Positions 1 through 49,510 of a stretch of 49,510 nucleotides of DNA are shown here, piece after piece (the stretch's first letter is position 1; every line of letters begins with the position of its first letter). The translations under genes were made by a program, and so were the position numbers. The notes beneath the pieces are model-generated. The model had not been told where the DNA came from. It saw only the letters and a list, made by a program, of their open reading frames with translations, and searched no databases. The stretch is taken from contig CANPYK010000015.1 in assembly GCA_947588605.1 (NCBI GenBank), positions 1-49,510 on the forward strand. The letters run 5' to 3'. Source of the stretch: an uncultured Oscillospiraceae bacterium. GTDB taxonomy: Bacteria > Bacillota > Clostridia > Oscillospirales > Oscillospiraceae.

Positions 1-101
1 ATCGCCTTAATCAGGCGCCAAAATGGCTAATACATCAAATAGGAACAGAATATAGTCTATTTATTCAGAGGTTCCCTCACACGTTTTTGGAACGCTCCCC
101 T

Positions 102-1031
102 TTACACAAGGGCAAAGCTGTTCTCGTAAAGAAATTCCTCAATCTCCTCCGGCATAAACCCCTCCATCAAGAGCTGGTCGATCATCTGGGGGGAGTACCC
201 GTAGGAACCGGCCACCGCTTTCAGCTCGTCGATGTAGCCTGAATCATAGCAATCATAGAGCGGTAAATCACGGCGGCGCAGAGGGGGATAGTACAGGTCG
301 TAGGAGACGCCGCTGTCGTCGAACCGGGACCATGTGGGCTTGCCCGCGGAGGTGAGTTTGAGGATGTCGCCGCTGTTCATCGAAACCTTAACAGGTGTCT
401 CCGTCAGAAAACTGATACGCTTCAATGCCCTTGCCAGGATCTGTTCGGTGGAAGCGTAGACGTAGAGGCCAAGACCGGGGTAGTGGATCAGCGCCATAGG
501 ATTGTCGCCCCGGACGAAATAAAGACTGCCGTTCTCGTCCAGCACAGTGACGGTGAAGGAGCCCAGGAGCTCTTCCGCCATGCTCCCCAGGGCCTTTGCA
601 TTGAGTTCTCCGGCGGCTTTCAGGAGCTGGACACAGATATAGCTGTCCGTCTCGATCTTTGTCTCCGGGAGCCTGTGAGAGCGTCTGAGGGACGTGTCGT
701 TGAAGATCACGCCGTTGTGGGCCAGGGCGAAGTGTGTGTTTCCGGCGGTGGCCTCGAACGGGTGGTTGTTGTAATTGAACTTTGCGTTCCCCTGCGTGGT
801 CATGCGGGTGTGGCCCATGATGACGTTGGCATCTCCGGGCAGGACGAACCTCATATTGTGGGCGGGAAGCGGGCGTTTGTAGACGTGAAGACGGTTTCGG
901 CTTATGTAGGCGATTCCGGTGGCGTCGGTGCCCCGGTCCTCGGCGGAGACGGCAAGCTCGGTGACGAGACGGGTTTTCTGCCGAACGGATAATTTTCCCT
1001 TATAGTCAAGGATCCCAAACAGGCAGCACAT
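102..1031 (-). CDS. Class II glutamine amidotransferase-like protein
   Basis: This 309-residue protein has the N-terminal-nucleophile glutaminase fold of GlmS and PurF. The chain opens MCCLFG, so Cys2 would be the nucleophile after Met removal. Other fold motifs are visible: GHTRMTTQG at 73-81, NHP at 89-91, HNG at 105-107 and TD at 128-129. No synthase or phosphoribosyltransferase domain follows, so it is a stand-alone ammonia donor or amide hydrolase. It is the last gene of the operon. Its ATG overlaps the amidoligase stop codon (TAATG), with a GGAGGTGGAG ribosome binding site, so the two are probably translationally coupled. Pairing of GAT-II proteins with amidoligases is established from comparative genomics; the substrate here is unknown. 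The family call is firm and the role is inferred. Confidence 0.85.
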   Translation of the reverse strand: MCCLFGILDYKGKLSVRQKTRLVTELAVSAEDRGTDATGIAYISRNRLHVYKRPLPAHNMRFVLPGDANVIMGHTRMTTQGNAKFNYNNHPFEATAGNTHFALAHNGVIFNDTSLRRSHRLPETKIETDSYICVQLLKAAGELNAKALGSMAEELLGSFTVTVLDENGSLYFVRGDNPMALIHYPGLGLYVYASTEQILARALKRISFLTETPVKVSMNSGDILKLTSAGKPTWSRFDDSGVSYDLYYPPLRRRDLPLYDCYDSGYIDELKAVAGSYGYSPQMIDQLLMEGFMPEEIEEFLYENSFALV

Positions 1032-2140
1032 TATATCTCCACCTCCGCATTCACGGGCTCGCTCACGTAGAGCCGACGCTCCTTGAGATACTGCACCAGC
1101 TCCGGGGACCGGCAGAAATCCGTCACGAACTCCGTCCAGGTGAGGCTTTTCAGCTCCTCGTCAGACAAAGAAAGAGCCACATCACAGATGGCGCTGACCA
1201 TCTGCAATGTGGCTAAGAAGGTATTGAGTTTTAAGGTTCCCCGGAACATTCGGAACTCCACCGTGGCGCAGTTGGTGAGATTCACGCAGGTGTAGCGGCT
1301 CAGGGAGCGGGATTTGGCCTGGTCCAGAAATGCCTTTGGGTCGTCCTTGCGACCGTACCGTGCCGCCCACTGCTCCATCTGGCGCTGTGTGCGGCGGCTG
1401 AATCTCAGCATCTCGTTCCAGTGGTTCTCCACGAAGAAGAGGACCCGCGCGATCACGGCGTCCTGGTCTTTCTCATATGCTCCGAACGAAGATCGGTTGA
1501 CATGGACATGGAGCCCGCAGGTGCCGCACTGATGGCTGAGGTAGCCCAGATTGACGGCCTTCCTCAGCACCTCCGCCCAGGGCATATCGCTCATGTGGTA
1601 CTTGAGCGTCATGGGATGGGACACCAGCTCGATACCGTCATTCAGTGAGCCGTCGTGCTTGCAGTAGAGGTGGTCGTGTCTCCTGTTGGCTATGGCCATG
1701 AGCTCCTGCGCCGCGCTGTCGCTCTCGCCCGCCTCGTCGATCTCCAGCTCCACGCCGAAGTAACGGTTCCCTTCACCGTAGAAGATGGGTTCGGGCTTGT
1801 AGTAGTAATCTCTGACACCTCCGTTTTGGTCATGGTAGCATTCGGAGCAAAGGGGGTAGTCCTCATCCTCGTCGGAATCCCCGTAGCAGGCATCATCCTG
1901 TTCAATGAGTCTTCCGCAGTGGTCACAGTGAGTGTAGTAGTTCTCGTAGCACCTTTGACAGAGGAAGGTGTTGTCATCACCGGCGTCATCGTCCAGCCAG
2001 TATCGCTCCCCGCAGTGGGAACATATAGCGGTGTGCTCGGAAATGCAGTCAGAGCAGAGATCCTGACCGTCGAACTCGGTCAGCTCGCTTATATCGCAGA
2101 CGTGGCCGCAGTGGTCACAGGTAAATTGTTCGCTTCTCAT
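1031..2140 (-). CDS. Zinc-ribbon amidoligase (GS-like COOH-NH2 ligase)
   Basis: This 369-residue protein joins an N-terminal zinc-binding region to a putative amidoligase domain (PF12224 type). Six CxxC pairs lie at about residues 8/11, 29/32, 40/43, 61/64, 72/75 and 98/101, enough for three treble-clef or LIM-like ribbons. The catalytic domain shows GVELE at 129-133, HDGSL at 162-166, GLHVHVN at 209-215 and EFRMFRGTL at 295-303, all typical of this ATP-dependent ligase family. The start at 2140 follows GGAGG with 8 nt spacing; an in-frame ATG at 2161 would place that ribosome binding site inside the gene. The family is predicted to form amide bonds, often on peptides or proteins, and the adjacent glutaminase could supply or remove ammonia. 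The zinc ribbons may recognise the target. Substrate unknown. Confidence 0.85.
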   Translation of the reverse strand: MRSEQFTCDHCGHVCDISELTEFDGQDLCSDCISEHTAICSHCGERYWLDDDAGDDNTFLCQRCYENYYTHCDHCGRLIEQDDACYGDSDEDEDYPLCSECYHDQNGGVRDYYYKPEPIFYGEGNRYFGVELEIDEAGESDSAAQELMAIANRRHDHLYCKHDGSLNDGIELVSHPMTLKYHMSDMPWAEVLRKAVNLGYLSHQCGTCGLHVHVNRSSFGAYEKDQDAVIARVLFFVENHWNEMLRFSRRTQRQMEQWAARYGRKDDPKAFLDQAKSRSLSRYTCVNLTNCATVEFRMFRGTLKLNTFLATLQMVSAICDVALSLSDEELKSLTWTEFVTDFCRSPELVQYLKERRLYVSEPVNAEVEI

Positions 2141-2163
2141 TATCTTATCCTCCATATACAAAT

Positions 2164-2937
2164 TCAGCCCGCCTCCGAAAGCTCCGGGACCATCTCAGAT
2201 GAGCTGACGATGTCCATGAACTGTCGGGCATAGGCGTTGGCACGGGATGCTTCATCGGGGCTCAAGGTGTCTACGGCCTCAAAGTTAAAAACCGCGTAGG
2301 GCTTTCCGGCCTTGCTGGTGGCGCGGGTCAGGGTGATCCTGGTGACGACGCTGCTCAGCGGCGTGAGTGTGCTGAGCAGCCGCGTGGCATATTTGAGAAA
2401 ACGCCCCTTGCTGGTCACGGGGATCCGGACAAGCAGGGGGATGATGCTGTTGGGTCTGAGAAGGAAAAGCAGTACCGACTCCTTACATGCCTTGGCTCCG
2501 CTCTCACCGTCCTTGGAGCCAAAGTCGTTGTAAGGACAGTGGGCACAGGCTTTTCCGTCCTGGGAGATGATGCTGTTTTCGCTCATGCAGACAGGCGGGG
2601 TCCCCTCCACCGGGTCAGGGGTATCCCAGTAGGCCCGGGGCGTGGTGTAGTTCAAAACGATCCCGGTAAGCTCCCTCTCGGCCTCGTCACCGGAAAGACC
2701 GGGCACAGAGAAGACTGTGGACCCGCCGGAGGGCGACTTGACAACATCAAAGAGGTCAAAGGAAAGGGGCTGATTTCTCAAATTTGACCTGATGATCTCC
2801 AGGGTATTGCCGGTCAGAGCGAGATAATGGGAATCGTTGACGGTCATGGCTGTTTCGGCGGTGGGATGGGCCGCCTCTATGTCCTGCGCCGCCTGAACCT
2901 TGTCGCCGAGGCGGGATTTCAGTTTTACGTTATCCAT
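2164..2937 (-). CDS. Conserved phage/ICE-type protein with Cys cluster
   Basis: This 257-residue protein has no function I can name. It has the look of proteins found beside YqaJ genes in phages and integrative elements of Firmicutes: a segment near 68-105 (PSGG followed by VPGL and RAYW) and then four cysteines at 117, 131, 134 and 151 that could hold a zinc ion. The second half (about 155-215) is hydrophobic and beta-rich. The start is well supported by AAAGGAGG 7-9 nt upstream. It lies 15 nt after the YqaJ gene and 23 nt before the amidoligase, so it belongs to the same transcript. A DNA-binding partner for the YqaJ protein is possible but is only inferred from position. Confidence 0.6.
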   Translation of the reverse strand: MDNVKLKSRLGDKVQAAQDIEAAHPTAETAMTVNDSHYLALTGNTLEIIRSNLRNQPLSFDLFDVVKSPSGGSTVFSVPGLSGDEAERELTGIVLNYTTPRAYWDTPDPVEGTPPVCMSENSIISQDGKACAHCPYNDFGSKDGESGAKACKESVLLFLLRPNSIIPLLVRIPVTSKGRFLKYATRLLSTLTPLSSVVTRITLTRATSKAGKPYAVFNFEAVDTLSPDEASRANAYARQFMDIVSSSEMVPELSEAG

Positions 2938-2952
2938 TGATATGAACCTCCT

Positions 2953-3897
2953 TTATACGGCAGCTCTCACAGAGAATCTGCGGTAAGATGTTTTGTTTGT
3001 GTATTTCTGATACAACGCTGGATGTTCGGACTTCAAGGTCCTGCTGTCCAGCCTCTCCTGGGTGACGCTCTTCCAGGTGATGATCCTGCCGCCGGATATA
3101 CCAGCCTCGTTTTCCCCCAGCATCTGCTTCAGCCTGTTCTCGGCCTCCTGCTTTCGCTGTGTGACCGTCTCCAATTGCTCGCTGGCCTCGTCATACAAGT
3201 CAAGGACCTCGACGGCCTCAGCGGGCAGCGTGATTTGGGACTTGGGGACACTGTCCGGGTAGAGTCTGGCGAGGAATTTGGCGGAGGCGTCCGAGCCGTC
3301 CAGGGTCGGCGGTGTTACATTTTGAACATGATTCCAAAACTCGGCCTCCAGTTCAATGAGCATGGCGATCAGCTCATCGTCCCTGGGGATAAACCGCCAC
3401 TTAAATGTGTTGCCACCGATGAGCACAGCGATGTAGGCACCATCATACCCCGTGACGGCCATGTAGTGCTGGACCTGGATCATGTACTCGTCGGGGATGG
3501 TGTCATCCCATTCTCCAGTCTTGTAGGCCGAGGCGGTCTTTGCCTCAAAGATGCAGGTGCCGTGGTCCTCCGTCTCACACACGCCGTCCAGGTTCGCCAG
3601 CATGAAGGGGTGTTCCTCGCTCTGGAGGATCTGCTTGACCAGCCTCACCTCAACGCCGGTCCTTCTTGTAAATTCCGCTCTCACCAGCGCTTCAAGCTGT
3701 GTCCCCCAATAGGCCGCCTCTCCCGCCTCCTGCTGTGGCATCTGGCCTGTCTTCTCCATCCACAGCTCCACAGGGGATTTGTACCGGCTGACACCGCAGA
3801 CCACGGAGGCATCGGAACCGCCGATACCAAGCTTCCTATATTCCAGCCATTTCTCATAGGGCATATTCTCGGTGGAAACAAGTACTTTTGCCGGCAT
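2953..3897 (-). CDS. YqaJ-family exonuclease/recombinase
   Basis: This 314-residue protein belongs to the YqaJ viral recombinase family, a lambda-exonuclease-like PD-(D/E)XK nuclease. Visible motifs are GIGGSDA at 24-30, NLDG with Asp104, EAK at 118-120 and QVQHYM at 141-146, matching the catalytic D...ExK and the following Gln. The C-terminal third is partly helical. The open frame extends about 119 codons upstream, but only as a shadow of the DUF932 gene. The real start at 3897 is preceded by GGGAGGTGAGATC. Such enzymes resect DNA ends for single-strand annealing in phages and conjugative elements. It lies 4 nt downstream of the DUF932 gene, a pairing common in mobile elements. Confidence 0.85.
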   Translation of the reverse strand: MPAKVLVSTENMPYEKWLEYRKLGIGGSDASVVCGVSRYKSPVELWMEKTGQMPQQEAGEAAYWGTQLEALVRAEFTRRTGVEVRLVKQILQSEEHPFMLANLDGVCETEDHGTCIFEAKTASAYKTGEWDDTIPDEYMIQVQHYMAVTGYDGAYIAVLIGGNTFKWRFIPRDDELIAMLIELEAEFWNHVQNVTPPTLDGSDASAKFLARLYPDSVPKSQITLPAEAVEVLDLYDEASEQLETVTQRKQEAENRLKQMLGENEAGISGGRIITWKSVTQERLDSRTLKSEHPALYQKYTNKTSYRRFSVRAAV

Positions 3898-3901
3898 GAT
3901 C

Positions 3902-4828
3902 TCACCTCCCCATGCAGAGTGCCACTGTCTTGTCCATGATCGCATGACCGTCCATGATGCGACCCCAGTTGTTGGCGGCGTAGTTTCTCGTGTTCCTGTG
4001 GGGCATGGAGTGGGTGACAAGGTCGCTGGCCGCGTTGATGACACCCCAGGCCGTACCCCGGAACTGCTCGATATCCGGGGCGTAGTAGCAGACCATAAAC
4101 TCGGTCCTGCATCTCTCGACGTTTGCCTTTTCACGCTCTGTGGACTTCTCCGTGACGGGAAACAGCTCATTGAGGATAGCCTTGATATCCTCGTCAAGCA
4201 GCCGGAGCTTCGCGGCACGTTCGGCGTACTCGGCAAGGCCGGACATGTACTCATTGGCCCGGAAAAGGCAGCTCCTGGCCTCGTCCAGGCGGTCGTGGAC
4301 GTTCTCCGTGTGGCGCAGGGTCCAGATACGTCTCGCGGAACCCAACGCCAAATTGAGAGTGTTGTTGCAGACCACCCGGATGGGCGTCATGCAGACCTTG
4401 ATACCGCCGCTCCCGTCGTGGGAATTGGTGAAGCAGAGGTACGGCTCCACCTCGTCCCCGGCGACCATGCGCTCTGGCATTTTGGCGAGCAGCCATATCT
4501 GCCGCCCCTCCCGGAGAGAGCCGGCCGTCTCATACCGGACACCGCCGCCAATCAGACCGTCGGTGAAGCTGAAGGCGTCAACGTTCTGTACCACCTTGTA
4601 ACGTTCCCCGACGATACCCAGAACACTGCCATCCGAATCACGGACGTTGGCCCTGTACCCACGGATGACCCGGCCCTCGCCGTCAAACACCGGCTCCTGC
4701 CTCACCGTCCAGTCAAGTCCGGCGAGCCTCAGGGCGTCGGCACTGACGGGAGCCTCCTCCACCATCGTCCCCAAGCCGTGCCAGGGCTTTTCTCGCACAT
4801 ACATCATCGTCTCCACATTTGCTGGCAT
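3902..4828 (-). CDS. DUF932 phage/plasmid-like protein
   Basis: This 308-residue protein belongs to DUF932 (phage/plasmid-like TIGR03299 type), recognised from the N-terminal KPWHGLGT, the central VVCNNTLN and the C-terminal NNWGRIMDG. Members sit in phage and conjugative element recombination modules; their biochemical role is unresolved. Two in-frame ATGs lie close together. The one at 4828 is 9 nt after AAGGAG, whereas the one at 4837 abuts that site directly, so 4828 is chosen. A hairpin precedes the gene and the YqaJ gene follows 4 nt later. Confidence 0.8.
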   Translation of the reverse strand: MPANVETMMYVREKPWHGLGTMVEEAPVSADALRLAGLDWTVRQEPVFDGEGRVIRGYRANVRDSDGSVLGIVGERYKVVQNVDAFSFTDGLIGGGVRYETAGSLREGRQIWLLAKMPERMVAGDEVEPYLCFTNSHDGSGGIKVCMTPIRVVCNNTLNLALGSARRIWTLRHTENVHDRLDEARSCLFRANEYMSGLAEYAERAAKLRLLDEDIKAILNELFPVTEKSTEREKANVERCRTEFMVCYYAPDIEQFRGTAWGVINAASDLVTHSMPHRNTRNYAANNWGRIMDGHAIMDKTVALCMGR

Positions 4829-4868
4829 TGAAAGCATCTCCTTTACTATGATTTGAGCACAGAAAGAA

Positions 4869-4897
4869 GAGAGGGCCCCCGCAAGGGGAACCCTCTC
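4869..4897 (-). terminator. Hairpin between microprotein and DUF932 genes
   Basis: A perfect 7-bp outer stem (GAGAGGG/CCCTCTC) encloses a C-rich/G-rich inner stem with a GCAA/TTGC loop. On the minus strand a pyrimidine-rich but not pure T tail follows. It may attenuate transcription or protect the mRNA between the 33-residue ORF and the rest of the operon. Confidence 0.5.
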
Positions 4898-4905
4898 CAT
4901 GGACG

Positions 4906-5007
4906 CTATTCACTTTCCTCAAAGATCTTCTCCGCCCCTTTGATCACTTCTCCGGCCGCCATCAGCGCCGAGAGGATCAGCAGAACAGTTTCCAGAACCT
5001 TTTTCAT
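4906..5007 (-). CDS. 33-residue hydrophobic microprotein, operon leader
   Basis: This short gene encodes 33 residues: MKKVLETVLLILSALMAAG followed by an acidic amphipathic tail ending FEESE. Residues about 5-18 form one hydrophobic helix, long enough for a short membrane anchor. AGGGAGG lies about 7 nt upstream of the ATG, a strong site for so short an ORF. It is the first gene of the minus-strand operon and is followed by a hairpin, then DUF932. Candidate roles are a membrane peptide, a phage-holin-like peptide or a substrate for the amidoligase encoded downstream; none can be decided from sequence. It does not resemble any family I know. Confidence 0.55.
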   Translation of the reverse strand: MKKVLETVLLILSALMAAGEVIKGAEKIFEESE

Positions 5008-5109
5008 CGGAACCGCCTCCCTTTCTGTATACTCGTAGTGAGAATATATAGGTGTGGGGAGGAGGGATGCGATGAGATGGTGCAAAACTCAAGCGATGTA
5101 TTTATGCAG

Positions 5110-5349
5110 TTATCTGATTCTCAGTGAGCTATCACTATATTGCCCCGCGAGACCGTGCTTTTCAAGTAATGCCTTTGCCAATATTTTCTCTCCGTTAGTC
5201 ATTCTTGGCCCAAACAAAACCTCCATCTTTTGAACGGCCTTTTCATCTAAATCCAAAAAGAACCTTTCATAAGGAGCCTTTTGACTAGGGCCCTTAAGCC
5301 TAGTAAGTATTTCCCTTTGTAAGCTGATTTCGTAAAAGGACGCCATCAT
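5110..5349 (-). pseudogene. C-terminal fragment of an unidentified gene
   Basis: The frame encodes up to 79 residues with ordinary AT-leaning coding composition and a plausible globular sequence (FLDLDEKAVQK, MTNGEKILAKALLEK). It has no ribosome binding site in front of its ATG pair. It begins exactly where the plus-strand recombinase fragment begins (about 5339). It therefore looks like the tail of a gene cut off at a deletion junction rather than a complete gene. Parent family not recognised. Confidence 0.4.
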
Positions 5350-5470
5350 CGGTCAGTTCGACCTTGCGCTGCGGACTGCTTTTGACACGACCGCCCTGAA
5401 AGCCGAGCGGGACGAGCTGCAGAACGAGATACTGGAAACCTCCGAACTGATGCAAAACTCCATCTACGAA
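5339..5470 (+). pseudogene. Recombinase-like coiled-coil fragment
   Basis: About 44 codons encode a helical stretch including LKAERDELQNEILETSELMQ. It resembles the coiled-coil near the C-terminus of large serine recombinases of Tn4451-like elements. There is no start codon; an in-frame stop lies just upstream, and the frame is lost at about 5470, where TnpV homology begins in another frame. The parent assignment is tentative; that it is broken is clear. Confidence 0.4.
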
Positions 5471-5472
5471 AT

Positions 5473-5685
5473 CTGCTCACAAGTGGCAGTCTCAACACCT
5501 ATCTCTCTGAGATAGACAAAAAGACAGAGGATATGTTCTTTCGGCTGGTAAAAGAATTTGCCGAAAAGGAAGGTATCACGGAAAAGCTCAAAGCGGAGAA
5601 TGAGATGCTTTGGGTACAGCGGATGAACGCAGTACGGGAAACGGCAACGGAAATCATCAATGCTGATCTAATTTACAACAGATAA
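5473..5685 (+). pseudogene. TnpV transposon protein, C-terminal fragment
   Basis: About 70 codons encode a sequence with LSEIDKKTEDMFFRL, EGITEKLKAENEM and WVQRMNAVRETATEII, the characteristic C-terminal half of TnpV proteins found in Firmicutes transposons and integrative elements. The N-terminal half and the start codon are missing, replaced by the recombinase-like fragment. A hairpin terminator follows 13 nt after the stop. It marks the left edge of the restriction-modification insert. Confidence 0.7.
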
Positions 5686-5697
5686 ACTAATGAAGTA

Positions 5698-5727
5698 TAG
5701 CGGTTGAGGTGCTCACCTCAACCGCTA
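5698..5727 (+). terminator. Rho-independent terminator after tnpV remnant
   Basis: A perfect 14-bp inverted repeat (TAGCGGTTGAGGTG and its complement) with a 2-nt centre is followed by TGTTTTGTC. It is placed to stop transcripts of the tnpV remnant. Confidence 0.75.
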
Positions 5728-6050
5728 TGTTTTGTCAGGCTTAGCGGCAAAACAACCACTGGCTATGCTGGTGCGCATAGAAAAGCTTAAGCTGTGAGCA
5801 TCGAGCGAAGTGAGAAAGGGAGCTTGCACGGTACGCCATTACGAAAAAAAACACAGGGGAAAAGGAATTGCCCATTTATGGGCGGCGGGGCAAGTGATGC
5901 AAGTGGTAAACCGTTCCATGCATTTTTAGAGGCGTGCCAGCAACAGGCTCTTTCAGGGCTTTCCCAAGCCACCGGCTTTGTCAGTGGTTCTGACTAGTCC
6001 AATTCTGTCCTATATTGTCCACAAAAATCCGCAAAAATCAGAGAAAGCCC
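5728..6050. other. Intergenic remnant DNA, no supported gene
   Basis: This stretch lies between the tnpV terminator and the restriction gene promoter. A 67-codon plus-strand frame (5794-5997) exists but lacks a ribosome binding site and a recognisable family. It reads as leftover mobile-element DNA. Confidence 0.5.
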
Positions 6051-6079
6051 TTGATTATTGTGAATCGAGATGTTATACT
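6051..6079 (+). promoter_or_regulatory. Sigma-A promoter of the restriction operon
   Basis: TTGATT (6051-6056) and TATACT (6074-6079) are separated by 17 bp. TG one base before the -10 makes an extended -10 element. The ATG of the HTH gene lies 23 nt after the -10. Confidence 0.75.
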
Positions 6080-6102
6080 ATAATCAATAGGAGGGGTAAG
6101 CT

Positions 6103-6309
6103 ATGGCCGATGAAATTTTCACCGTTGCTCAAACAGCGCAGTATCTGCAAGTTTGCGAAAAAACAGTGCGCAGACTTATTAGCTCGAATAAACTGATTGC
6201 TTCCCGTGTAGGAGAGGGTAACCGCTCCCTTAGAATTAAGAAATCTGATATAGATGTTTATTTAGCGGAACATATCAATAAAGTGGAAGGAGTTACTATC
6301 AATGAGTGA
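6103..6309 (+). CDS. Excisionase-family helix-turn-helix protein
   Basis: This 68-residue protein consists of a single MerR/excisionase-type helix-turn-helix (HTH_17). It starts FTVAQTAQYLQVCEKTVRRLI and ends with the usual wing (SLRIKKSDIDVYL). AGGAGG lies 8 nt upstream of the ATG and a good promoter precedes it. Its last 8 nt overlap the restriction-modification gene, so the two are co-transcribed and probably coupled. A role as regulator of restriction gene expression, analogous to controller proteins of type II systems, is inferred from the overlap. An ancestral excisionase captured with the element is the alternative. Confidence 0.8.
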   Translation: MADEIFTVAQTAQYLQVCEKTVRRLISSNKLIASRVGEGNRSLRIKKSDIDVYLAEHINKVEGVTINE

Positions 6310-9300
6310 AGAATTGATACAGAAAAATTTGGTAGAAGCTCCTGAAAAAATGGGCGATTGGAATTTTTACAACATCGGAGCTACATCACTCAAGGCTTTG
6401 AAAGGAGCAAAGATTATCCCTGACAGAGACTACGATGAGTATGAAACAAAAAAGCCTGACGCGCTCATTATCAAAAAACCGTTAGTTATTGCTGCTATCG
6501 AGTATAAGGTACCAGCGCAGTTGCGTACAGACAAGCAAATAGAAAGAGCTATTGCACAGGAACTTGGAACGGCTCAGATTTTGCAGGCAAAGGTATACAT
6601 TATTACTGACGGCAAAAAGAGCATCTGGGTCAATCCTGCAAATGGTCATGAAATTTTGCAGGAAGACGGTAGCAAAATCACTCTTAATTTTGATAAGAAC
6701 AGCGCAGAATGTATTGTCCTTATCAACAAAATTAGAGCTTCAATCAATGCAACAAACGATACCATAAAAGCAGCGGCATCAGTTGACCCACTTCCCCTGG
6801 CTGAGAAAGTATGGCAGGATTTATGGGCAGTATCCGGTGCTACGCCGGAAAATTGCCTTTATACTTTCGTTGAAATCTTTATCTTCAAATATCTCAGCGA
6901 CCTCGGGGTGCTCAAAGGTATGTACTCGTTTTATGACCTTTTGAGCAAGTATTCGGGAAATAATGAAAATGAAGTTCTTGAATTCTATGCCTCAACAATT
7001 CGTGTGAAGATAAAAGAGCTCTTTCCCGGCAATCCCAAAGATAAAACCACCATTATCAATGGCACTATCTTTGTGTCCAAAGATGATAAGGCTGTGTCCG
7101 GATATGCAACTGTATTCCACAAGATTCTGAAACGTTTCAATGATTTTGGTACGCTTGAAAATATCGACTATGATTTCAAGAGCAAACTATTTGAAACATT
7201 CCTGAAAGAATCTATCAGCAAGAAAAACTGGGGGCAGTATTTTACTCCTCTAAAGGTCGTTCGTGCCATTGTCAATATGGCAGACATTGAGCCTGGCATG
7301 AGTATCTGTGACCCTGCGTGTGGTGTTGGCAAATTCCTGCTCGAACCCATTTTGCATAGTCTGGATCGGCTGTATGCTGTAAGTGCAGACGAGGCAGGGA
7401 ATGAAAAGTTGCTGCCTCAAATCACCCTTTCGGGATTCGACAAAGGCTTTGACAAGGATGAGCAGAAGACAATTATTCTTGCCAAGGCAAATATGCTGAT
7501 TTATATGTCCGGCATGATTAAAGAACATCCCGGTTTGACGAAGCAATTTGCAGAACTGTTCAACAAGACCTTTACATTGCAGACGAACTCCATTCTCGGC
7601 ACTTTAGCGAAACCAATTACTGAGGAATATGACTTGATTCTCACGAATCCTCCGTATGTCATGAGTGGTAGCAGCAATTTGAAGGAAGAAATTGCCAAGG
7701 ACGATGCTCTGAAAAAGTATTTCTCCATAAGTGCCATGGGTATTGAAGGCTTGTTTATGGAGTGGATTATCCGCGCTTTGAAACCCGGGAAAAAGGCGTT
7801 CATCGTCGTTCCGGACGGTATTATGAATCGCAACAACGATAAAAAACTGCGTGACTTCATTCTTGAGCAATGCAATATTGACGCAGTAATTTCCTTGCCA
7901 CTGAATACATTCTTTACCACCAATAAGAAAACTTATATCCTTGCGTTGACAAAGAAAGTTGCTGTGAATGTTGGTGGAATTGCTACGTTGCCGAAACAAA
8001 CAACGTCTGTTTTCACTTATCTGTGCTCTGAAATCGGTGAAACCCGCGATGTGTACCGCTTTGACATTGAACAGAATGATTTGGAAATTGCTTCTGATCT
8101 GTTCAATATGTTTAAAGGAGCAAAGGCTAAATTCAAAACGGATGATAAGCGTTGTAAGATCGTTGATATTGATGACTTTTATAATGGAACTCATTGGTGC
8201 GTTGATCGCTGGTGGAGTAAGACTGACAAGATTGAGCTTGGAATTAAAGATGAAGTAAAATCAATAAACCTGAGCGATTTTAGAGGACTACTGGGCGACG
8301 CTGTTTTAACGCTGTCAGAATTAGACGAGCCCTTGAGTGAGTTAGAAAAAAAAAAGAATAGCAGTAATGGAAGAATAGCAAATGTTCCGTTGACAGAAGC
8401 GTTTGATATCTTTCGGGGCAGTGGTCAATACACTAAAAGTTACGTCCAAAACCACAGCGGAATATATCCACTTTATTCTGGAAATACAGTCGGTGAATTT
8501 GCATACATTGATGCCTTTGACTATAATACCCCTTGCTTATCATGGGCAATTGACGGATTAGCTGGATATATCATGATACACGAGGGCCCGTTTTCTGCAA
8601 CAAATCATCGTGGTGTATTAGTGAGGAAAAACGATAAAATTGATTTACATTACGCCAAATATGTTTTGGAGCCCATTTTTCGTGAGATGAAAAAGGGACG
8701 CGAAGGAAATAATGGTGAAAACGAATATACGTCGTTGCCTCCATTCATGATTAAAGATCTCTCTTTTCCACTTCCTCTTGATGAAAACGGCGAACCGGAT
8801 TTAGCGATGCAACGTGAAATTGCCTCAAAGCATGTATCTATCGAACAAACAAAAGAGAGTATTAATGAAATTAAGGAAAAAATTGTAGAAGCAAATATAT
8901 CATTAGATAATGAAGAGTATGCAATGCGGTTCTATCCGTTACCCTCTTTATTTGATACTATCAAAGGCCTTTCAAAATACACGAAAAAGTATGGCAATGC
9001 TCATAATGGTGCATTTCCTGTCTATTCAGCATCCAGCAAAGGCCCATTAACCAGTATAGATACTTATGACTATGATGGCAAATACATGACATGGTCAACA
9101 AACGGTTTTGCCGGAACAATTCTGGTTTTGGACGGGAAGTTTTCTATCAACGGAGACCGTGGCGTTTTGATTCCCAAGGATGGTCGAACGGATATTGACT
9201 TTGATTACATGAAGTTTACGTTAGAGCCTCTTTTCCGTGATTTGGCAAAAGGAAGGAAAGGTGATAACGGTGAAGATGAGTTTACAAAACTCTATCCATC

Positions 9301-9463
9301 TATGCTTGATGATATCATGGTTCCGATTCCAGTTGATGATCAAGGAAGCATCAGCCTCGATGCGCAGAAAGAAATCGCCGCCAAGTATTTGGCTATCGAA
9401 CAGTGCAAGAATGAAGTCATTTCAAAACTTGATACTTTAATCCAGCAGAAGATTGAATTATAA
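6302..9463 (+). CDS. Single-chain restriction-modification-specificity enzyme (type IIB/IIG-like)
   Basis: This 1053-residue protein holds every activity of a restriction system in one chain. Residues about 20-120 form a type I HsdR_N-like nuclease domain with PD at 52-53 and EYK at 67-69, a PD-(D/E)XK site. Residues about 165-650 are an HsdM-type adenine methyltransferase with motif I DPACGVGKF (337-345) and motif IV NPPY (449-452). Two HsdS-like target recognition domains follow at about 690-860 and 875-1045; they resemble each other closely. This order matches AloI-like type IIB enzymes, which read a bipartite site, methylate adenines and cut on both sides of it. There is no separate hsdR, hsdM or hsdS nearby, so it should be self-sufficient. 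AAGGAG lies 9 nt before the ATG. A type IIG enzyme cutting one side only is the main alternative. Confidence 0.88.
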   Translation: MSEELIQKNLVEAPEKMGDWNFYNIGATSLKALKGAKIIPDRDYDEYETKKPDALIIKKPLVIAAIEYKVPAQLRTDKQIERAIAQELGTAQILQAKVYIITDGKKSIWVNPANGHEILQEDGSKITLNFDKNSAECIVLINKIRASINATNDTIKAAASVDPLPLAEKVWQDLWAVSGATPENCLYTFVEIFIFKYLSDLGVLKGMYSFYDLLSKYSGNNENEVLEFYASTIRVKIKELFPGNPKDKTTIINGTIFVSKDDKAVSGYATVFHKILKRFNDFGTLENIDYDFKSKLFETFLKESISKKNWGQYFTPLKVVRAIVNMADIEPGMSICDPACGVGKFLLEPILHSLDRLYAVSADEAGNEKLLPQITLSGFDKGFDKDEQKTIILAKANMLIYMSGMIKEHPGLTKQFAELFNKTFTLQTNSILGTLAKPITEEYDLILTNPPYVMSGSSNLKEEIAKDDALKKYFSISAMGIEGLFMEWIIRALKPGKKAFIVVPDGIMNRNNDKKLRDFILEQCNIDAVISLPLNTFFTTNKKTYILALTKKVAVNVGGIATLPKQTTSVFTYLCSEIGETRDVYRFDIEQNDLEIASDLFNMFKGAKAKFKTDDKRCKIVDIDDFYNGTHWCVDRWWSKTDKIELGIKDEVKSINLSDFRGLLGDAVLTLSELDEPLSELEKKKNSSNGRIANVPLTEAFDIFRGSGQYTKSYVQNHSGIYPLYSGNTVGEFAYIDAFDYNTPCLSWAIDGLAGYIMIHEGPFSATNHRGVLVRKNDKIDLHYAKYVLEPIFREMKKGREGNNGENEYTSLPPFMIKDLSFPLPLDENGEPDLAMQREIASKHVSIEQTKESINEIKEKIVEANISLDNEEYAMRFYPLPSLFDTIKGLSKYTKKYGNAHNGAFPVYSASSKGPLTSIDTYDYDGKYMTWSTNGFAGTILVLDGKFSINGDRGVLIPKDGRTDIDFDYMKFTLEPLFRDLAKGRKGDNGEDEFTKLYPSMLDDIMVPIPVDDQGSISLDAQKEIAAKYLAIEQCKNEVISKLDTLIQQKIEL

Positions 9464-9475
9464 CAATAGAATAAG

Positions 9476-9510
9476 GCAGCCGGGTACGCAAATACCCGGC
9501 TGCTTGTTAT
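9476..9510 (+). terminator. Rho-independent terminator of the restriction operon
   Basis: An 11-bp perfect stem (GCAGCCGGGTA and complement, 9476-9486/9493-9503) with a 6-nt loop is followed by TTGTTAT, 12 nt after the restriction gene stop. Confidence 0.85.
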
Positions 9511-9555
9511 ATGTACACACCGCCGAAACCGGCGGTGTTGAATTCTGTTTGGAAG

Positions 9556-10050
9556 TTACCTTTCTCTGTCAAAAGATTGCTTTCGTGACTTCTGCTGTCT
9601 GCCCTGCGCCTGCAACTGCCTGAGCCTGTTTCGGACGCTCTCTCGTTCAGGCGGGGAATACTGTTCTTTTGCAACGGGTCTGCGGCTTTCCTTTGCCTTG
9701 CGTTCCCACTCGGCAAGGGCACGGTTGTGCCGCTCCACAACCGCTTCAGCTTCCCGATACGTTGCCATGAACGCCTGCACATCGGGATAACCGTCCTCTT
9801 TCATAACTTTGGGCAGAGCGTCCAGCATCGTGGAGATCTTGGTTTCCGTTTGCTGTATCTGCTCGGTAAGCGTTTTTTGTTCCTTGCCTTTGAATACGCC
9901 TTTCGTTTCGGCAAGCTGCTGTTTCAGCTTCGGCAGAACATCGTCCTGCAAGCGGCGAATTTTCCTTGCCTCATCCTGCACCCGTATCATCAGATTCCGC
10001 ATGGTGCGAAACTCTGCCATGTCAATATTCAGCGTAGGCTTCGGCGGCAT
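9556..10050 (-). pseudogene. Mobilization/relaxase-associated protein, remnant
   Basis: A 164-residue frame from the ATG at 10050 encodes a charged, coiled-coil-rich protein (LKQQLAETKGVFKGKEQKTL, DVQAFMATYREAEAVVERHN). This looks like C-terminal or accessory parts of MobA/MobL relaxase modules in Clostridia. The frame is open 23 codons further upstream (10119) but there it overlaps another coding frame. No catalytic relaxase motifs (His triad or Tyr) are present. The restriction cassette sits immediately beside it, convergent. The family assignment is by resemblance only; it may be a small intact accessory gene. Confidence 0.45.
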
Positions 10051-10064
10051 ATCCTGCTGACGGA

Positions 10065-10190
10065 TTAACCCTTGCCTTTGGCTTTGCTGACGATACTTCG
10101 GAACAAGCCCGGCAGCCACCCGCCTTTACGGGTAGACTGGCCGACTTTATCGTAGATTTCCGTCTGCTTGACCTCTATGATTGAAATAGT
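10065..10190 (-). pseudogene. C-terminal tail of a mobile-element gene
   Basis: A minus-strand frame ending at TAA (10067-10065) encodes EVKQTEIYDKVGQSTRKGGW and then LPGLFRSIVSKAKGKG. It reads like the C-terminus of an element protein. The upstream part of the gene is absent, as the frame dissolves beyond about 10190. With the preceding frame it marks the right edge of the restriction insert. Confidence 0.4.
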
Positions 10191-10242
10191 CAATAGATAG
10201 TAGACACAAAATCTTTTCCGATCCATTCAAGAGTGGGCATGG

Positions 10243-11082
10243 TTATTTCCTCCGTAACGACAACATCTTATCTGCATTTGCCTGGATTTGTGAATTGATA
10301 GATTCAAATGTCATTCCTTTGAGCTGCAAGAGTGGTCGAAATCTGGCATCGTAAAAAGACACAAGCTCTTTGTTAATTTGTAATATCTCTTCCTCGATAT
10401 TCTTAAACCGTATTTCATTGGTATCCGCAATAATTCTTTCGCATCGTGCAATTTCGTCTGCGGCAACTAAATCCGGAAACCTTCCTGCATTTGTAAGCAA
10501 TTCAAGCGCAACTTTTCTTTCTTCCAGCTGACGCTGTTTGCTATATTGGTCAATCTTCTTTTGGGTGATTTGAACCAGCTGAGCTGAGACCTCAGTTATC
10601 TGTCCGACAAGTGCCTTGATCCTTTCAAAGTCAACCGTGTTAACACGGGACATCAACGGGTCAGTTGCAATTCTACAACTAATTTGATATTTCTGAAGGA
10701 GAAATCCGGCTTTGATATAATCGAAAGTCCCGTTGTCTGCTTCCTGCATCAGAATAGGCATTGGATTTATTTCATTTAGAATACTGCCAATAGTATCTTC
10801 TATTTTTGCCCATTTTTCAGTCTCACGATTTAGGTAACTCTCTCGTTGAATTTGTTTTCTTGTAAATTTGATTGTAAAGAACAAGCTCAACGCTGTGATT
10901 GCTGCACCTAAAACACTGCCGTAATAAGAAAGAACATCATCCGCGCCCCATAAAGTGTTAAACAATGGGGTATGATTCAAACCGTACTTGTAGGCGGAGT
11001 TTATTAAAATCGGACCGCCGAAAGCGAGAAGAATACACACTAAGATGCAACCCAGCACTTTCCAAGGTGTCTTTTTCTGCAT
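10243..11082 (-). CDS. Two-helix membrane protein with coiled-coil domain
   Basis: This 279-residue protein is not recognised. Hydrophobic helices lie at about residues 8-29 and 53-73, followed by about 200 mostly helical, charged residues with coiled-coil character (QKKIDQYSKQRQLEERKV). The layout suggests an inner hairpin anchor with a cytoplasmic helical domain. GGAGG lies 9 nt before the ATG. The gene is AT-richer than the zinc-ribbon operon upstream and sits next to the mobile remnants, so it may belong to the same insert as the restriction system. It resembles membrane-anchored hypothetical proteins common in defence islands, but no function can be read from it. Confidence 0.6.
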   Translation of the reverse strand: MQKKTPWKVLGCILVCILLAFGGPILINSAYKYGLNHTPLFNTLWGADDVLSYYGSVLGAAITALSLFFTIKFTRKQIQRESYLNRETEKWAKIEDTIGSILNEINPMPILMQEADNGTFDYIKAGFLLQKYQISCRIATDPLMSRVNTVDFERIKALVGQITEVSAQLVQITQKKIDQYSKQRQLEERKVALELLTNAGRFPDLVAADEIARCERIIADTNEIRFKNIEEEILQINKELVSFYDARFRPLLQLKGMTFESINSQIQANADKMLSLRRK

Positions 11083-11203
11083 ATATCAAAACCTCCAATT
11101 TTTATTATAACAATAATTTCAGCTTATTACAAGCGCCTTTATTCAAACAAATTCCTCATCAAAAAGCGGCCGCCCCCATATCCGGGGAAACAGCCGCCGC
11201 GCT

Positions 11204-12118
11204 TTATTTCTCTCTAACTTTTCTATACTTCATCACATAATACCCCAGCTCATCCAACGCCCCTTCGCCCTTGTATACCATACTGGCCATCAGGAGAACA
11301 TTGTCGCGGGTCCCGTCCGGGGTGTCGTCGGGATCCCACTCCGGCTCGTACCGCTCAAAGTAAAGGGGTAGGATATGATCATGGGTGAAGGTGCCGTCGT
11401 CATTCAAAAATTCGGCGCGGATACTGTCATCTCCAAACTGAGTGAAGAAGTGCTTCCCATCCTTCAGACGCTCATAGCTCTCCCTCATCTGTTCACGGGA
11501 GGTCTCCACGACGCCGTAATCGTCCGGGGCACCGGTGGGGAAGACGCGCCTTATGATGTCCCCTCGCTCAAAGGGGTTGGGGAGCAGGAAGAAGGTCCTT
11601 GTGAAATCATCTTCCGTGCGGTAGAACTCCCGGCTCAGATAGTTGATCCTGCCGTCCCTGTCAAAATCGGCACCTGAGACCGCGTAGCTTTCGCCGGTAT
11701 CCGGACAGTCAGCCACGCGGTATTTTTCTATCTCAAATCTGCCACCGCTCTTTCTGCCACATTCACAGGCCGTTTCCCAATCAAAGAAGTACGCCTCCGG
11801 CGGGATGCGGCGGTAGTCGTCGCCGTTGTCTTCGTCCTCAAGCTTCAGAACATAGACGCACCTCCTGTCCCGGTTGTCCTGAAGCTCCCGGATGACCTGC
11901 TCGACCCAGTCCACATAGGCCATGATCTGCCGGAGAAGCTCCTCATCGGATGTCTGGCCGTTCAGCCTCCTCAGCAGCGCCAGTTTATCCTCCACCGGCC
12001 GCCAGCTGTGGGCCAGAAGCGTCGCCCTCTGCCAGTCGGTGAAGGTCCAGCCCGTCTCCAAGACGTATTGCCGCACCGTCTCGGAGGGAATCATAGCCTC
12101 CAGTTCATCTTGTTCCAT
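11204..12118 (-). CDS. Hypothetical protein, acidic, soluble
   Basis: This 304-residue protein has no family I can name. It has no signal or membrane segment. The N-terminus (about 1-85) is helical (SETVRQYVLETGWTFTDWQR; DKLALLRRLN) and the rest is mixed with many aromatic and acidic residues. The start at 12118 has AAAGGGG about 7 nt upstream; a GTG at 12145 would extend it by nine residues without a ribosome binding site. It overlaps the small zinc-ribbon gene by 14 nt and is the last gene of the zinc-ribbon operon. Similar proteins seem common in Clostridia accessory regions, but that is from memory. Confidence 0.6.
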   Translation of the reverse strand: MEQDELEAMIPSETVRQYVLETGWTFTDWQRATLLAHSWRPVEDKLALLRRLNGQTSDEELLRQIMAYVDWVEQVIRELQDNRDRRCVYVLKLEDEDNGDDYRRIPPEAYFFDWETACECGRKSGGRFEIEKYRVADCPDTGESYAVSGADFDRDGRINYLSREFYRTEDDFTRTFFLLPNPFERGDIIRRVFPTGAPDDYGVVETSREQMRESYERLKDGKHFFTQFGDDSIRAEFLNDDGTFTHDHILPLYFERYEPEWDPDDTPDGTRDNVLLMASMVYKGEGALDELGYYVMKYRKVREK

Positions 12119-12299
12119 CAAATTCCCCTTTAATCTTTTCCCCACCGGGAACCTGCCCGGTTTTGAAAAGCTCGTAGCTCCGGTAGCCGTTGGCCTTGCA
12201 CTGCGGGCAGGGGTTGACGGGTGTGCGTACCTGACCCAGAGTGTAGGGGCACTTGGGGCAGGGATGAGATTTTTTGCGAAGTAAATATTTGACTTTCAC
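12105..12299 (-). CDS. Small zinc-ribbon protein, GTG start
   Basis: This 64-residue basic protein has two knuckles, CPKC and CPQC, separated by a 13-residue loop, a classic one-zinc ribbon. Translation most likely starts at GTG 12299, since GGAAGGAG lies 8 nt upstream; the longer open frame to 12431 lacks a site. Its 3' end overlaps the next gene by 14 nt, which suggests translational coupling. The function is unknown; nucleic-acid or protein binding is likely for such ribbons. Confidence 0.6.
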   Translation of the reverse strand: MKVKYLLRKKSHPCPKCPYTLGQVRTPVNPCPQCKANGYRSYELFKTGQVPGGEKIKGEFDGTR

Positions 12300-12321
12300 G
12301 GATATAGCTCCTTCCAAAATT

Positions 12322-12360
12322 AGTAGAAACAACAAGAGGGAGGCCGAAGCCGCCCTCTTG
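12322..12360 (-). terminator. Terminator after large zinc-ribbon membrane gene
   Basis: CAAGAGGG/CCCTCTTG arms enclose GGC-TTCG-GCC, followed on the minus strand by TTGTTTCTA. It sits between the 541-residue gene and the small GTG-start gene and may reduce readthrough into the last two genes. Confidence 0.75.
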
Positions 12361-12394
12361 TAATGAGTATTTGCCCAATGAAACCACGTACTCT

Positions 12395-14020
12395 TTACGG
12401 GGAATAGGCCCCGTATGTTGCCGCATACCACTCTTCAAGGTCGTAGGAATTGCTGTTGTAATCGTTGTAATCATAAAATGTCATATACCCGTCGCTTCCG
12501 CGTACATATATTAGACCAACAAATTCACCGGAACCCCACAGCTCAAAGACATACTGACCGTCTCTCTCTTCTACGGCATTGGTTGCCAATATGGAGCTGA
12601 GATCATGTATCTCCAGCCACGTGTCTACGAGCGCCTGCGCCTCGTCAAAGGAAGAGGGCGCCTGAGTATACGCGTTATTAACGGCCATATCGAAGTAGTT
12701 CCACCACTCTTCGGGACTTATCTCTTCAACGTTCATTATTTCTTCATCAAGATCCACGGAGCAATAGATGGAACTGTCGTTTTTATCTACATAAAGATAT
12801 CCGGCAAAACCCATACGGTAACGCATCATTTCATAGACATAGCAGCTCTCGCTAATCCATGCCGGCAGGTCGGAGCTGGGCACCTCGTCTATGATCTCCA
12901 GGCTGTCCTGACACCAGGCCTGAGCCATTGCCAGAGCCTGCTCCTGGGTAACGTATGACGCCAGAGGCTCCACGGTGAAGCTGTCCACGACGGCTTCAAA
13001 GATAGGTCCGTAGACCGGGGTGGTGGCTTCCGTATAGCTGAGGGCAAACCGATATACCTCCTGACCAATCATGGACCAGATCGTCACGACGATTTCGTCT
13101 TCGCCATTCAGTCCGGCGGTTTTATAGCGGAGCGCCTTTACGGGCACGTCCTCGGTAGAGATATCCATAAAGTCCATGAAGGTAAACGTTCCGGTGCTAT
13201 TGACCTCGTTCTCTACCGACGCTTCATCCCCCGTAAAAACCCCGTAATAGTCGCCGGTGATACCAAACTCTATGGTTGCCCTGTGATTTGCCGTGTTTCT
13301 CGGAGAATAGAGGTTTACCAGTTCAAATTCATTTTCGCCGTCCCGCTGGATCCAGAAGTCAGGATATTTGAAGAATATCCCGGAAGTTTTGTCAAAAAAT
13401 GTTCCCTTAAGCTCATTTCCAGATAGGGAAATATCAAGCTCAGAGACAAGCGCCTCATATGAGGAGATATCTCCATCATTCTCGTCATAGGCAACAAAGA
13501 GCGCAAAGAACCCATTGCCGGACAGCTCGTTTCCGTCATACACCAACCTGATGCTGCTGAACTGCACTGTTTCTTCCCGTTCCTCCAAATGCATGGATAT
13601 CTGGAGCTCCTTGCCCGTACCTTTGGCGCCGCCGCTGACCGTCACATCAGCTGACTTATCATTCTCCTGGATATTCCATTTTATATCCTGAATATACCTA
13701 TCGAATACCTCTCCACACGTATAGGGGATGCCCTGACTCCCTTTGAAAGGGGTATATGCCCGAACCGTGGCCTCATAATCGGTCCCGCCGCCCAGACTTG
13801 CCGCAATAACGACGATCAAAACGACCAGGGCCAGGAGACCCGCGCCGATGATGAGCGGCTTCTTTTTCGACTTCTTTTTTTCGGGGACATTTGCCTTGCC
13901 ACTATCAGTGGGCTTGGGTGTCCCGGCATCGGGGGTTACTGCCTGAGCCAGCTTCATCCCACACTTTGGGCAGAAAGCCGATCCATCGGGAACTTGCGTC
14001 CCGCATTTTGAGCAAAACAT
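12395..14020 (-). CDS. Zinc-ribbon membrane protein with large extracytoplasmic domain
   Basis: This 541-residue protein begins with a zinc ribbon (C3, C6, C17, C20), followed by a Pro/Lys-rich linker and one membrane helix at about 55-76. The remainder (about 80-541) would lie outside the cell in an N-in orientation and is rich in Asp, Glu, Tyr and Thr. The second half shows two stretches beginning QEQALAMAQAWCQ and FDEAQALVDTWLE, possibly a divergent repeat. Zinc-ribbon plus single-helix proteins of this type are widespread in Clostridia and are mostly uncharacterised. It is co-directional with two other zinc-ribbon genes, so the operon is a paralog cluster. Confidence 0.7.
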   Translation of the reverse strand: MFCSKCGTQVPDGSAFCPKCGMKLAQAVTPDAGTPKPTDSGKANVPEKKKSKKKPLIIGAGLLALVVLIVVIAASLGGGTDYEATVRAYTPFKGSQGIPYTCGEVFDRYIQDIKWNIQENDKSADVTVSGGAKGTGKELQISMHLEEREETVQFSSIRLVYDGNELSGNGFFALFVAYDENDGDISSYEALVSELDISLSGNELKGTFFDKTSGIFFKYPDFWIQRDGENEFELVNLYSPRNTANHRATIEFGITGDYYGVFTGDEASVENEVNSTGTFTFMDFMDISTEDVPVKALRYKTAGLNGEDEIVVTIWSMIGQEVYRFALSYTEATTPVYGPIFEAVVDSFTVEPLASYVTQEQALAMAQAWCQDSLEIIDEVPSSDLPAWISESCYVYEMMRYRMGFAGYLYVDKNDSSIYCSVDLDEEIMNVEEISPEEWWNYFDMAVNNAYTQAPSSFDEAQALVDTWLEIHDLSSILATNAVEERDGQYVFELWGSGEFVGLIYVRGSDGYMTFYDYNDYNSNSYDLEEWYAATYGAYSP

Positions 14021-14066
14021 AACTTATTCCTCCAAATCTTACAGTTGTATAGAGAACATACTGAGC

Positions 14067-14789
14067 TTATTTCTTCCCTCCAACGGTTTCATCAATCGTC
14101 ACCTGGTTGTTGACCTCATGAAGTAAGTTTACAAACTCCTGACCAGCGTCATCATCCTTGCCTCGGGTTGCCAACAGACACAGTGTATAGTATTTTCCGC
14201 CCTTGGTACTGACACGAAGCTGCCGCATCTGCTCAGCGAGTCCGTATGCCGCACGATGAACGACACAAAACACTTTACTTACCTCTGAGCAAGGTATGAT
14301 CTGTCCCCTGCGACGTGTAAAAATGTACTTTCTGCCCAAGCGAATCTGATTTCCGAAAAGCCCCTGGCTGTTTTGAAAATCTACAATGGCGGTGTCTAAC
14401 TGTCCCTGTGCGTCAAGCTTCTTTATTCCATTGAATGTCAAACGTGGAATCACCCCAAGAGCACCGCAGATAAGGCCAATGGCCCAGATCAGCATAACGC
14501 CTCCGCCAAGCGATGCGTTTCTGACGGTGATAAACAGCGCCAGAAGCAAAATCAGTGCCGCAGGTATAAGCCATAACAGTTTGAACCTTGGCCGGACATA
14601 ATCATCCATAGCCGCTCTTCCACCCTCTATGCCAGTCTGCGCAGTCTTCGAGGAAAATGCCTTGTCGCTTTCGGATGTTTTCGCTGATGTCTGCTTTGCA
14701 GGCGCTGCCTCCTTGACCTGTTTAGTACCGCACTTGGGGCAAAACGCCGCGTCATCCGGCAGGTTTGACCCGCATTTAACACAATACAT
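14067..14789 (-). CDS. Zinc-ribbon protein with two membrane helices
   Basis: This 240-residue protein starts with a zinc ribbon (C3, C6, C17, C20), then a Ser/Thr/Ala-rich linker, two helices at about 71-88 and 96-115, and a cytoplasmic C-terminal domain (about 120-240) with a PH-like feel (KKLDAQGQLDTAIVDFQNS; IIPCSEVSKVFC). The start at 14789 has GGGAGG 9 nt upstream; the ATG at 14810 lies ahead of that site and is unlikely. It sits 46 nt upstream of the 541-residue zinc-ribbon gene. Function unknown. Confidence 0.7.
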   Translation of the reverse strand: MYCVKCGSNLPDDAAFCPKCGTKQVKEAAPAKQTSAKTSESDKAFSSKTAQTGIEGGRAAMDDYVRPRFKLLWLIPAALILLLALFITVRNASLGGGVMLIWAIGLICGALGVIPRLTFNGIKKLDAQGQLDTAIVDFQNSQGLFGNQIRLGRKYIFTRRRGQIIPCSEVSKVFCVVHRAAYGLAEQMRQLRVSTKGGKYYTLCLLATRGKDDDAGQEFVNLLHEVNNQVTIDETVGGKK

Positions 14790-14815
14790 GAATATGTACC
14801 TCCCATTCAATTAGT

Positions 14816-15282
14816 TTAATATGATTCATATACCTTCGCAAGCAATGCGTACAGTATAAGATCGTTTTGCTCGACCCCGTTTATATCCAAATGGTCCACA
14901 ACAAATTTTTCGCCTGTGATCTTGAAAACGACCCTGGCGTCCACCTCCTCGCCGAGATATTCGCACACCCCGTTGAAAGCGACATAGGAATACCCGTTCT
15001 CCTTGTAGGCGCTCCATTTTTCTTTTTCAAAGAAGTCATTAAAGGCGTCCTCGATGGTGACGGCATCGCTGTATTGTGTCAAATACGCCTCCCGTACACC
15101 GGCTCCGGGTTTTACGGTGTTGGCCTTCCCGGTACATTCTCTCTGGCAGTTGTTTGGTCATCCGCTGACTGCTGCGGATTTTCCTCGTGGCTCTGTGCAG
15201 GGTGAGCAATTACCTCCGTACCGCACTTTGGACAAAAACGCATGTCTTCGTTGACCTGTGTCCCATATTTGTGACAATACAT
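14816..15282 (-). pseudogene. Degenerate zinc-ribbon protein, frameshifted
   Basis: Translation from ATG 15282 (AGGAG about 6 nt upstream) gives MYCHKYGTQ, then CPKCGTE, and stops after 56 codons (TAA at 15114-15112). The second cysteine of the first knuckle is Tyr, so the ribbon lacks a metal ligand. The rest of the expected protein, an 80-90 residue domain beginning LTQYSDAVTIEDAFNDFF, continues in another frame. The switch falls near an AGAGAGA run at about 15135, consistent with a 2-nt loss or 1-nt gain. The downstream part has its own TTG codon at 15082 with GGGAGG 5 nt upstream, so it might be made separately as 88 residues. It is the first gene after the shared promoter. A sequencing error cannot be excluded. 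Confidence 0.65.
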
Positions 15283-15341
15283 TTGCACTCCTCCCTATAA
15301 ATAGGCTTCAGGTAAGCGATCAGGCTCTGAAAATAAATTCA

Positions 15342-15375
15342 TTGACAATATACTACAAATACCACTATAAGTCAA
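15342..15375. promoter_or_regulatory. Fully overlapping bidirectional promoter
   Basis: Plus strand: TTGACA (15342-15347), 18 bp, TATAAG (15366-15371), reading toward the XRE gene. Minus strand: TTGACT (15375-15370), 17 bp, TATATT (15352-15347), reading toward the zinc-ribbon operon. Each -35 overlaps the other strand's -10, so polymerase can occupy only one direction at a time. Confidence 0.7.
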
Positions 15376-15442
15376 TATCAATACCCCCATCAGATATTTC
15401 TTGCTCCCGCTCCCATTGGCTACAATAAGTATGGGTGATACT

Positions 15443-15787
15443 ATGGACAACGTGGATTACAAGCGCCTTGGGGAACGGATACGGGAGGAGCGGCTGCACC
15501 TTCGGCTTACGCAGGCACAGCTTGCCGAGGCTATCGACATTTCGGACACCTACATGGGAGCCATCGAACGGGGCGAGAGGGGGCTGTCGTTGGACACGCT
15601 TGTTATGCTGGCCTCCCGGCTCGGCGTGACGGTGGACTACCTGCTGTCCGACACCGTCTCCGGAACGGACGACAACGTCATGGACCAGTTCCGCCAGCTC
15701 ATGGACGGGCAGCCCCTGGAGCGCAAGCAGATGGCTGTCAACGTGCTCCGGTCAATTTTCGCGTATTTTGACAGGAATGGGGGCTGA
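15443..15787 (+). CDS. XRE-family transcriptional regulator
   Basis: This 114-residue protein has an N-terminal Cro/C1-type helix-turn-helix: IREERLHLRLTQAQLAEAI, then the SDTYMGAIERGERGLSLDTL recognition region. A short helical C-terminal part, probably for dimerisation, follows. The chosen start at 15443 has a weak GGGTGA site; an ATG at 15431 is also possible. It is transcribed divergently from the zinc-ribbon operon across a shared promoter, so it is well placed to repress both itself and that operon. Its stop codon lies 3 nt from the convergent 73-residue gene, leaving no room for a terminator between them. Confidence 0.85.
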   Translation: MDNVDYKRLGERIREERLHLRLTQAQLAEAIDISDTYMGAIERGERGLSLDTLVMLASRLGVTVDYLLSDTVSGTDDNVMDQFRQLMDGQPLERKQMAVNVLRSIFAYFDRNGG

Positions 15788-15790
15788 GCC

Positions 15791-16012
15791 TCAGCCCCCA
15801 CCGATCCTGCCCTTTCTGAGAGCTCTGAACAGCTCCACATCATCAACGAGCCTCTTTACCGCAAGCTCAGTCAATACCTCCACAGGCATGGAATACTCTG
15901 CGGCAAGGCGGTTCAGCCTGTCGTAGAGCATCCCGTTTGTGATGTAAACTGCGAAAACCTCCTTTTGCGGGCGGTTTTCCACGCCGTTTTGCGCATATGT
16001 TCCTGCGCTCAT
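15791..16012 (-). CDS. Small helical protein, possible DNA-binding partner
   Basis: This 73-residue protein has a beta-like stretch (EVFAVYITNGMLYDRLNRLA) followed by two helices (VEVLTELAVKRLVDDVELFRAL), suggestive of a ribbon-helix-helix or antitoxin-type fold; this is only an impression. GGAAGGAG lies about 9 nt before the ATG at 16012. The frame stays open upstream and fuses in frame to a phosphatase fragment, but the ribosome binding site and the natural end of the phosphatase domain argue for a separate start here. Confidence 0.5.
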   Translation of the reverse strand: MSAGTYAQNGVENRPQKEVFAVYITNGMLYDRLNRLAAEYSMPVEVLTELAVKRLVDDVELFRALRKGRIGGG

Positions 16013-16408
16013 TTTTATCAACTCCTTCCACCGCCGTCCGAAAGGGCGGCTTTTTCGTACATAGATTTCTTCAAGTGTGTCCAAGCGCAGACAGCCTGGC
16101 TTCCCACCCCTGAACACATAGCCGCAGTAGATGTCGACGAAGCTGTCGGTCCGGTAGAATTCCACCTTCGCTGTCAGGTGCCTGGCCTTATCATACATCA
16201 TCTGCGTGGGCGTGTGACCGACAGCGAACGGTCTGTTCGGGAAGTACACCTCGTCCAGCTCCGGGCGACTCCAGACAAGCTCGTCCCGCCTGTAGTTGCG
16301 TAGCTCCTTGTCCGGCGAGAAGTTCCCCAGTTCCCCGTGGACCAGGACGAACTTTCTCCCGTCCGCCTCCGTCTCCCGGTAGAACGGGAGGGAGTTCATG
16401 TAGTCTCA
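16013..16408 (-). pseudogene. C-terminal fragment of a Ser/Thr-type metallophosphatase
   Basis: The encoded segment reads YMNSLPFYRE, FVLVHGELGNFSPDKEL, YFPNRPFAVGHTPTQ and GGKPGCLRLDTLEEIYV. These are the C-terminal metal-binding His motifs (VHGEL, GHTPT) and closing strands of a PP1/PPP-like calcineurin phosphoesterase. The N-terminal half with the GD-x-H and GDYVDRG motifs is absent, and an in-frame stop lies three codons upstream of the first Met. It is a broken gene. It runs in frame into the 73-residue gene. Confidence 0.65.
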
Positions 16409-16493
16409 GACCAATTTGCGCCGGTCCTCGCTTAAGTCCAGAAAACCGGCAAGGGATATCTCGCCACTGTTGTGGAACCACAATCCTCAGGAA

Positions 16494-16590
16494 GGACATC
16501 TGGGAGACGGGCAGGGCGCTTTACGAGAGTAGGATTCCTGCGATTTTGCCGAAATAACATGAACCTCCCCATGCCACCGGCACAGGGAGG
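16494..16590 (+). repeat. Direct repeat, copy A
   Basis: It begins GGACATCTGGGAGACGG, contains a diverged middle of equal length to copy B, then TGCCGA-ATAAC-TGAA and a CCTCCC...GGGAGG hairpin. Read as protein, the first part is DIWETGRALYESRIPAILPK followed by a stop. It looks like the 3' end of a gene plus its terminator. Copy B is at 21626-21725 in the same orientation. Confidence 0.65.
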
Positions 16591-16775
16591 TCGTTTGTTA
16601 TTTAAGAAGAATATATCTTCGGATAAACACCACATACGCCGAAAAACAAGGTTCCTCTTTTGACGCATACAGTGAAATACCGCACGGGTTGATCCTTCAA
16701 GCAGAACACCGGGTATTCCCATAAGAATACCGGTACTTCATTGAAATTTGCCCGCATTGATAATGCGCTAAACGG

Positions 16776-16814
16776 AAAAACAGGTCGCGCTCATCTTGAG
16801 CAGGACCTGTTTTT
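16776..16814 (-). terminator. Bidirectional terminator after nuclease operon
   Basis: AAAAACAGGTC and GACCTGTTTTT arms surround a GCTCA-TCT-TGAGC stem. It lies 22 nt after the end of the PD-(D/E)XK gene on the minus strand. The 16591-16775 interval in front of it holds only small hairpins and no supported gene. Confidence 0.85.
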
Positions 16815-16835
16815 CTATTATTAGGCTTTCTGCAG

Positions 16836-18776
16836 TCAGGGAGCGCAGTCTTTCAGATCAAAGTTCAGCGCCTTGATGTTTTCCGCAGTGGCGCGGCTGG
16901 ATGCCACATAGTCCCCCAGGTCAAGGGCGGTTTTCAGCTTCTCTATGGTGTCGGCGCCCCAATATCTGGCCACGTAGGCAAAGCCATCCGGCCAGCCGTC
17001 CACCTCAATGGGGCCGAAAGTCTCGTTAATTCCGAAGTTCGGTCTGTTCAGAAAACCCGTCTCCTGTTCGTCAGTGAAGAAATCAGACAGATCGCGGCCG
17101 TTTACTTCTTCCCAGTTTTGCTCTTGCACTTTCTTTTTCATAGCCTCGATGCCCCCGGTAAAGAAGGAGTGGAGCACATCGTAGATGCACAGGCACTTAT
17201 AATAGCGTCCCTTTTTGTCAAATGCCGCGTCCACGAGCCGCTTATTGCCCACGCCGGGGGCCATGGGGCAATCCGCGCGGTCCGTCCTGTCCTTCAGCGC
17301 CAGAGGGCATTTCTCCGAATGCCATTCGCATACAGGCTTTGCGCCGGAGTGCTCCGCGTCAGCCCATCTCGTCAGGAAGTCCCTTAGTTCATCCCCTGTC
17401 ACAAGCATGCTTTTGAGCCAACCGTTTTTGATGTTCAGCTTGTTCCGGATCTCCTCCGTCGTCTCCCCGGGGTGCATCTCTATGTACTGCCGCAGCAACA
17501 CATAGGCCAGCGCCCCCACGGTTTTATTGCCCCGGCTGGCGGAGACGAAAGCCCATGGCTCCCCGTTTTTCTGCTTCACAAAGTATACCGGTTTTTTGTT
17601 GCCGCTTCTGACCCGTTTCAGGGCCTCGACCGCGCTGTTCAGGGCATCGATCTTTTCCCTCTCCACGCCGTCCTGAGCAGCCCCTTCCAGATATTCCAGA
17701 ACGCAGTTGGCGACCGTGTAATAGAACTGCCTGTCAGCGTCAGTGGCGGTAAGGAACAGTTCTCCGCCGTCTGCTCCCGGCGGATCCTCTCCCTGCCCCC
17801 GAGCAGAATCGCTGCCGGAAAGCTCCTTACAAGCCGCCATCAGCACCGCCTCGTGCTTCTCCCAAAGCTCCGCGCTCCACCGCTTTTCGTCAGGGCCGAC
17901 AGCCATCGTGATCTGCTCTGCGCTGGTTTTCTTATCTTCGGTGACCTCAACCTCGATGGACTTGCCAAGGCAGGTGATATAATCCCGCAGTATGTCGGCA
18001 ACAGAGGCGTCGGAGAACCATGTAAGGCAGGGCGAGAGGACCCCGTCCATGAGATATTGGTAGTTTAGAAGCAGGAACAACCGGCTTTTACTCGGGAACT
18101 CTTTACTATTGACCTTCTCTTCGCTTTGGGACATTGCCGTCATGTCGCTGTTGGTGGAGACGTACAGATAGATCGGGATGACATACGCCCCGCTCGGAAC
18201 TTCATTTCCCAGCAGGCAGCGCATATAGTCCTCTGTCTGCATATTGTGCTCCCCGCTGGTTACCTTGTTCTCAATAAGAATAACAAGCGGCTGTTCCGCA
18301 TTGTCCCGGCAGAGCGTCAACGTGATATAGATATCCGCCCGGCGCCCTCCGGGGAAAGGCTTTTCCCGCTGGACGCTGACCTTTTCCATCCGATAGCTTC
18401 CCTGCATCAGCGTTCTGCGCATTTTTTCCTTTTTTCCGTCCGGGTCACGGTCGTAAAACAGCAGTCTTTCCCTGGCGGGTCCCTTCAACTTCTCCTCCCG
18501 GAGGTTTTCCTCCAGAAGATAGGAACGACCGTATTTCACATAGGCAAAGCACGCTGTCTTCAAAAACTGCTTGAGAGGGAAATCCCCCATCTCATGGCTC
18601 TCGTTGGGACCCAGAAGCCAAGCCAAGAAGCTGCTGTGTGGGTTTTCCTGCCTCGCCACCCCCAGAATGTCAAAGATGGTCTTGCGGCTGTAAAACTTGC
18701 GGAGCTTCTGATACTCCGGGCTCTCGCACATATCCAGGTATTGTTTATAGTTGTCAGAATTTTCCCAAAAGTTCAC
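16836..18776 (-). CDS. PD-(D/E)XK nuclease superfamily protein (PF14281-like)
   Basis: This 646-residue protein carries the signature of PF14281-type nucleases. There is an N-terminal KTIFDILGVARQENPHSSFL segment ending in AWLL, then RRADIY with Asp148, ILIENKV with Glu169-x-Lys171, and Gln180 in HNMQTEDYM. The nuclease part covers about the first 300 residues. The remaining 350 have no family I can name but include several cysteines (residues about 480-550; CEWHSEKCPLALKD) and an end region rich in aromatics, perhaps for target sensing. It is the last gene of a four-gene operon and overlaps the PHP gene by 4 nt (ATGA). Members of this nuclease family are frequent in accessory islands; a defence effector role is inferred. 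Confidence 0.8.
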   Translation of the reverse strand: MNFWENSDNYKQYLDMCESPEYQKLRKFYSRKTIFDILGVARQENPHSSFLAWLLGPNESHEMGDFPLKQFLKTACFAYVKYGRSYLLEENLREEKLKGPARERLLFYDRDPDGKKEKMRRTLMQGSYRMEKVSVQREKPFPGGRRADIYITLTLCRDNAEQPLVILIENKVTSGEHNMQTEDYMRCLLGNEVPSGAYVIPIYLYVSTNSDMTAMSQSEEKVNSKEFPSKSRLFLLLNYQYLMDGVLSPCLTWFSDASVADILRDYITCLGKSIEVEVTEDKKTSAEQITMAVGPDEKRWSAELWEKHEAVLMAACKELSGSDSARGQGEDPPGADGGELFLTATDADRQFYYTVANCVLEYLEGAAQDGVEREKIDALNSAVEALKRVRSGNKKPVYFVKQKNGEPWAFVSASRGNKTVGALAYVLLRQYIEMHPGETTEEIRNKLNIKNGWLKSMLVTGDELRDFLTRWADAEHSGAKPVCEWHSEKCPLALKDRTDRADCPMAPGVGNKRLVDAAFDKKGRYYKCLCIYDVLHSFFTGGIEAMKKKVQEQNWEEVNGRDLSDFFTDEQETGFLNRPNFGINETFGPIEVDGWPDGFAYVARYWGADTIEKLKTALDLGDYVASSRATAENIKALNFDLKDCAP

Positions 18777-19624
18777 TGTGTAAACCTCCCTTTCAAATAC
18801 TCCAGCACCGTCAGGGCCTCCGCCGGAACAGGCATATCGGCGGAATTCAAGCGCCCCAGCGGGATGGTCTTGTTACTCCCGTGGTAGTCGCTGCCTCCGG
18901 AAACAAAAAGTCTGTGGATCCGGGCTGTGTCCTCCAGCTTGTGGCACCGCTCCGAAGCGTATTTGGAGTACCAGCACTCCATCCCTCCGATCCCGGCGTC
19001 CAGAAGCTCCCGGAGCTGCGCGTCAAATTCCTCCGGCGTCAGCTCCCGCTTGCCCTCCTCCCCCATGGGGTGCGCCCAGACGGCGACGCCTCCGGCGGCG
19101 CGGACAGCCTCGACGGCCCTGCCCGCCTCCACCCGGTCCGAGGGCGTGGGACAGGGGTCGATGAGCTCTTTGATGGCCCGGTCCCTGTCCGGGGCATATC
19201 CGTACCGGGTGAGCAAGCCCCCCAGATGGGGCTTCCCGGCGCTGGGCATGGCCCGCAGGGCGGCCAGCTCCTCCTCCGGGAGTTCGTACCCGCGTCGGCG
19301 CAGATACGCAAGGCGCGTCTCCAGCTTGGCCCGCCGGAGTCCGGCTGCCTCCTCCAAAAGGGCGTTGAAGGCCGGGTGGCCGATGTCGTACCCAAGGCCA
19401 AGTATGTGGCATTTCCCCGAGGCGGTCCGGGCGCTGATCTCGATACCGGGGATGAGAGCTATTCCTTCGACCGGAGCGGCAATCAGTGCGCGGACGCCCT
19501 CGGCGGTGTCGTGGTCGGTGACGGCAAGGACGCCGATTCCGGCGGCTTTTGCCTTTCGCGCCAGCTCCGGCGGCGTATCCGTCCCGTCGGAGGCGGCGGA
19601 GTGGGTGTGCAGATCGATTTTCAC
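18773..19624 (-). CDS. PHP-domain phosphoesterase (TrpH/YciV-like)
   Basis: This 283-residue protein is a complete PHP domain. It has H6 and H8 in KIDLHTHSAASDGT, DHD at 37-39, E62 in PGIEIS, H73, WAHP, and SGGSDYHG near the C-terminus, giving a full metal-binding set. Relatives remove phosphate from 3',5'-bisphosphonucleosides such as pAp or trim RNA from the 5' end (RNase AM). The GTG at 19624 fits the family start (MKIDLHTHS) and has GAGGTG about 7 nt upstream; a GTG at 19639 overlapping the preceding stop is the alternative. It is translationally coupled to the nuclease gene. In this operon it could make or remove a nucleotide signal. Confidence 0.85.
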   Translation of the reverse strand: MKIDLHTHSAASDGTDTPPELARKAKAAGIGVLAVTDHDTAEGVRALIAAPVEGIALIPGIEISARTASGKCHILGLGYDIGHPAFNALLEEAAGLRRAKLETRLAYLRRRGYELPEEELAALRAMPSAGKPHLGGLLTRYGYAPDRDRAIKELIDPCPTPSDRVEAGRAVEAVRAAGGVAVWAHPMGEEGKRELTPEEFDAQLRELLDAGIGGMECWYSKYASERCHKLEDTARIHRLFVSGGSDYHGSNKTIPLGRLNSADMPVPAEALTVLEYLKGRFTQ

Positions 19625-19635
19625 GACGGGGCACC

Positions 19636-20607
19636 TCACTTCAGCGCGTTGATCAGGTCCCGGAAGGCCCTGGTGAGGATCCTATAGCAGGGCCTGTCTC
19701 CGTCCAGCCACCACCAAAAATGCTTTCCGAAGATAGATGCCTGTTGGACTTCCGAGTCGAGTATGGAGCGCCGGTCCTTGTATTTGTCCTCCGGAAGCTC
19801 CAAAATGGGCTGGACCGTTTGGGCGAACCGGTCCATAGCGGCGGCGGGGATGCGCTTGACCGTCCTGTGGAGAGTGGGCAGCCGCCCGTCCGTATCACAG
19901 CAGAGACAGGTCCGCTTCTCAAAATCGAAATCATAGTGATGCTGATCAAACTGCCGCCAGGTACCGGCGTTCCACGAGTAGGTGCAAGGATTTCCGTCCA
20001 ACAGCGACGCCCGCGCGATCTTGGGGTCTATCTCCACCGAGATATTTTGGCTTCGCAGCCACATCAGGTCGTCCCGTCTGCGGACCATGAAGGGGATCCT
20101 GGTGACACCGTAGTCCGTTACCAGCCAGAAGGTGATGAATATGTTGTACCTGAGGGCGTACCGGAGAAGCGGCAGGTCGTATTTTTTGCGGAATTTGGGG
20201 TCGTGCCACTTGTCCGTCAAAATAGTCACCGTCTTGGGAAGCTCGGTGTCCAATGCCTGGGACATCCTTTCGCACTGCTCCAGGGTCCTGTCCAGCACGT
20301 CCTCCAGCCGCCTTTGACCGGCGCAGACGCCCACGAATTCGGGGAAAACGGTGTCGCATGGGACGCCAAAGGGATAGGTGTTGATGCAAGGCTCTCCGTC
20401 GCCGTCCCCTATCCGCGCCCCGTCCTTGCCCGCCAGGGCGAGGCGTCTGGAGTAGGCGGGCCGGTCCTCTCCACAGCGGAAGATGTCTGCCAGTGTTCCC
20501 ATGGTGGCCTCGGGCAGCATCTGCTCCTCCCGCCGCATGATGGTCAGCATGGAGTCAGGGAGGCTCTCGTCGTGTCGGTAAAGCTCCCTCAAAATGTCCT
20601 CTTTCAC
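19636..20607 (-). CDS. Unknown protein of the XRE-HD/PHP/nuclease operon
   Basis: This 323-residue protein (GTG start, AAGGAG about 8 nt upstream) is not recognised. It has no signal peptide or membrane segment. Notable parts are PKTVTILTDKWHDPKFRKKY, LRYNIFITFWLVTDYGVTRI and a Cys pair (RTCLCC) in the second half. The alternating strand and helix pattern of the centre (about 120-200) could be a Rossmann-like or nuclease-like fold. It sits 58 nt after the XRE-HD gene and its stop touches the PHP gene. It is the most obscure member of the operon and so the best target for structure prediction. Confidence 0.65.
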   Translation of the reverse strand: MKEDILRELYRHDESLPDSMLTIMRREEQMLPEATMGTLADIFRCGEDRPAYSRRLALAGKDGARIGDGDGEPCINTYPFGVPCDTVFPEFVGVCAGQRRLEDVLDRTLEQCERMSQALDTELPKTVTILTDKWHDPKFRKKYDLPLLRYALRYNIFITFWLVTDYGVTRIPFMVRRRDDLMWLRSQNISVEIDPKIARASLLDGNPCTYSWNAGTWRQFDQHHYDFDFEKRTCLCCDTDGRLPTLHRTVKRIPAAAMDRFAQTVQPILELPEDKYKDRRSILDSEVQQASIFGKHFWWWLDGDRPCYRILTRAFRDLINALK

Positions 20608-20665
20608 GAAAAGCGCTCCTTTCTTCGATTTGCCATTGATTTGTCACCCCTCGTTCGTTCCGTAT

Positions 20666-21529
20666 TCACCCCTCGAACCCCGCCAGCAGGGCCTTTTGCG
20701 TCTCCGTAAGACTCAGGATCTGATATTTCAGCAAAAACGCCGCGTCATTCAGCTCCATATAGCGGCGCTTCAGGTCCTCCAGCACGGGCAGGACATACGC
20801 CTCCGTCTCCTCGATGTATTGGACCATTTTCTCCGGGGAGAAGCTGGCCGCCATGGTGGACAGGTTGTTGCACCGGTCCAGGCACTTCACCAGCATGGCC
20901 GTCCGGCTGCTCCGGATCCCGTGGTAATACTCCTCCAGGGCCGCGTTCCTGCCGATCTCCAAAGTCCGTTCCTTCCGGCGGGTCAGCAGCTTCACCGCCG
21001 TCCGCACCGGCTCGGAAAACGGAAGCTCCTCCGGCGCGACGCCGCAGTCCTCGCATACGTCGTGAAGCAGAGCAACAGCCAATACCTCGTCGTCCCGGAC
21101 GCCCAGGGCGTGGGCGTGGCAGGCCACGGTCAGGGGGTGGATGATATAAGGCACCTCCTCCGCCGCCCCTCTGGCTGGCTTGCGGAGCTGTCCGTCGTGG
21201 CACCGGCGCATATACGGAAGGGCGCGATACGTCTCCTCCAGCCCTTCCGCCTGGGCGGTGGATTTCAATCTGGCATACATATGCTCTTCCGAGAACATTT
21301 TATCGGCCAGCTGCCACCGCATGGCTATCCCGGGGTCCCGGCTGAGAAGCGTTTCCGCCGTGATGCCCAGAATATTGGACAGAGACAGGATGCGGTCAGA
21401 ATCCGGCTGGGTCTTCCCGTTCTCCCACTGACTCACCGCCTGAGCCGTCACATAGAGCCTGTCCGCCAGCTCCTGCTGGGACAGCCCCAAGGCCTCCCGA
21501 CGCTTTTTAATTTTGGTCCCGTCAATCAT
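20666..21529 (-). CDS. XRE helix-turn-helix fused to SpoT-like HD hydrolase
   Basis: This 287-residue protein joins two domains. Residues about 5-62 are a Cro/C1 helix-turn-helix (GLSQQELADRLYVTAQAVSQ). Residues about 105-225 are an HD domain of the RelA/SpoT hydrolase type, with YIIHP (H131) and LLHDVCED (H156, D157). The HD arrangement is that of enzymes hydrolysing (p)ppGpp or similar nucleotides; there is no synthetase domain. The ATG at 21529 is preferred over an upstream TTG at 21553. A strong extended -10 promoter lies just upstream. As first gene of the operon it is probably both autoregulator and nucleotide sensor or hydrolase; that dual role is inferred. Confidence 0.8.
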   Translation of the reverse strand: MIDGTKIKKRREALGLSQQELADRLYVTAQAVSQWENGKTQPDSDRILSLSNILGITAETLLSRDPGIAMRWQLADKMFSEEHMYARLKSTAQAEGLEETYRALPYMRRCHDGQLRKPARGAAEEVPYIIHPLTVACHAHALGVRDDEVLAVALLHDVCEDCGVAPEELPFSEPVRTAVKLLTRRKERTLEIGRNAALEEYYHGIRSSRTAMLVKCLDRCNNLSTMAASFSPEKMVQYIEETEAYVLPVLEDLKRRYMELNDAAFLLKYQILSLTETQKALLAGFEG

Positions 21530-21553
21530 GTCTCTTTCCCCCTTGCTCAACAA

Positions 21554-21582
21554 ATTATATCATGGAACGACTGTATTTGCAA
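21554..21582 (-). promoter_or_regulatory. Promoter of the XRE-HD/PHP/nuclease operon
   Basis: On the minus strand TTGCAA (21582-21577), 17 bp and TATAAT (21559-21554), with TGA directly before the -10 (extended -10). The ATG at 21529 gives a leader of under 20 nt. Confidence 0.8.
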
Positions 21583-21625
21583 CAATTGCCGCTTAAGAGC
21601 AGCTAAAGTATCGCTTAAATACGTC

Positions 21626-21725
21626 GGACATCTGGGAGACGGACAGTGAGCTGTATAGAACGTTTTCCCCACGATCCTGCCGAGATAACTGAAAGCCTCC
21701 CTGTGCCGGACGCGGCATGGGGAGG
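21626..21725 (+). repeat. Direct repeat, copy B, with terminator hairpin
   Basis: It shares GGACATCTGGGAGACGG, TGCCGA-ATAAC-TGAA and the CCTCCC/GGGAGG hairpin with 16494-16590, in the same order and orientation. Read as protein it starts DIWETDSELYR and then shifts frame. The hairpin GCCTCCC...GGGAGGC (21695-21726) followed by TTTA can act as a terminator. Confidence 0.65.
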
Positions 21726-21784
21726 CTTTAGGATATCATACATCAATTTTCAAAAGTTATATCTTATAAAACGTCAAAAACCGA

Positions 21785-21814
21785 TTGACTAAAAATTGTA
21801 CTTTGTGATATACT
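21785..21814 (+). promoter_or_regulatory. Promoter of the AAA ATPase gene
   Basis: TTGACT (21785-21790), 18 bp, TATACT (21809-21814), with TGA before the -10. The GTG start is 24 nt downstream. Confidence 0.75.
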
Positions 21815-21837
21815 CTTATTGAGAGGAGCTGAAAGAC

Positions 21838-23010
21838 GTGATCATTCGGGAAAGCTATTTGGAAAAGATCCGTCCCTTTATCGGGAAGGACATCATAAAA
21901 GTGCTGACCGGCATTCGACGTGCCGGGAAAAGTGTATTGCTCGAACAGATACGCGATGAGATCAACAGCCCCAACACGGTCTATCTGAACTTTGAGGATC
22001 TGAGCAATCAGCACCTCTGCGACTATCAGGCCCTGCATGACTATGTTTGTGAGAAAATCGGGGACAGCCGGGAGCAGTTTTACCTGTTCTTTGATGAGAT
22101 CCAGGAGGTGGAGGGCTGGGAGAAGGCCGTCAACTCTCTGCGGGTCAGGTTCCATGCGGACATCTATATCACGGGCTCCAACTCCCGGCTCCTGTCCGGG
22201 GAGCTGGCCACCTATATCGCCGGGCGGTATGTGTCCTTCGTGGTCTATCCCTTCTCTTATGCTGAGTTCAAAACGATAAATTCCGGCTTCACTTTTGAGG
22301 ACTACATCCGATACGGAGGTATGCCCTTCCTGTCCAGCCTCGGCTACGACCCAGACCTTAGCAGGAGCTATCTTCAGGACATCTTCAACTCCGTGGTGTT
22401 GAAGGACGTTGTAAAGCGAAACAACATCCGGGACGTTGACCTTTTGGAGCGCATCATCGCCTACGCCCTTGCCAATGTGGGCCGGAGCTTTTCGGCGACA
22501 AGTATCTCCAAATTCTTCAAGTCCGAGGGCCGTACCGTCGCCCCGGAGACGATTTTGAACTACCTGAAAGCCTGTGAGGACGCATACCTGCTCTACCGCT
22601 TCAGGAGCCAGGATATCAACGGCAAGAAGATCCTGAAGGTCAACGAGAAGTACTACGCGGCAGACCACGGCCTTCGGGAGACGATCATCGGCGCGAATCT
22701 TCAAAATATGGAGATCATCCTCGAGAACATCACCGCCCTTGAGCTGCTTCGCCGGGGCTTCACAGTCAGCGTTGGCCGCGTCGGTGAGAAGGAAATCGAC
22801 TTCGTGGCGGAGAAGCAGGGCGAAAAGCTGTATGTCCAAGTTTGCTATCTGCTGAACGATGAGTCCACCGTACAGCGCGAATTTGGTTCTCTTCTGGATG
22901 TTCGGGACAACTACCCCAAGATCGTTTTATACAAGGAGGGCTCCTTCCGGGGCAGCTTCGAGGGCATCCCGGCCATCAGGTTTGAGGACTGGCTGACGGA
23001 TGTAAAATGA
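21838..23010 (+). CDS. AAA_14/DUF4143 ATPase
   Basis: This 390-residue protein belongs to the widespread AAA_14-DUF4143 ATPase family. The P-loop GIRRAGKS is at 25-32, Walker B FFDEIQ at 84-89, ITGSNS forms sensor 1, and the C-terminal DUF4143 region ends in a PD-(D/E)XK-like part (EKEIDFVAEK, then LYVQVCY). The GTG start has AGGAG 9 nt upstream. The length is normal for the family, which is often present in many copies per genome and lacks an agreed function; a role in nucleic-acid or toxin control has been suggested. It is a single-gene unit between its own promoter and a large terminator hairpin. Confidence 0.85.
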   Translation: MIIRESYLEKIRPFIGKDIIKVLTGIRRAGKSVLLEQIRDEINSPNTVYLNFEDLSNQHLCDYQALHDYVCEKIGDSREQFYLFFDEIQEVEGWEKAVNSLRVRFHADIYITGSNSRLLSGELATYIAGRYVSFVVYPFSYAEFKTINSGFTFEDYIRYGGMPFLSSLGYDPDLSRSYLQDIFNSVVLKDVVKRNNIRDVDLLERIIAYALANVGRSFSATSISKFFKSEGRTVAPETILNYLKACEDAYLLYRFRSQDINGKKILKVNEKYYAADHGLRETIIGANLQNMEIILENITALELLRRGFTVSVGRVGEKEIDFVAEKQGEKLYVQVCYLLNDESTVQREFGSLLDVRDNYPKIVLYKEGSFRGSFEGIPAIRFEDWLTDVK

Positions 23011-23028
23011 GGGCCTCCCCACACAATG

Positions 23029-23095
23029 AAAAAAGCCCCGGGCCTCTTGATGTGATATGCTCCACACATCACGTTGGGATACCCGGTGCTTTTTT
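23029..23095. terminator. Large bidirectional terminator hairpin
   Basis: AAAAAAGCCCCGGG pairs with CCCGGTGCTTTTTT, and a second stem GATGTG/CACATC sits inside. A- and T-tracts on both sides fit use in both directions. The following interval to 23330 holds a CCGCCAC/GTGGCGG hairpin (23139-23160 region) and no supported gene. Confidence 0.7.
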
Positions 23096-23330
23096 CACTT
23101 ATTTTTTGTTGCAGGGTTCCTTCGGCGATAAACCGTCCGCCACATTTTGGCGTGGCGGTATGTGCTGCGACATGAGAGTACATGAAGAGGCCAAATCCGT
23201 TTTTCCATTGGGCCGCAAGGCTTTATGGCACCTCGTTGAGATTTGGCCGCATTCGTAAAAACGCTAAGAGGCTACGATGCCAAGCTTCATGGTGGTTCTC
23301 TCTCCTAGTTATAAAATAGTGGGGACTCGG

Positions 23331-23726
23331 TCACTCGAATTTCTCCTTGGAGAACATCAGCGGCAAAAGCTCCCGCAGGCGGTAGCTGACGTAGCGGCCG
23401 TCGGAGCGGACGCACAGGACCTCGATCTCCGGGGAGAACTCGGTGAGGACCTGGCGGCAGGAGCCGCAGGGGGTGAGGTAGTCGGCGCTCTCCCGGGAGT
23501 AGAGGGCGATGCGCCGGAACCGGCGGCGGCCGGCGTTGACAGCGTTGCACACGGCGGCGCGCTCGGCGCAGACGGTGGCCCCCAGGGCGGCGTTCTCCAC
23601 GGTGCACCCGGTGAAGACCGTCCCGTCGGCGCACTCCAGCGCCGCGCCCACCCGCTGGTGGGAGTAGGGGGCGTAGGCGTTTTTAGCGGCCTCCACGGCC
23701 ATGTCGATGAGTTCTCTGTCCGTCAT
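23331..23726 (-). CDS. cdd: Cytidine deaminase
   Basis: This 131-residue enzyme deaminates cytidine and deoxycytidine to uridines in pyrimidine salvage. The zinc site and catalytic Glu are clear: CAE at 53-55 in VENAALGATVCAERAAV, and PCGSC at 86-90. The length is that of the homotetrameric bacterial enzyme. AAGGAGAG lies about 7 nt upstream. It is the last gene of the operon secA-pgeF-lipoprotein-cdd, 21 nt after the lipoprotein gene. Very high GC matches its neighbours. Confidence 0.95.
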   Translation of the reverse strand: MTDRELIDMAVEAAKNAYAPYSHQRVGAALECADGTVFTGCTVENAALGATVCAERAAVCNAVNAGRRRFRRIALYSRESADYLTPCGSCRQVLTEFSPEIEVLCVRSDGRYVSYRLRELLPLMFSKEKFE

Positions 23727-23747
23727 CTGAATCTCTCCTTTATGTGA

Positions 23748-25331
23748 CTATCGGCTGAGATCGAAGCGCCAGGTGAGGATGCCCCGGAAGTCCCCGGACT
23801 GGCTGGGCTGGGCGCCGGCGACCACGCCCATGTGGGTGAGGACCGCCCGCTGTTTATAGAGGACCGGCACCAGCGCCGCCTCCTCCGCCACGAAGACCCC
23901 GAGCTCGAGGGCCGCGTCCCGGCGCTCCCCGGTCCCGGAGGCCAGATAGGCGTCCATGAGAAGGCCGTACCGGTCGTCCGTGAGCTTTCCGTAGTTGAGC
24001 GGCCCGGAGAAAAGCGCCGTCAGGTCCAGGTCCGCCCGGAGCTTTACCTCCCCCAGGTAGATGTCGAAATCCCCGCTCCCCAGGGCGGCTGTGTACTGAT
24101 CGTAGGGCAGGCTCGTGACCTGGGCGCGGATGCCCACGCCGGCCATATCGGAGGCCACGCGTTCCGCCGCCTCCTCCCGCACGGGGGAGTCGGAGTTGAC
24201 GAGGACGGTGAGGGTGAGGGCGGAGCCGTTATACTCCAGATACCCGTCCTCGTCTGCGTCCTCCAGCCCCGCCGGCACGGCGAGGCGGTAGAATTCCTCC
24301 CGGGAGAAGGCGTAGCCGGCGGTGTCGCCCTCCTCAAAAAGCCCCAGGGCGGGGCTGAGGATGAAGGGGCTGGGCCGCGCCGCGCCGCCGTAGACCTCCC
24401 CGGCCAGCGCCTCCCGGTCCACAAGCCTTGACAGCGCCTGACGGGCCAGCCGGTCGGAGCCGATGCCGGAGGCGGTGTTGAAGCCCAGGTACACAAGCTG
24501 GGTGGTGTCGTAATAGCGCCGCTCGTGGACCATGTGGATGTTGAGGCCGCCGGGGGCGTTGGGGTCATAGTCCAATAGGTCGATGACCCGTTCCGAAAAG
24601 GCCTCCGCCAGTTCGTCGTCCGTCACCTCCCGGAGGTAGACGGTCCGCAGGGACTCCGGCGTATAGTCCCGGTGGGAGGTAAAGGCGCTGAGCCGGTCGC
24701 CGTCAAGGCGGTAGGGACCGGTGCCCACGGGGTGGTCGGCCTTGAGCTCGCCGGATTTGAGGATGGGGATATCCAGAAGCGCCGGCAAAAGCGCGTTGGC
24801 GCGCTTTAAACGGATGTCCACCGCCATATCGCCGGAGGCGGCCACGGACTCGATGTCCGAAAGGCGCTGGCCGTACTTGGACGAGCGCATGGCGGCCCGG
24901 AGGGTGGCTGCCACGTCGGCGGCGGTGAGGGCCGTGCCGTCGTGGAAAAGGACGCCGGGCCTCAGCTCGATATGGTAAAGGATGCCCTCCGTCACCGTAT
25001 AGCTTTCGCACAGGACGTTCTCTGCCTCCAGGGTGGGGGAGAGGGCGAAAAGGCCCTCGTAGAGGAGGCCGAAGAGCTTGTCGTTGTAGACGTTGGTGCC
25101 CTCCAGGGGGTTCATGGAGCGGGAGGCGTTGTAGTTGACCGAAAAAAGGGAGTCGGCCATGCTGGAGCCCTCCTGGGCCGGCGCGGTGGGCGCCGTGACC
25201 GGGATGGGCCCGGTGGTCTCCCCGGCGGGTCCCGTCTCCCCCGTGGCGACAGGCGGGGCCTGCACGCAGGAGGTCAGCGCCAGCGCCAACGCCAGCGCCG
25301 GGAGTATGGCTTTTTTTCTCTTCAGACCCAC
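23748..25331 (-). CDS. ABC transporter substrate-binding lipoprotein (family 5)
   Basis: This 527-residue protein has a lipoprotein signal (KKAILPALALALALTSC, with the Cys lipidated) and a Pro/Thr/Gly-rich linker to about residue 55. The rest is a peptide/nickel-type solute-binding domain (SBP_bac_5), seen in LLYEGLFAL, LRPGVLFHDGTALTAADV and GTGPYRLDG. The usual signature pattern is somewhat diverged and no permease or ATPase genes are adjacent, so the partner transporter is unknown. The GTG start has AGGAG 7 nt upstream and lies 10 nt after pgeF. Function as oligopeptide binder is by family only. Confidence 0.85.
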   Translation of the reverse strand: MGLKRKKAILPALALALALTSCVQAPPVATGETGPAGETTGPIPVTAPTAPAQEGSSMADSLFSVNYNASRSMNPLEGTNVYNDKLFGLLYEGLFALSPTLEAENVLCESYTVTEGILYHIELRPGVLFHDGTALTAADVAATLRAAMRSSKYGQRLSDIESVAASGDMAVDIRLKRANALLPALLDIPILKSGELKADHPVGTGPYRLDGDRLSAFTSHRDYTPESLRTVYLREVTDDELAEAFSERVIDLLDYDPNAPGGLNIHMVHERRYYDTTQLVYLGFNTASGIGSDRLARQALSRLVDREALAGEVYGGAARPSPFILSPALGLFEEGDTAGYAFSREEFYRLAVPAGLEDADEDGYLEYNGSALTLTVLVNSDSPVREEAAERVASDMAGVGIRAQVTSLPYDQYTAALGSGDFDIYLGEVKLRADLDLTALFSGPLNYGKLTDDRYGLLMDAYLASGTGERRDAALELGVFVAEEAALVPVLYKQRAVLTHMGVVAGAQPSQSGDFRGILTWRFDLSR

Positions 25332-25341
25332 GTTGATACTC

Positions 25342-26136
25342 CTAATTTGATTCCGGCATCATGATGACGGCCCCCTGGGAGCCCCGGACGCCGGCGGTGG
25401 CCCGGTGGGACCAATATTTCTCCGGCGCGCACATGGTGCACTCCGGCGACACGTCGATGTGCGCCTCCGTGAGCCCCGCCCGCAGCAGCAGCGCCCGGTT
25501 GACGCCCTTCAGGTCCACGAAGCTCCTGCCCGCGCTTTTGCCGGGGGCGATGAACGCCTCCCCGGCGTCCCCCAGCGCGTCCCGGACGGCGGCGGGCACC
25601 TCGGGGCCCGTCTCGAAACAGCATTTCGAGATGCCGGGGCCGACGGCGGCGCGGATGTTCCGGGGGTCCGCCCCCAGGCGCGCCATGGCCTCCACGGTCC
25701 TCCCGGCGATGTCCGCCACGGTCCCCCGCCAGCCGGCGTGGGCCGCCCCGACGATATGCCGGACGGGGTCATAGAGGAGAAGGGGGATGCAGTCGGCGGT
25801 GAAGATCAGAAGGCCCAGGCCCCGCCGGTCCGTCACCAGCCCGTCACAGGCGGGGACCTCGTCAAAGGGCTCCCGGGCGTCGCCGGCGGTGACGGTCCGG
25901 ACCAGATTGCCGTGGACCTGCCTTGTGAAGCAGAGCTTTTCGATGCCCAGGGCGGCCTTTAAGCGCCGGTAGTTCTCCCGGACAGCCTCCGGCTCGTCCC
26001 CCAGGCTCTTGGACAGGTTCAGGGAGGCGAAAACGCCGCGGCTCACCCCGCCGAAGCGCGTGGTGAACCCGTGGGGGCAGGGGAGAAGGTCCGACGCCAT
26101 GAGCGTCAGGCCCTGGGGCGCGATCTCAGAAAACAT
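25342..26136 (-). CDS. pgeF: Laccase-domain protein, peptidoglycan editing factor family
   Basis: This 264-residue protein belongs to the YfiH/PgeF multicopper-oxidase-like family. The conserved metal ligands are visible: H75 in RQVHGN, C116 in TADCIPLL and H133 in AAHAGWRGT. Members have purine nucleoside phosphorylase/adenosine deaminase activity and in E. coli correct L-Ser errors in muropeptides. Which applies here cannot be told. It lies 6 nt after secA and 10 nt before the lipoprotein gene, in one operon. Confidence 0.9.
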   Translation of the reverse strand: MFSEIAPQGLTLMASDLLPCPHGFTTRFGGVSRGVFASLNLSKSLGDEPEAVRENYRRLKAALGIEKLCFTRQVHGNLVRTVTAGDAREPFDEVPACDGLVTDRRGLGLLIFTADCIPLLLYDPVRHIVGAAHAGWRGTVADIAGRTVEAMARLGADPRNIRAAVGPGISKCCFETGPEVPAAVRDALGDAGEAFIAPGKSAGRSFVDLKGVNRALLLRAGLTEAHIDVSPECTMCAPEKYWSHRATAGVRGSQGAVIMMPESN

Positions 26137-26142
26137 GGGCTC

Positions 26143-28947
<2,805 letters not shown>

Positions 28948-28985
28948 AGTCAAGTCCTTCCATGCTCATAAATCTACAAGATACC

Positions 28986-28991
28986 ATTATA
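28986..28991 (-). promoter_or_regulatory. -10 element of the secA operon
   Basis: TATAAT on the minus strand 39 nt before the secA start. No good -35 is seen; a T-run lies 17 bp upstream. Confidence 0.55.
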
Positions 28992-29117
28992 GCACAACTC
29001 TCCCAATAAAAAAAGAAGAAAATTCGTCTCGCGGCTTGTTTACAAAAACTTCACATTTCCGTCCGCCGGTTTTAGTATAATTTGAATGCTTTATCACTTT
29101 TCGAAAGGTTTGAGACG

Positions 29118-30083
29118 ATGAAAAGATTTCTTTGCCTGCTCCTGGGTCTTGTCCTGGTTTTCTCCCTGGCCGCCTGCGCGGAAGAGGAGGAGAATGTCCC
29201 CGTTTTCTCCAAGGGCTTCGACGGAAAGGGCCGCTTTAAGGGCCTGACGGCCCTGGACTGCGTAAAGCTCCCGGCCTATGAGGACGTGACCGTGCCGGAA
29301 TTTGCCCACGTCACCTCCGGCCGCGTCATTGCCGACGGGGACTTCGTGAACATCGACTACGTGGGGAGCGTCGACGGCGTGGAATTCGCCGGCGGCAGCA
29401 CCCAGGGCCAGGGTACCGACATCGTGGTGGGCTACACCAGCTACATCGACGACTTCATCGAACAGCTCAAGGGCCACGCCCCCGGGGAGAACTTCGACAT
29501 CGAGGTCACCTTCCCGGACCCCTACCAGAATAACCAGGACCTTGCCGGCAAGGACGCCGTTTTCAACATCACCGTCAACTTCATCTGGGACATCACCGAG
29601 GAGAAGGCCAAGACCATCGGCTTTACCGGCCTTGACAGCTTGCGCCAGTACGTGGCCGCCGGGTACGGCGTGGAGTCGGTCATCAGCTCCTCCCAGGTGG
29701 TCCTCAGCACCTTCGCCTCCTTCTGTGAGGTGGACAACGTCCCCGACGACGTTCTCTCCACCGTCCGGGAGCTCATCAGCAACTCCATCACCTCCCAGGC
29801 CGCCTCCTCCGGCGTGGACGTCGCCACCTACCTTGCGTACTACTACGGCACCGACTCCCTGGACGAGGTCCTGGACGACCAGACCAGACCCACCGCGGAG
29901 ATGTACGTCATCTTCCAGGCCGTGGCCGAGCGGGAGAACATCGTCCCCACCGACGAGGACATCGCCGCCGAAGGGCTCACCGAGTATGTGGACGACTACG
30001 GCAAGCCCTACATCATGTTCTCCCTGGTCCAGCAGAAGGTCTCCGCCCTCATTACGCAGAAGCTGTCCGCGGAGACGGAGTGA
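29118..30083 (+). CDS. Trigger-factor-like peptidyl-prolyl isomerase lipoprotein
   Basis: This 321-residue protein has a lipobox (SLAAC, Cys20). It then has a FKBP-type isomerase domain of the trigger factor kind (about 65-150, GDFVNIDYVGSVDGVEF and IEQLKGH) and a helical trigger-factor-C-like region to the end. The ribosome-binding N-terminal domain of trigger factor is absent. It is therefore expected on the outer face of the membrane, assisting folding of exported proteins. It is transcribed divergently from secA, a fitting neighbour. A TATAAT lies at 29076-29081; the -35 is poor. Confidence 0.85.
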   Translation: MKRFLCLLLGLVLVFSLAACAEEEENVPVFSKGFDGKGRFKGLTALDCVKLPAYEDVTVPEFAHVTSGRVIADGDFVNIDYVGSVDGVEFAGGSTQGQGTDIVVGYTSYIDDFIEQLKGHAPGENFDIEVTFPDPYQNNQDLAGKDAVFNITVNFIWDITEEKAKTIGFTGLDSLRQYVAAGYGVESVISSSQVVLSTFASFCEVDNVPDDVLSTVRELISNSITSQAASSGVDVATYLAYYYGTDSLDEVLDDQTRPTAEMYVIFQAVAERENIVPTDEDIAAEGLTEYVDDYGKPYIMFSLVQQKVSALITQKLSAETE

Positions 30084-30165
30084 CGGTTTTCCCGGTACCG
30101 TCCCAAGCGGGCGCGGCATAGAATGGCTTGCGGGGAACCGCGAAAACGCTTTGGACAGTGGTACC

Positions 30166-30666
30166 ATGGAAAACGACTTGAGCATAGACAGCCGCCTCAT
30201 CGGCAGCGCCCTGGAGCGCGCCGGGGTGGCCGTGCCGGCGCCGCCGGAGCCGGACTCCGGCGAAAAGCCCCGGGAGGAGCCGGCGTTGAGGGGCTTCATC
30301 CTCCGCGCCGCGGCCGCCGGGAGGACCTACGCGCTCCTGGCCATCAAGACCACGGGGACCCGGGCCCACCGGGAGCTCCACGCCATGGCCCGGGAGGAGC
30401 GGGACACGGAAAAGGCCCTCCAGACCGAGTATCTGATCCTCACCGGCGACACCGTGGCCGTGCCCCACGCCCGCCAGGACGTCCTCTACCTCCTCCGGGC
30501 CCTGCGGGATGCCTACGCCGCGGAGCTTATGAACGCCGACGCCTACGACCGGGAGGCCCAGACCCTTCCCGACTGCGCCCTGCGGCGCCTCTACCAGCGC
30601 CTGGCCCGCCGGGAACGCGCCCACGCCGCCGTCCTCCGGCGCATCATCGGCAGCACCATCACCTGA
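30166..30666 (+). CDS. Ferritin-like fold hypothetical protein
   Basis: This 166-residue protein ends in two long helices (LYLLRALRDAYAAELMNADA; LYQRLARRERAHAAVL) with the Glu and E-xx-H pattern of ferritin-like or rubrerythrin-like domains. Only part of a di-iron site is visible. The N-terminal 70 residues are Ala/Pro-rich. The ribosome binding site is weak (GGACAGTGG). It lies 82 nt after the lipoprotein gene and just before a strong terminator, so the two are probably co-transcribed. Function unknown. Confidence 0.6.
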   Translation: MENDLSIDSRLIGSALERAGVAVPAPPEPDSGEKPREEPALRGFILRAAAAGRTYALLAIKTTGTRAHRELHAMAREERDTEKALQTEYLILTGDTVAVPHARQDVLYLLRALRDAYAAELMNADAYDREAQTLPDCALRRLYQRLARRERAHAAVLRRIIGSTIT

Positions 30667-30671
30667 TCATT

Positions 30672-30712
30672 GCCCCGCCCCCGCCCAAACCCCGGGGGCG
30701 GGGGCTTTTTTT
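30672..30712 (+). terminator. Strong rho-independent terminator
   Basis: GCCCCCGCCC and GGGCGGGGGC arms are followed by seven T residues, 6 nt after the ferritin-like gene. Confidence 0.9.
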
Positions 30713-30844
30713 GAAACGTGTCAATTGTCGGGAGGCGGGTCGCCGGGGACGGCGACCCCTGCAGGGCCCTTCCATCCCCCCCCATCGAGCATTTTTCCGA
30801 TAGGCACAGGCTTGAAAAAAACTGAAATTTTTCCTGCATACGGC

Positions 30845-30873
30845 TTGAAATATTGCCGCCGCGCTGATATAAT
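30845..30873 (+). promoter_or_regulatory. Promoter of ppdK
   Basis: TTGAAA (30845-30850), 17 bp, TATAAT (30868-30873), with TGA before the -10. The leader is about 55 nt and AT-rich. Confidence 0.85.
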
Positions 30874-30935
30874 GTTACCGGTTTTTTGCGAGACAAAAAA
30901 TTTTTAAAATTTTTATACGAGGAAGGATCACACAA

Positions 30936-33572
<2,637 letters not shown>

Positions 33573-33683
33573 GACAAATCCCCAAATTTATATTGTTGGT
33601 TCCCTTAGACGCATAATAATGTATATGAGTTTCTATATAATTGGATAGTAAATAGAAACAATAGACCAGAGAACCAGGAGTTA

Positions 33684-33718
33684 GGACTAAAGCCGTTATT
33701 CAATAACGGCTTTAGTCC
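33684..33718. terminator. 35-nt near-perfect palindrome after ppdK
   Basis: 17-bp perfect arms (GGACTAAAGCCGTTATT and complement) flank a single C. T-richness after it is modest (CCCTATTAA). It may terminate ppdK transcripts or act in front of the next gene. Confidence 0.55.
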
Positions 33719-33755
33719 CTATTAACAGTTTATAGTGCCAGATAGGGGGATATAA

Positions 33756-34115
33756 ATGGTACAATTTGTAGGTGCCGAGCAATTGATCGCGATGATGCTG
33801 ATTGAAAAAGGAAAGCTTGGGCAATCGAAAATAACACTTGAGGAGCTTGGCCGATATGGTATTTGCGTCCAGCAAATGTCCGTGGAAAATAAAGTAAACG
33901 CCATATTCCTAACAGCAAGAGCGCAGATTTACAGTGCGATTTTTGACTTTTCAGATTACTTTAAATGTGAGGAGGACTCTGACGGAAACATTACAGCGAT
34001 CTCAATTCAAAATACAAAGAGCGTAGATGATTTGATATATAGGTTTATGGGTTATTTACCGCAGAGCATAGTCGAACTTTTGACGGAGGCCGTTCTGAGG
34101 TGCAGTGTCGCTTAA
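33756..34115 (+). CDS. Hypothetical partner of HD phosphohydrolase
   Basis: This 119-residue protein is not recognised. It is mainly helical at the start (MVQFVGAEQLIAMMLIEKGK) with a central acidic patch (CEEDSDGN). Its composition is far AT-richer than ppdK and the purine genes on either side. An AGGGGG-type site precedes the ATG. It lies 39 nt upstream of the HD gene in the same direction and with the same base composition, so the two were probably acquired together. A regulatory or toxin/antitoxin-like partner role is inferred from position only. Confidence 0.6.
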   Translation: MVQFVGAEQLIAMMLIEKGKLGQSKITLEELGRYGICVQQMSVENKVNAIFLTARAQIYSAIFDFSDYFKCEEDSDGNITAISIQNTKSVDDLIYRFMGYLPQSIVELLTEAVLRCSVA

Positions 34116-34154
34116 ATATTGTGATCAAGAATGATATGGGGCGCGAAGAGGCAG

Positions 34155-35792
34155 ATGAAGCAGATAAAAGATCCGGTATATGGTTATATTGTTGTGGAGG
34201 ATGAGTTTTTCCCACTCATTGATTCGGCTGAGTTTCAGCGGTTGAGAAATATCCGGCAAACGGGTTATGCCTCGTTATATCCAAGTGCACTCCATAACAG
34301 GTTTGTTCATTCGCTCGGCGTATTTCACCTTGGAAAGATTGCGATAAAAAGCTTTCAAAAAAATGTAGAGCCGAAGTGCCCGGGCATAACAAGCGAAGAA
34401 TGGAACACGCTGTATGATTCGTTTGTTTTAGCGTGTCTTTTGCACGATGTGGGACATTCCCCCTTTTCTCATACAGGGGAAGAATATTACAAGTTAAACA
34501 CAAATTTTCCAAGCGAATTCAAAAACCTGATAAAGAGCCAGGCTTTGGATTCTGATATTGATAAACAAGGCTTTGGAAAACCGCATGAGGCGATGAGTGC
34601 GCTTGTGGGGTTGAAGCTTCTGCAACGGATCTCACATAATTTTAAGGTGGATCATGAGTTCTTTGCACGTTGCATTATGGGGGTCACCTATTCCGCAGAG
34701 AATACACAACAAAGGCCAGACAAACCAGAATGCGGACCGTTGAGAGATACGCTCATTTACAATACGATTATATCCATGCTTAATGGCAGGGTGATAGACG
34801 TCGATAAATTGGACTATCTGATTCGGGACTCCTATGTGACGGGCTATAACTCAATGGCAATCGATGTGGATCGCATGCTGGCAGCCTATACTATTTCTTC
34901 ATACAAAGGGCAGGACAATAAGGTAAAGAAAGTGGCGGCTTACAAGAAAGCTGCGTTTAGCGTTATTGAGAATGTTGCCATAGCGAATGATCTGGAGAGA
35001 AGATGGATACAATCAAACCCAACTGTGCTGTATGATTGTAAGCTAATTGAAATTGCGATCAAGCAGTATAGTGAGCACATGAAGGCCAAATATAACTATC
35101 TTAAAGAGTACAGTACAGTCTTCACTGAACAAGCGATCTCCAAAGAGGGCTTTCCGCCATCTTCAGGAATAAATTTGCGCCTTTTGTCTGATGATGATAT
35201 TATATCCTATCTGAAAAACGATGGAGATCTGTTTATCAGAACGCAGTATTTTTCGAGGGACGAGCGATACAAGCCGCTTTGGAAAAATGAAGTTGAATTC
35301 AATGACGTGGTAAAAAAGGGCCTGAACGAAAACGCTTTGGTTGGCTTGAGAGAAACATTAAGGACCATCACATCAGCTTCTGCCGACAGATTTCTAATCA
35401 ATCCTGATAACCTAACGAAATGTGAAAGAGAAGCGGGAAATGATCCTGAAGAGGCCAAACTTCGGAACGAAGAACTGAAAGTCTATAAATTGCTGGAAGC
35501 GTTTAGCGCTCAGAACGGACTTGATTTTTGCTATGCCGTCATCTTTTGCGGCTTTTTCGAGAGTAACTATACCAAATTAGGACTTGAAGATATTTATATT
35601 GAATTGAAAGAAGGACATGCAGTTAAATTCAACAATACATTAAGCATTGTTGCGAATTCTCTTTCTGAAGAAAAGAAGCAGGGACTGTTTTACATATACA
35701 CATCACGGAAGAATATTGGGGCATGTCCTAATATTGCTGAAAAGCTTGTGAGCTTTTTGAACTCTAATTGGGATTCATACGGCTCCAACTAA
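34155..35792 (+). CDS. HD-domain phosphohydrolase (COG1078-like)
   Basis: This 545-residue protein is an HD superfamily phosphohydrolase related to dGTPase-like COG1078 enzymes. The start MKQIKDPVYGYI fits the family. RQTGYASLYPSALHNRFVHS holds the first metal His, LLHDVGHSPFSH (H97, D98) the HD pair, and VDVDKLDYLIRDS the distal Asp. The C-terminal 250 residues are not recognisable. An ATG at 34131 is possible but has no binding site. GC is low against both neighbours, indicating transfer. Substrates in the family are dNTPs or other nucleotides, and HD dNTPases are known antiphage effectors in bacteria; that role here is inferred. Confidence 0.8.
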   Translation: MKQIKDPVYGYIVVEDEFFPLIDSAEFQRLRNIRQTGYASLYPSALHNRFVHSLGVFHLGKIAIKSFQKNVEPKCPGITSEEWNTLYDSFVLACLLHDVGHSPFSHTGEEYYKLNTNFPSEFKNLIKSQALDSDIDKQGFGKPHEAMSALVGLKLLQRISHNFKVDHEFFARCIMGVTYSAENTQQRPDKPECGPLRDTLIYNTIISMLNGRVIDVDKLDYLIRDSYVTGYNSMAIDVDRMLAAYTISSYKGQDNKVKKVAAYKKAAFSVIENVAIANDLERRWIQSNPTVLYDCKLIEIAIKQYSEHMKAKYNYLKEYSTVFTEQAISKEGFPPSSGINLRLLSDDDIISYLKNDGDLFIRTQYFSRDERYKPLWKNEVEFNDVVKKGLNENALVGLRETLRTITSASADRFLINPDNLTKCEREAGNDPEEAKLRNEELKVYKLLEAFSAQNGLDFCYAVIFCGFFESNYTKLGLEDIYIELKEGHAVKFNNTLSIVANSLSEEKKQGLFYIYTSRKNIGACPNIAEKLVSFLNSNWDSYGSN

Positions 35793-35849
35793 GGGCCCAA
35801 CGGGACGGTTCTTTTGGGCAGGTTCCGTCACATCGTGACGCACTTTGAC

Positions 35850-35890
35850 AACCAAAAACAGGTACGCTTCGGCGTACCTGTTTTTTGGTT
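35850..35890. terminator. Bidirectional terminator with TTCG tetraloop
   Basis: AACCAAAAACAGGTACGC pairs with GCGTACCTGTTTTTTGGTT around TTCG. The A- and T-tracts let it end both the plus-strand HD transcript and the minus-strand phosphoribosyltransferase transcript. Confidence 0.92.
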
Positions 35891-35917
35891 CAAAAGCCGC
35901 CTTATGCGGCGGGGACA

Positions 35918-36472
35918 TTATTTTTTCTCCTTCCCCTCGCCGTCGAAGAGGGGGAGGCGCTCTAAGTAGATGATGTCGTCGCGGTTGGCGGCGTCGCCCT
36001 CGGCCAGGACGGCCATTTTGGCGGCGACGATGCCGCCGGCCTCGCGGACCAGCTCCTCCACCGCCGCGATGGACCCGCCGGTGGAGATGACGTCGTCGAT
36101 GATGAGGACCCGCTTGCCCTTCATGCGCCGGGCGTCCTCGCCGTCCATGTAGAGGTACTGGGTGCCCTCGGTGGTGATGGAATGGTCCTCCACGCGGAAC
36201 ACGTCGTGCATATACGCCTTGGCCTTCTTGCGCACCAGTAAGTAGTCGTTCCTTCCGGCCTGCTTGGCCATCTCGTGGATGAGGGGAATGGCCTTGGCCT
36301 CCGGGGCCACCATGTAGTCGTAGGCGGGGGCCTTCTTGAGGAGCGCCCCGGCGCAGGCGCAGGTCAGCTCCACGTCGCCGAAGATGACAAAGCCGGCGAT
36401 GGACAGCTCGTCCGAGAGCTTGCAGATGGGAAGCTCACGGGTGAGCCCCGCCACATTCAGGGTATAGGTCAC
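35918..36472 (-). CDS. Purine phosphoribosyltransferase
   Basis: This 184-residue type I phosphoribosyltransferase has the PRPP motif VLIIDDVISTGG near residues 120-131 and an APRT/Xpt-like layout (VAPEAKAIPLIHEMAK; DYLLVRKKAKAYMHD). It would convert a purine base and PRPP to the nucleotide. The chosen GTG at 36472 has GGAG about 8 nt upstream; GTG 36481 is the alternative. It is divergent from an NCS2 purine permease, supporting salvage. Adenine or xanthine specificity cannot be told. The C-terminus is Lys/Glu-rich. Confidence 0.85.
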   Translation of the reverse strand: MTYTLNVAGLTRELPICKLSDELSIAGFVIFGDVELTCACAGALLKKAPAYDYMVAPEAKAIPLIHEMAKQAGRNDYLLVRKKAKAYMHDVFRVEDHSITTEGTQYLYMDGEDARRMKGKRVLIIDDVISTGGSIAAVEELVREAGGIVAAKMAVLAEGDAANRDDIIYLERLPLFDGEGKEKK

Positions 36473-36481
36473 AAAAATCAC

Positions 36482-36790
36482 TCCGTTTTCTAAAAAATTT
36501 TGCTCCCCCCACTATACCACCTTTTCCCCCGCCCGTCAAATCAAAAGTGAGCCGCCCATATTTTGCACAAGTTTGCCTGTCTACGCGGGCAAATTTTGTG
36601 TATTCCACCAAAAATTCACAGATTCTTCACAAATTCCAAAAAAATCTGGCATTTTTCCGCAAATTGTGGTATATTTCAAGTATCTTCAATATTTTCGGCA
36701 AAAACCACCCGGCGCGAAACCACATCTTTCGCGCCCTTTTCCTTTTCGCCGGAGATAAATTCAGAAGATAAATACAATAGGAGGGTAAAA
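36482..36790. other. Intergenic region between purine salvage genes
   Basis: A 309-nt AT-rich gap. A hairpin of about 12 bp (CACAAGTTTGCC...GGCAAATTTTGTG, 36565-36600) is the clearest structure. AGGAGG precedes the permease start. No purine riboswitch core was found. Confidence 0.5.
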
Positions 36791-38107
36791 ATGGAGAAAC
36801 TGTTTAAGCTCAAAGAGCACGGCTCCACCGTGCGGGCGGAGATCGTGGGAGGTCTGACGACGTTTTTCGCCATGGCCTACATCATCTTCGTCAATCCCAA
36901 TATGTTGCAGGAAACGGGCATGAATTTCCACGCCGTCATGCTTGCCACCTGCCTGTCCGCCGCGCTGGGCTGCTTCCTCACCGCGTTTATTTCCAACGCG
37001 CCTTTTGCGCAGGCTCCCGGCATGGGCCTCAACGCCTTCTTCACCTACACCATCTGCTTCGGCATGGGCTACACCTGGCAGCAGGGCCTGGCCATCGTCC
37101 TTCTCAGCGGCGTGCTCTTCCTGGCGGTTTCCCTTTCCCCTCTGCGCCGCCAGCTCATCGGCGCGATCCCCGGCTTCCTCAAGAGCGCCATTTCCGCCGG
37201 CATCGGCCTGTTCATCGCCTTCATCGGCCTTTTGAATGTTGACCTGGTTGGCTTCAGCTCCGACGTACCCGCCCTTCAGTTTGTTGTGGACGGCAAGGCC
37301 AACATGGCTGGGCTTCTGTGCCTCATCGGCGTCATCATCACCGCCATCCTCCTGGCCTACAAGGTCAAGGGCGCGATCTTCCTGGGCATTATTGCCTCCA
37401 CCATCATCGGCATCCCCATGGGCCTGACCACCTACAACCCCGACAGCTTCAGCTTTTCCGTCATCGGCGAGACCTTCGGCAAGCTCAGCTTCACCGGCCT
37501 CACCGCGGTCGACGGCGGCATCGTCGCCTTGATCACCGCCATTGTAAGCTTCTTCCTGGTGGACTGCTTTGATACGGTGGGCACGCTCATCGGCACCGCC
37601 ACCAACGCCGGGATGCTGGATAAGAACGGCAACCTCCCCGGCGGCGACAGGGCCCTCATCGCCGACGCCCTGGCCACCTGTGGCGGCGCTGTGCTGGGCA
37701 CCTCCACCGTCACCACCTTCGTCGAATCCTCCACCGGCATCGCCGAGGGCGCCCGCACCGGCCTCAGCTCTATGGTCGTCGGCGTGCTCTTCCTCTTGAG
37801 CTGCTTCTTTGCCCCTGTGGCCCAGATTATCCCCTCCGCCGCCACCGCTCCCGCCCTCATCATCGTGGGCGTGCTGATGCTCAAGGGCGCCGTCAATGTG
37901 GATTGGAACGACATGGAGTGCGCCATTCCCGCCTTCCTGACCATCTCCGTCATGCCCTTTGCCTACTCCATCTCCGACGGTATCGGTTTCGGCTTTATCT
38001 CCTACGCGCTCATCAAAATGGCTCGCGGCAAGTTCAAGGAGGTCAAGCCCCTGGTCTACATCATTGCCTGCCTCTTCATCGTCAAATACGTGTTGGCGAA
38101 CATCTAA
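36791..38107 (+). CDS. NCS2 family purine permease (AzgA-like)
   Basis: This 438-residue membrane protein belongs to the AzgA-type nucleobase:cation symporters. It shows RAEIVGGLTTFFAMAYIIFVNPNML, FAQAPGMGLNAFF, FFLVDCFDTVGTLIG and STVTTFVESSTGIAEGARTG, the family's membrane core motifs. About 12-14 hydrophobic segments are present. Members import hypoxanthine, guanine, adenine or xanthine. The ATG at 36791 has AGGAGG 7 nt upstream; the open frame further upstream is non-coding. It faces the phosphoribosyltransferase gene, so import and salvage are neighbours. Confidence 0.93.
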   Translation: MEKLFKLKEHGSTVRAEIVGGLTTFFAMAYIIFVNPNMLQETGMNFHAVMLATCLSAALGCFLTAFISNAPFAQAPGMGLNAFFTYTICFGMGYTWQQGLAIVLLSGVLFLAVSLSPLRRQLIGAIPGFLKSAISAGIGLFIAFIGLLNVDLVGFSSDVPALQFVVDGKANMAGLLCLIGVIITAILLAYKVKGAIFLGIIASTIIGIPMGLTTYNPDSFSFSVIGETFGKLSFTGLTAVDGGIVALITAIVSFFLVDCFDTVGTLIGTATNAGMLDKNGNLPGGDRALIADALATCGGAVLGTSTVTTFVESSTGIAEGARTGLSSMVVGVLFLLSCFFAPVAQIIPSAATAPALIIVGVLMLKGAVNVDWNDMECAIPAFLTISVMPFAYSISDGIGFGFISYALIKMARGKFKEVKPLVYIIACLFIVKYVLANI

Positions 38108-38132
38108 GCGTTGTCCCTCGAAAAAAGAAGCT

Positions 38133-38176
38133 GTCCCCGAGAAAGGTCCGCGGACCCTCCTCGGGGACTTTCTTTC
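38133..38176 (+). terminator. Terminator after purine permease
   Basis: GTCCCCGAG/CTCGGGGAC arms with an inner GGTCCGCGGACC palindrome, followed by TTTCTTT. Confidence 0.85.
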
Positions 38177-38250
38177 GCGTCGCCAGGAAAATGATCTATG
38201 AGGGGTTTTGACAAACTAAGATTCCAGCTTTTTGCAGAACGAAGCTCGTG

Positions 38251-38298
38251 CTTTACTATACTGAAATGTTCCACGTGGAACATTTCAGTATAGTAAAG
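38251..38298. other. parS: parS-like site inside a 48-bp perfect palindrome
   Basis: The centre 38267-38282 reads TGTTCCACGTGGAACA, a fully symmetric form of the ParB/Spo0J binding site (B. subtilis consensus TGTTCCACGTGAAACA). The symmetry continues without a mismatch for 16 bp on each side, giving 24-bp arms. No T-tract follows, so it is not a terminator. Confidence 0.8.
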
Positions 38299-38354
38299 TA
38301 TTGCCGGGCTCCAAACCCGCCCACGATGTTCGATACCGCCCTGTCCCCCCACCT

Positions 38355-38622
38355 TCGCTTCCCCCCTGCCCCCCTCCTACGAGGAGGGGGCAAAAAAAGG
38401 TTGCGGCTAACGCCGCATTCTCGATTTTATTGCGCCGGAGGCGCAATTGAATGTAAGAGCGCCGCTTTGCGGCGCAACCTTTTTGAGGCTCCCCTTCGTA
38501 AGGGGAGCTGTCGAGCGAAGCGAGACTGAGGGATCGAGGGTTGAGGTTACCACTCAGCTCCGTAATCCTCGCTTCCCCCTCCTGCGAGGAGGAAGCTTAA
38601 AAGGCTGCGGCTTCGCCGCGGT
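38355..38622. repeat. Intergenic cluster of short palindromic units
   Basis: Successive hairpins: CCCCTCCTACGAGGAGGGG, GCGGCTAACGCCGC, ATTGCGCCGGAGGCGCAAT, GCGCCGCTTTGCGGCGC, and GGCTCCCCTTCGTAAGGGGAGC with a CGAGCGAAGCGAG tail. A second CCTCCT-CGAGGAGG unit follows and the block ends in GCGGCTTCGCCGC. The CTCCCC...GGGGAG unit with the GAGCGAAGCGAG tail resembles dispersed intergenic repeats common in Ruminococcaceae. No gene is supported here. The last hairpin may end metY transcripts. Confidence 0.65.
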
Positions 38623-38625
38623 TTT

Positions 38626-39909
38626 TCACACCTTCTCCAGCGCCTGGGAGATGTCGGAGATGAGGTCGGAGGCGTCCTCGAGGCCGCAGGACATGCGGAC
38701 GAGGTCGGGGGTGATGCCGGCGGCGATGAGCTCGGCGTCGTTCATCTGGCGGTGGGTGGCGGAGGCCGGGTGGAGGCAGCAGGTGCGGGCGTCGGCCACG
38801 TGGGTCTCGATGGCGCCCAGCTTTAAGTGCTTCATGAACGTCTCGGCGGCGGCGCGGCCGCCCTTGAAGCCAAAGCTCACCACGCCGCAGGTGCCGCTGG
38901 GCATATACTTCCTGGCAATCTCATGGTACTTGTCGCCCTCAAGGCCGGGGTAGATGACGAAGCTCACCTTCGGGTGGCCCTTGAGGAATTTCGCCACGGC
39001 CAGGGCGTTTTCACAGTGGCGGGGCATCCGGACGTGGAGGCTCTCCAGCCCCAGGTTGAGGATGAAGGCGTTTTGCGGCGACTGGATGGAGCCGAAGTCC
39101 CGCATGAGCTGGGCGGTGCACTTGGTGATGAACGCCCCGCCCAGGCCGAATTTCTCGGCGTAGGTGACGCCGTGGTAGCTGTCGTCGGGGGTGGTGAGGC
39201 CGGGGAACTTGTCGGCGTGGGCCAGCCAGTCGAAGTTGCCGCTGTCCACGATGGCGCCGCCCACGCCGGCGCCGTGGCCGTCCATGTATTTGGTGGTGGA
39301 GTGGGTGACGATGTCGGCGCCCCACTCGAAGGGCCGGCAGTTGACGGGCGTGGCGAAGGTGTTGTCCACGATGAGGGGCACGCCGTGCTCGTGCGCCGCC
39401 CTGGCGAACTTCTCGATGTCCAGCACCGTGAGGGCGGGGTTGGCGATCGTCTCGCCGAAGACGGCCTTGGTGTTGGGCCGGAAAGCGGCGTCCAGCTCCT
39501 CCGGGGTGCAGTCCGGGGAGACGAAGGTGAAGTCCACGCCCATCTTCCGCATGGTGACGTGGAAGAGGTTGTAGGTGCCGCCGTAGATGGTGGAGCTGGC
39601 CACCACGTGGTCGCCGCAGGTGGCGATGTTGAAAACGGCGTAGAAGTTGGCCGCCTGGCCGGAGCTGGTGAGCATGGCCGCCGTGCCGCCCTCCAGCGCC
39701 GCGATCTTCGCCGCCACCATGTCGTTGGTGGGGTTTTGGAGGCGCGTGTAGAAGTAGCCGGACTCCTCCAGGTCGAAGAGCCTGCCCATGTGCTCGCTGG
39801 TGTCGTATTTAAAGGTGGTGGACTGGATGATGGGGATCTGCCGCGGCTCCCCGTTCCCGGGGGTGTACCCGGCCTGTACGCACTTTGTGCCAATGCCCTG
39901 TTTGGTCAT
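38626..39909 (-). CDS. metY: O-acetylhomoserine sulfhydrylase
   Basis: This 427-residue PLP enzyme of the Cys/Met metabolism family makes homocysteine from O-acetylhomoserine and sulfide. Family motifs are YTRLQNPTNDMVAAKIAALEGG truncated here to its core PTNDMVAAKIAALEGG, VDNTFATPVNCRPFEWGADI, and the PLP lysine in HSTTKYMDGHG. The length fits MetY, which is longer than MetB/MetC. GAGAGGG lies before the ATG and a good promoter upstream. No SAM riboswitch is visible in the short leader. It is transcribed alone. Confidence 0.93.
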   Translation of the reverse strand: MTKQGIGTKCVQAGYTPGNGEPRQIPIIQSTTFKYDTSEHMGRLFDLEESGYFYTRLQNPTNDMVAAKIAALEGGTAAMLTSSGQAANFYAVFNIATCGDHVVASSTIYGGTYNLFHVTMRKMGVDFTFVSPDCTPEELDAAFRPNTKAVFGETIANPALTVLDIEKFARAAHEHGVPLIVDNTFATPVNCRPFEWGADIVTHSTTKYMDGHGAGVGGAIVDSGNFDWLAHADKFPGLTTPDDSYHGVTYAEKFGLGGAFITKCTAQLMRDFGSIQSPQNAFILNLGLESLHVRMPRHCENALAVAKFLKGHPKVSFVIYPGLEGDKYHEIARKYMPSGTCGVVSFGFKGGRAAAETFMKHLKLGAIETHVADARTCCLHPASATHRQMNDAELIAAGITPDLVRMSCGLEDASDLISDISQALEKV

Positions 39910-39944
39910 AAGAAACCCTCTCTTTACTTGAATTGGATGGCTAT

Positions 39945-39973
39945 AGCTTAGACTTTCAGCGCCGTTTTGTCAA
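39945..39973 (-). promoter_or_regulatory. Promoter of metY
   Basis: On the minus strand TTGACA (39973-39968), 17 bp, TAAGCT (39950-39945). Confidence 0.75.
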
Positions 39974-40004
39974 GACGCCTTTTGTGCCGGCCGCGCTTTT
40001 CCTG

Positions 40005-40033
40005 TTGAAAACGGTCCTTCCCTGTGGTAAAAT
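40005..40033 (+). promoter_or_regulatory. Promoter of the guanylate-kinase-like gene
   Basis: TTGAAA (40005-40010), 17 bp, TAAAAT (40028-40033), with TGG before the -10. Confidence 0.75.
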
Positions 40034-40060
40034 CAAACCATCCGAAAGGGGGTTGGCGGG

Positions 40061-40642
40061 ATGAGCAGGATCTTTTGCCTGGTGGGGAAGAGCGGCGCGG
40101 GGAAGGACACGCTGTACGCGGCGGTGACGGCGCGGTACGGGGACCGCCTCACGCCCATCGTGCCCTGCACCACCCGGCCCAGGCGGGCGGGGGAGCGCAA
40201 CGGGGAAAACTACTTCTTCGTGACGGAGCAGGAGCTGCGGGGCCTGGAGGAGCGCGGCCAGGTCATCGAAAAGCGGGTCTACCAGACGGTGCAGGGCCCC
40301 TGGACATACTTCACCCGGCGGTTTTCACTGCTGGAGGGCCGCGATTATATCGTCATCACCACCCTGGAGGGGGCGCGGTCCTTCATCCGGGCCTTCGGCG
40401 CGGACACGGTGCGGACGGTGTACCTCACCCTTCCCGACGGCCAGCGCCTGCGCCGCTGTCTGGACCGGGAGGACGCCCAGCCCGCCCCCAACTACGCCGA
40501 GCTCTGCCGCCGGTACCTGGCCGACGAGCGGGACTTCTCCCCGGAGGCCCTGGCCTCCCTCCCCAACCTCCACCCCCTGGACACCTCCTCTGACCTCCCC
40601 GACGCCCTGCGCCAGTGGGAGGAGATCTTCAACGGGAAATAA
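40061..40642 (+). CDS. Guanylate-kinase-like P-loop protein
   Basis: This 193-residue protein has the guanylate kinase P-loop GKSGAGKDT near residue 9-17. TTRPRRAGERNGENYFFV matches the GMP-binding region, and a short C-terminal half follows. The core GMP-contact Arg and Tyr-like residues are present, but the second half is diverged from Gmk. It could be a true guanylate kinase or a paralog of it. GGGGG lies upstream of the ATG and the gene has its own promoter. A normal gmk elsewhere in the genome would favour paralogy. Confidence 0.75.
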   Translation: MSRIFCLVGKSGAGKDTLYAAVTARYGDRLTPIVPCTTRPRRAGERNGENYFFVTEQELRGLEERGQVIEKRVYQTVQGPWTYFTRRFSLLEGRDYIVITTLEGARSFIRAFGADTVRTVYLTLPDGQRLRRCLDREDAQPAPNYAELCRRYLADERDFSPEALASLPNLHPLDTSSDLPDALRQWEEIFNGK

Positions 40643-40770
40643 GCGCGAAAAAGTCCGCCCCCTCTCCGCACAAAATGCCGGAATGACCCGCGCCCCGTCA
40701 AGAGGACAGAGAAAAGATTAAAATAAAGTTTACAGATCAGACAGCGCCTACGGTGCCGTTACGGCTACAG

Positions 40771-40814
40771 ATTCCGGTTACCTCTTTGCAGGCAACCGGA
40801 ATTTGCGGTTTTTT
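40771..40814 (+). terminator. Terminator-like hairpin at start of element wreckage
   Basis: ATTCCGGTT/AACCGGAAT arms with a 14-nt loop are followed by TTGCGGTTTTTT. It lies about 130 nt after the kinase-like gene. Confidence 0.6.
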
Positions 40815-41170
40815 ATGCCGCCATAGCCAGCGCGTGCTTCTCTACAGGCGTCAGTACACCGAGATTGCGCTGGACTCGTCTGATGTTGTAGTAGCGAATA
40901 TAACCCTCAATCGTTTGGACGAGAGACTGCTTGCTGTTGAACCGTTTACCATAGTAGCACTCCCGCTTCAGGATTCCCCAGAAGCCCTCCATGGGGCCGT
41001 TGTCAATGCACCGTCCTACGCGGGACATGCTCTGTACCATACCGGCCTGTTCCAGCTTGTGGTGGAAGACCCTGCTTGTGTATTGGAATCCCCTGTCGCT
41101 GTGGAAGAGGGGATGCGCGTCAGGGCTGGCCGCAACCGCCCTGTCAAAAGTCTTGTAGACCAATAGGGTA
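40813..41170 (-). pseudogene. IS3-family transposase, C-terminal fragment
   Basis: The encoded part reads HPLFHSDRGFQYTS, GRCIDNGPMEGFWGILKRE and IEGYIRYYNIRRVQRNLG, the last two acidic motifs of the DDE domain and the C-terminus of IS3/IS150-group transposases. The first catalytic Asp and the HTH (orfA) part are missing. The upstream frame switches at about 41170 into a DUF1016 fragment. No terminal inverted repeat is seen. It is a dead remnant. Confidence 0.85.
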
Positions 41171-41372
41171 TCGTTGCGAGAATGCGCTGGTAGTACATGG
41201 TGTGGATCTGCCGCTCCAACTGCCGGACGCTCCAGCAGGATTTGGAGCACTCGGAGGTGTAGAACTCACGGGCCTTGTCATTCTGTATCCGCATGAGAAG
41301 GCGATAATGGGACCAGCTCAAAACGCTACACAGTGTGTAGCGTTTTGGGAACATAAGATAAAACTGCCTCAC
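41171..41372 (-). pseudogene. DUF1016/YhcG nuclease family fragment
   Basis: About 66 codons encode MRQFYLMFPKRYTL, LSWSHYRLLMRIQNDKAREF and WSVRQLERQIHTMYYQRILA, the hallmark central region of DUF1016 (YhcG, PDDEXK_9) proteins. The C-terminal nuclease domain and most of the N-terminus are absent. The frame starts abruptly at the junction with the primase fragment and ends where IS3 sequence begins. A formerly functional accessory gene was cut on both sides. Confidence 0.8.
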
Positions 41373-41374
41373 AG

Positions 41375-41932
41375 TATATCCCTTTTACAGACGAACAAAA
41401 GCTCCGTGCCGGGGACGTGGATCTGGAGGAATTCCTGCTCCGGCGCGGGGAGAAGTTCATCGTCTCCGGGCAGGAGAAGCGGATGGCCAGCAACCACAGT
41501 ATCACTGTTCGGGGCAACGAGTGGTACGATCACGCCACCGGCAAGGGCGGCGGGCCGGTGCCCTTCGTGCGGAGCTACTACGGCCGTTCCTACCCGGAGG
41601 CGGTGACGATGCTGTTGGGCGGCGACGCTAAAATAGCGTACCCCTCCGCCAAGGAGCGAAAGCCGGCACCGCCAAAGGAGTTTGTGCTGCCGGAGAAATA
41701 TGAAAATATGCGCCGGGTGTTCGCGTACCTTGTGGACACCCGGCGTATTGATTCTTCCGTGGTGTCGTACTTTGCCAAGCGGGGACTTCTCTACGAGGAC
41801 GCCAAGCATCACAACTGCGTGTTCGTTGGTTGGGACGAGGAAGGCATCCCCCGGCACGCCCACGCGCGCAGTTCCAACAGCTTCGGGAAGCCCTTCCGCA
41901 TAAACATCGAGGGCAGCGACCCGCGGTACAGC
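41375..41932 (+). pseudogene. Mobile-element primase (DUF3991/TOPRIM), 3' truncated
   Basis: The frame reads YIPFTDEQKLRAGDVDLEEF, VRGNEWYDHATGKGGGPVPF, YPEAVTMLLGG and FGKPFRINIEGSDPRYS. This is the CHC2-like zinc-less start and DUF3991 part of DNA primases carried by Clostridia conjugative elements. There is no ATG at the 5' end; a GTG at 41417 could start a shortened product. The TOPRIM domain is lost, because the frame runs into a group II intron tail after RYS. It is probably non-functional. Confidence 0.8.
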
Positions 41933-42107
41933 TTAGAATCCTCGCTGGCCTATCCGAAATCACACAGTTATGAAAATGCTTTCAATTGGAAACTGAATAA
42001 ACGGAAAACGCTTGCAATTGATGGAACGCCGGATGAGGTGAAAGCTCATGTCCGGTGTGGCGTGGGGGAAAATCCGGAGATTATTTCAAAGGATTACCTA
42101 TCACGAT
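41933..42107 (+). mobile_element. Group II intron 3' end (domains V-VI)
   Basis: Domain V is at about 42027-42060: CCGGATGAG, GTGAAAG, CTCATGTCCGG. A GGGGGAAAATCCGGAG linker follows, then a domain VI stem-like part and the 3' end ACCTATCACGAT. The catalytic 5' domains and the intron-encoded reverse transcriptase are missing. The VirD4 exon resumes directly after it. The 5' limit is set by the loss of primase homology. Confidence 0.75.
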
Positions 42108-42109
42108 AG

Positions 42110-42418
42110 GACACCATCTTCGGTGGCTTTGCGCCGAACTCCCAGACCGCCGAGGTGCTGTCCAAGGCCCTCGGCAGCCGCACGGTGATGAGTGGCAGTA
42201 TCTCCAGGAGCAAGAACGACCCCAGCGAATCCCTGCAGATGATGGAGCGACCCCTGATGACCCCGGATGAGTTGAAAGCCATCCCCAAGGGCAGCTTCAT
42301 CGTCATGAAAACCGGCTTCCACCCCGTCCAGACGCGGCTGCGGCTCTACTTTGATTGGGGCATCACCTTCGGCGACCCATACATTCTCCCGGAGAAGTCC
42401 GCCAGGAAGGTGGCCTAG
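42110..42418 (+). pseudogene. VirD4/TraG coupling protein, C-terminal fragment
   Basis: About 102 codons encode DTIFGGFAPNSQTAEVLSKA, GSRTVMSGSISRSK and FIVMKTGFHPVQTRLRLYFD, the C-terminal domain of type IV secretion coupling proteins (TraG/VirD4) of Tn1549-like elements. The ATPase body is gone; the group II intron end stands in its place. This shows that the wreckage derives from a conjugative element. Confidence 0.85.
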
Positions 42419-42582
42419 GTCGAATTTTCAGAATCCCTAAAGCTGCCGTTATCGATTATCTCACGGAAAGATGAGGTCAAAAAACTTTGCGTTTTCCAGT
42501 TGTTGTGATAGCTATTCCGCACAAGGTGTGGTATGCTTGTGCTGTCAATGGCAGGGAAACGGCCTAAAAAGGAGGTCAAAAA

Positions 42583-43347
42583 ATGATTACAGGCAGCCTG
42601 CAAAAGAAAAACGGATCGTACTATGCGGCATTAAATCTAAAGGTCGATGGCAAAAGAAAAGTCAAATGGATCGCCACCGGCCTGCCCGTGGAGGGTACAA
42701 GCATCAGAAAGGCGCAAAAGGCTCTGGACCAGATCAGAGCGGTCTATGAGAAGCTGGAGGAGGAACAACTCGTCCGCTCGGCGCTGGAGACGCAGCGGCG
42801 GCTCAACCCTGATGCGGAACTCATGTTCCAGGACTACATGGCCAAGTGGCTGAAATCATCCCGCTCCACCATTGCGGCCACCACATACACAAGCTATAAC
42901 GACATGGTTCAATCCAGAATCCGTACCCTTCCGCTGATCCCGGCAGTCGAGGAGCTCCTTCTGAATGTAAAGGAGAAGCAGGAGATGTACAAGGCGCTCT
43001 TTAAAAAGAGCTACTGCCCGGATTACATCGACTATGTGTGCGTGGACCAACTGGGGAAGATCCTGCGTCCCAATTACTTAACGGAGCACTTCGCATGGCT
43101 CTTGGAAAAATACGGGCTTCGGAAAATACGCTTCCATGACCTTCGCCATAGCTGCGCCAGTCTCCTGCTCCAAAACGGCATCTCCATGAAGCAGATCCAG
43201 ATCTGGCTTGGTCACAGCACCTTCTCCACCACGGCGGACATCTACGCACATCTGGACTACACGGCCCAGGAGGAGTCAGCGGCAACCATGGGGAGCCTGT
43301 TCAAGAAAGACAGGTCCGCAGATAAAAAAGTCGTCGCAGGTCAGTGA
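42583..43347 (+). pseudogene. int: Tyrosine integrase with internal in-frame deletion
   Basis: This 254-residue frame starts with a good AAAGGAGG site. The N-terminus is the arm-binding and SAM-like part (YYAALNLKVDGKRKVKWIAT; FQDYMAKWLKSSRSTIAATT). After residue 112 it jumps to RTLPLIPAVEELLLNVK, which in full-length relatives (about 380-400 residues) lies after the first catalytic Arg and the beta-hairpin Lys. HDLRH (H185, R188), LGHS (H211) and the Tyr (Y221, ADIYAHLD) are intact. Loss of the first Arg block should abolish recombination. Its stop codon lies in the hairpin beside the tRNA-Ser att core. Confidence 0.85.
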
Positions 43348-43358
43348 CCTGCGACGAC
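43330..43358 (-). terminator. Perfect hairpin, terminator of the tRNA-Ser strand
   Basis: 14-bp arms (GTCGTCGCAGGTCA and complement) around one G, followed on the minus strand by TTTTTT. The plus strand encodes the last codons and the TGA of the integrase. Confidence 0.8.
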
Positions 43359-43359
43359 G

Positions 43360-43414
43360 TGGCGGAGATGGAGGGATTCGAACCCCCGGACGGTTGCCCG
43401 TCAACTGATTTCGA
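43360..43414 (-). other. tRNA-Ser(CGA) 3' fragment, att core
   Basis: Minus strand: anticodon loop CTCGAAA, stem TCAGT, variable arm TGACGGGCAACCGTC, T arm GGGGGTTCGAATCCCTC, acceptor CATCTCC, then GCCA. The 5' half of the tRNA (acceptor GGAGATG, D arm) is absent. This is the usual attachment core left by tyrosine integrases at tRNA genes. Confidence 0.85.
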
Positions 43415-43837
43415 GGGCAATAGGTCACGTGGAATATAGATGCCTTTGAGGTTCTCACAGCTCCCCGTGTACCGGATTCCACGCGGATTTCTTCCAGCTC
43501 TGAAAGCGTAGAAAACAGCGTAAGAAACGTAGAAGTCCCTGAGAGAAGAAAAGGAAAAAGTCAGAAATACCAAGGGGTTTGGGACTCGAACGGCAACATG
43601 GACTGCCCGATTTTGTACCCGTAAGCGCATGAGGAATTTAGAGGTTTTTTGGAAATGTAAAAGTGCGAAATGCCAACGGGTTTGACCGCCTCCGTCATGA
43701 CAGAGAGGACGGTGACGGGCATAAACTTCGGAGATGTGTTAGAAAAGTGTTAGAAATCGCCCAAAAATTGGGCCCACAACAAAAAACTTAGGTTGCACTC
43801 CCTGCCATTGACGAGATCAATACATACGGAGGCAATC
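43415..43837. other. Intergenic region with att-flank repeats
   Basis: No gene is supported. It contains GTGTTAGAAA twice (43736-43745 and 43747-43756, 11-bp period), a GCCCAAAAATTGGGC hairpin (43759-43773) and CGTAGAAA/CGTAAGAAA/CGTAGAAG motifs near 43508-43530. These may be integrase arm sites. Confidence 0.5.
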
Positions 43838-44458
43838 ATGGCAACAGATTACTCACATATACTCCTGGAATACCCGGATAAGATATCAATAGAGCAGCTT
43901 TATCGAATATGTCATTTCAGCAAGCGAAAATGCAAATGGCTGCTTGAAAACGGATATATTCCCTGTAAAAATAGAGGAACGAAAACCTGGAAGTTTGTTA
44001 TTAGAACTGTGGACGTAGTGGAGTATCTGACACTTCTGGAAACGGACGTAACCAGAGCGCCGCCGTCAGGGATATTCAGTACCGTTCCAGCGAGGCAGAG
44101 AGCAAGCGCACCGTTGGAAAAAGTGCCGGAGGAAAATATCCATAGCTTCCTGCGTGAACGGTGGAGTGACAAACCTGACGCACTTACCATAGGAGATGTA
44201 TCTCAACTGACAGGGTACACCAAGACAAACATACGCAGTTGGATCACTGAGCATCGGCTGAAATACGTCCTTATCCTGAATGAAATCATAATTCCAAAAG
44301 ATTGGCTGATTGAATGTTTTTCAATCATCATGAAAAAACGCTGCTCTGAAATGTCAGAGGAGCAAAAGGCACTGATGGAGGAGTTGATGAAAAGAGGAAC
44401 AGGAGGATGCCCCTTGCCGGAGGGTGAGGACGGTCTTACTTTGGGCGAGTTCCAGTAA
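43838..44458 (+). CDS. Double helix-turn-helix (excisionase-like) protein
   Basis: This 206-residue protein has two MerR/excisionase-like helix-turn-helix units: about 15-60 (ISIEQLYRICHFSKRKCKWL) and about 122-165 (LTIGDVSQLTGYTKTNIRSW), joined by a Pro-rich linker. Each ends with a strand typical of a wing (KFVIRTVDVVEYL; ILNEIIIPKDWLIEC). GGAGG lies 6 nt upstream of the ATG. It is the first gene on the right side of the att core, in the position where recombination directionality factors occur. A role in excision or in regulating the island is inferred. Confidence 0.7.
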   Translation: MATDYSHILLEYPDKISIEQLYRICHFSKRKCKWLLENGYIPCKNRGTKTWKFVIRTVDVVEYLTLLETDVTRAPPSGIFSTVPARQRASAPLEKVPEENIHSFLRERWSDKPDALTIGDVSQLTGYTKTNIRSWITEHRLKYVLILNEIIIPKDWLIECFSIIMKKRCSEMSEEQKALMEELMKRGTGGCPLPEGEDGLTLGEFQ

Positions 44459-44492
44459 TTACAGGCTTCATTTAATCCATATAGTTAGAAGA

Positions 44493-44522
44493 ACCGGGAC
44501 GGAAACGCCCCGGTCATTTTAT
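44493..44522 (+). terminator. Terminator after double-HTH gene
   Basis: ACCGGG/CCCGGT arms with a 10-nt loop, then CATTTTATTAT. Confidence 0.65.
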
Positions 44523-44541
44523 TATACGAGGAGGACAGCTT

Positions 44542-45246
44542 ATGAAAGAAATCAGCGAAGAAGCAAAGGTACGGTTTTTCGAGGAGGTCGGCATCTGCCT
44601 GAAGCGGGGTGGCTTTCAAACCGGTCCCGTGGAGGATGGGTTTATGCCGGTTTTCTGGCAGGAGGCTCCTCTGTGCCGGGTGAACGGCGTGGGCGGGGTC
44701 AGGTACCGCAGCGAGGTGACGAGGGACCCCGGCTCGGAGGCGGCGCTGAACCGGGCGATAGACATCGTCAACGTCACCGAAGAATATATGCGGCTTCTGG
44801 AAAAGGCGCCGCAGCTCAACGCCACGGGGCTGGACGAGAGCTATAAGCTCCTCAACGAGTTCAACAGCGCCGTGCTGGCCGCCCATCACACCCCCCGCCA
44901 TGGCTGGGATTTCGTGACTTGGTGCCGGGATTACAGCGGAGAAGGTGTGACGCAGGGGCATTACGTCGGCGGCGATTACGAGGGAGCCAAGCGGGACTTC
45001 ACTATCCGTGCCGGGCTTGTGCCGCAAAAGGAATTGTTCTCTCAGGAACAGCTGGCGGAGATCCATCGCTGTGTGGAAACGGTCCGTGACATGGATTTCC
45101 CCATGACCGTACAGAGAGAAGGCCGCATGGATGGCATCCTCAACCAAATCAGAAGGGCGGTGCCGGACCTGGACGCGCGGATCGGGCAGGCACAGAACGA
45201 GGATGGGCAGATTGCGGATCATACTCAATGGTCGCAGACGATGTGA
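44542..45246 (+). CDS. Hypothetical island protein
   Basis: This 234-residue soluble protein is not recognised. Features are an N-terminal helix (EISEEAKVRFFEEVGICLKR), a central WDFVTWCRDYSGEGVTQGHY and a C-terminal helical region ending near DHTQWSQTM. Proteins of this look accompany ArdA and small acidic proteins in large Clostridia islands. GAGGAGG is 7 nt upstream. It ends 11 nt before the next gene, so the two form a transcript. Confidence 0.6.
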   Translation: MKEISEEAKVRFFEEVGICLKRGGFQTGPVEDGFMPVFWQEAPLCRVNGVGGVRYRSEVTRDPGSEAALNRAIDIVNVTEEYMRLLEKAPQLNATGLDESYKLLNEFNSAVLAAHHTPRHGWDFVTWCRDYSGEGVTQGHYVGGDYEGAKRDFTIRAGLVPQKELFSQEQLAEIHRCVETVRDMDFPMTVQREGRMDGILNQIRRAVPDLDARIGQAQNEDGQIADHTQWSQTM

Positions 45247-45257
45247 GGAGGTTCGAA

Positions 45258-45614
45258 ATGTCGATCCACTTTTCGTTGGTGACGGTCACGGCCAACGGGT
45301 ATGAGACGGAGTTTTTCGCGGCAAATACCCCTTGGAGCCGGGACGATTTGGAGGAGAACGATGACTTTCTGGACTTCATCGCAGATCTGGATGAGGCGCA
45401 GGATGTGGGTGTCCATGTGGAGGATTACATCTATGGAGAGGGAGAGGTCGAGGCGGCCAGCGAGGATGAGCTTGCGGACATCGCGGCGCGTGTGGAGCGC
45501 GACCCCGCCTTTCTCTCCGACCAATGCGACAACATTGCGGACAACGACTTTTCCTTCTGGTTTGAGCCGGAGGAGGGCATGGGACAAAGTAAATTTGGAC
45601 AGACGATGTACTGA
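45258..45614 (+). CDS. Strongly acidic small protein
   Basis: This 118-residue protein is very rich in Asp and Glu (RDDLEENDDFLDFIADLDEA; EGEVEAASEDELADIAARVE) with almost no Lys. It begins SIHFSLVTVTANGYETEFF. GAGGAGG precedes the ATG. High acidity and the neighbouring ArdA-like gene suggest a possible DNA-mimic or antirestriction role, but no family is recognised. A terminator follows immediately. Confidence 0.6.
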   Translation: MSIHFSLVTVTANGYETEFFAANTPWSRDDLEENDDFLDFIADLDEAQDVGVHVEDYIYGEGEVEAASEDELADIAARVERDPAFLSDQCDNIADNDFSFWFEPEEGMGQSKFGQTMY

Positions 45615-45646
45615 GCCGGGGCTTTCAATGAAGTTCCCGGCTTTTC
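45603..45646 (+). terminator. Terminator, copy 1 of a repeated module
   Basis: AGCCGGG/CCCGGCT stem (45614-45620/45636-45642) and TTTCTG. The 24 bp from 45603 match 47770-47793 with one difference. Confidence 0.8.
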
Positions 45647-45665
45647 TGTGAGCTGTATTTTCCAA

Positions 45666-45694
45666 TTGACAAACACACTCATTGGGTGTACCAT
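45666..45694 (+). promoter_or_regulatory. Promoter with inverted-repeat operator of the TA pair
   Basis: TTGACA (45666-45671), 17 bp, TACCAT (45689-45694). The spacer contains ACACTC-ATT-GGGTGT (45675-45689), a 6-3-6 inverted repeat with one mismatch, placed to block polymerase. Confidence 0.65.
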
Positions 45695-45712
45695 AGAAGC
45701 GAGGTGAGGCTC

Positions 45713-46363
45713 TTGAACATTCGGGAAATGAGAAGACGCTTAGGCGACACACAAAGCGAATTTGCCGCAAGGTACAATATTCCGTTTCGAACCATTCAAA
45801 ATTGGGAATCGGATATCCGCAAGCCGCCTGAATATCTTGTGGATTTACTGGAATACCGCGTGCAGACGGATCTTATTAACCGAAAGACAGCTTTGCTGCC
45901 AAGGTATGACCCCCAAAAGAGCAATCTTCCCAAGAGACGCGATTTTGTGGGGGCAATCTCTTGGCTTCAGGCGGTTCGGGACTGCATTGGGGAGGATGTC
46001 GTATTCGCGTTGGACGAGGCGCTTATGTGTCAAGGCCAATTTGGGGGGCGAAATGACGAGTTTGTCATATGGGTGTACGGCAGCAACTCTGTTTCCCGTT
46101 TTAATGGAGTGGTCGTCCTCGGCAATCAGGTAAGTTCATTCAATACAAAGGAGAAAAACGGATTAAAGTATACCGACTTCAACAGAACCATTGATGACGC
46201 TCTCGCCAATGAAGCTATCCTCGATATGCAGGGCATTACAGAGGCAATCAGCAAGTATTATTATCGGAACGGAAACAGCTTTGATGGAATCTCCGTGGCT
46301 CCCGAGTATCAGAGCAGATTTGAACGGCTGGCAAGGGAAGCGGTAGAATATTATGAAATGTAA
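45713..46363 (+). CDS. XRE-type antitoxin/regulator
   Basis: This 216-residue protein has an N-terminal helix-turn-helix (MRRRLGDTQSEFAARYNIPF, then RTIQNWESDIRKPPEYLVDL). A C-terminal domain of about 150 residues (KRRDFVGAISWLQAVRDCIG; FVIWVYGSNSVSRFNG) presumably neutralises the partner. The TTG at 45713 is chosen for GAGGTG 6 nt upstream; ATG 45728 has no site. It lies 12 nt ahead of the AbiEii-like toxin gene and behind an operator-bearing promoter, the usual layout of an autoregulated toxin-antitoxin operon. The antitoxin role is inferred. Confidence 0.75.
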   Translation: MNIREMRRRLGDTQSEFAARYNIPFRTIQNWESDIRKPPEYLVDLLEYRVQTDLINRKTALLPRYDPQKSNLPKRRDFVGAISWLQAVRDCIGEDVVFALDEALMCQGQFGGRNDEFVIWVYGSNSVSRFNGVVVLGNQVSSFNTKEKNGLKYTDFNRTIDDALANEAILDMQGITEAISKYYYRNGNSFDGISVAPEYQSRFERLAREAVEYYEM

Positions 46364-46375
46364 GAAGGTACGTCA

Positions 46376-47089
46376 ATGAACATCTCATTGGAAGAAAAGC
46401 TGATGTATAGGGTCATGAAGGCGCTATATGACAGCGGAATCCCCATCAGCTTTAAGGGGTCAATGGTATTGAAAGCCTGTTTGATGGATGCGGGTTTTTT
46501 GGAAGAAACGCGACACACGGTTGATATTGACGCGAACTGGAACTCAGATACACCTCCTTCTGCAGAACAAATGGTTAAATCTTTGCAGGATGCCCTGAAC
46601 GACGGTGGAATAGCCCTGACTGTAAGCCTATACAGGATGTACGGGGAAGGGCGTTCAGCCGGTTTTGAGCTGGCAGATAAGTCTACCGAAGAAATACTTT
46701 TTTCTATGGACATTGATGTTAATCGGCCTGTGCCGCCAACAAAAATCTATGAGGTGGACGGGTTTCGGTTTCGCGGGGTTGTCCCTGATCAAATGATTGC
46801 GGATAAGGTCGCTGTAGTTTCTACCGATAAAGTGTTCCGCAGGATAAAAGATGTCGTAGACTTATATTATATGTCAAAAACCTTCAAATTTGACAAAAAC
46901 AGTATACTGCGGACATTGGCAGGAAACGGAAGGGACTTGGGGGATTTTCACGGCTTTCTCCATAGGATAGACGAGTTGAGACACTCTTATGAAAAATTCC
47001 GCTTCAATGGGGATGTAGAAAAGCCCCCGTTCGAGACAGTTTACTTTGATGTGAAATCATATATCGAAGATGTGCTTCCTGAGAAGTGA
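46376..47089 (+). CDS. AbiEii-like nucleotidyltransferase toxin
   Basis: This 237-residue protein is a nucleotidyltransferase of the AbiEii/AbiGii toxin family (PF08843 type). FKGSMVLKACL at about 26-36 corresponds to the glycine-rich nucleotide-binding part, TVDIDANW (D50, D52) is the catalytic DxD, and PDQMIADKVAVVSTDKVFRR leading to KDVVDLYYM is the conserved C-terminal helix. Relatives inactivate tRNAs or other RNAs by adding nucleotides and cause abortive infection. It follows an XRE gene rather than the more usual AbiEi winged-helix antitoxin. AAGGTACGTCA precedes the ATG. Confidence 0.82.
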   Translation: MNISLEEKLMYRVMKALYDSGIPISFKGSMVLKACLMDAGFLEETRHTVDIDANWNSDTPPSAEQMVKSLQDALNDGGIALTVSLYRMYGEGRSAGFELADKSTEEILFSMDIDVNRPVPPTKIYEVDGFRFRGVVPDQMIADKVAVVSTDKVFRRIKDVVDLYYMSKTFKFDKNSILRTLAGNGRDLGDFHGFLHRIDELRHSYEKFRFNGDVEKPPFETVYFDVKSYIEDVLPEK

Positions 47090-47230
47090 AATAGAGATTC
47101 GAGAAAAAGATAGTTGTTGTCACTTACTTCAATACATTATTGCTATGGCAGGACAAATTGGATAAATGCGAGAAATCGAGAAGTATGTCAAACTGACGCC
47201 GCTCAAATAATACTTCTCGTGCGAGAAGGT

Positions 47231-47482
47231 ATGTTTCATAAGGCAATCGACTTCAGGTTTCTGGACGGGACAGCCATGTCTGTGACGTTTGAGGATGGGG
47301 CCGACAAAAGATATGATATGCGGACGCTGTTTTCCAAATATACGCAGATCAAGGCTCTGGAGAATCGGTTTCTGTTCCTCTCCGGCAGGCTCATGGGGTC
47401 TTACGATATCTGCTGGAACGACGGCCTGGATATCGAGGCGGAAACCGTTGGCCTTGAAAGCGTTCAGCACCATATAAATTGA
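47231..47482 (+). CDS. DUF2442-like small protein
   Basis: This 83-residue protein resembles DUF2442: MFHKAIDFRFLDGTAMSVTF, DMRTLFSKY and WNDGLDIEAETV. DUF2442 proteins often accompany DUF4160 as toxin-antitoxin candidates, but no DUF4160 gene is seen here. The binding site GAGAAGG is too close to the ATG, so the start is uncertain. Confidence 0.65.
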   Translation: MFHKAIDFRFLDGTAMSVTFEDGADKRYDMRTLFSKYTQIKALENRFLFLSGRLMGSYDICWNDGLDIEAETVGLESVQHHIN

Positions 47483-47520
47483 AATTCCAGCTTCGGCTGA
47501 ATGAGAAAGGAAGATATACA

Positions 47521-47718
47521 ATGGATAAATTTGTCCCTTATGAAAAGCTCTCCAAAAAGAGAAAGCGGGAACTGGATTTGAAGCGGCGGAACACCTGGCC
47601 CATCAGTCCGGTTACCCGCAAACCGGACGACCCGAAAGCCTACAACAGAAGAAAAACGCAGAAATGGAGATTTGATGATCCCGTTTCTGCGATTTTACTT
47701 TATAAGCGGTTTTCTTGA
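47521..47718 (+). CDS. Small basic island protein
   Basis: This 65-residue, very basic protein (YEKLSKKRKRELDLKRRNTW; NRRKTQKW) has AAGGAAG about 9 nt upstream. Similar short Lys/Arg-rich proteins with a VTRKP..PKAYNR motif are frequent in Clostridia mobile islands. Nucleic-acid binding is plausible; function is unknown. It follows the DUF2442-like gene by 38 nt. Confidence 0.6.
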   Translation: MDKFVPYEKLSKKRKRELDLKRRNTWPISPVTRKPDDPKAYNRRKTQKWRFDDPVSAILLYKRFS

Positions 47719-47726
47719 TTGCGAAT

Positions 47727-47741
47727 ACACTCGCCGAGTGT
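47727..47741. promoter_or_regulatory. Second ACACTC-N3-GAGTGT operator-like site
   Basis: A perfect 6-3-6 inverted repeat of the same type as the one in the toxin-antitoxin promoter, about 110 nt upstream of the 86-residue gene. TTGATT lies just before it. Confidence 0.5.
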
Positions 47742-47769
47742 GGCGTATGGGACTTTCAACAATGAAAAA

Positions 47770-47817
47770 ACGATATACTGAGCCGGGGCTTTCGGAAATG
47801 AGAGCCCCGGCTTTTTC
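47770..47817 (+). terminator. Terminator, copy 2 of a repeated module
   Basis: AGCCGGGGCT/AGCCCCGGCT stem (47781-47790/47803-47812) with a TTTTT tail. Its first 24 bp nearly match 45603-45626. Confidence 0.85.
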
Positions 47818-47837
47818 TGTATGTGGGAGGTGATGAA

Positions 47838-48098
47838 ATGTATGAGGACAATTATTTCGCGGATTCCGGCGTGGAATATGACGGCATGGAACCGGGAGAG
47901 GAGCTTGACATTAAGTTCAGGCCCTACGTGCCGGACTATGCGCCCCCGGTAGCGCCGGAGAAGCCGGAGGCGCACATAAACGAGTGGTGCGACGGCTGTC
48001 CCTACCCCGCCCACGGCTTCGTCTGCTGGAGCCGGGATGGGGACTGCCTGAGACAACGAGTTTCAAGGATAAATCACAGAAAAAAGGAGGGCGTGTAA
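47838..48098 (+). CDS. Small acidic protein with Cys motif
   Basis: This 86-residue protein has an acidic N-terminus and four cysteines in WCDGCPYPAHGFVCWSRDGD plus one following, which could bind a metal. GGGAGG lies about 7 nt upstream. Its stop is 1 nt from the ArdA-like start, so it is co-translated with it. Function unknown. Confidence 0.6.
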   Translation: MYEDNYFADSGVEYDGMEPGEELDIKFRPYVPDYAPPVAPEKPEAHINEWCDGCPYPAHGFVCWSRDGDCLRQRVSRINHRKKEGV

Positions 48099-48099
48099 T

Positions 48100-49284
48100 A
48101 TGGCGCAGGTTTTGTTAAGCAACAATGAGGGAATCGTCGGCGTGGCGGTGGTCACGCTGCCCATCCCGGACAGGGAATATTCCAAAACCATCAATGGCCT
48201 CCGGGAGCTGGGCATCGGGGACGTGAGAGCGCGGGACTGCTACGTGGACCAAATCACGGACGCCCCGCCCGTGTTGGACTGTCTGGAGGGACAGACGGTC
48301 AACATCGACGAGCTGGACTTCCTGCTCCGCTCTATTGACCGCTATACCGATGATGAACTGGCCGAATTTCAGGCGGTGGCGGCGAAGCGTGAGATCACGG
48401 ACATTGAGAATCTCATCAATCTGAGCTTCTGCTCCGAGAGAGCCACGGTCATCACCAACTTTGACGATTTGGATGTTGTGGGCCGGCGGCACTACATGAC
48501 CATGCAGGGCGGAGGCTGTTCAACGGAGGATTACGCAAAACTGAACGGCGTGGGTATTGCCCGTGGGCTTATTGCCAGCGGCGAAGGCGCCGTTACCCCC
48601 TACGGAGTGGTCTATGAGAACGGCCTTCAGCTTGAACCGCTCTACACGGGGCGGAACTTCCCCGCCTACGCCGACAATTCCTACTTGATAGAATTGGAGC
48701 TGGCGCCGGCCTCGGACAGCCCGGAGGAAGGAAGCCCCGCCGTTATCTTCCTGCCCATGCCGGAGGAACGTCTGGAACGGATCGTCAGGAGAGCGGGATA
48801 CGGTTCCGCAGCCGAAGCGAGCATACAAACATGGTGCAGCGACCTTCCGGAAGCGGTGAATCAGGCGATGTACATCCCGCAGGAGGATCTGCGGACGCTC
48901 AACAGCCTGTGTGAAAAGGTGGCGGAAATGAGCGATGAACAGCGGAAAACCCTTGCCGCCGCGGTGCGCTACGCACAGCCGCAGGGTGTGTACCAGGTGA
49001 ACAGGGTCGCGGAGGAGCTGGCGCAGTTTGAATTCACGCCTGGTGTCAGCACTCCGGAGGAGTACGGTAGATGCCTGATTCAGAAGTCCACTCAGTATGA
49101 CCCGGAGCTGGAGGACTTCTACGACTACGAAAAATACGGCCAGAGCCGTGTGGAGAGCGAGAAGGGGCAGTTCCTCGCCGGCGGGTACGTCCGCTTTAAG
49201 GGGGACATCTCCATGGAGGAGCTTCTGATGGAGCCGCCCTCCCCCGGCCCGGAACAGGGCGGTATGCAGATGATGGGGTTTTGA
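48100..49284 (+). CDS. ArdA-like antirestriction protein
   Basis: This 394-residue protein resembles the long ArdA-type antirestriction proteins of Clostridia conjugative elements: NIDELDFLLRSIDRYTDDEL, EFQAVAAKREITDIENLINL, and later SLCEKVAEMSDEQRKTLAAA. It is markedly acidic, as expected for a DNA mimic that blocks type I restriction enzymes. ArdA-like segments occur near residues 65-130 and again at about 285-350. AAAGGAGG precedes the ATG. It would protect an incoming element from restriction. The middle part is not recognised. Confidence 0.75.
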   Translation: MAQVLLSNNEGIVGVAVVTLPIPDREYSKTINGLRELGIGDVRARDCYVDQITDAPPVLDCLEGQTVNIDELDFLLRSIDRYTDDELAEFQAVAAKREITDIENLINLSFCSERATVITNFDDLDVVGRRHYMTMQGGGCSTEDYAKLNGVGIARGLIASGEGAVTPYGVVYENGLQLEPLYTGRNFPAYADNSYLIELELAPASDSPEEGSPAVIFLPMPEERLERIVRRAGYGSAAEASIQTWCSDLPEAVNQAMYIPQEDLRTLNSLCEKVAEMSDEQRKTLAAAVRYAQPQGVYQVNRVAEELAQFEFTPGVSTPEEYGRCLIQKSTQYDPELEDFYDYEKYGQSRVESEKGQFLAGGYVRFKGDISMEELLMEPPSPGPEQGGMQMMGF

Positions 49285-49356
49285 AAAACCTTCGTGGACA
49301 TTTGCGGAAACACGCGGTATGCTGTGTGCTTACCACAGGGGAAAGGAGGAAAAGAA

Positions 49357-49510
49357 ATGTACGTTGACGCATGGAAGGCAGCCTTTGAGCGAGCCGAGCT
49401 TCAGGGAAAGCCCGTGCTGTTCACCCCAAACCGTGTCCTGCCGGATACCGTGCCGGAGAAGTGGTTTCGCTATGAGCTTCGCGGTCGTGGCCGGGATTTT
49501 GAGGTGCCCC
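49357..49510 (+). CDS. Island protein, 5' part only (LPD28-like)
   Basis: An ATG with GGAAAGGAGG upstream begins MYVDAWKAAFERAELQGKPV and continues LFTPNRVLPDTVPEKWFRYE to the window end. The phrase VLFT-N-R-TVPEKW-YELRG resembles LPD28-type domains of large mobile-element proteins. The rest lies beyond the window. Confidence 0.55.
   Translation, partial: MYVDAWKAAFERAELQGKPVLFTPNRVLPDTVPEKWFRYELRGRGRDFEVP

Follow-up and report, generated by a model that had tools for sequence, protein, structure and literature searches.

Small alarmone hydrolases (SAH, MESH1-like, RelA/SpoT HD) are defined, as far as the main text of PMC3153485 goes, as consisting of an HD domain only, and a word search of that main text finds neither 'helix-turn-helix' nor 'HTH'. 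The described enzymes closest to the other two recognisable proteins treated here are, for the PHP-family phosphoesterase, the 3′,5′-nucleoside bisphosphate phosphatase and RNase RNM, and for the PD-(D/E)XK protein the PF14281 nucleases and the PADLOC candidate PDC-S26. The gene arrangement as a whole is best compared with cargo operons in variable islands. In the open-licence literature we found no paper joining PHP domain, anti-phage, ppGpp and nuclease, none with at least three of PHP domain, HD domain, XRE and defense island, and nothing on PF14281 or PDC-S26.

The locus lies in a 49,510-nucleotide stretch of DNA from an uncultured Oscillospiraceae bacterium (contig CANPYK010000015.1), referred to below as the window. 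A first-pass annotation had described it as a mobile cassette between direct repeats in which a nucleotide signal controls a nuclease. The comparisons reported here make it probable, though well short of certain, that we are dealing with a lineage-specific cargo operon whose parts are independent of one another, and not with a conserved system; it is located in a variable locus where it replaces the starts of adjoining genes.

Results

Operon layout and signals

Four minus-strand genes, for an XRE-HD protein, a 323-aa protein, a PHP phosphoesterase and a PF14281 nuclease, are bounded by a promoter-like site at one end and by a terminator hairpin at the other. All four reading frames are open and, together with the Pfam matches, they confirm the operon order and product types proposed earlier. 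The genes for the 323-aa protein and PHP overlap by 4 nt (GTGA), as do those for PHP and the nuclease; the stop-start overlaps previously reported thus hold at these two junctions, but the XRE-HD and 323-aa genes are separated by a 58-nt gap which contains an AGGAG-like site, read by eye. The single promoter assigned to the operon is present as a sequence at its place, a sigma-70-like match (21554..21582, minus strand; TTGCAA-17-TATAAT, 10/12 positions), but such matches are no more frequent in the region than in shuffles (2 observed against a mean of 1.9), and the site draws its support from its place, not its rarity. The predicted terminator was borne out by folding: the terminator-like hairpin 3′ of the nuclease gene (16775..16822, minus strand) is strong (−24.8 kcal/mol, z −8.1), though it is not among the sites of a consensus terminator scan of the region, which gave 7 such sites versus 5.8 in shuffles. 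No recombinase, integrase or transposase domain was found in the four operon proteins with Pfam and NCBIfam, and no alarmone synthetase in the operon with Pfam.

The operon proteins

The XRE-HD protein (287 aa; 20666..21529, minus strand) joins an XRE helix-turn-helix (Pfam HTH_3, E 2e-16) to a RelA/SpoT-type HD hydrolase domain (HD, E 4.4e-5). It reaches the gathering score of PF01966 HD (24.2 of 22 bits) and misses that of HD_4 (25.3 of 27.2 bits), while its match to TIGR00691 is local (E 6.9e-14) and under that model's cut-off. In an alignment with five relatives HxGQLRK, PYIIHP, LLHDVCED and DRxNN are kept, so that the protein has the RSH-type motif set (H..GQxRK, YxxHP, HDxxED, DRxxN), which we take to have its catalytic roles here. 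Solved RSH and MESH1 proteins are matched with a best E of 1.3e-12. In common with small alarmone hydrolases it has an HD domain of ~190 aa with the active-site motifs, and no synthetase domain was found in it; it differs from them in carrying an N-terminal XRE helix-turn-helix. Relatives occur without the other three genes in genome G161 (45%), on a viral contig (43%), where the relative adjoins ZorA/ZorB-like genes, and on a Butyrivibrio plasmid (50% in the HD part). A further relative of this HD gene (L151) has an RNA ligase gene and a gene for HD plus AAA_33 as neighbours, which gives no more than a hint that the HD family of this protein could serve RNA repair.

The PHP-family phosphoesterase (288 aa; 18773..19639, minus strand) matches PF02811 (E 7.3e-9) above its gathering score (36.6 of 26.4 bits) and contains the motifs HTH, DHD, GIE, H, AHP and GGSDYHG, presumably with their usual metal-site roles. 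GTG 19624 is an alternative start since the similarity begins only at about residue 6-7. The protein resembles the 3′,5′-nucleoside bisphosphate phosphatase and RNase RNM in a near whole-length match (NF041577, E 3.1e-35; NF047791, E 4.4e-35) and in its metal-site motifs, but its scores (121.7 of 400 and 121.3 of 375 bits, respectively) fall far under both NCBIfam equivalog cut-offs. Among solved structures it matches PDB 3e0f (E 3.6e-28). Its closest relative, 80% identical, is found in genome G022 beside genes which, recognised by eye, we take to be nif3 (NIF3-like) and trmK (TrmK-like); DNA similarity to the operon is limited there to the PHP gene, and the window genome's own nif3 stretch contains no PHP match. 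PHP relatives are common in the genus and occur at varied places, their neighbours bearing approximate names from a crude gene caller (longest ORF first).

The nuclease (646 aa; 16836..18776, minus strand) matches PF14281 (E 2.4e-21; 76.9 bits for a gathering score of 22.3) and has the RAD...IENK...Q motif of PD-(D/E)XK proteins, with the triad D148, E169 and K171 invariant in all three aligned sequences (operon, phage and bacterial relative). PF14281 nucleases and PDC-S26 have in common with it an N-terminal nuclease domain with a complete motif; the operon protein differs from them by a ~330-aa C-terminal extension, the best stretch of the PDC-S26 match (E 6.4e-22) comprising residues 8-78 only and the best phage relative covering 47% of the query. 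Pfam gave no further domain beyond PF14281. Relatives without the other three genes are present in Dulem virus 37, in genome G424 and on five viral contigs, the latter from 98 matches to a pattern taken from the three-sequence alignment; short-peptide scans for the nuclease in genome contigs and viral contigs gave no match.

The 323-aa protein (19636..20607, minus strand) is encoded by an ORF whose GC content by codon position (0.568/0.426/0.787) is that of a coding strand, compared with 0.760/0.470/0.556 for the antisense ORF; the AF2 model, with a pLDDT of 36.6, is unusable. No credible relative was found in the collections searched, including Pfam, PDB and 394 genomes. Matches to mL38 in the PDB (E 0.79) and to Pfam (E 0.24) were disregarded. 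Of two weak hits, L005 was rejected as a relative on account of internal stops and a partial overlap with another ORF. L006 (36% over 74 residues, E 6e-7 for the single pair) was also rejected; it lies in frame inside an ORF that we take to be TruA, to our knowledge a universal protein. With an E of 0.005 per genome over 394 genomes, and with a universal TruA matched once and in no second genome among the 394, this match is at chance level.

Do the four genes travel together?

Of 68 loci with one or more of the operon genes, none has two of them. These loci do not amount to 68 independent places, and many have 1.5-kb flanks only. Of the HD matches in phages (112 records) and plasmids (32 records) a minority was viewed with its neighbouring genes, and the count bears in effect on the three other genes, as no relatives of the 323-aa gene were found. 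Further loci examined beyond the 68 likewise contained no two of the genes together. Recurrence together in unrelated genomes, by which a multi-gene defence system is recognised, was thus not seen in the loci tested. The homologs were found apart, an outcome that the first-pass annotation had itself named as contrary to its proposal, and for a nucleotide signal controlling the nuclease nothing emerged beyond gene packing in one genome.

We therefore consider it unlikely that the operon is an integrated stress or antiphage system, in which the HD and PHP enzymes would set a nucleotide signal or repair ends, the 323-aa protein would sense or couple and the nuclease would be the effector. Such a system would be in line with the close gene packing, the promoter-like site and the hairpin, with a nuclease matching PDC-S26 from a library of defence candidates, with the type I methylase-specificity and AbiEii genes of the contig, and with the Zorya-like neighbours of one XRE-HD relative. 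However, besides the separation of the genes in the loci tested, the PHP relatives are common in the genus and lie at varied places, and Pfam finds neither an alarmone synthetase in the operon nor a further nuclease domain.

The operon-free site in relatives

A segment of 5,145 bp holding the operon (16483..21627) is absent from genome G016. In its place stand 833 bp (L103 15619-16451), which comprise the first part of a phosphatase gene together with the greater part of a small gene. In blastn comparisons window positions 15349-16482 correspond to L103 14486-15618 (83%) and positions 21628-23307 to L103 16452-18138 (90%). G024 has the same locus without the operon, and these are the only two relatives that give an operon-free site. 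A gene for an AAA_14/DUF4143 ATPase (21838..23010, plus strand; AAA_14 E 2.8e-33, PDC-S01 E 1.6e-148) is found at the same place in both, a conserved neighbour outside the insert. On the other side lies a broken calcineurin-like phosphatase gene (about 16055-16482, within 15791..16482, minus strand), from which the first ~94 of 236 residues are absent and which has an in-frame stop; its ORF 15791-16399 reads through into the next small gene. The phosphatase gene is intact in G016 (236 aa) and nearly all lost in G024, and the content of the surrounding island differs among the three genomes compared. A type I methylase-specificity gene and AbiEii are present on the same contig as the operon.

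Judged by alignment with G016 and G024, the operon block is an insertion specific to this lineage, within an island that varies; its mechanism and its entry in a single step we infer. The term 'mobile cassette' can be retained in the weak sense of this operon-free locus, but not in that of mobility via the repeats. It is improbable that the operon was ancestral at the locus and was removed by separate deletions in G016 and G024. The differing island content of the three genomes would agree with such a history, as would the loss of nearly all of the phosphatase gene from G024, but the small gene is intact in both relatives while the window has its frameshifted 3′ end only, and the 323-aa gene is in none of 59 other genomes compared, one of which has a short nuclease match only.

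The flanking repeats

The two similar 100-bp repeats reported to flank the operon in the same orientation are real, the pair having a local score of 61 against 26 for the best of 500 block shuffles and 25 for the best elsewhere in the window. Repeat 1 (16490..16592, plus strand) is what remains of the 3′ end, with hairpin, of a small gene that is weakly XRE-like. Repeat 2 (21622..21724, plus strand) is likewise a 3′ end with hairpin from a gene of that kind; it occupies the usual position of the gene, next to AAA_14, where G016 and G024 have an intact copy. Repeat 1 is 75% identical to L103 16446-16550 and, from 16484, 74% to L121 5837-5947; repeat 2 lacks one base compared with the other three copies. 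The two repeats are 69.7% identical across 99 aligned bases, with 8 further positions in gaps. A whole-genome search with the repeat query gave three matches, none of them outside these two places; the third corresponds to a single arm of a hairpin. Of the two gene-end remnants one would be resident, and the other probably either arrived together with the insert or remains from an earlier rearrangement.

The repeats were accordingly rejected as transposon or integration ends, since the same 3′ ends and hairpins are present in relatives without the insert. An integrative mobile element ending in these repeats is largely refuted and most improbable: although the insertion itself is real and the same-orientation repeats are far above chance and confined to two places in the genome, they are decayed gene ends far from the near-identity expected, no recombinase, integrase or transposase domain lies in the four proteins between them, and the locus has lost part of the phosphatase gene and the bulk of the small one, which is not what a clean integration leaves.

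Discussion

We favour a cargo insertion over a new defence system because the homologs were found only apart and because the repeats are leftover gene ends. Apart from one protein that is unexplained, the locus has the appearance of an ordinary insertion of cargo genes. It is similar to cargo operons in variable islands in that the block is present in one genome and absent from two relatives and in that no shared history of its genes was seen; it differs from them in one gene for which no relatives were found. Some points count against independent parts. The two 4-nt overlaps, the promoter-like site and the hairpin suggest selection for co-expression, all four genes have kept open frames, and, as the 323-aa protein is without relatives, a system made of it and others could exist in unsampled genomes.

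In the alignments the three recognisable enzymes retain their active-site motifs. By analogy with their families, the XRE domain probably binds its own promoter and sets expression of the whole operon, the HD domain would remove the 3′-pyrophosphate from (p)ppGpp-type alarmones or similar ends, and the PHP protein would dephosphorylate small nucleotides or trim RNA or DNA ends. The PD-(D/E)XK protein is likely to be a nuclease of the restriction-like or mobile-element type that cuts DNA. Translational coupling of the 323-aa protein to PHP suggests a joint dosage of the two. It is very unlikely that these activities combine into a module of a new type. In such a module PHP and a hydrolase of alarmones or RNA ends, itself under XRE control, would restrain either a nucleotide signal or RNA ends bearing pyrophosphate, the nuclease would attack invading DNA and the 323-aa protein would represent a new coupling family. 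A nucleotide-signalled nuclease system has a low probability, and the comparisons lend it no support.

On the reading that we prefer, both the insertion and its flanking repeats find their explanation in the operon-free site, and the component genes seem to have evolved separately. The locus illustrates that genes with suggestive enzyme annotations may be neatly packed into an operon without forming a system. What does recur is the XRE-HD protein: this fusion of a helix-turn-helix with a domain resembling alarmone hydrolases occurs in a variety of settings, one of them next to Zorya-like genes.

Results

The operon comprises four genes on the minus strand, coding for an XRE-HD protein (21529-20666), a 323-aa protein (20607-19636), a PHP protein (19639-18773) and a PF14281 nuclease (18776-16836). 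The first-pass annotation had described a tight four-gene unit, which is sustained for the four genes, the two 4-nt overlaps joining the 323-aa, PHP and nuclease genes, the promoter-like site and the hairpin, but not for the first junction, where 58 nt separate the XRE-HD gene from the 323-aa gene. The promoter-like site, TTGCAA-17-TATAAT, is situated upstream of the XRE-HD gene, the first of the operon. Shuffled sequences do not have fewer such matches (2 observed versus 1.9 expected), so that its place alone argues for it. The hairpin 3′ of the nuclease gene is strong, with a T-rich end (−24.8 kcal/mol, z −8.1 upon folding). The 323-aa frame has a gene-type codon-position GC pattern on its own strand which is absent on the opposite strand. 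In alignments the active-site motifs of the HD domain, the PHP protein and the nuclease, residues whose functional weight is known from their families, all appear complete.

The flanks of the operon, 15349-16482 and 21628-23307, align to positions 14486-15618 and 16452-18138 of the equivalent locus (L103) in a relative, G016, and therefore 5,145 bp in the window replace 833 bp in G016. The latter locus carries a 236-aa phosphatase gene, a 156-aa gene with its hairpin and an AAA_14/DUF4143 gene. In the window the phosphatase gene (15791-16482) is broken: judged against the 236-residue product in G016, its N-terminal 94 or so residues are absent, and it contains an in-frame stop. A second site without the operon, in G024, has the 156-aa gene intact while the phosphatase gene is nearly all lost; in G021 there is no alignment across the operon site, though the genes to the right align well. 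The island around the site varies between the window genome, G016 and G024. Since two operon-free sites keep an intact 156-aa gene, this comparison favours a gain of the operon in the lineage of the window rather than two losses.

The AAA_14/DUF4143 gene (21838-23010), a constant neighbour in G016 and G024, matches the PADLOC candidate PDC-S01 (E 1.6e-148). To the left of the operon site, where the locus varies, G016 has an IetA-like ATPase gene (E 1.1e-37; L103 12104-13072). The window also contains a fused type I methylase-specificity gene of low GC (0.40) at 6302-9463 and, at 45686-47089, a pair of genes of HTH_3 and AbiEii type.

The similarity of the bracketing direct repeats, repeat 1 (16490-16592) and repeat 2 (21622-21724), is real, with a local score of 61 far beyond chance (top of 500 block shuffles 26; next-best place in the window 25). 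Their proposed role as ends of an element is very unlikely; each corresponds to the 3′ end and hairpin of the 156-aa gene seen in G016; judging from the alignments, both are decayed gene ends. Repeat 1 is 69.7% identical to repeat 2, 72.8% to the G016 copy and 73.8% to that of G024, while repeat 2 is 76.7% and 81.6% identical to these two, which share 86.0% with each other. One base present in the other three copies is missing in repeat 2, shifting the frame. The 156-aa gene matches only helix-turn-helix models in Pfam (E 0.07 and 0.27, both under the cut-offs), and 'XRE-like' is therefore a weak name for it.

The genome counts for all four proteins include the window's own genome, and the genome sets overlap. 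The 323-aa protein matched only its own genome among 60 relatives and among 391 genomes of the class. Three of 394 genomes of the order matched, its own and two with weak matches that we did not accept as relatives. There was no match among plasmids or phages, nor in viral or genome contigs by a short-peptide scan that detects close relatives only; at E 0.1, Pfam, PADLOC, NCBIfam and PHROGs likewise gave nothing. The nuclease was found in its own genome plus one short match among the 60 relatives, in its own and two others of the 394, and in 2 phage records, 5 viral contigs and 6 plasmid records, the last covering 9-11% of the query. In Dulem virus 37 (L102 5974-6963) a PF14281 nuclease gene, followed by one small hypothetical gene, lies on the strand opposite to the flanking terminase and portal genes.

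PHP matches were present in 48 of the 60 genomes, many through a short PHP-domain stretch only. A second copy (52%) resides on a different contig of the window genome. The closest one outside it (80%, G022) adjoins what we take to be NIF3-like and TrmK-like genes, with DNA similarity to the operon limited to the PHP gene; the nif3 stretch of the window's own genome gave no PHP match. Copies elsewhere in the genus have differing neighbours.

All 60 relatives match the XRE-HD protein, mostly via other HTH proteins or long RSH (RelA/SpoT-type) proteins. Close matches occur at four places (44-46% over the HD part), and G003 and G029 match across both domains (36-38%). Across the order, E 1e-20 or better is reached in 4 of 394 genomes, and G161 has the complete two-domain form (45%). 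The HD part matches 112 phage and 32 plasmid records, the one context inspected being a Butyrivibrio plasmid. On a viral contig (L133 2411-5792) a full-length relative (43%) lies next to, and in divergent orientation to, genes resembling ZorA (E 1.8e-19) and ZorB (E 6.4e-66); a recombinase-like gene, judged by eye, is close by. Another relative (L130 7108-8739), which has lost the HDxxED motif, is divergently oriented to an adjoining intact HD gene. At L151 6467-9236, in an arrangement like that of an RNA-repair set, genes for an RNA ligase (PF09414, E 3.7e-31) and an HD/AAA_33 protein (AAA_33, E 4.7e-22) precede an HD_4 relative. At L078 5183-6593 an HD-only relative shares 8 nt with the end of a gene for a calcineurin-like phosphoesterase, and the pair recurs with an identical overlap at L079.

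Discussion

Recurrence of the four genes together, proposed as a check of the mobile cassette, was not borne out. When the four proteins were compared with all collected loci (tblastn, E 1e-5; eight window loci excluded, HD matches ending before residue 110 discarded as HTH only), none of the 68 loci with at least one gene had two. Several of these loci represent the same place twice, many have 1.5-kb flanks only, and 15 have open frames sized like long RSH genes or pieces thereof. Nor did any later locus have two at E 0.01, L146-L148 having entered this test solely as the wider L149-L151.

The operon block is real and found in one genome only. Its genes seem to have separate histories, and we interpret the block as a cargo operon that sits within a variable island; how its proteins might work we infer from their families. 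A nucleotide-signalled nuclease system, as first proposed, is possible, since the 323-aa protein is without relatives and operons seen in a single genome can be functional. No paper on this gene set was found in an open-licence library. The block combines protein families that are known already, and the combination is new as a single instance only. The most interesting recurring part of the operon is the XRE-HD architecture.
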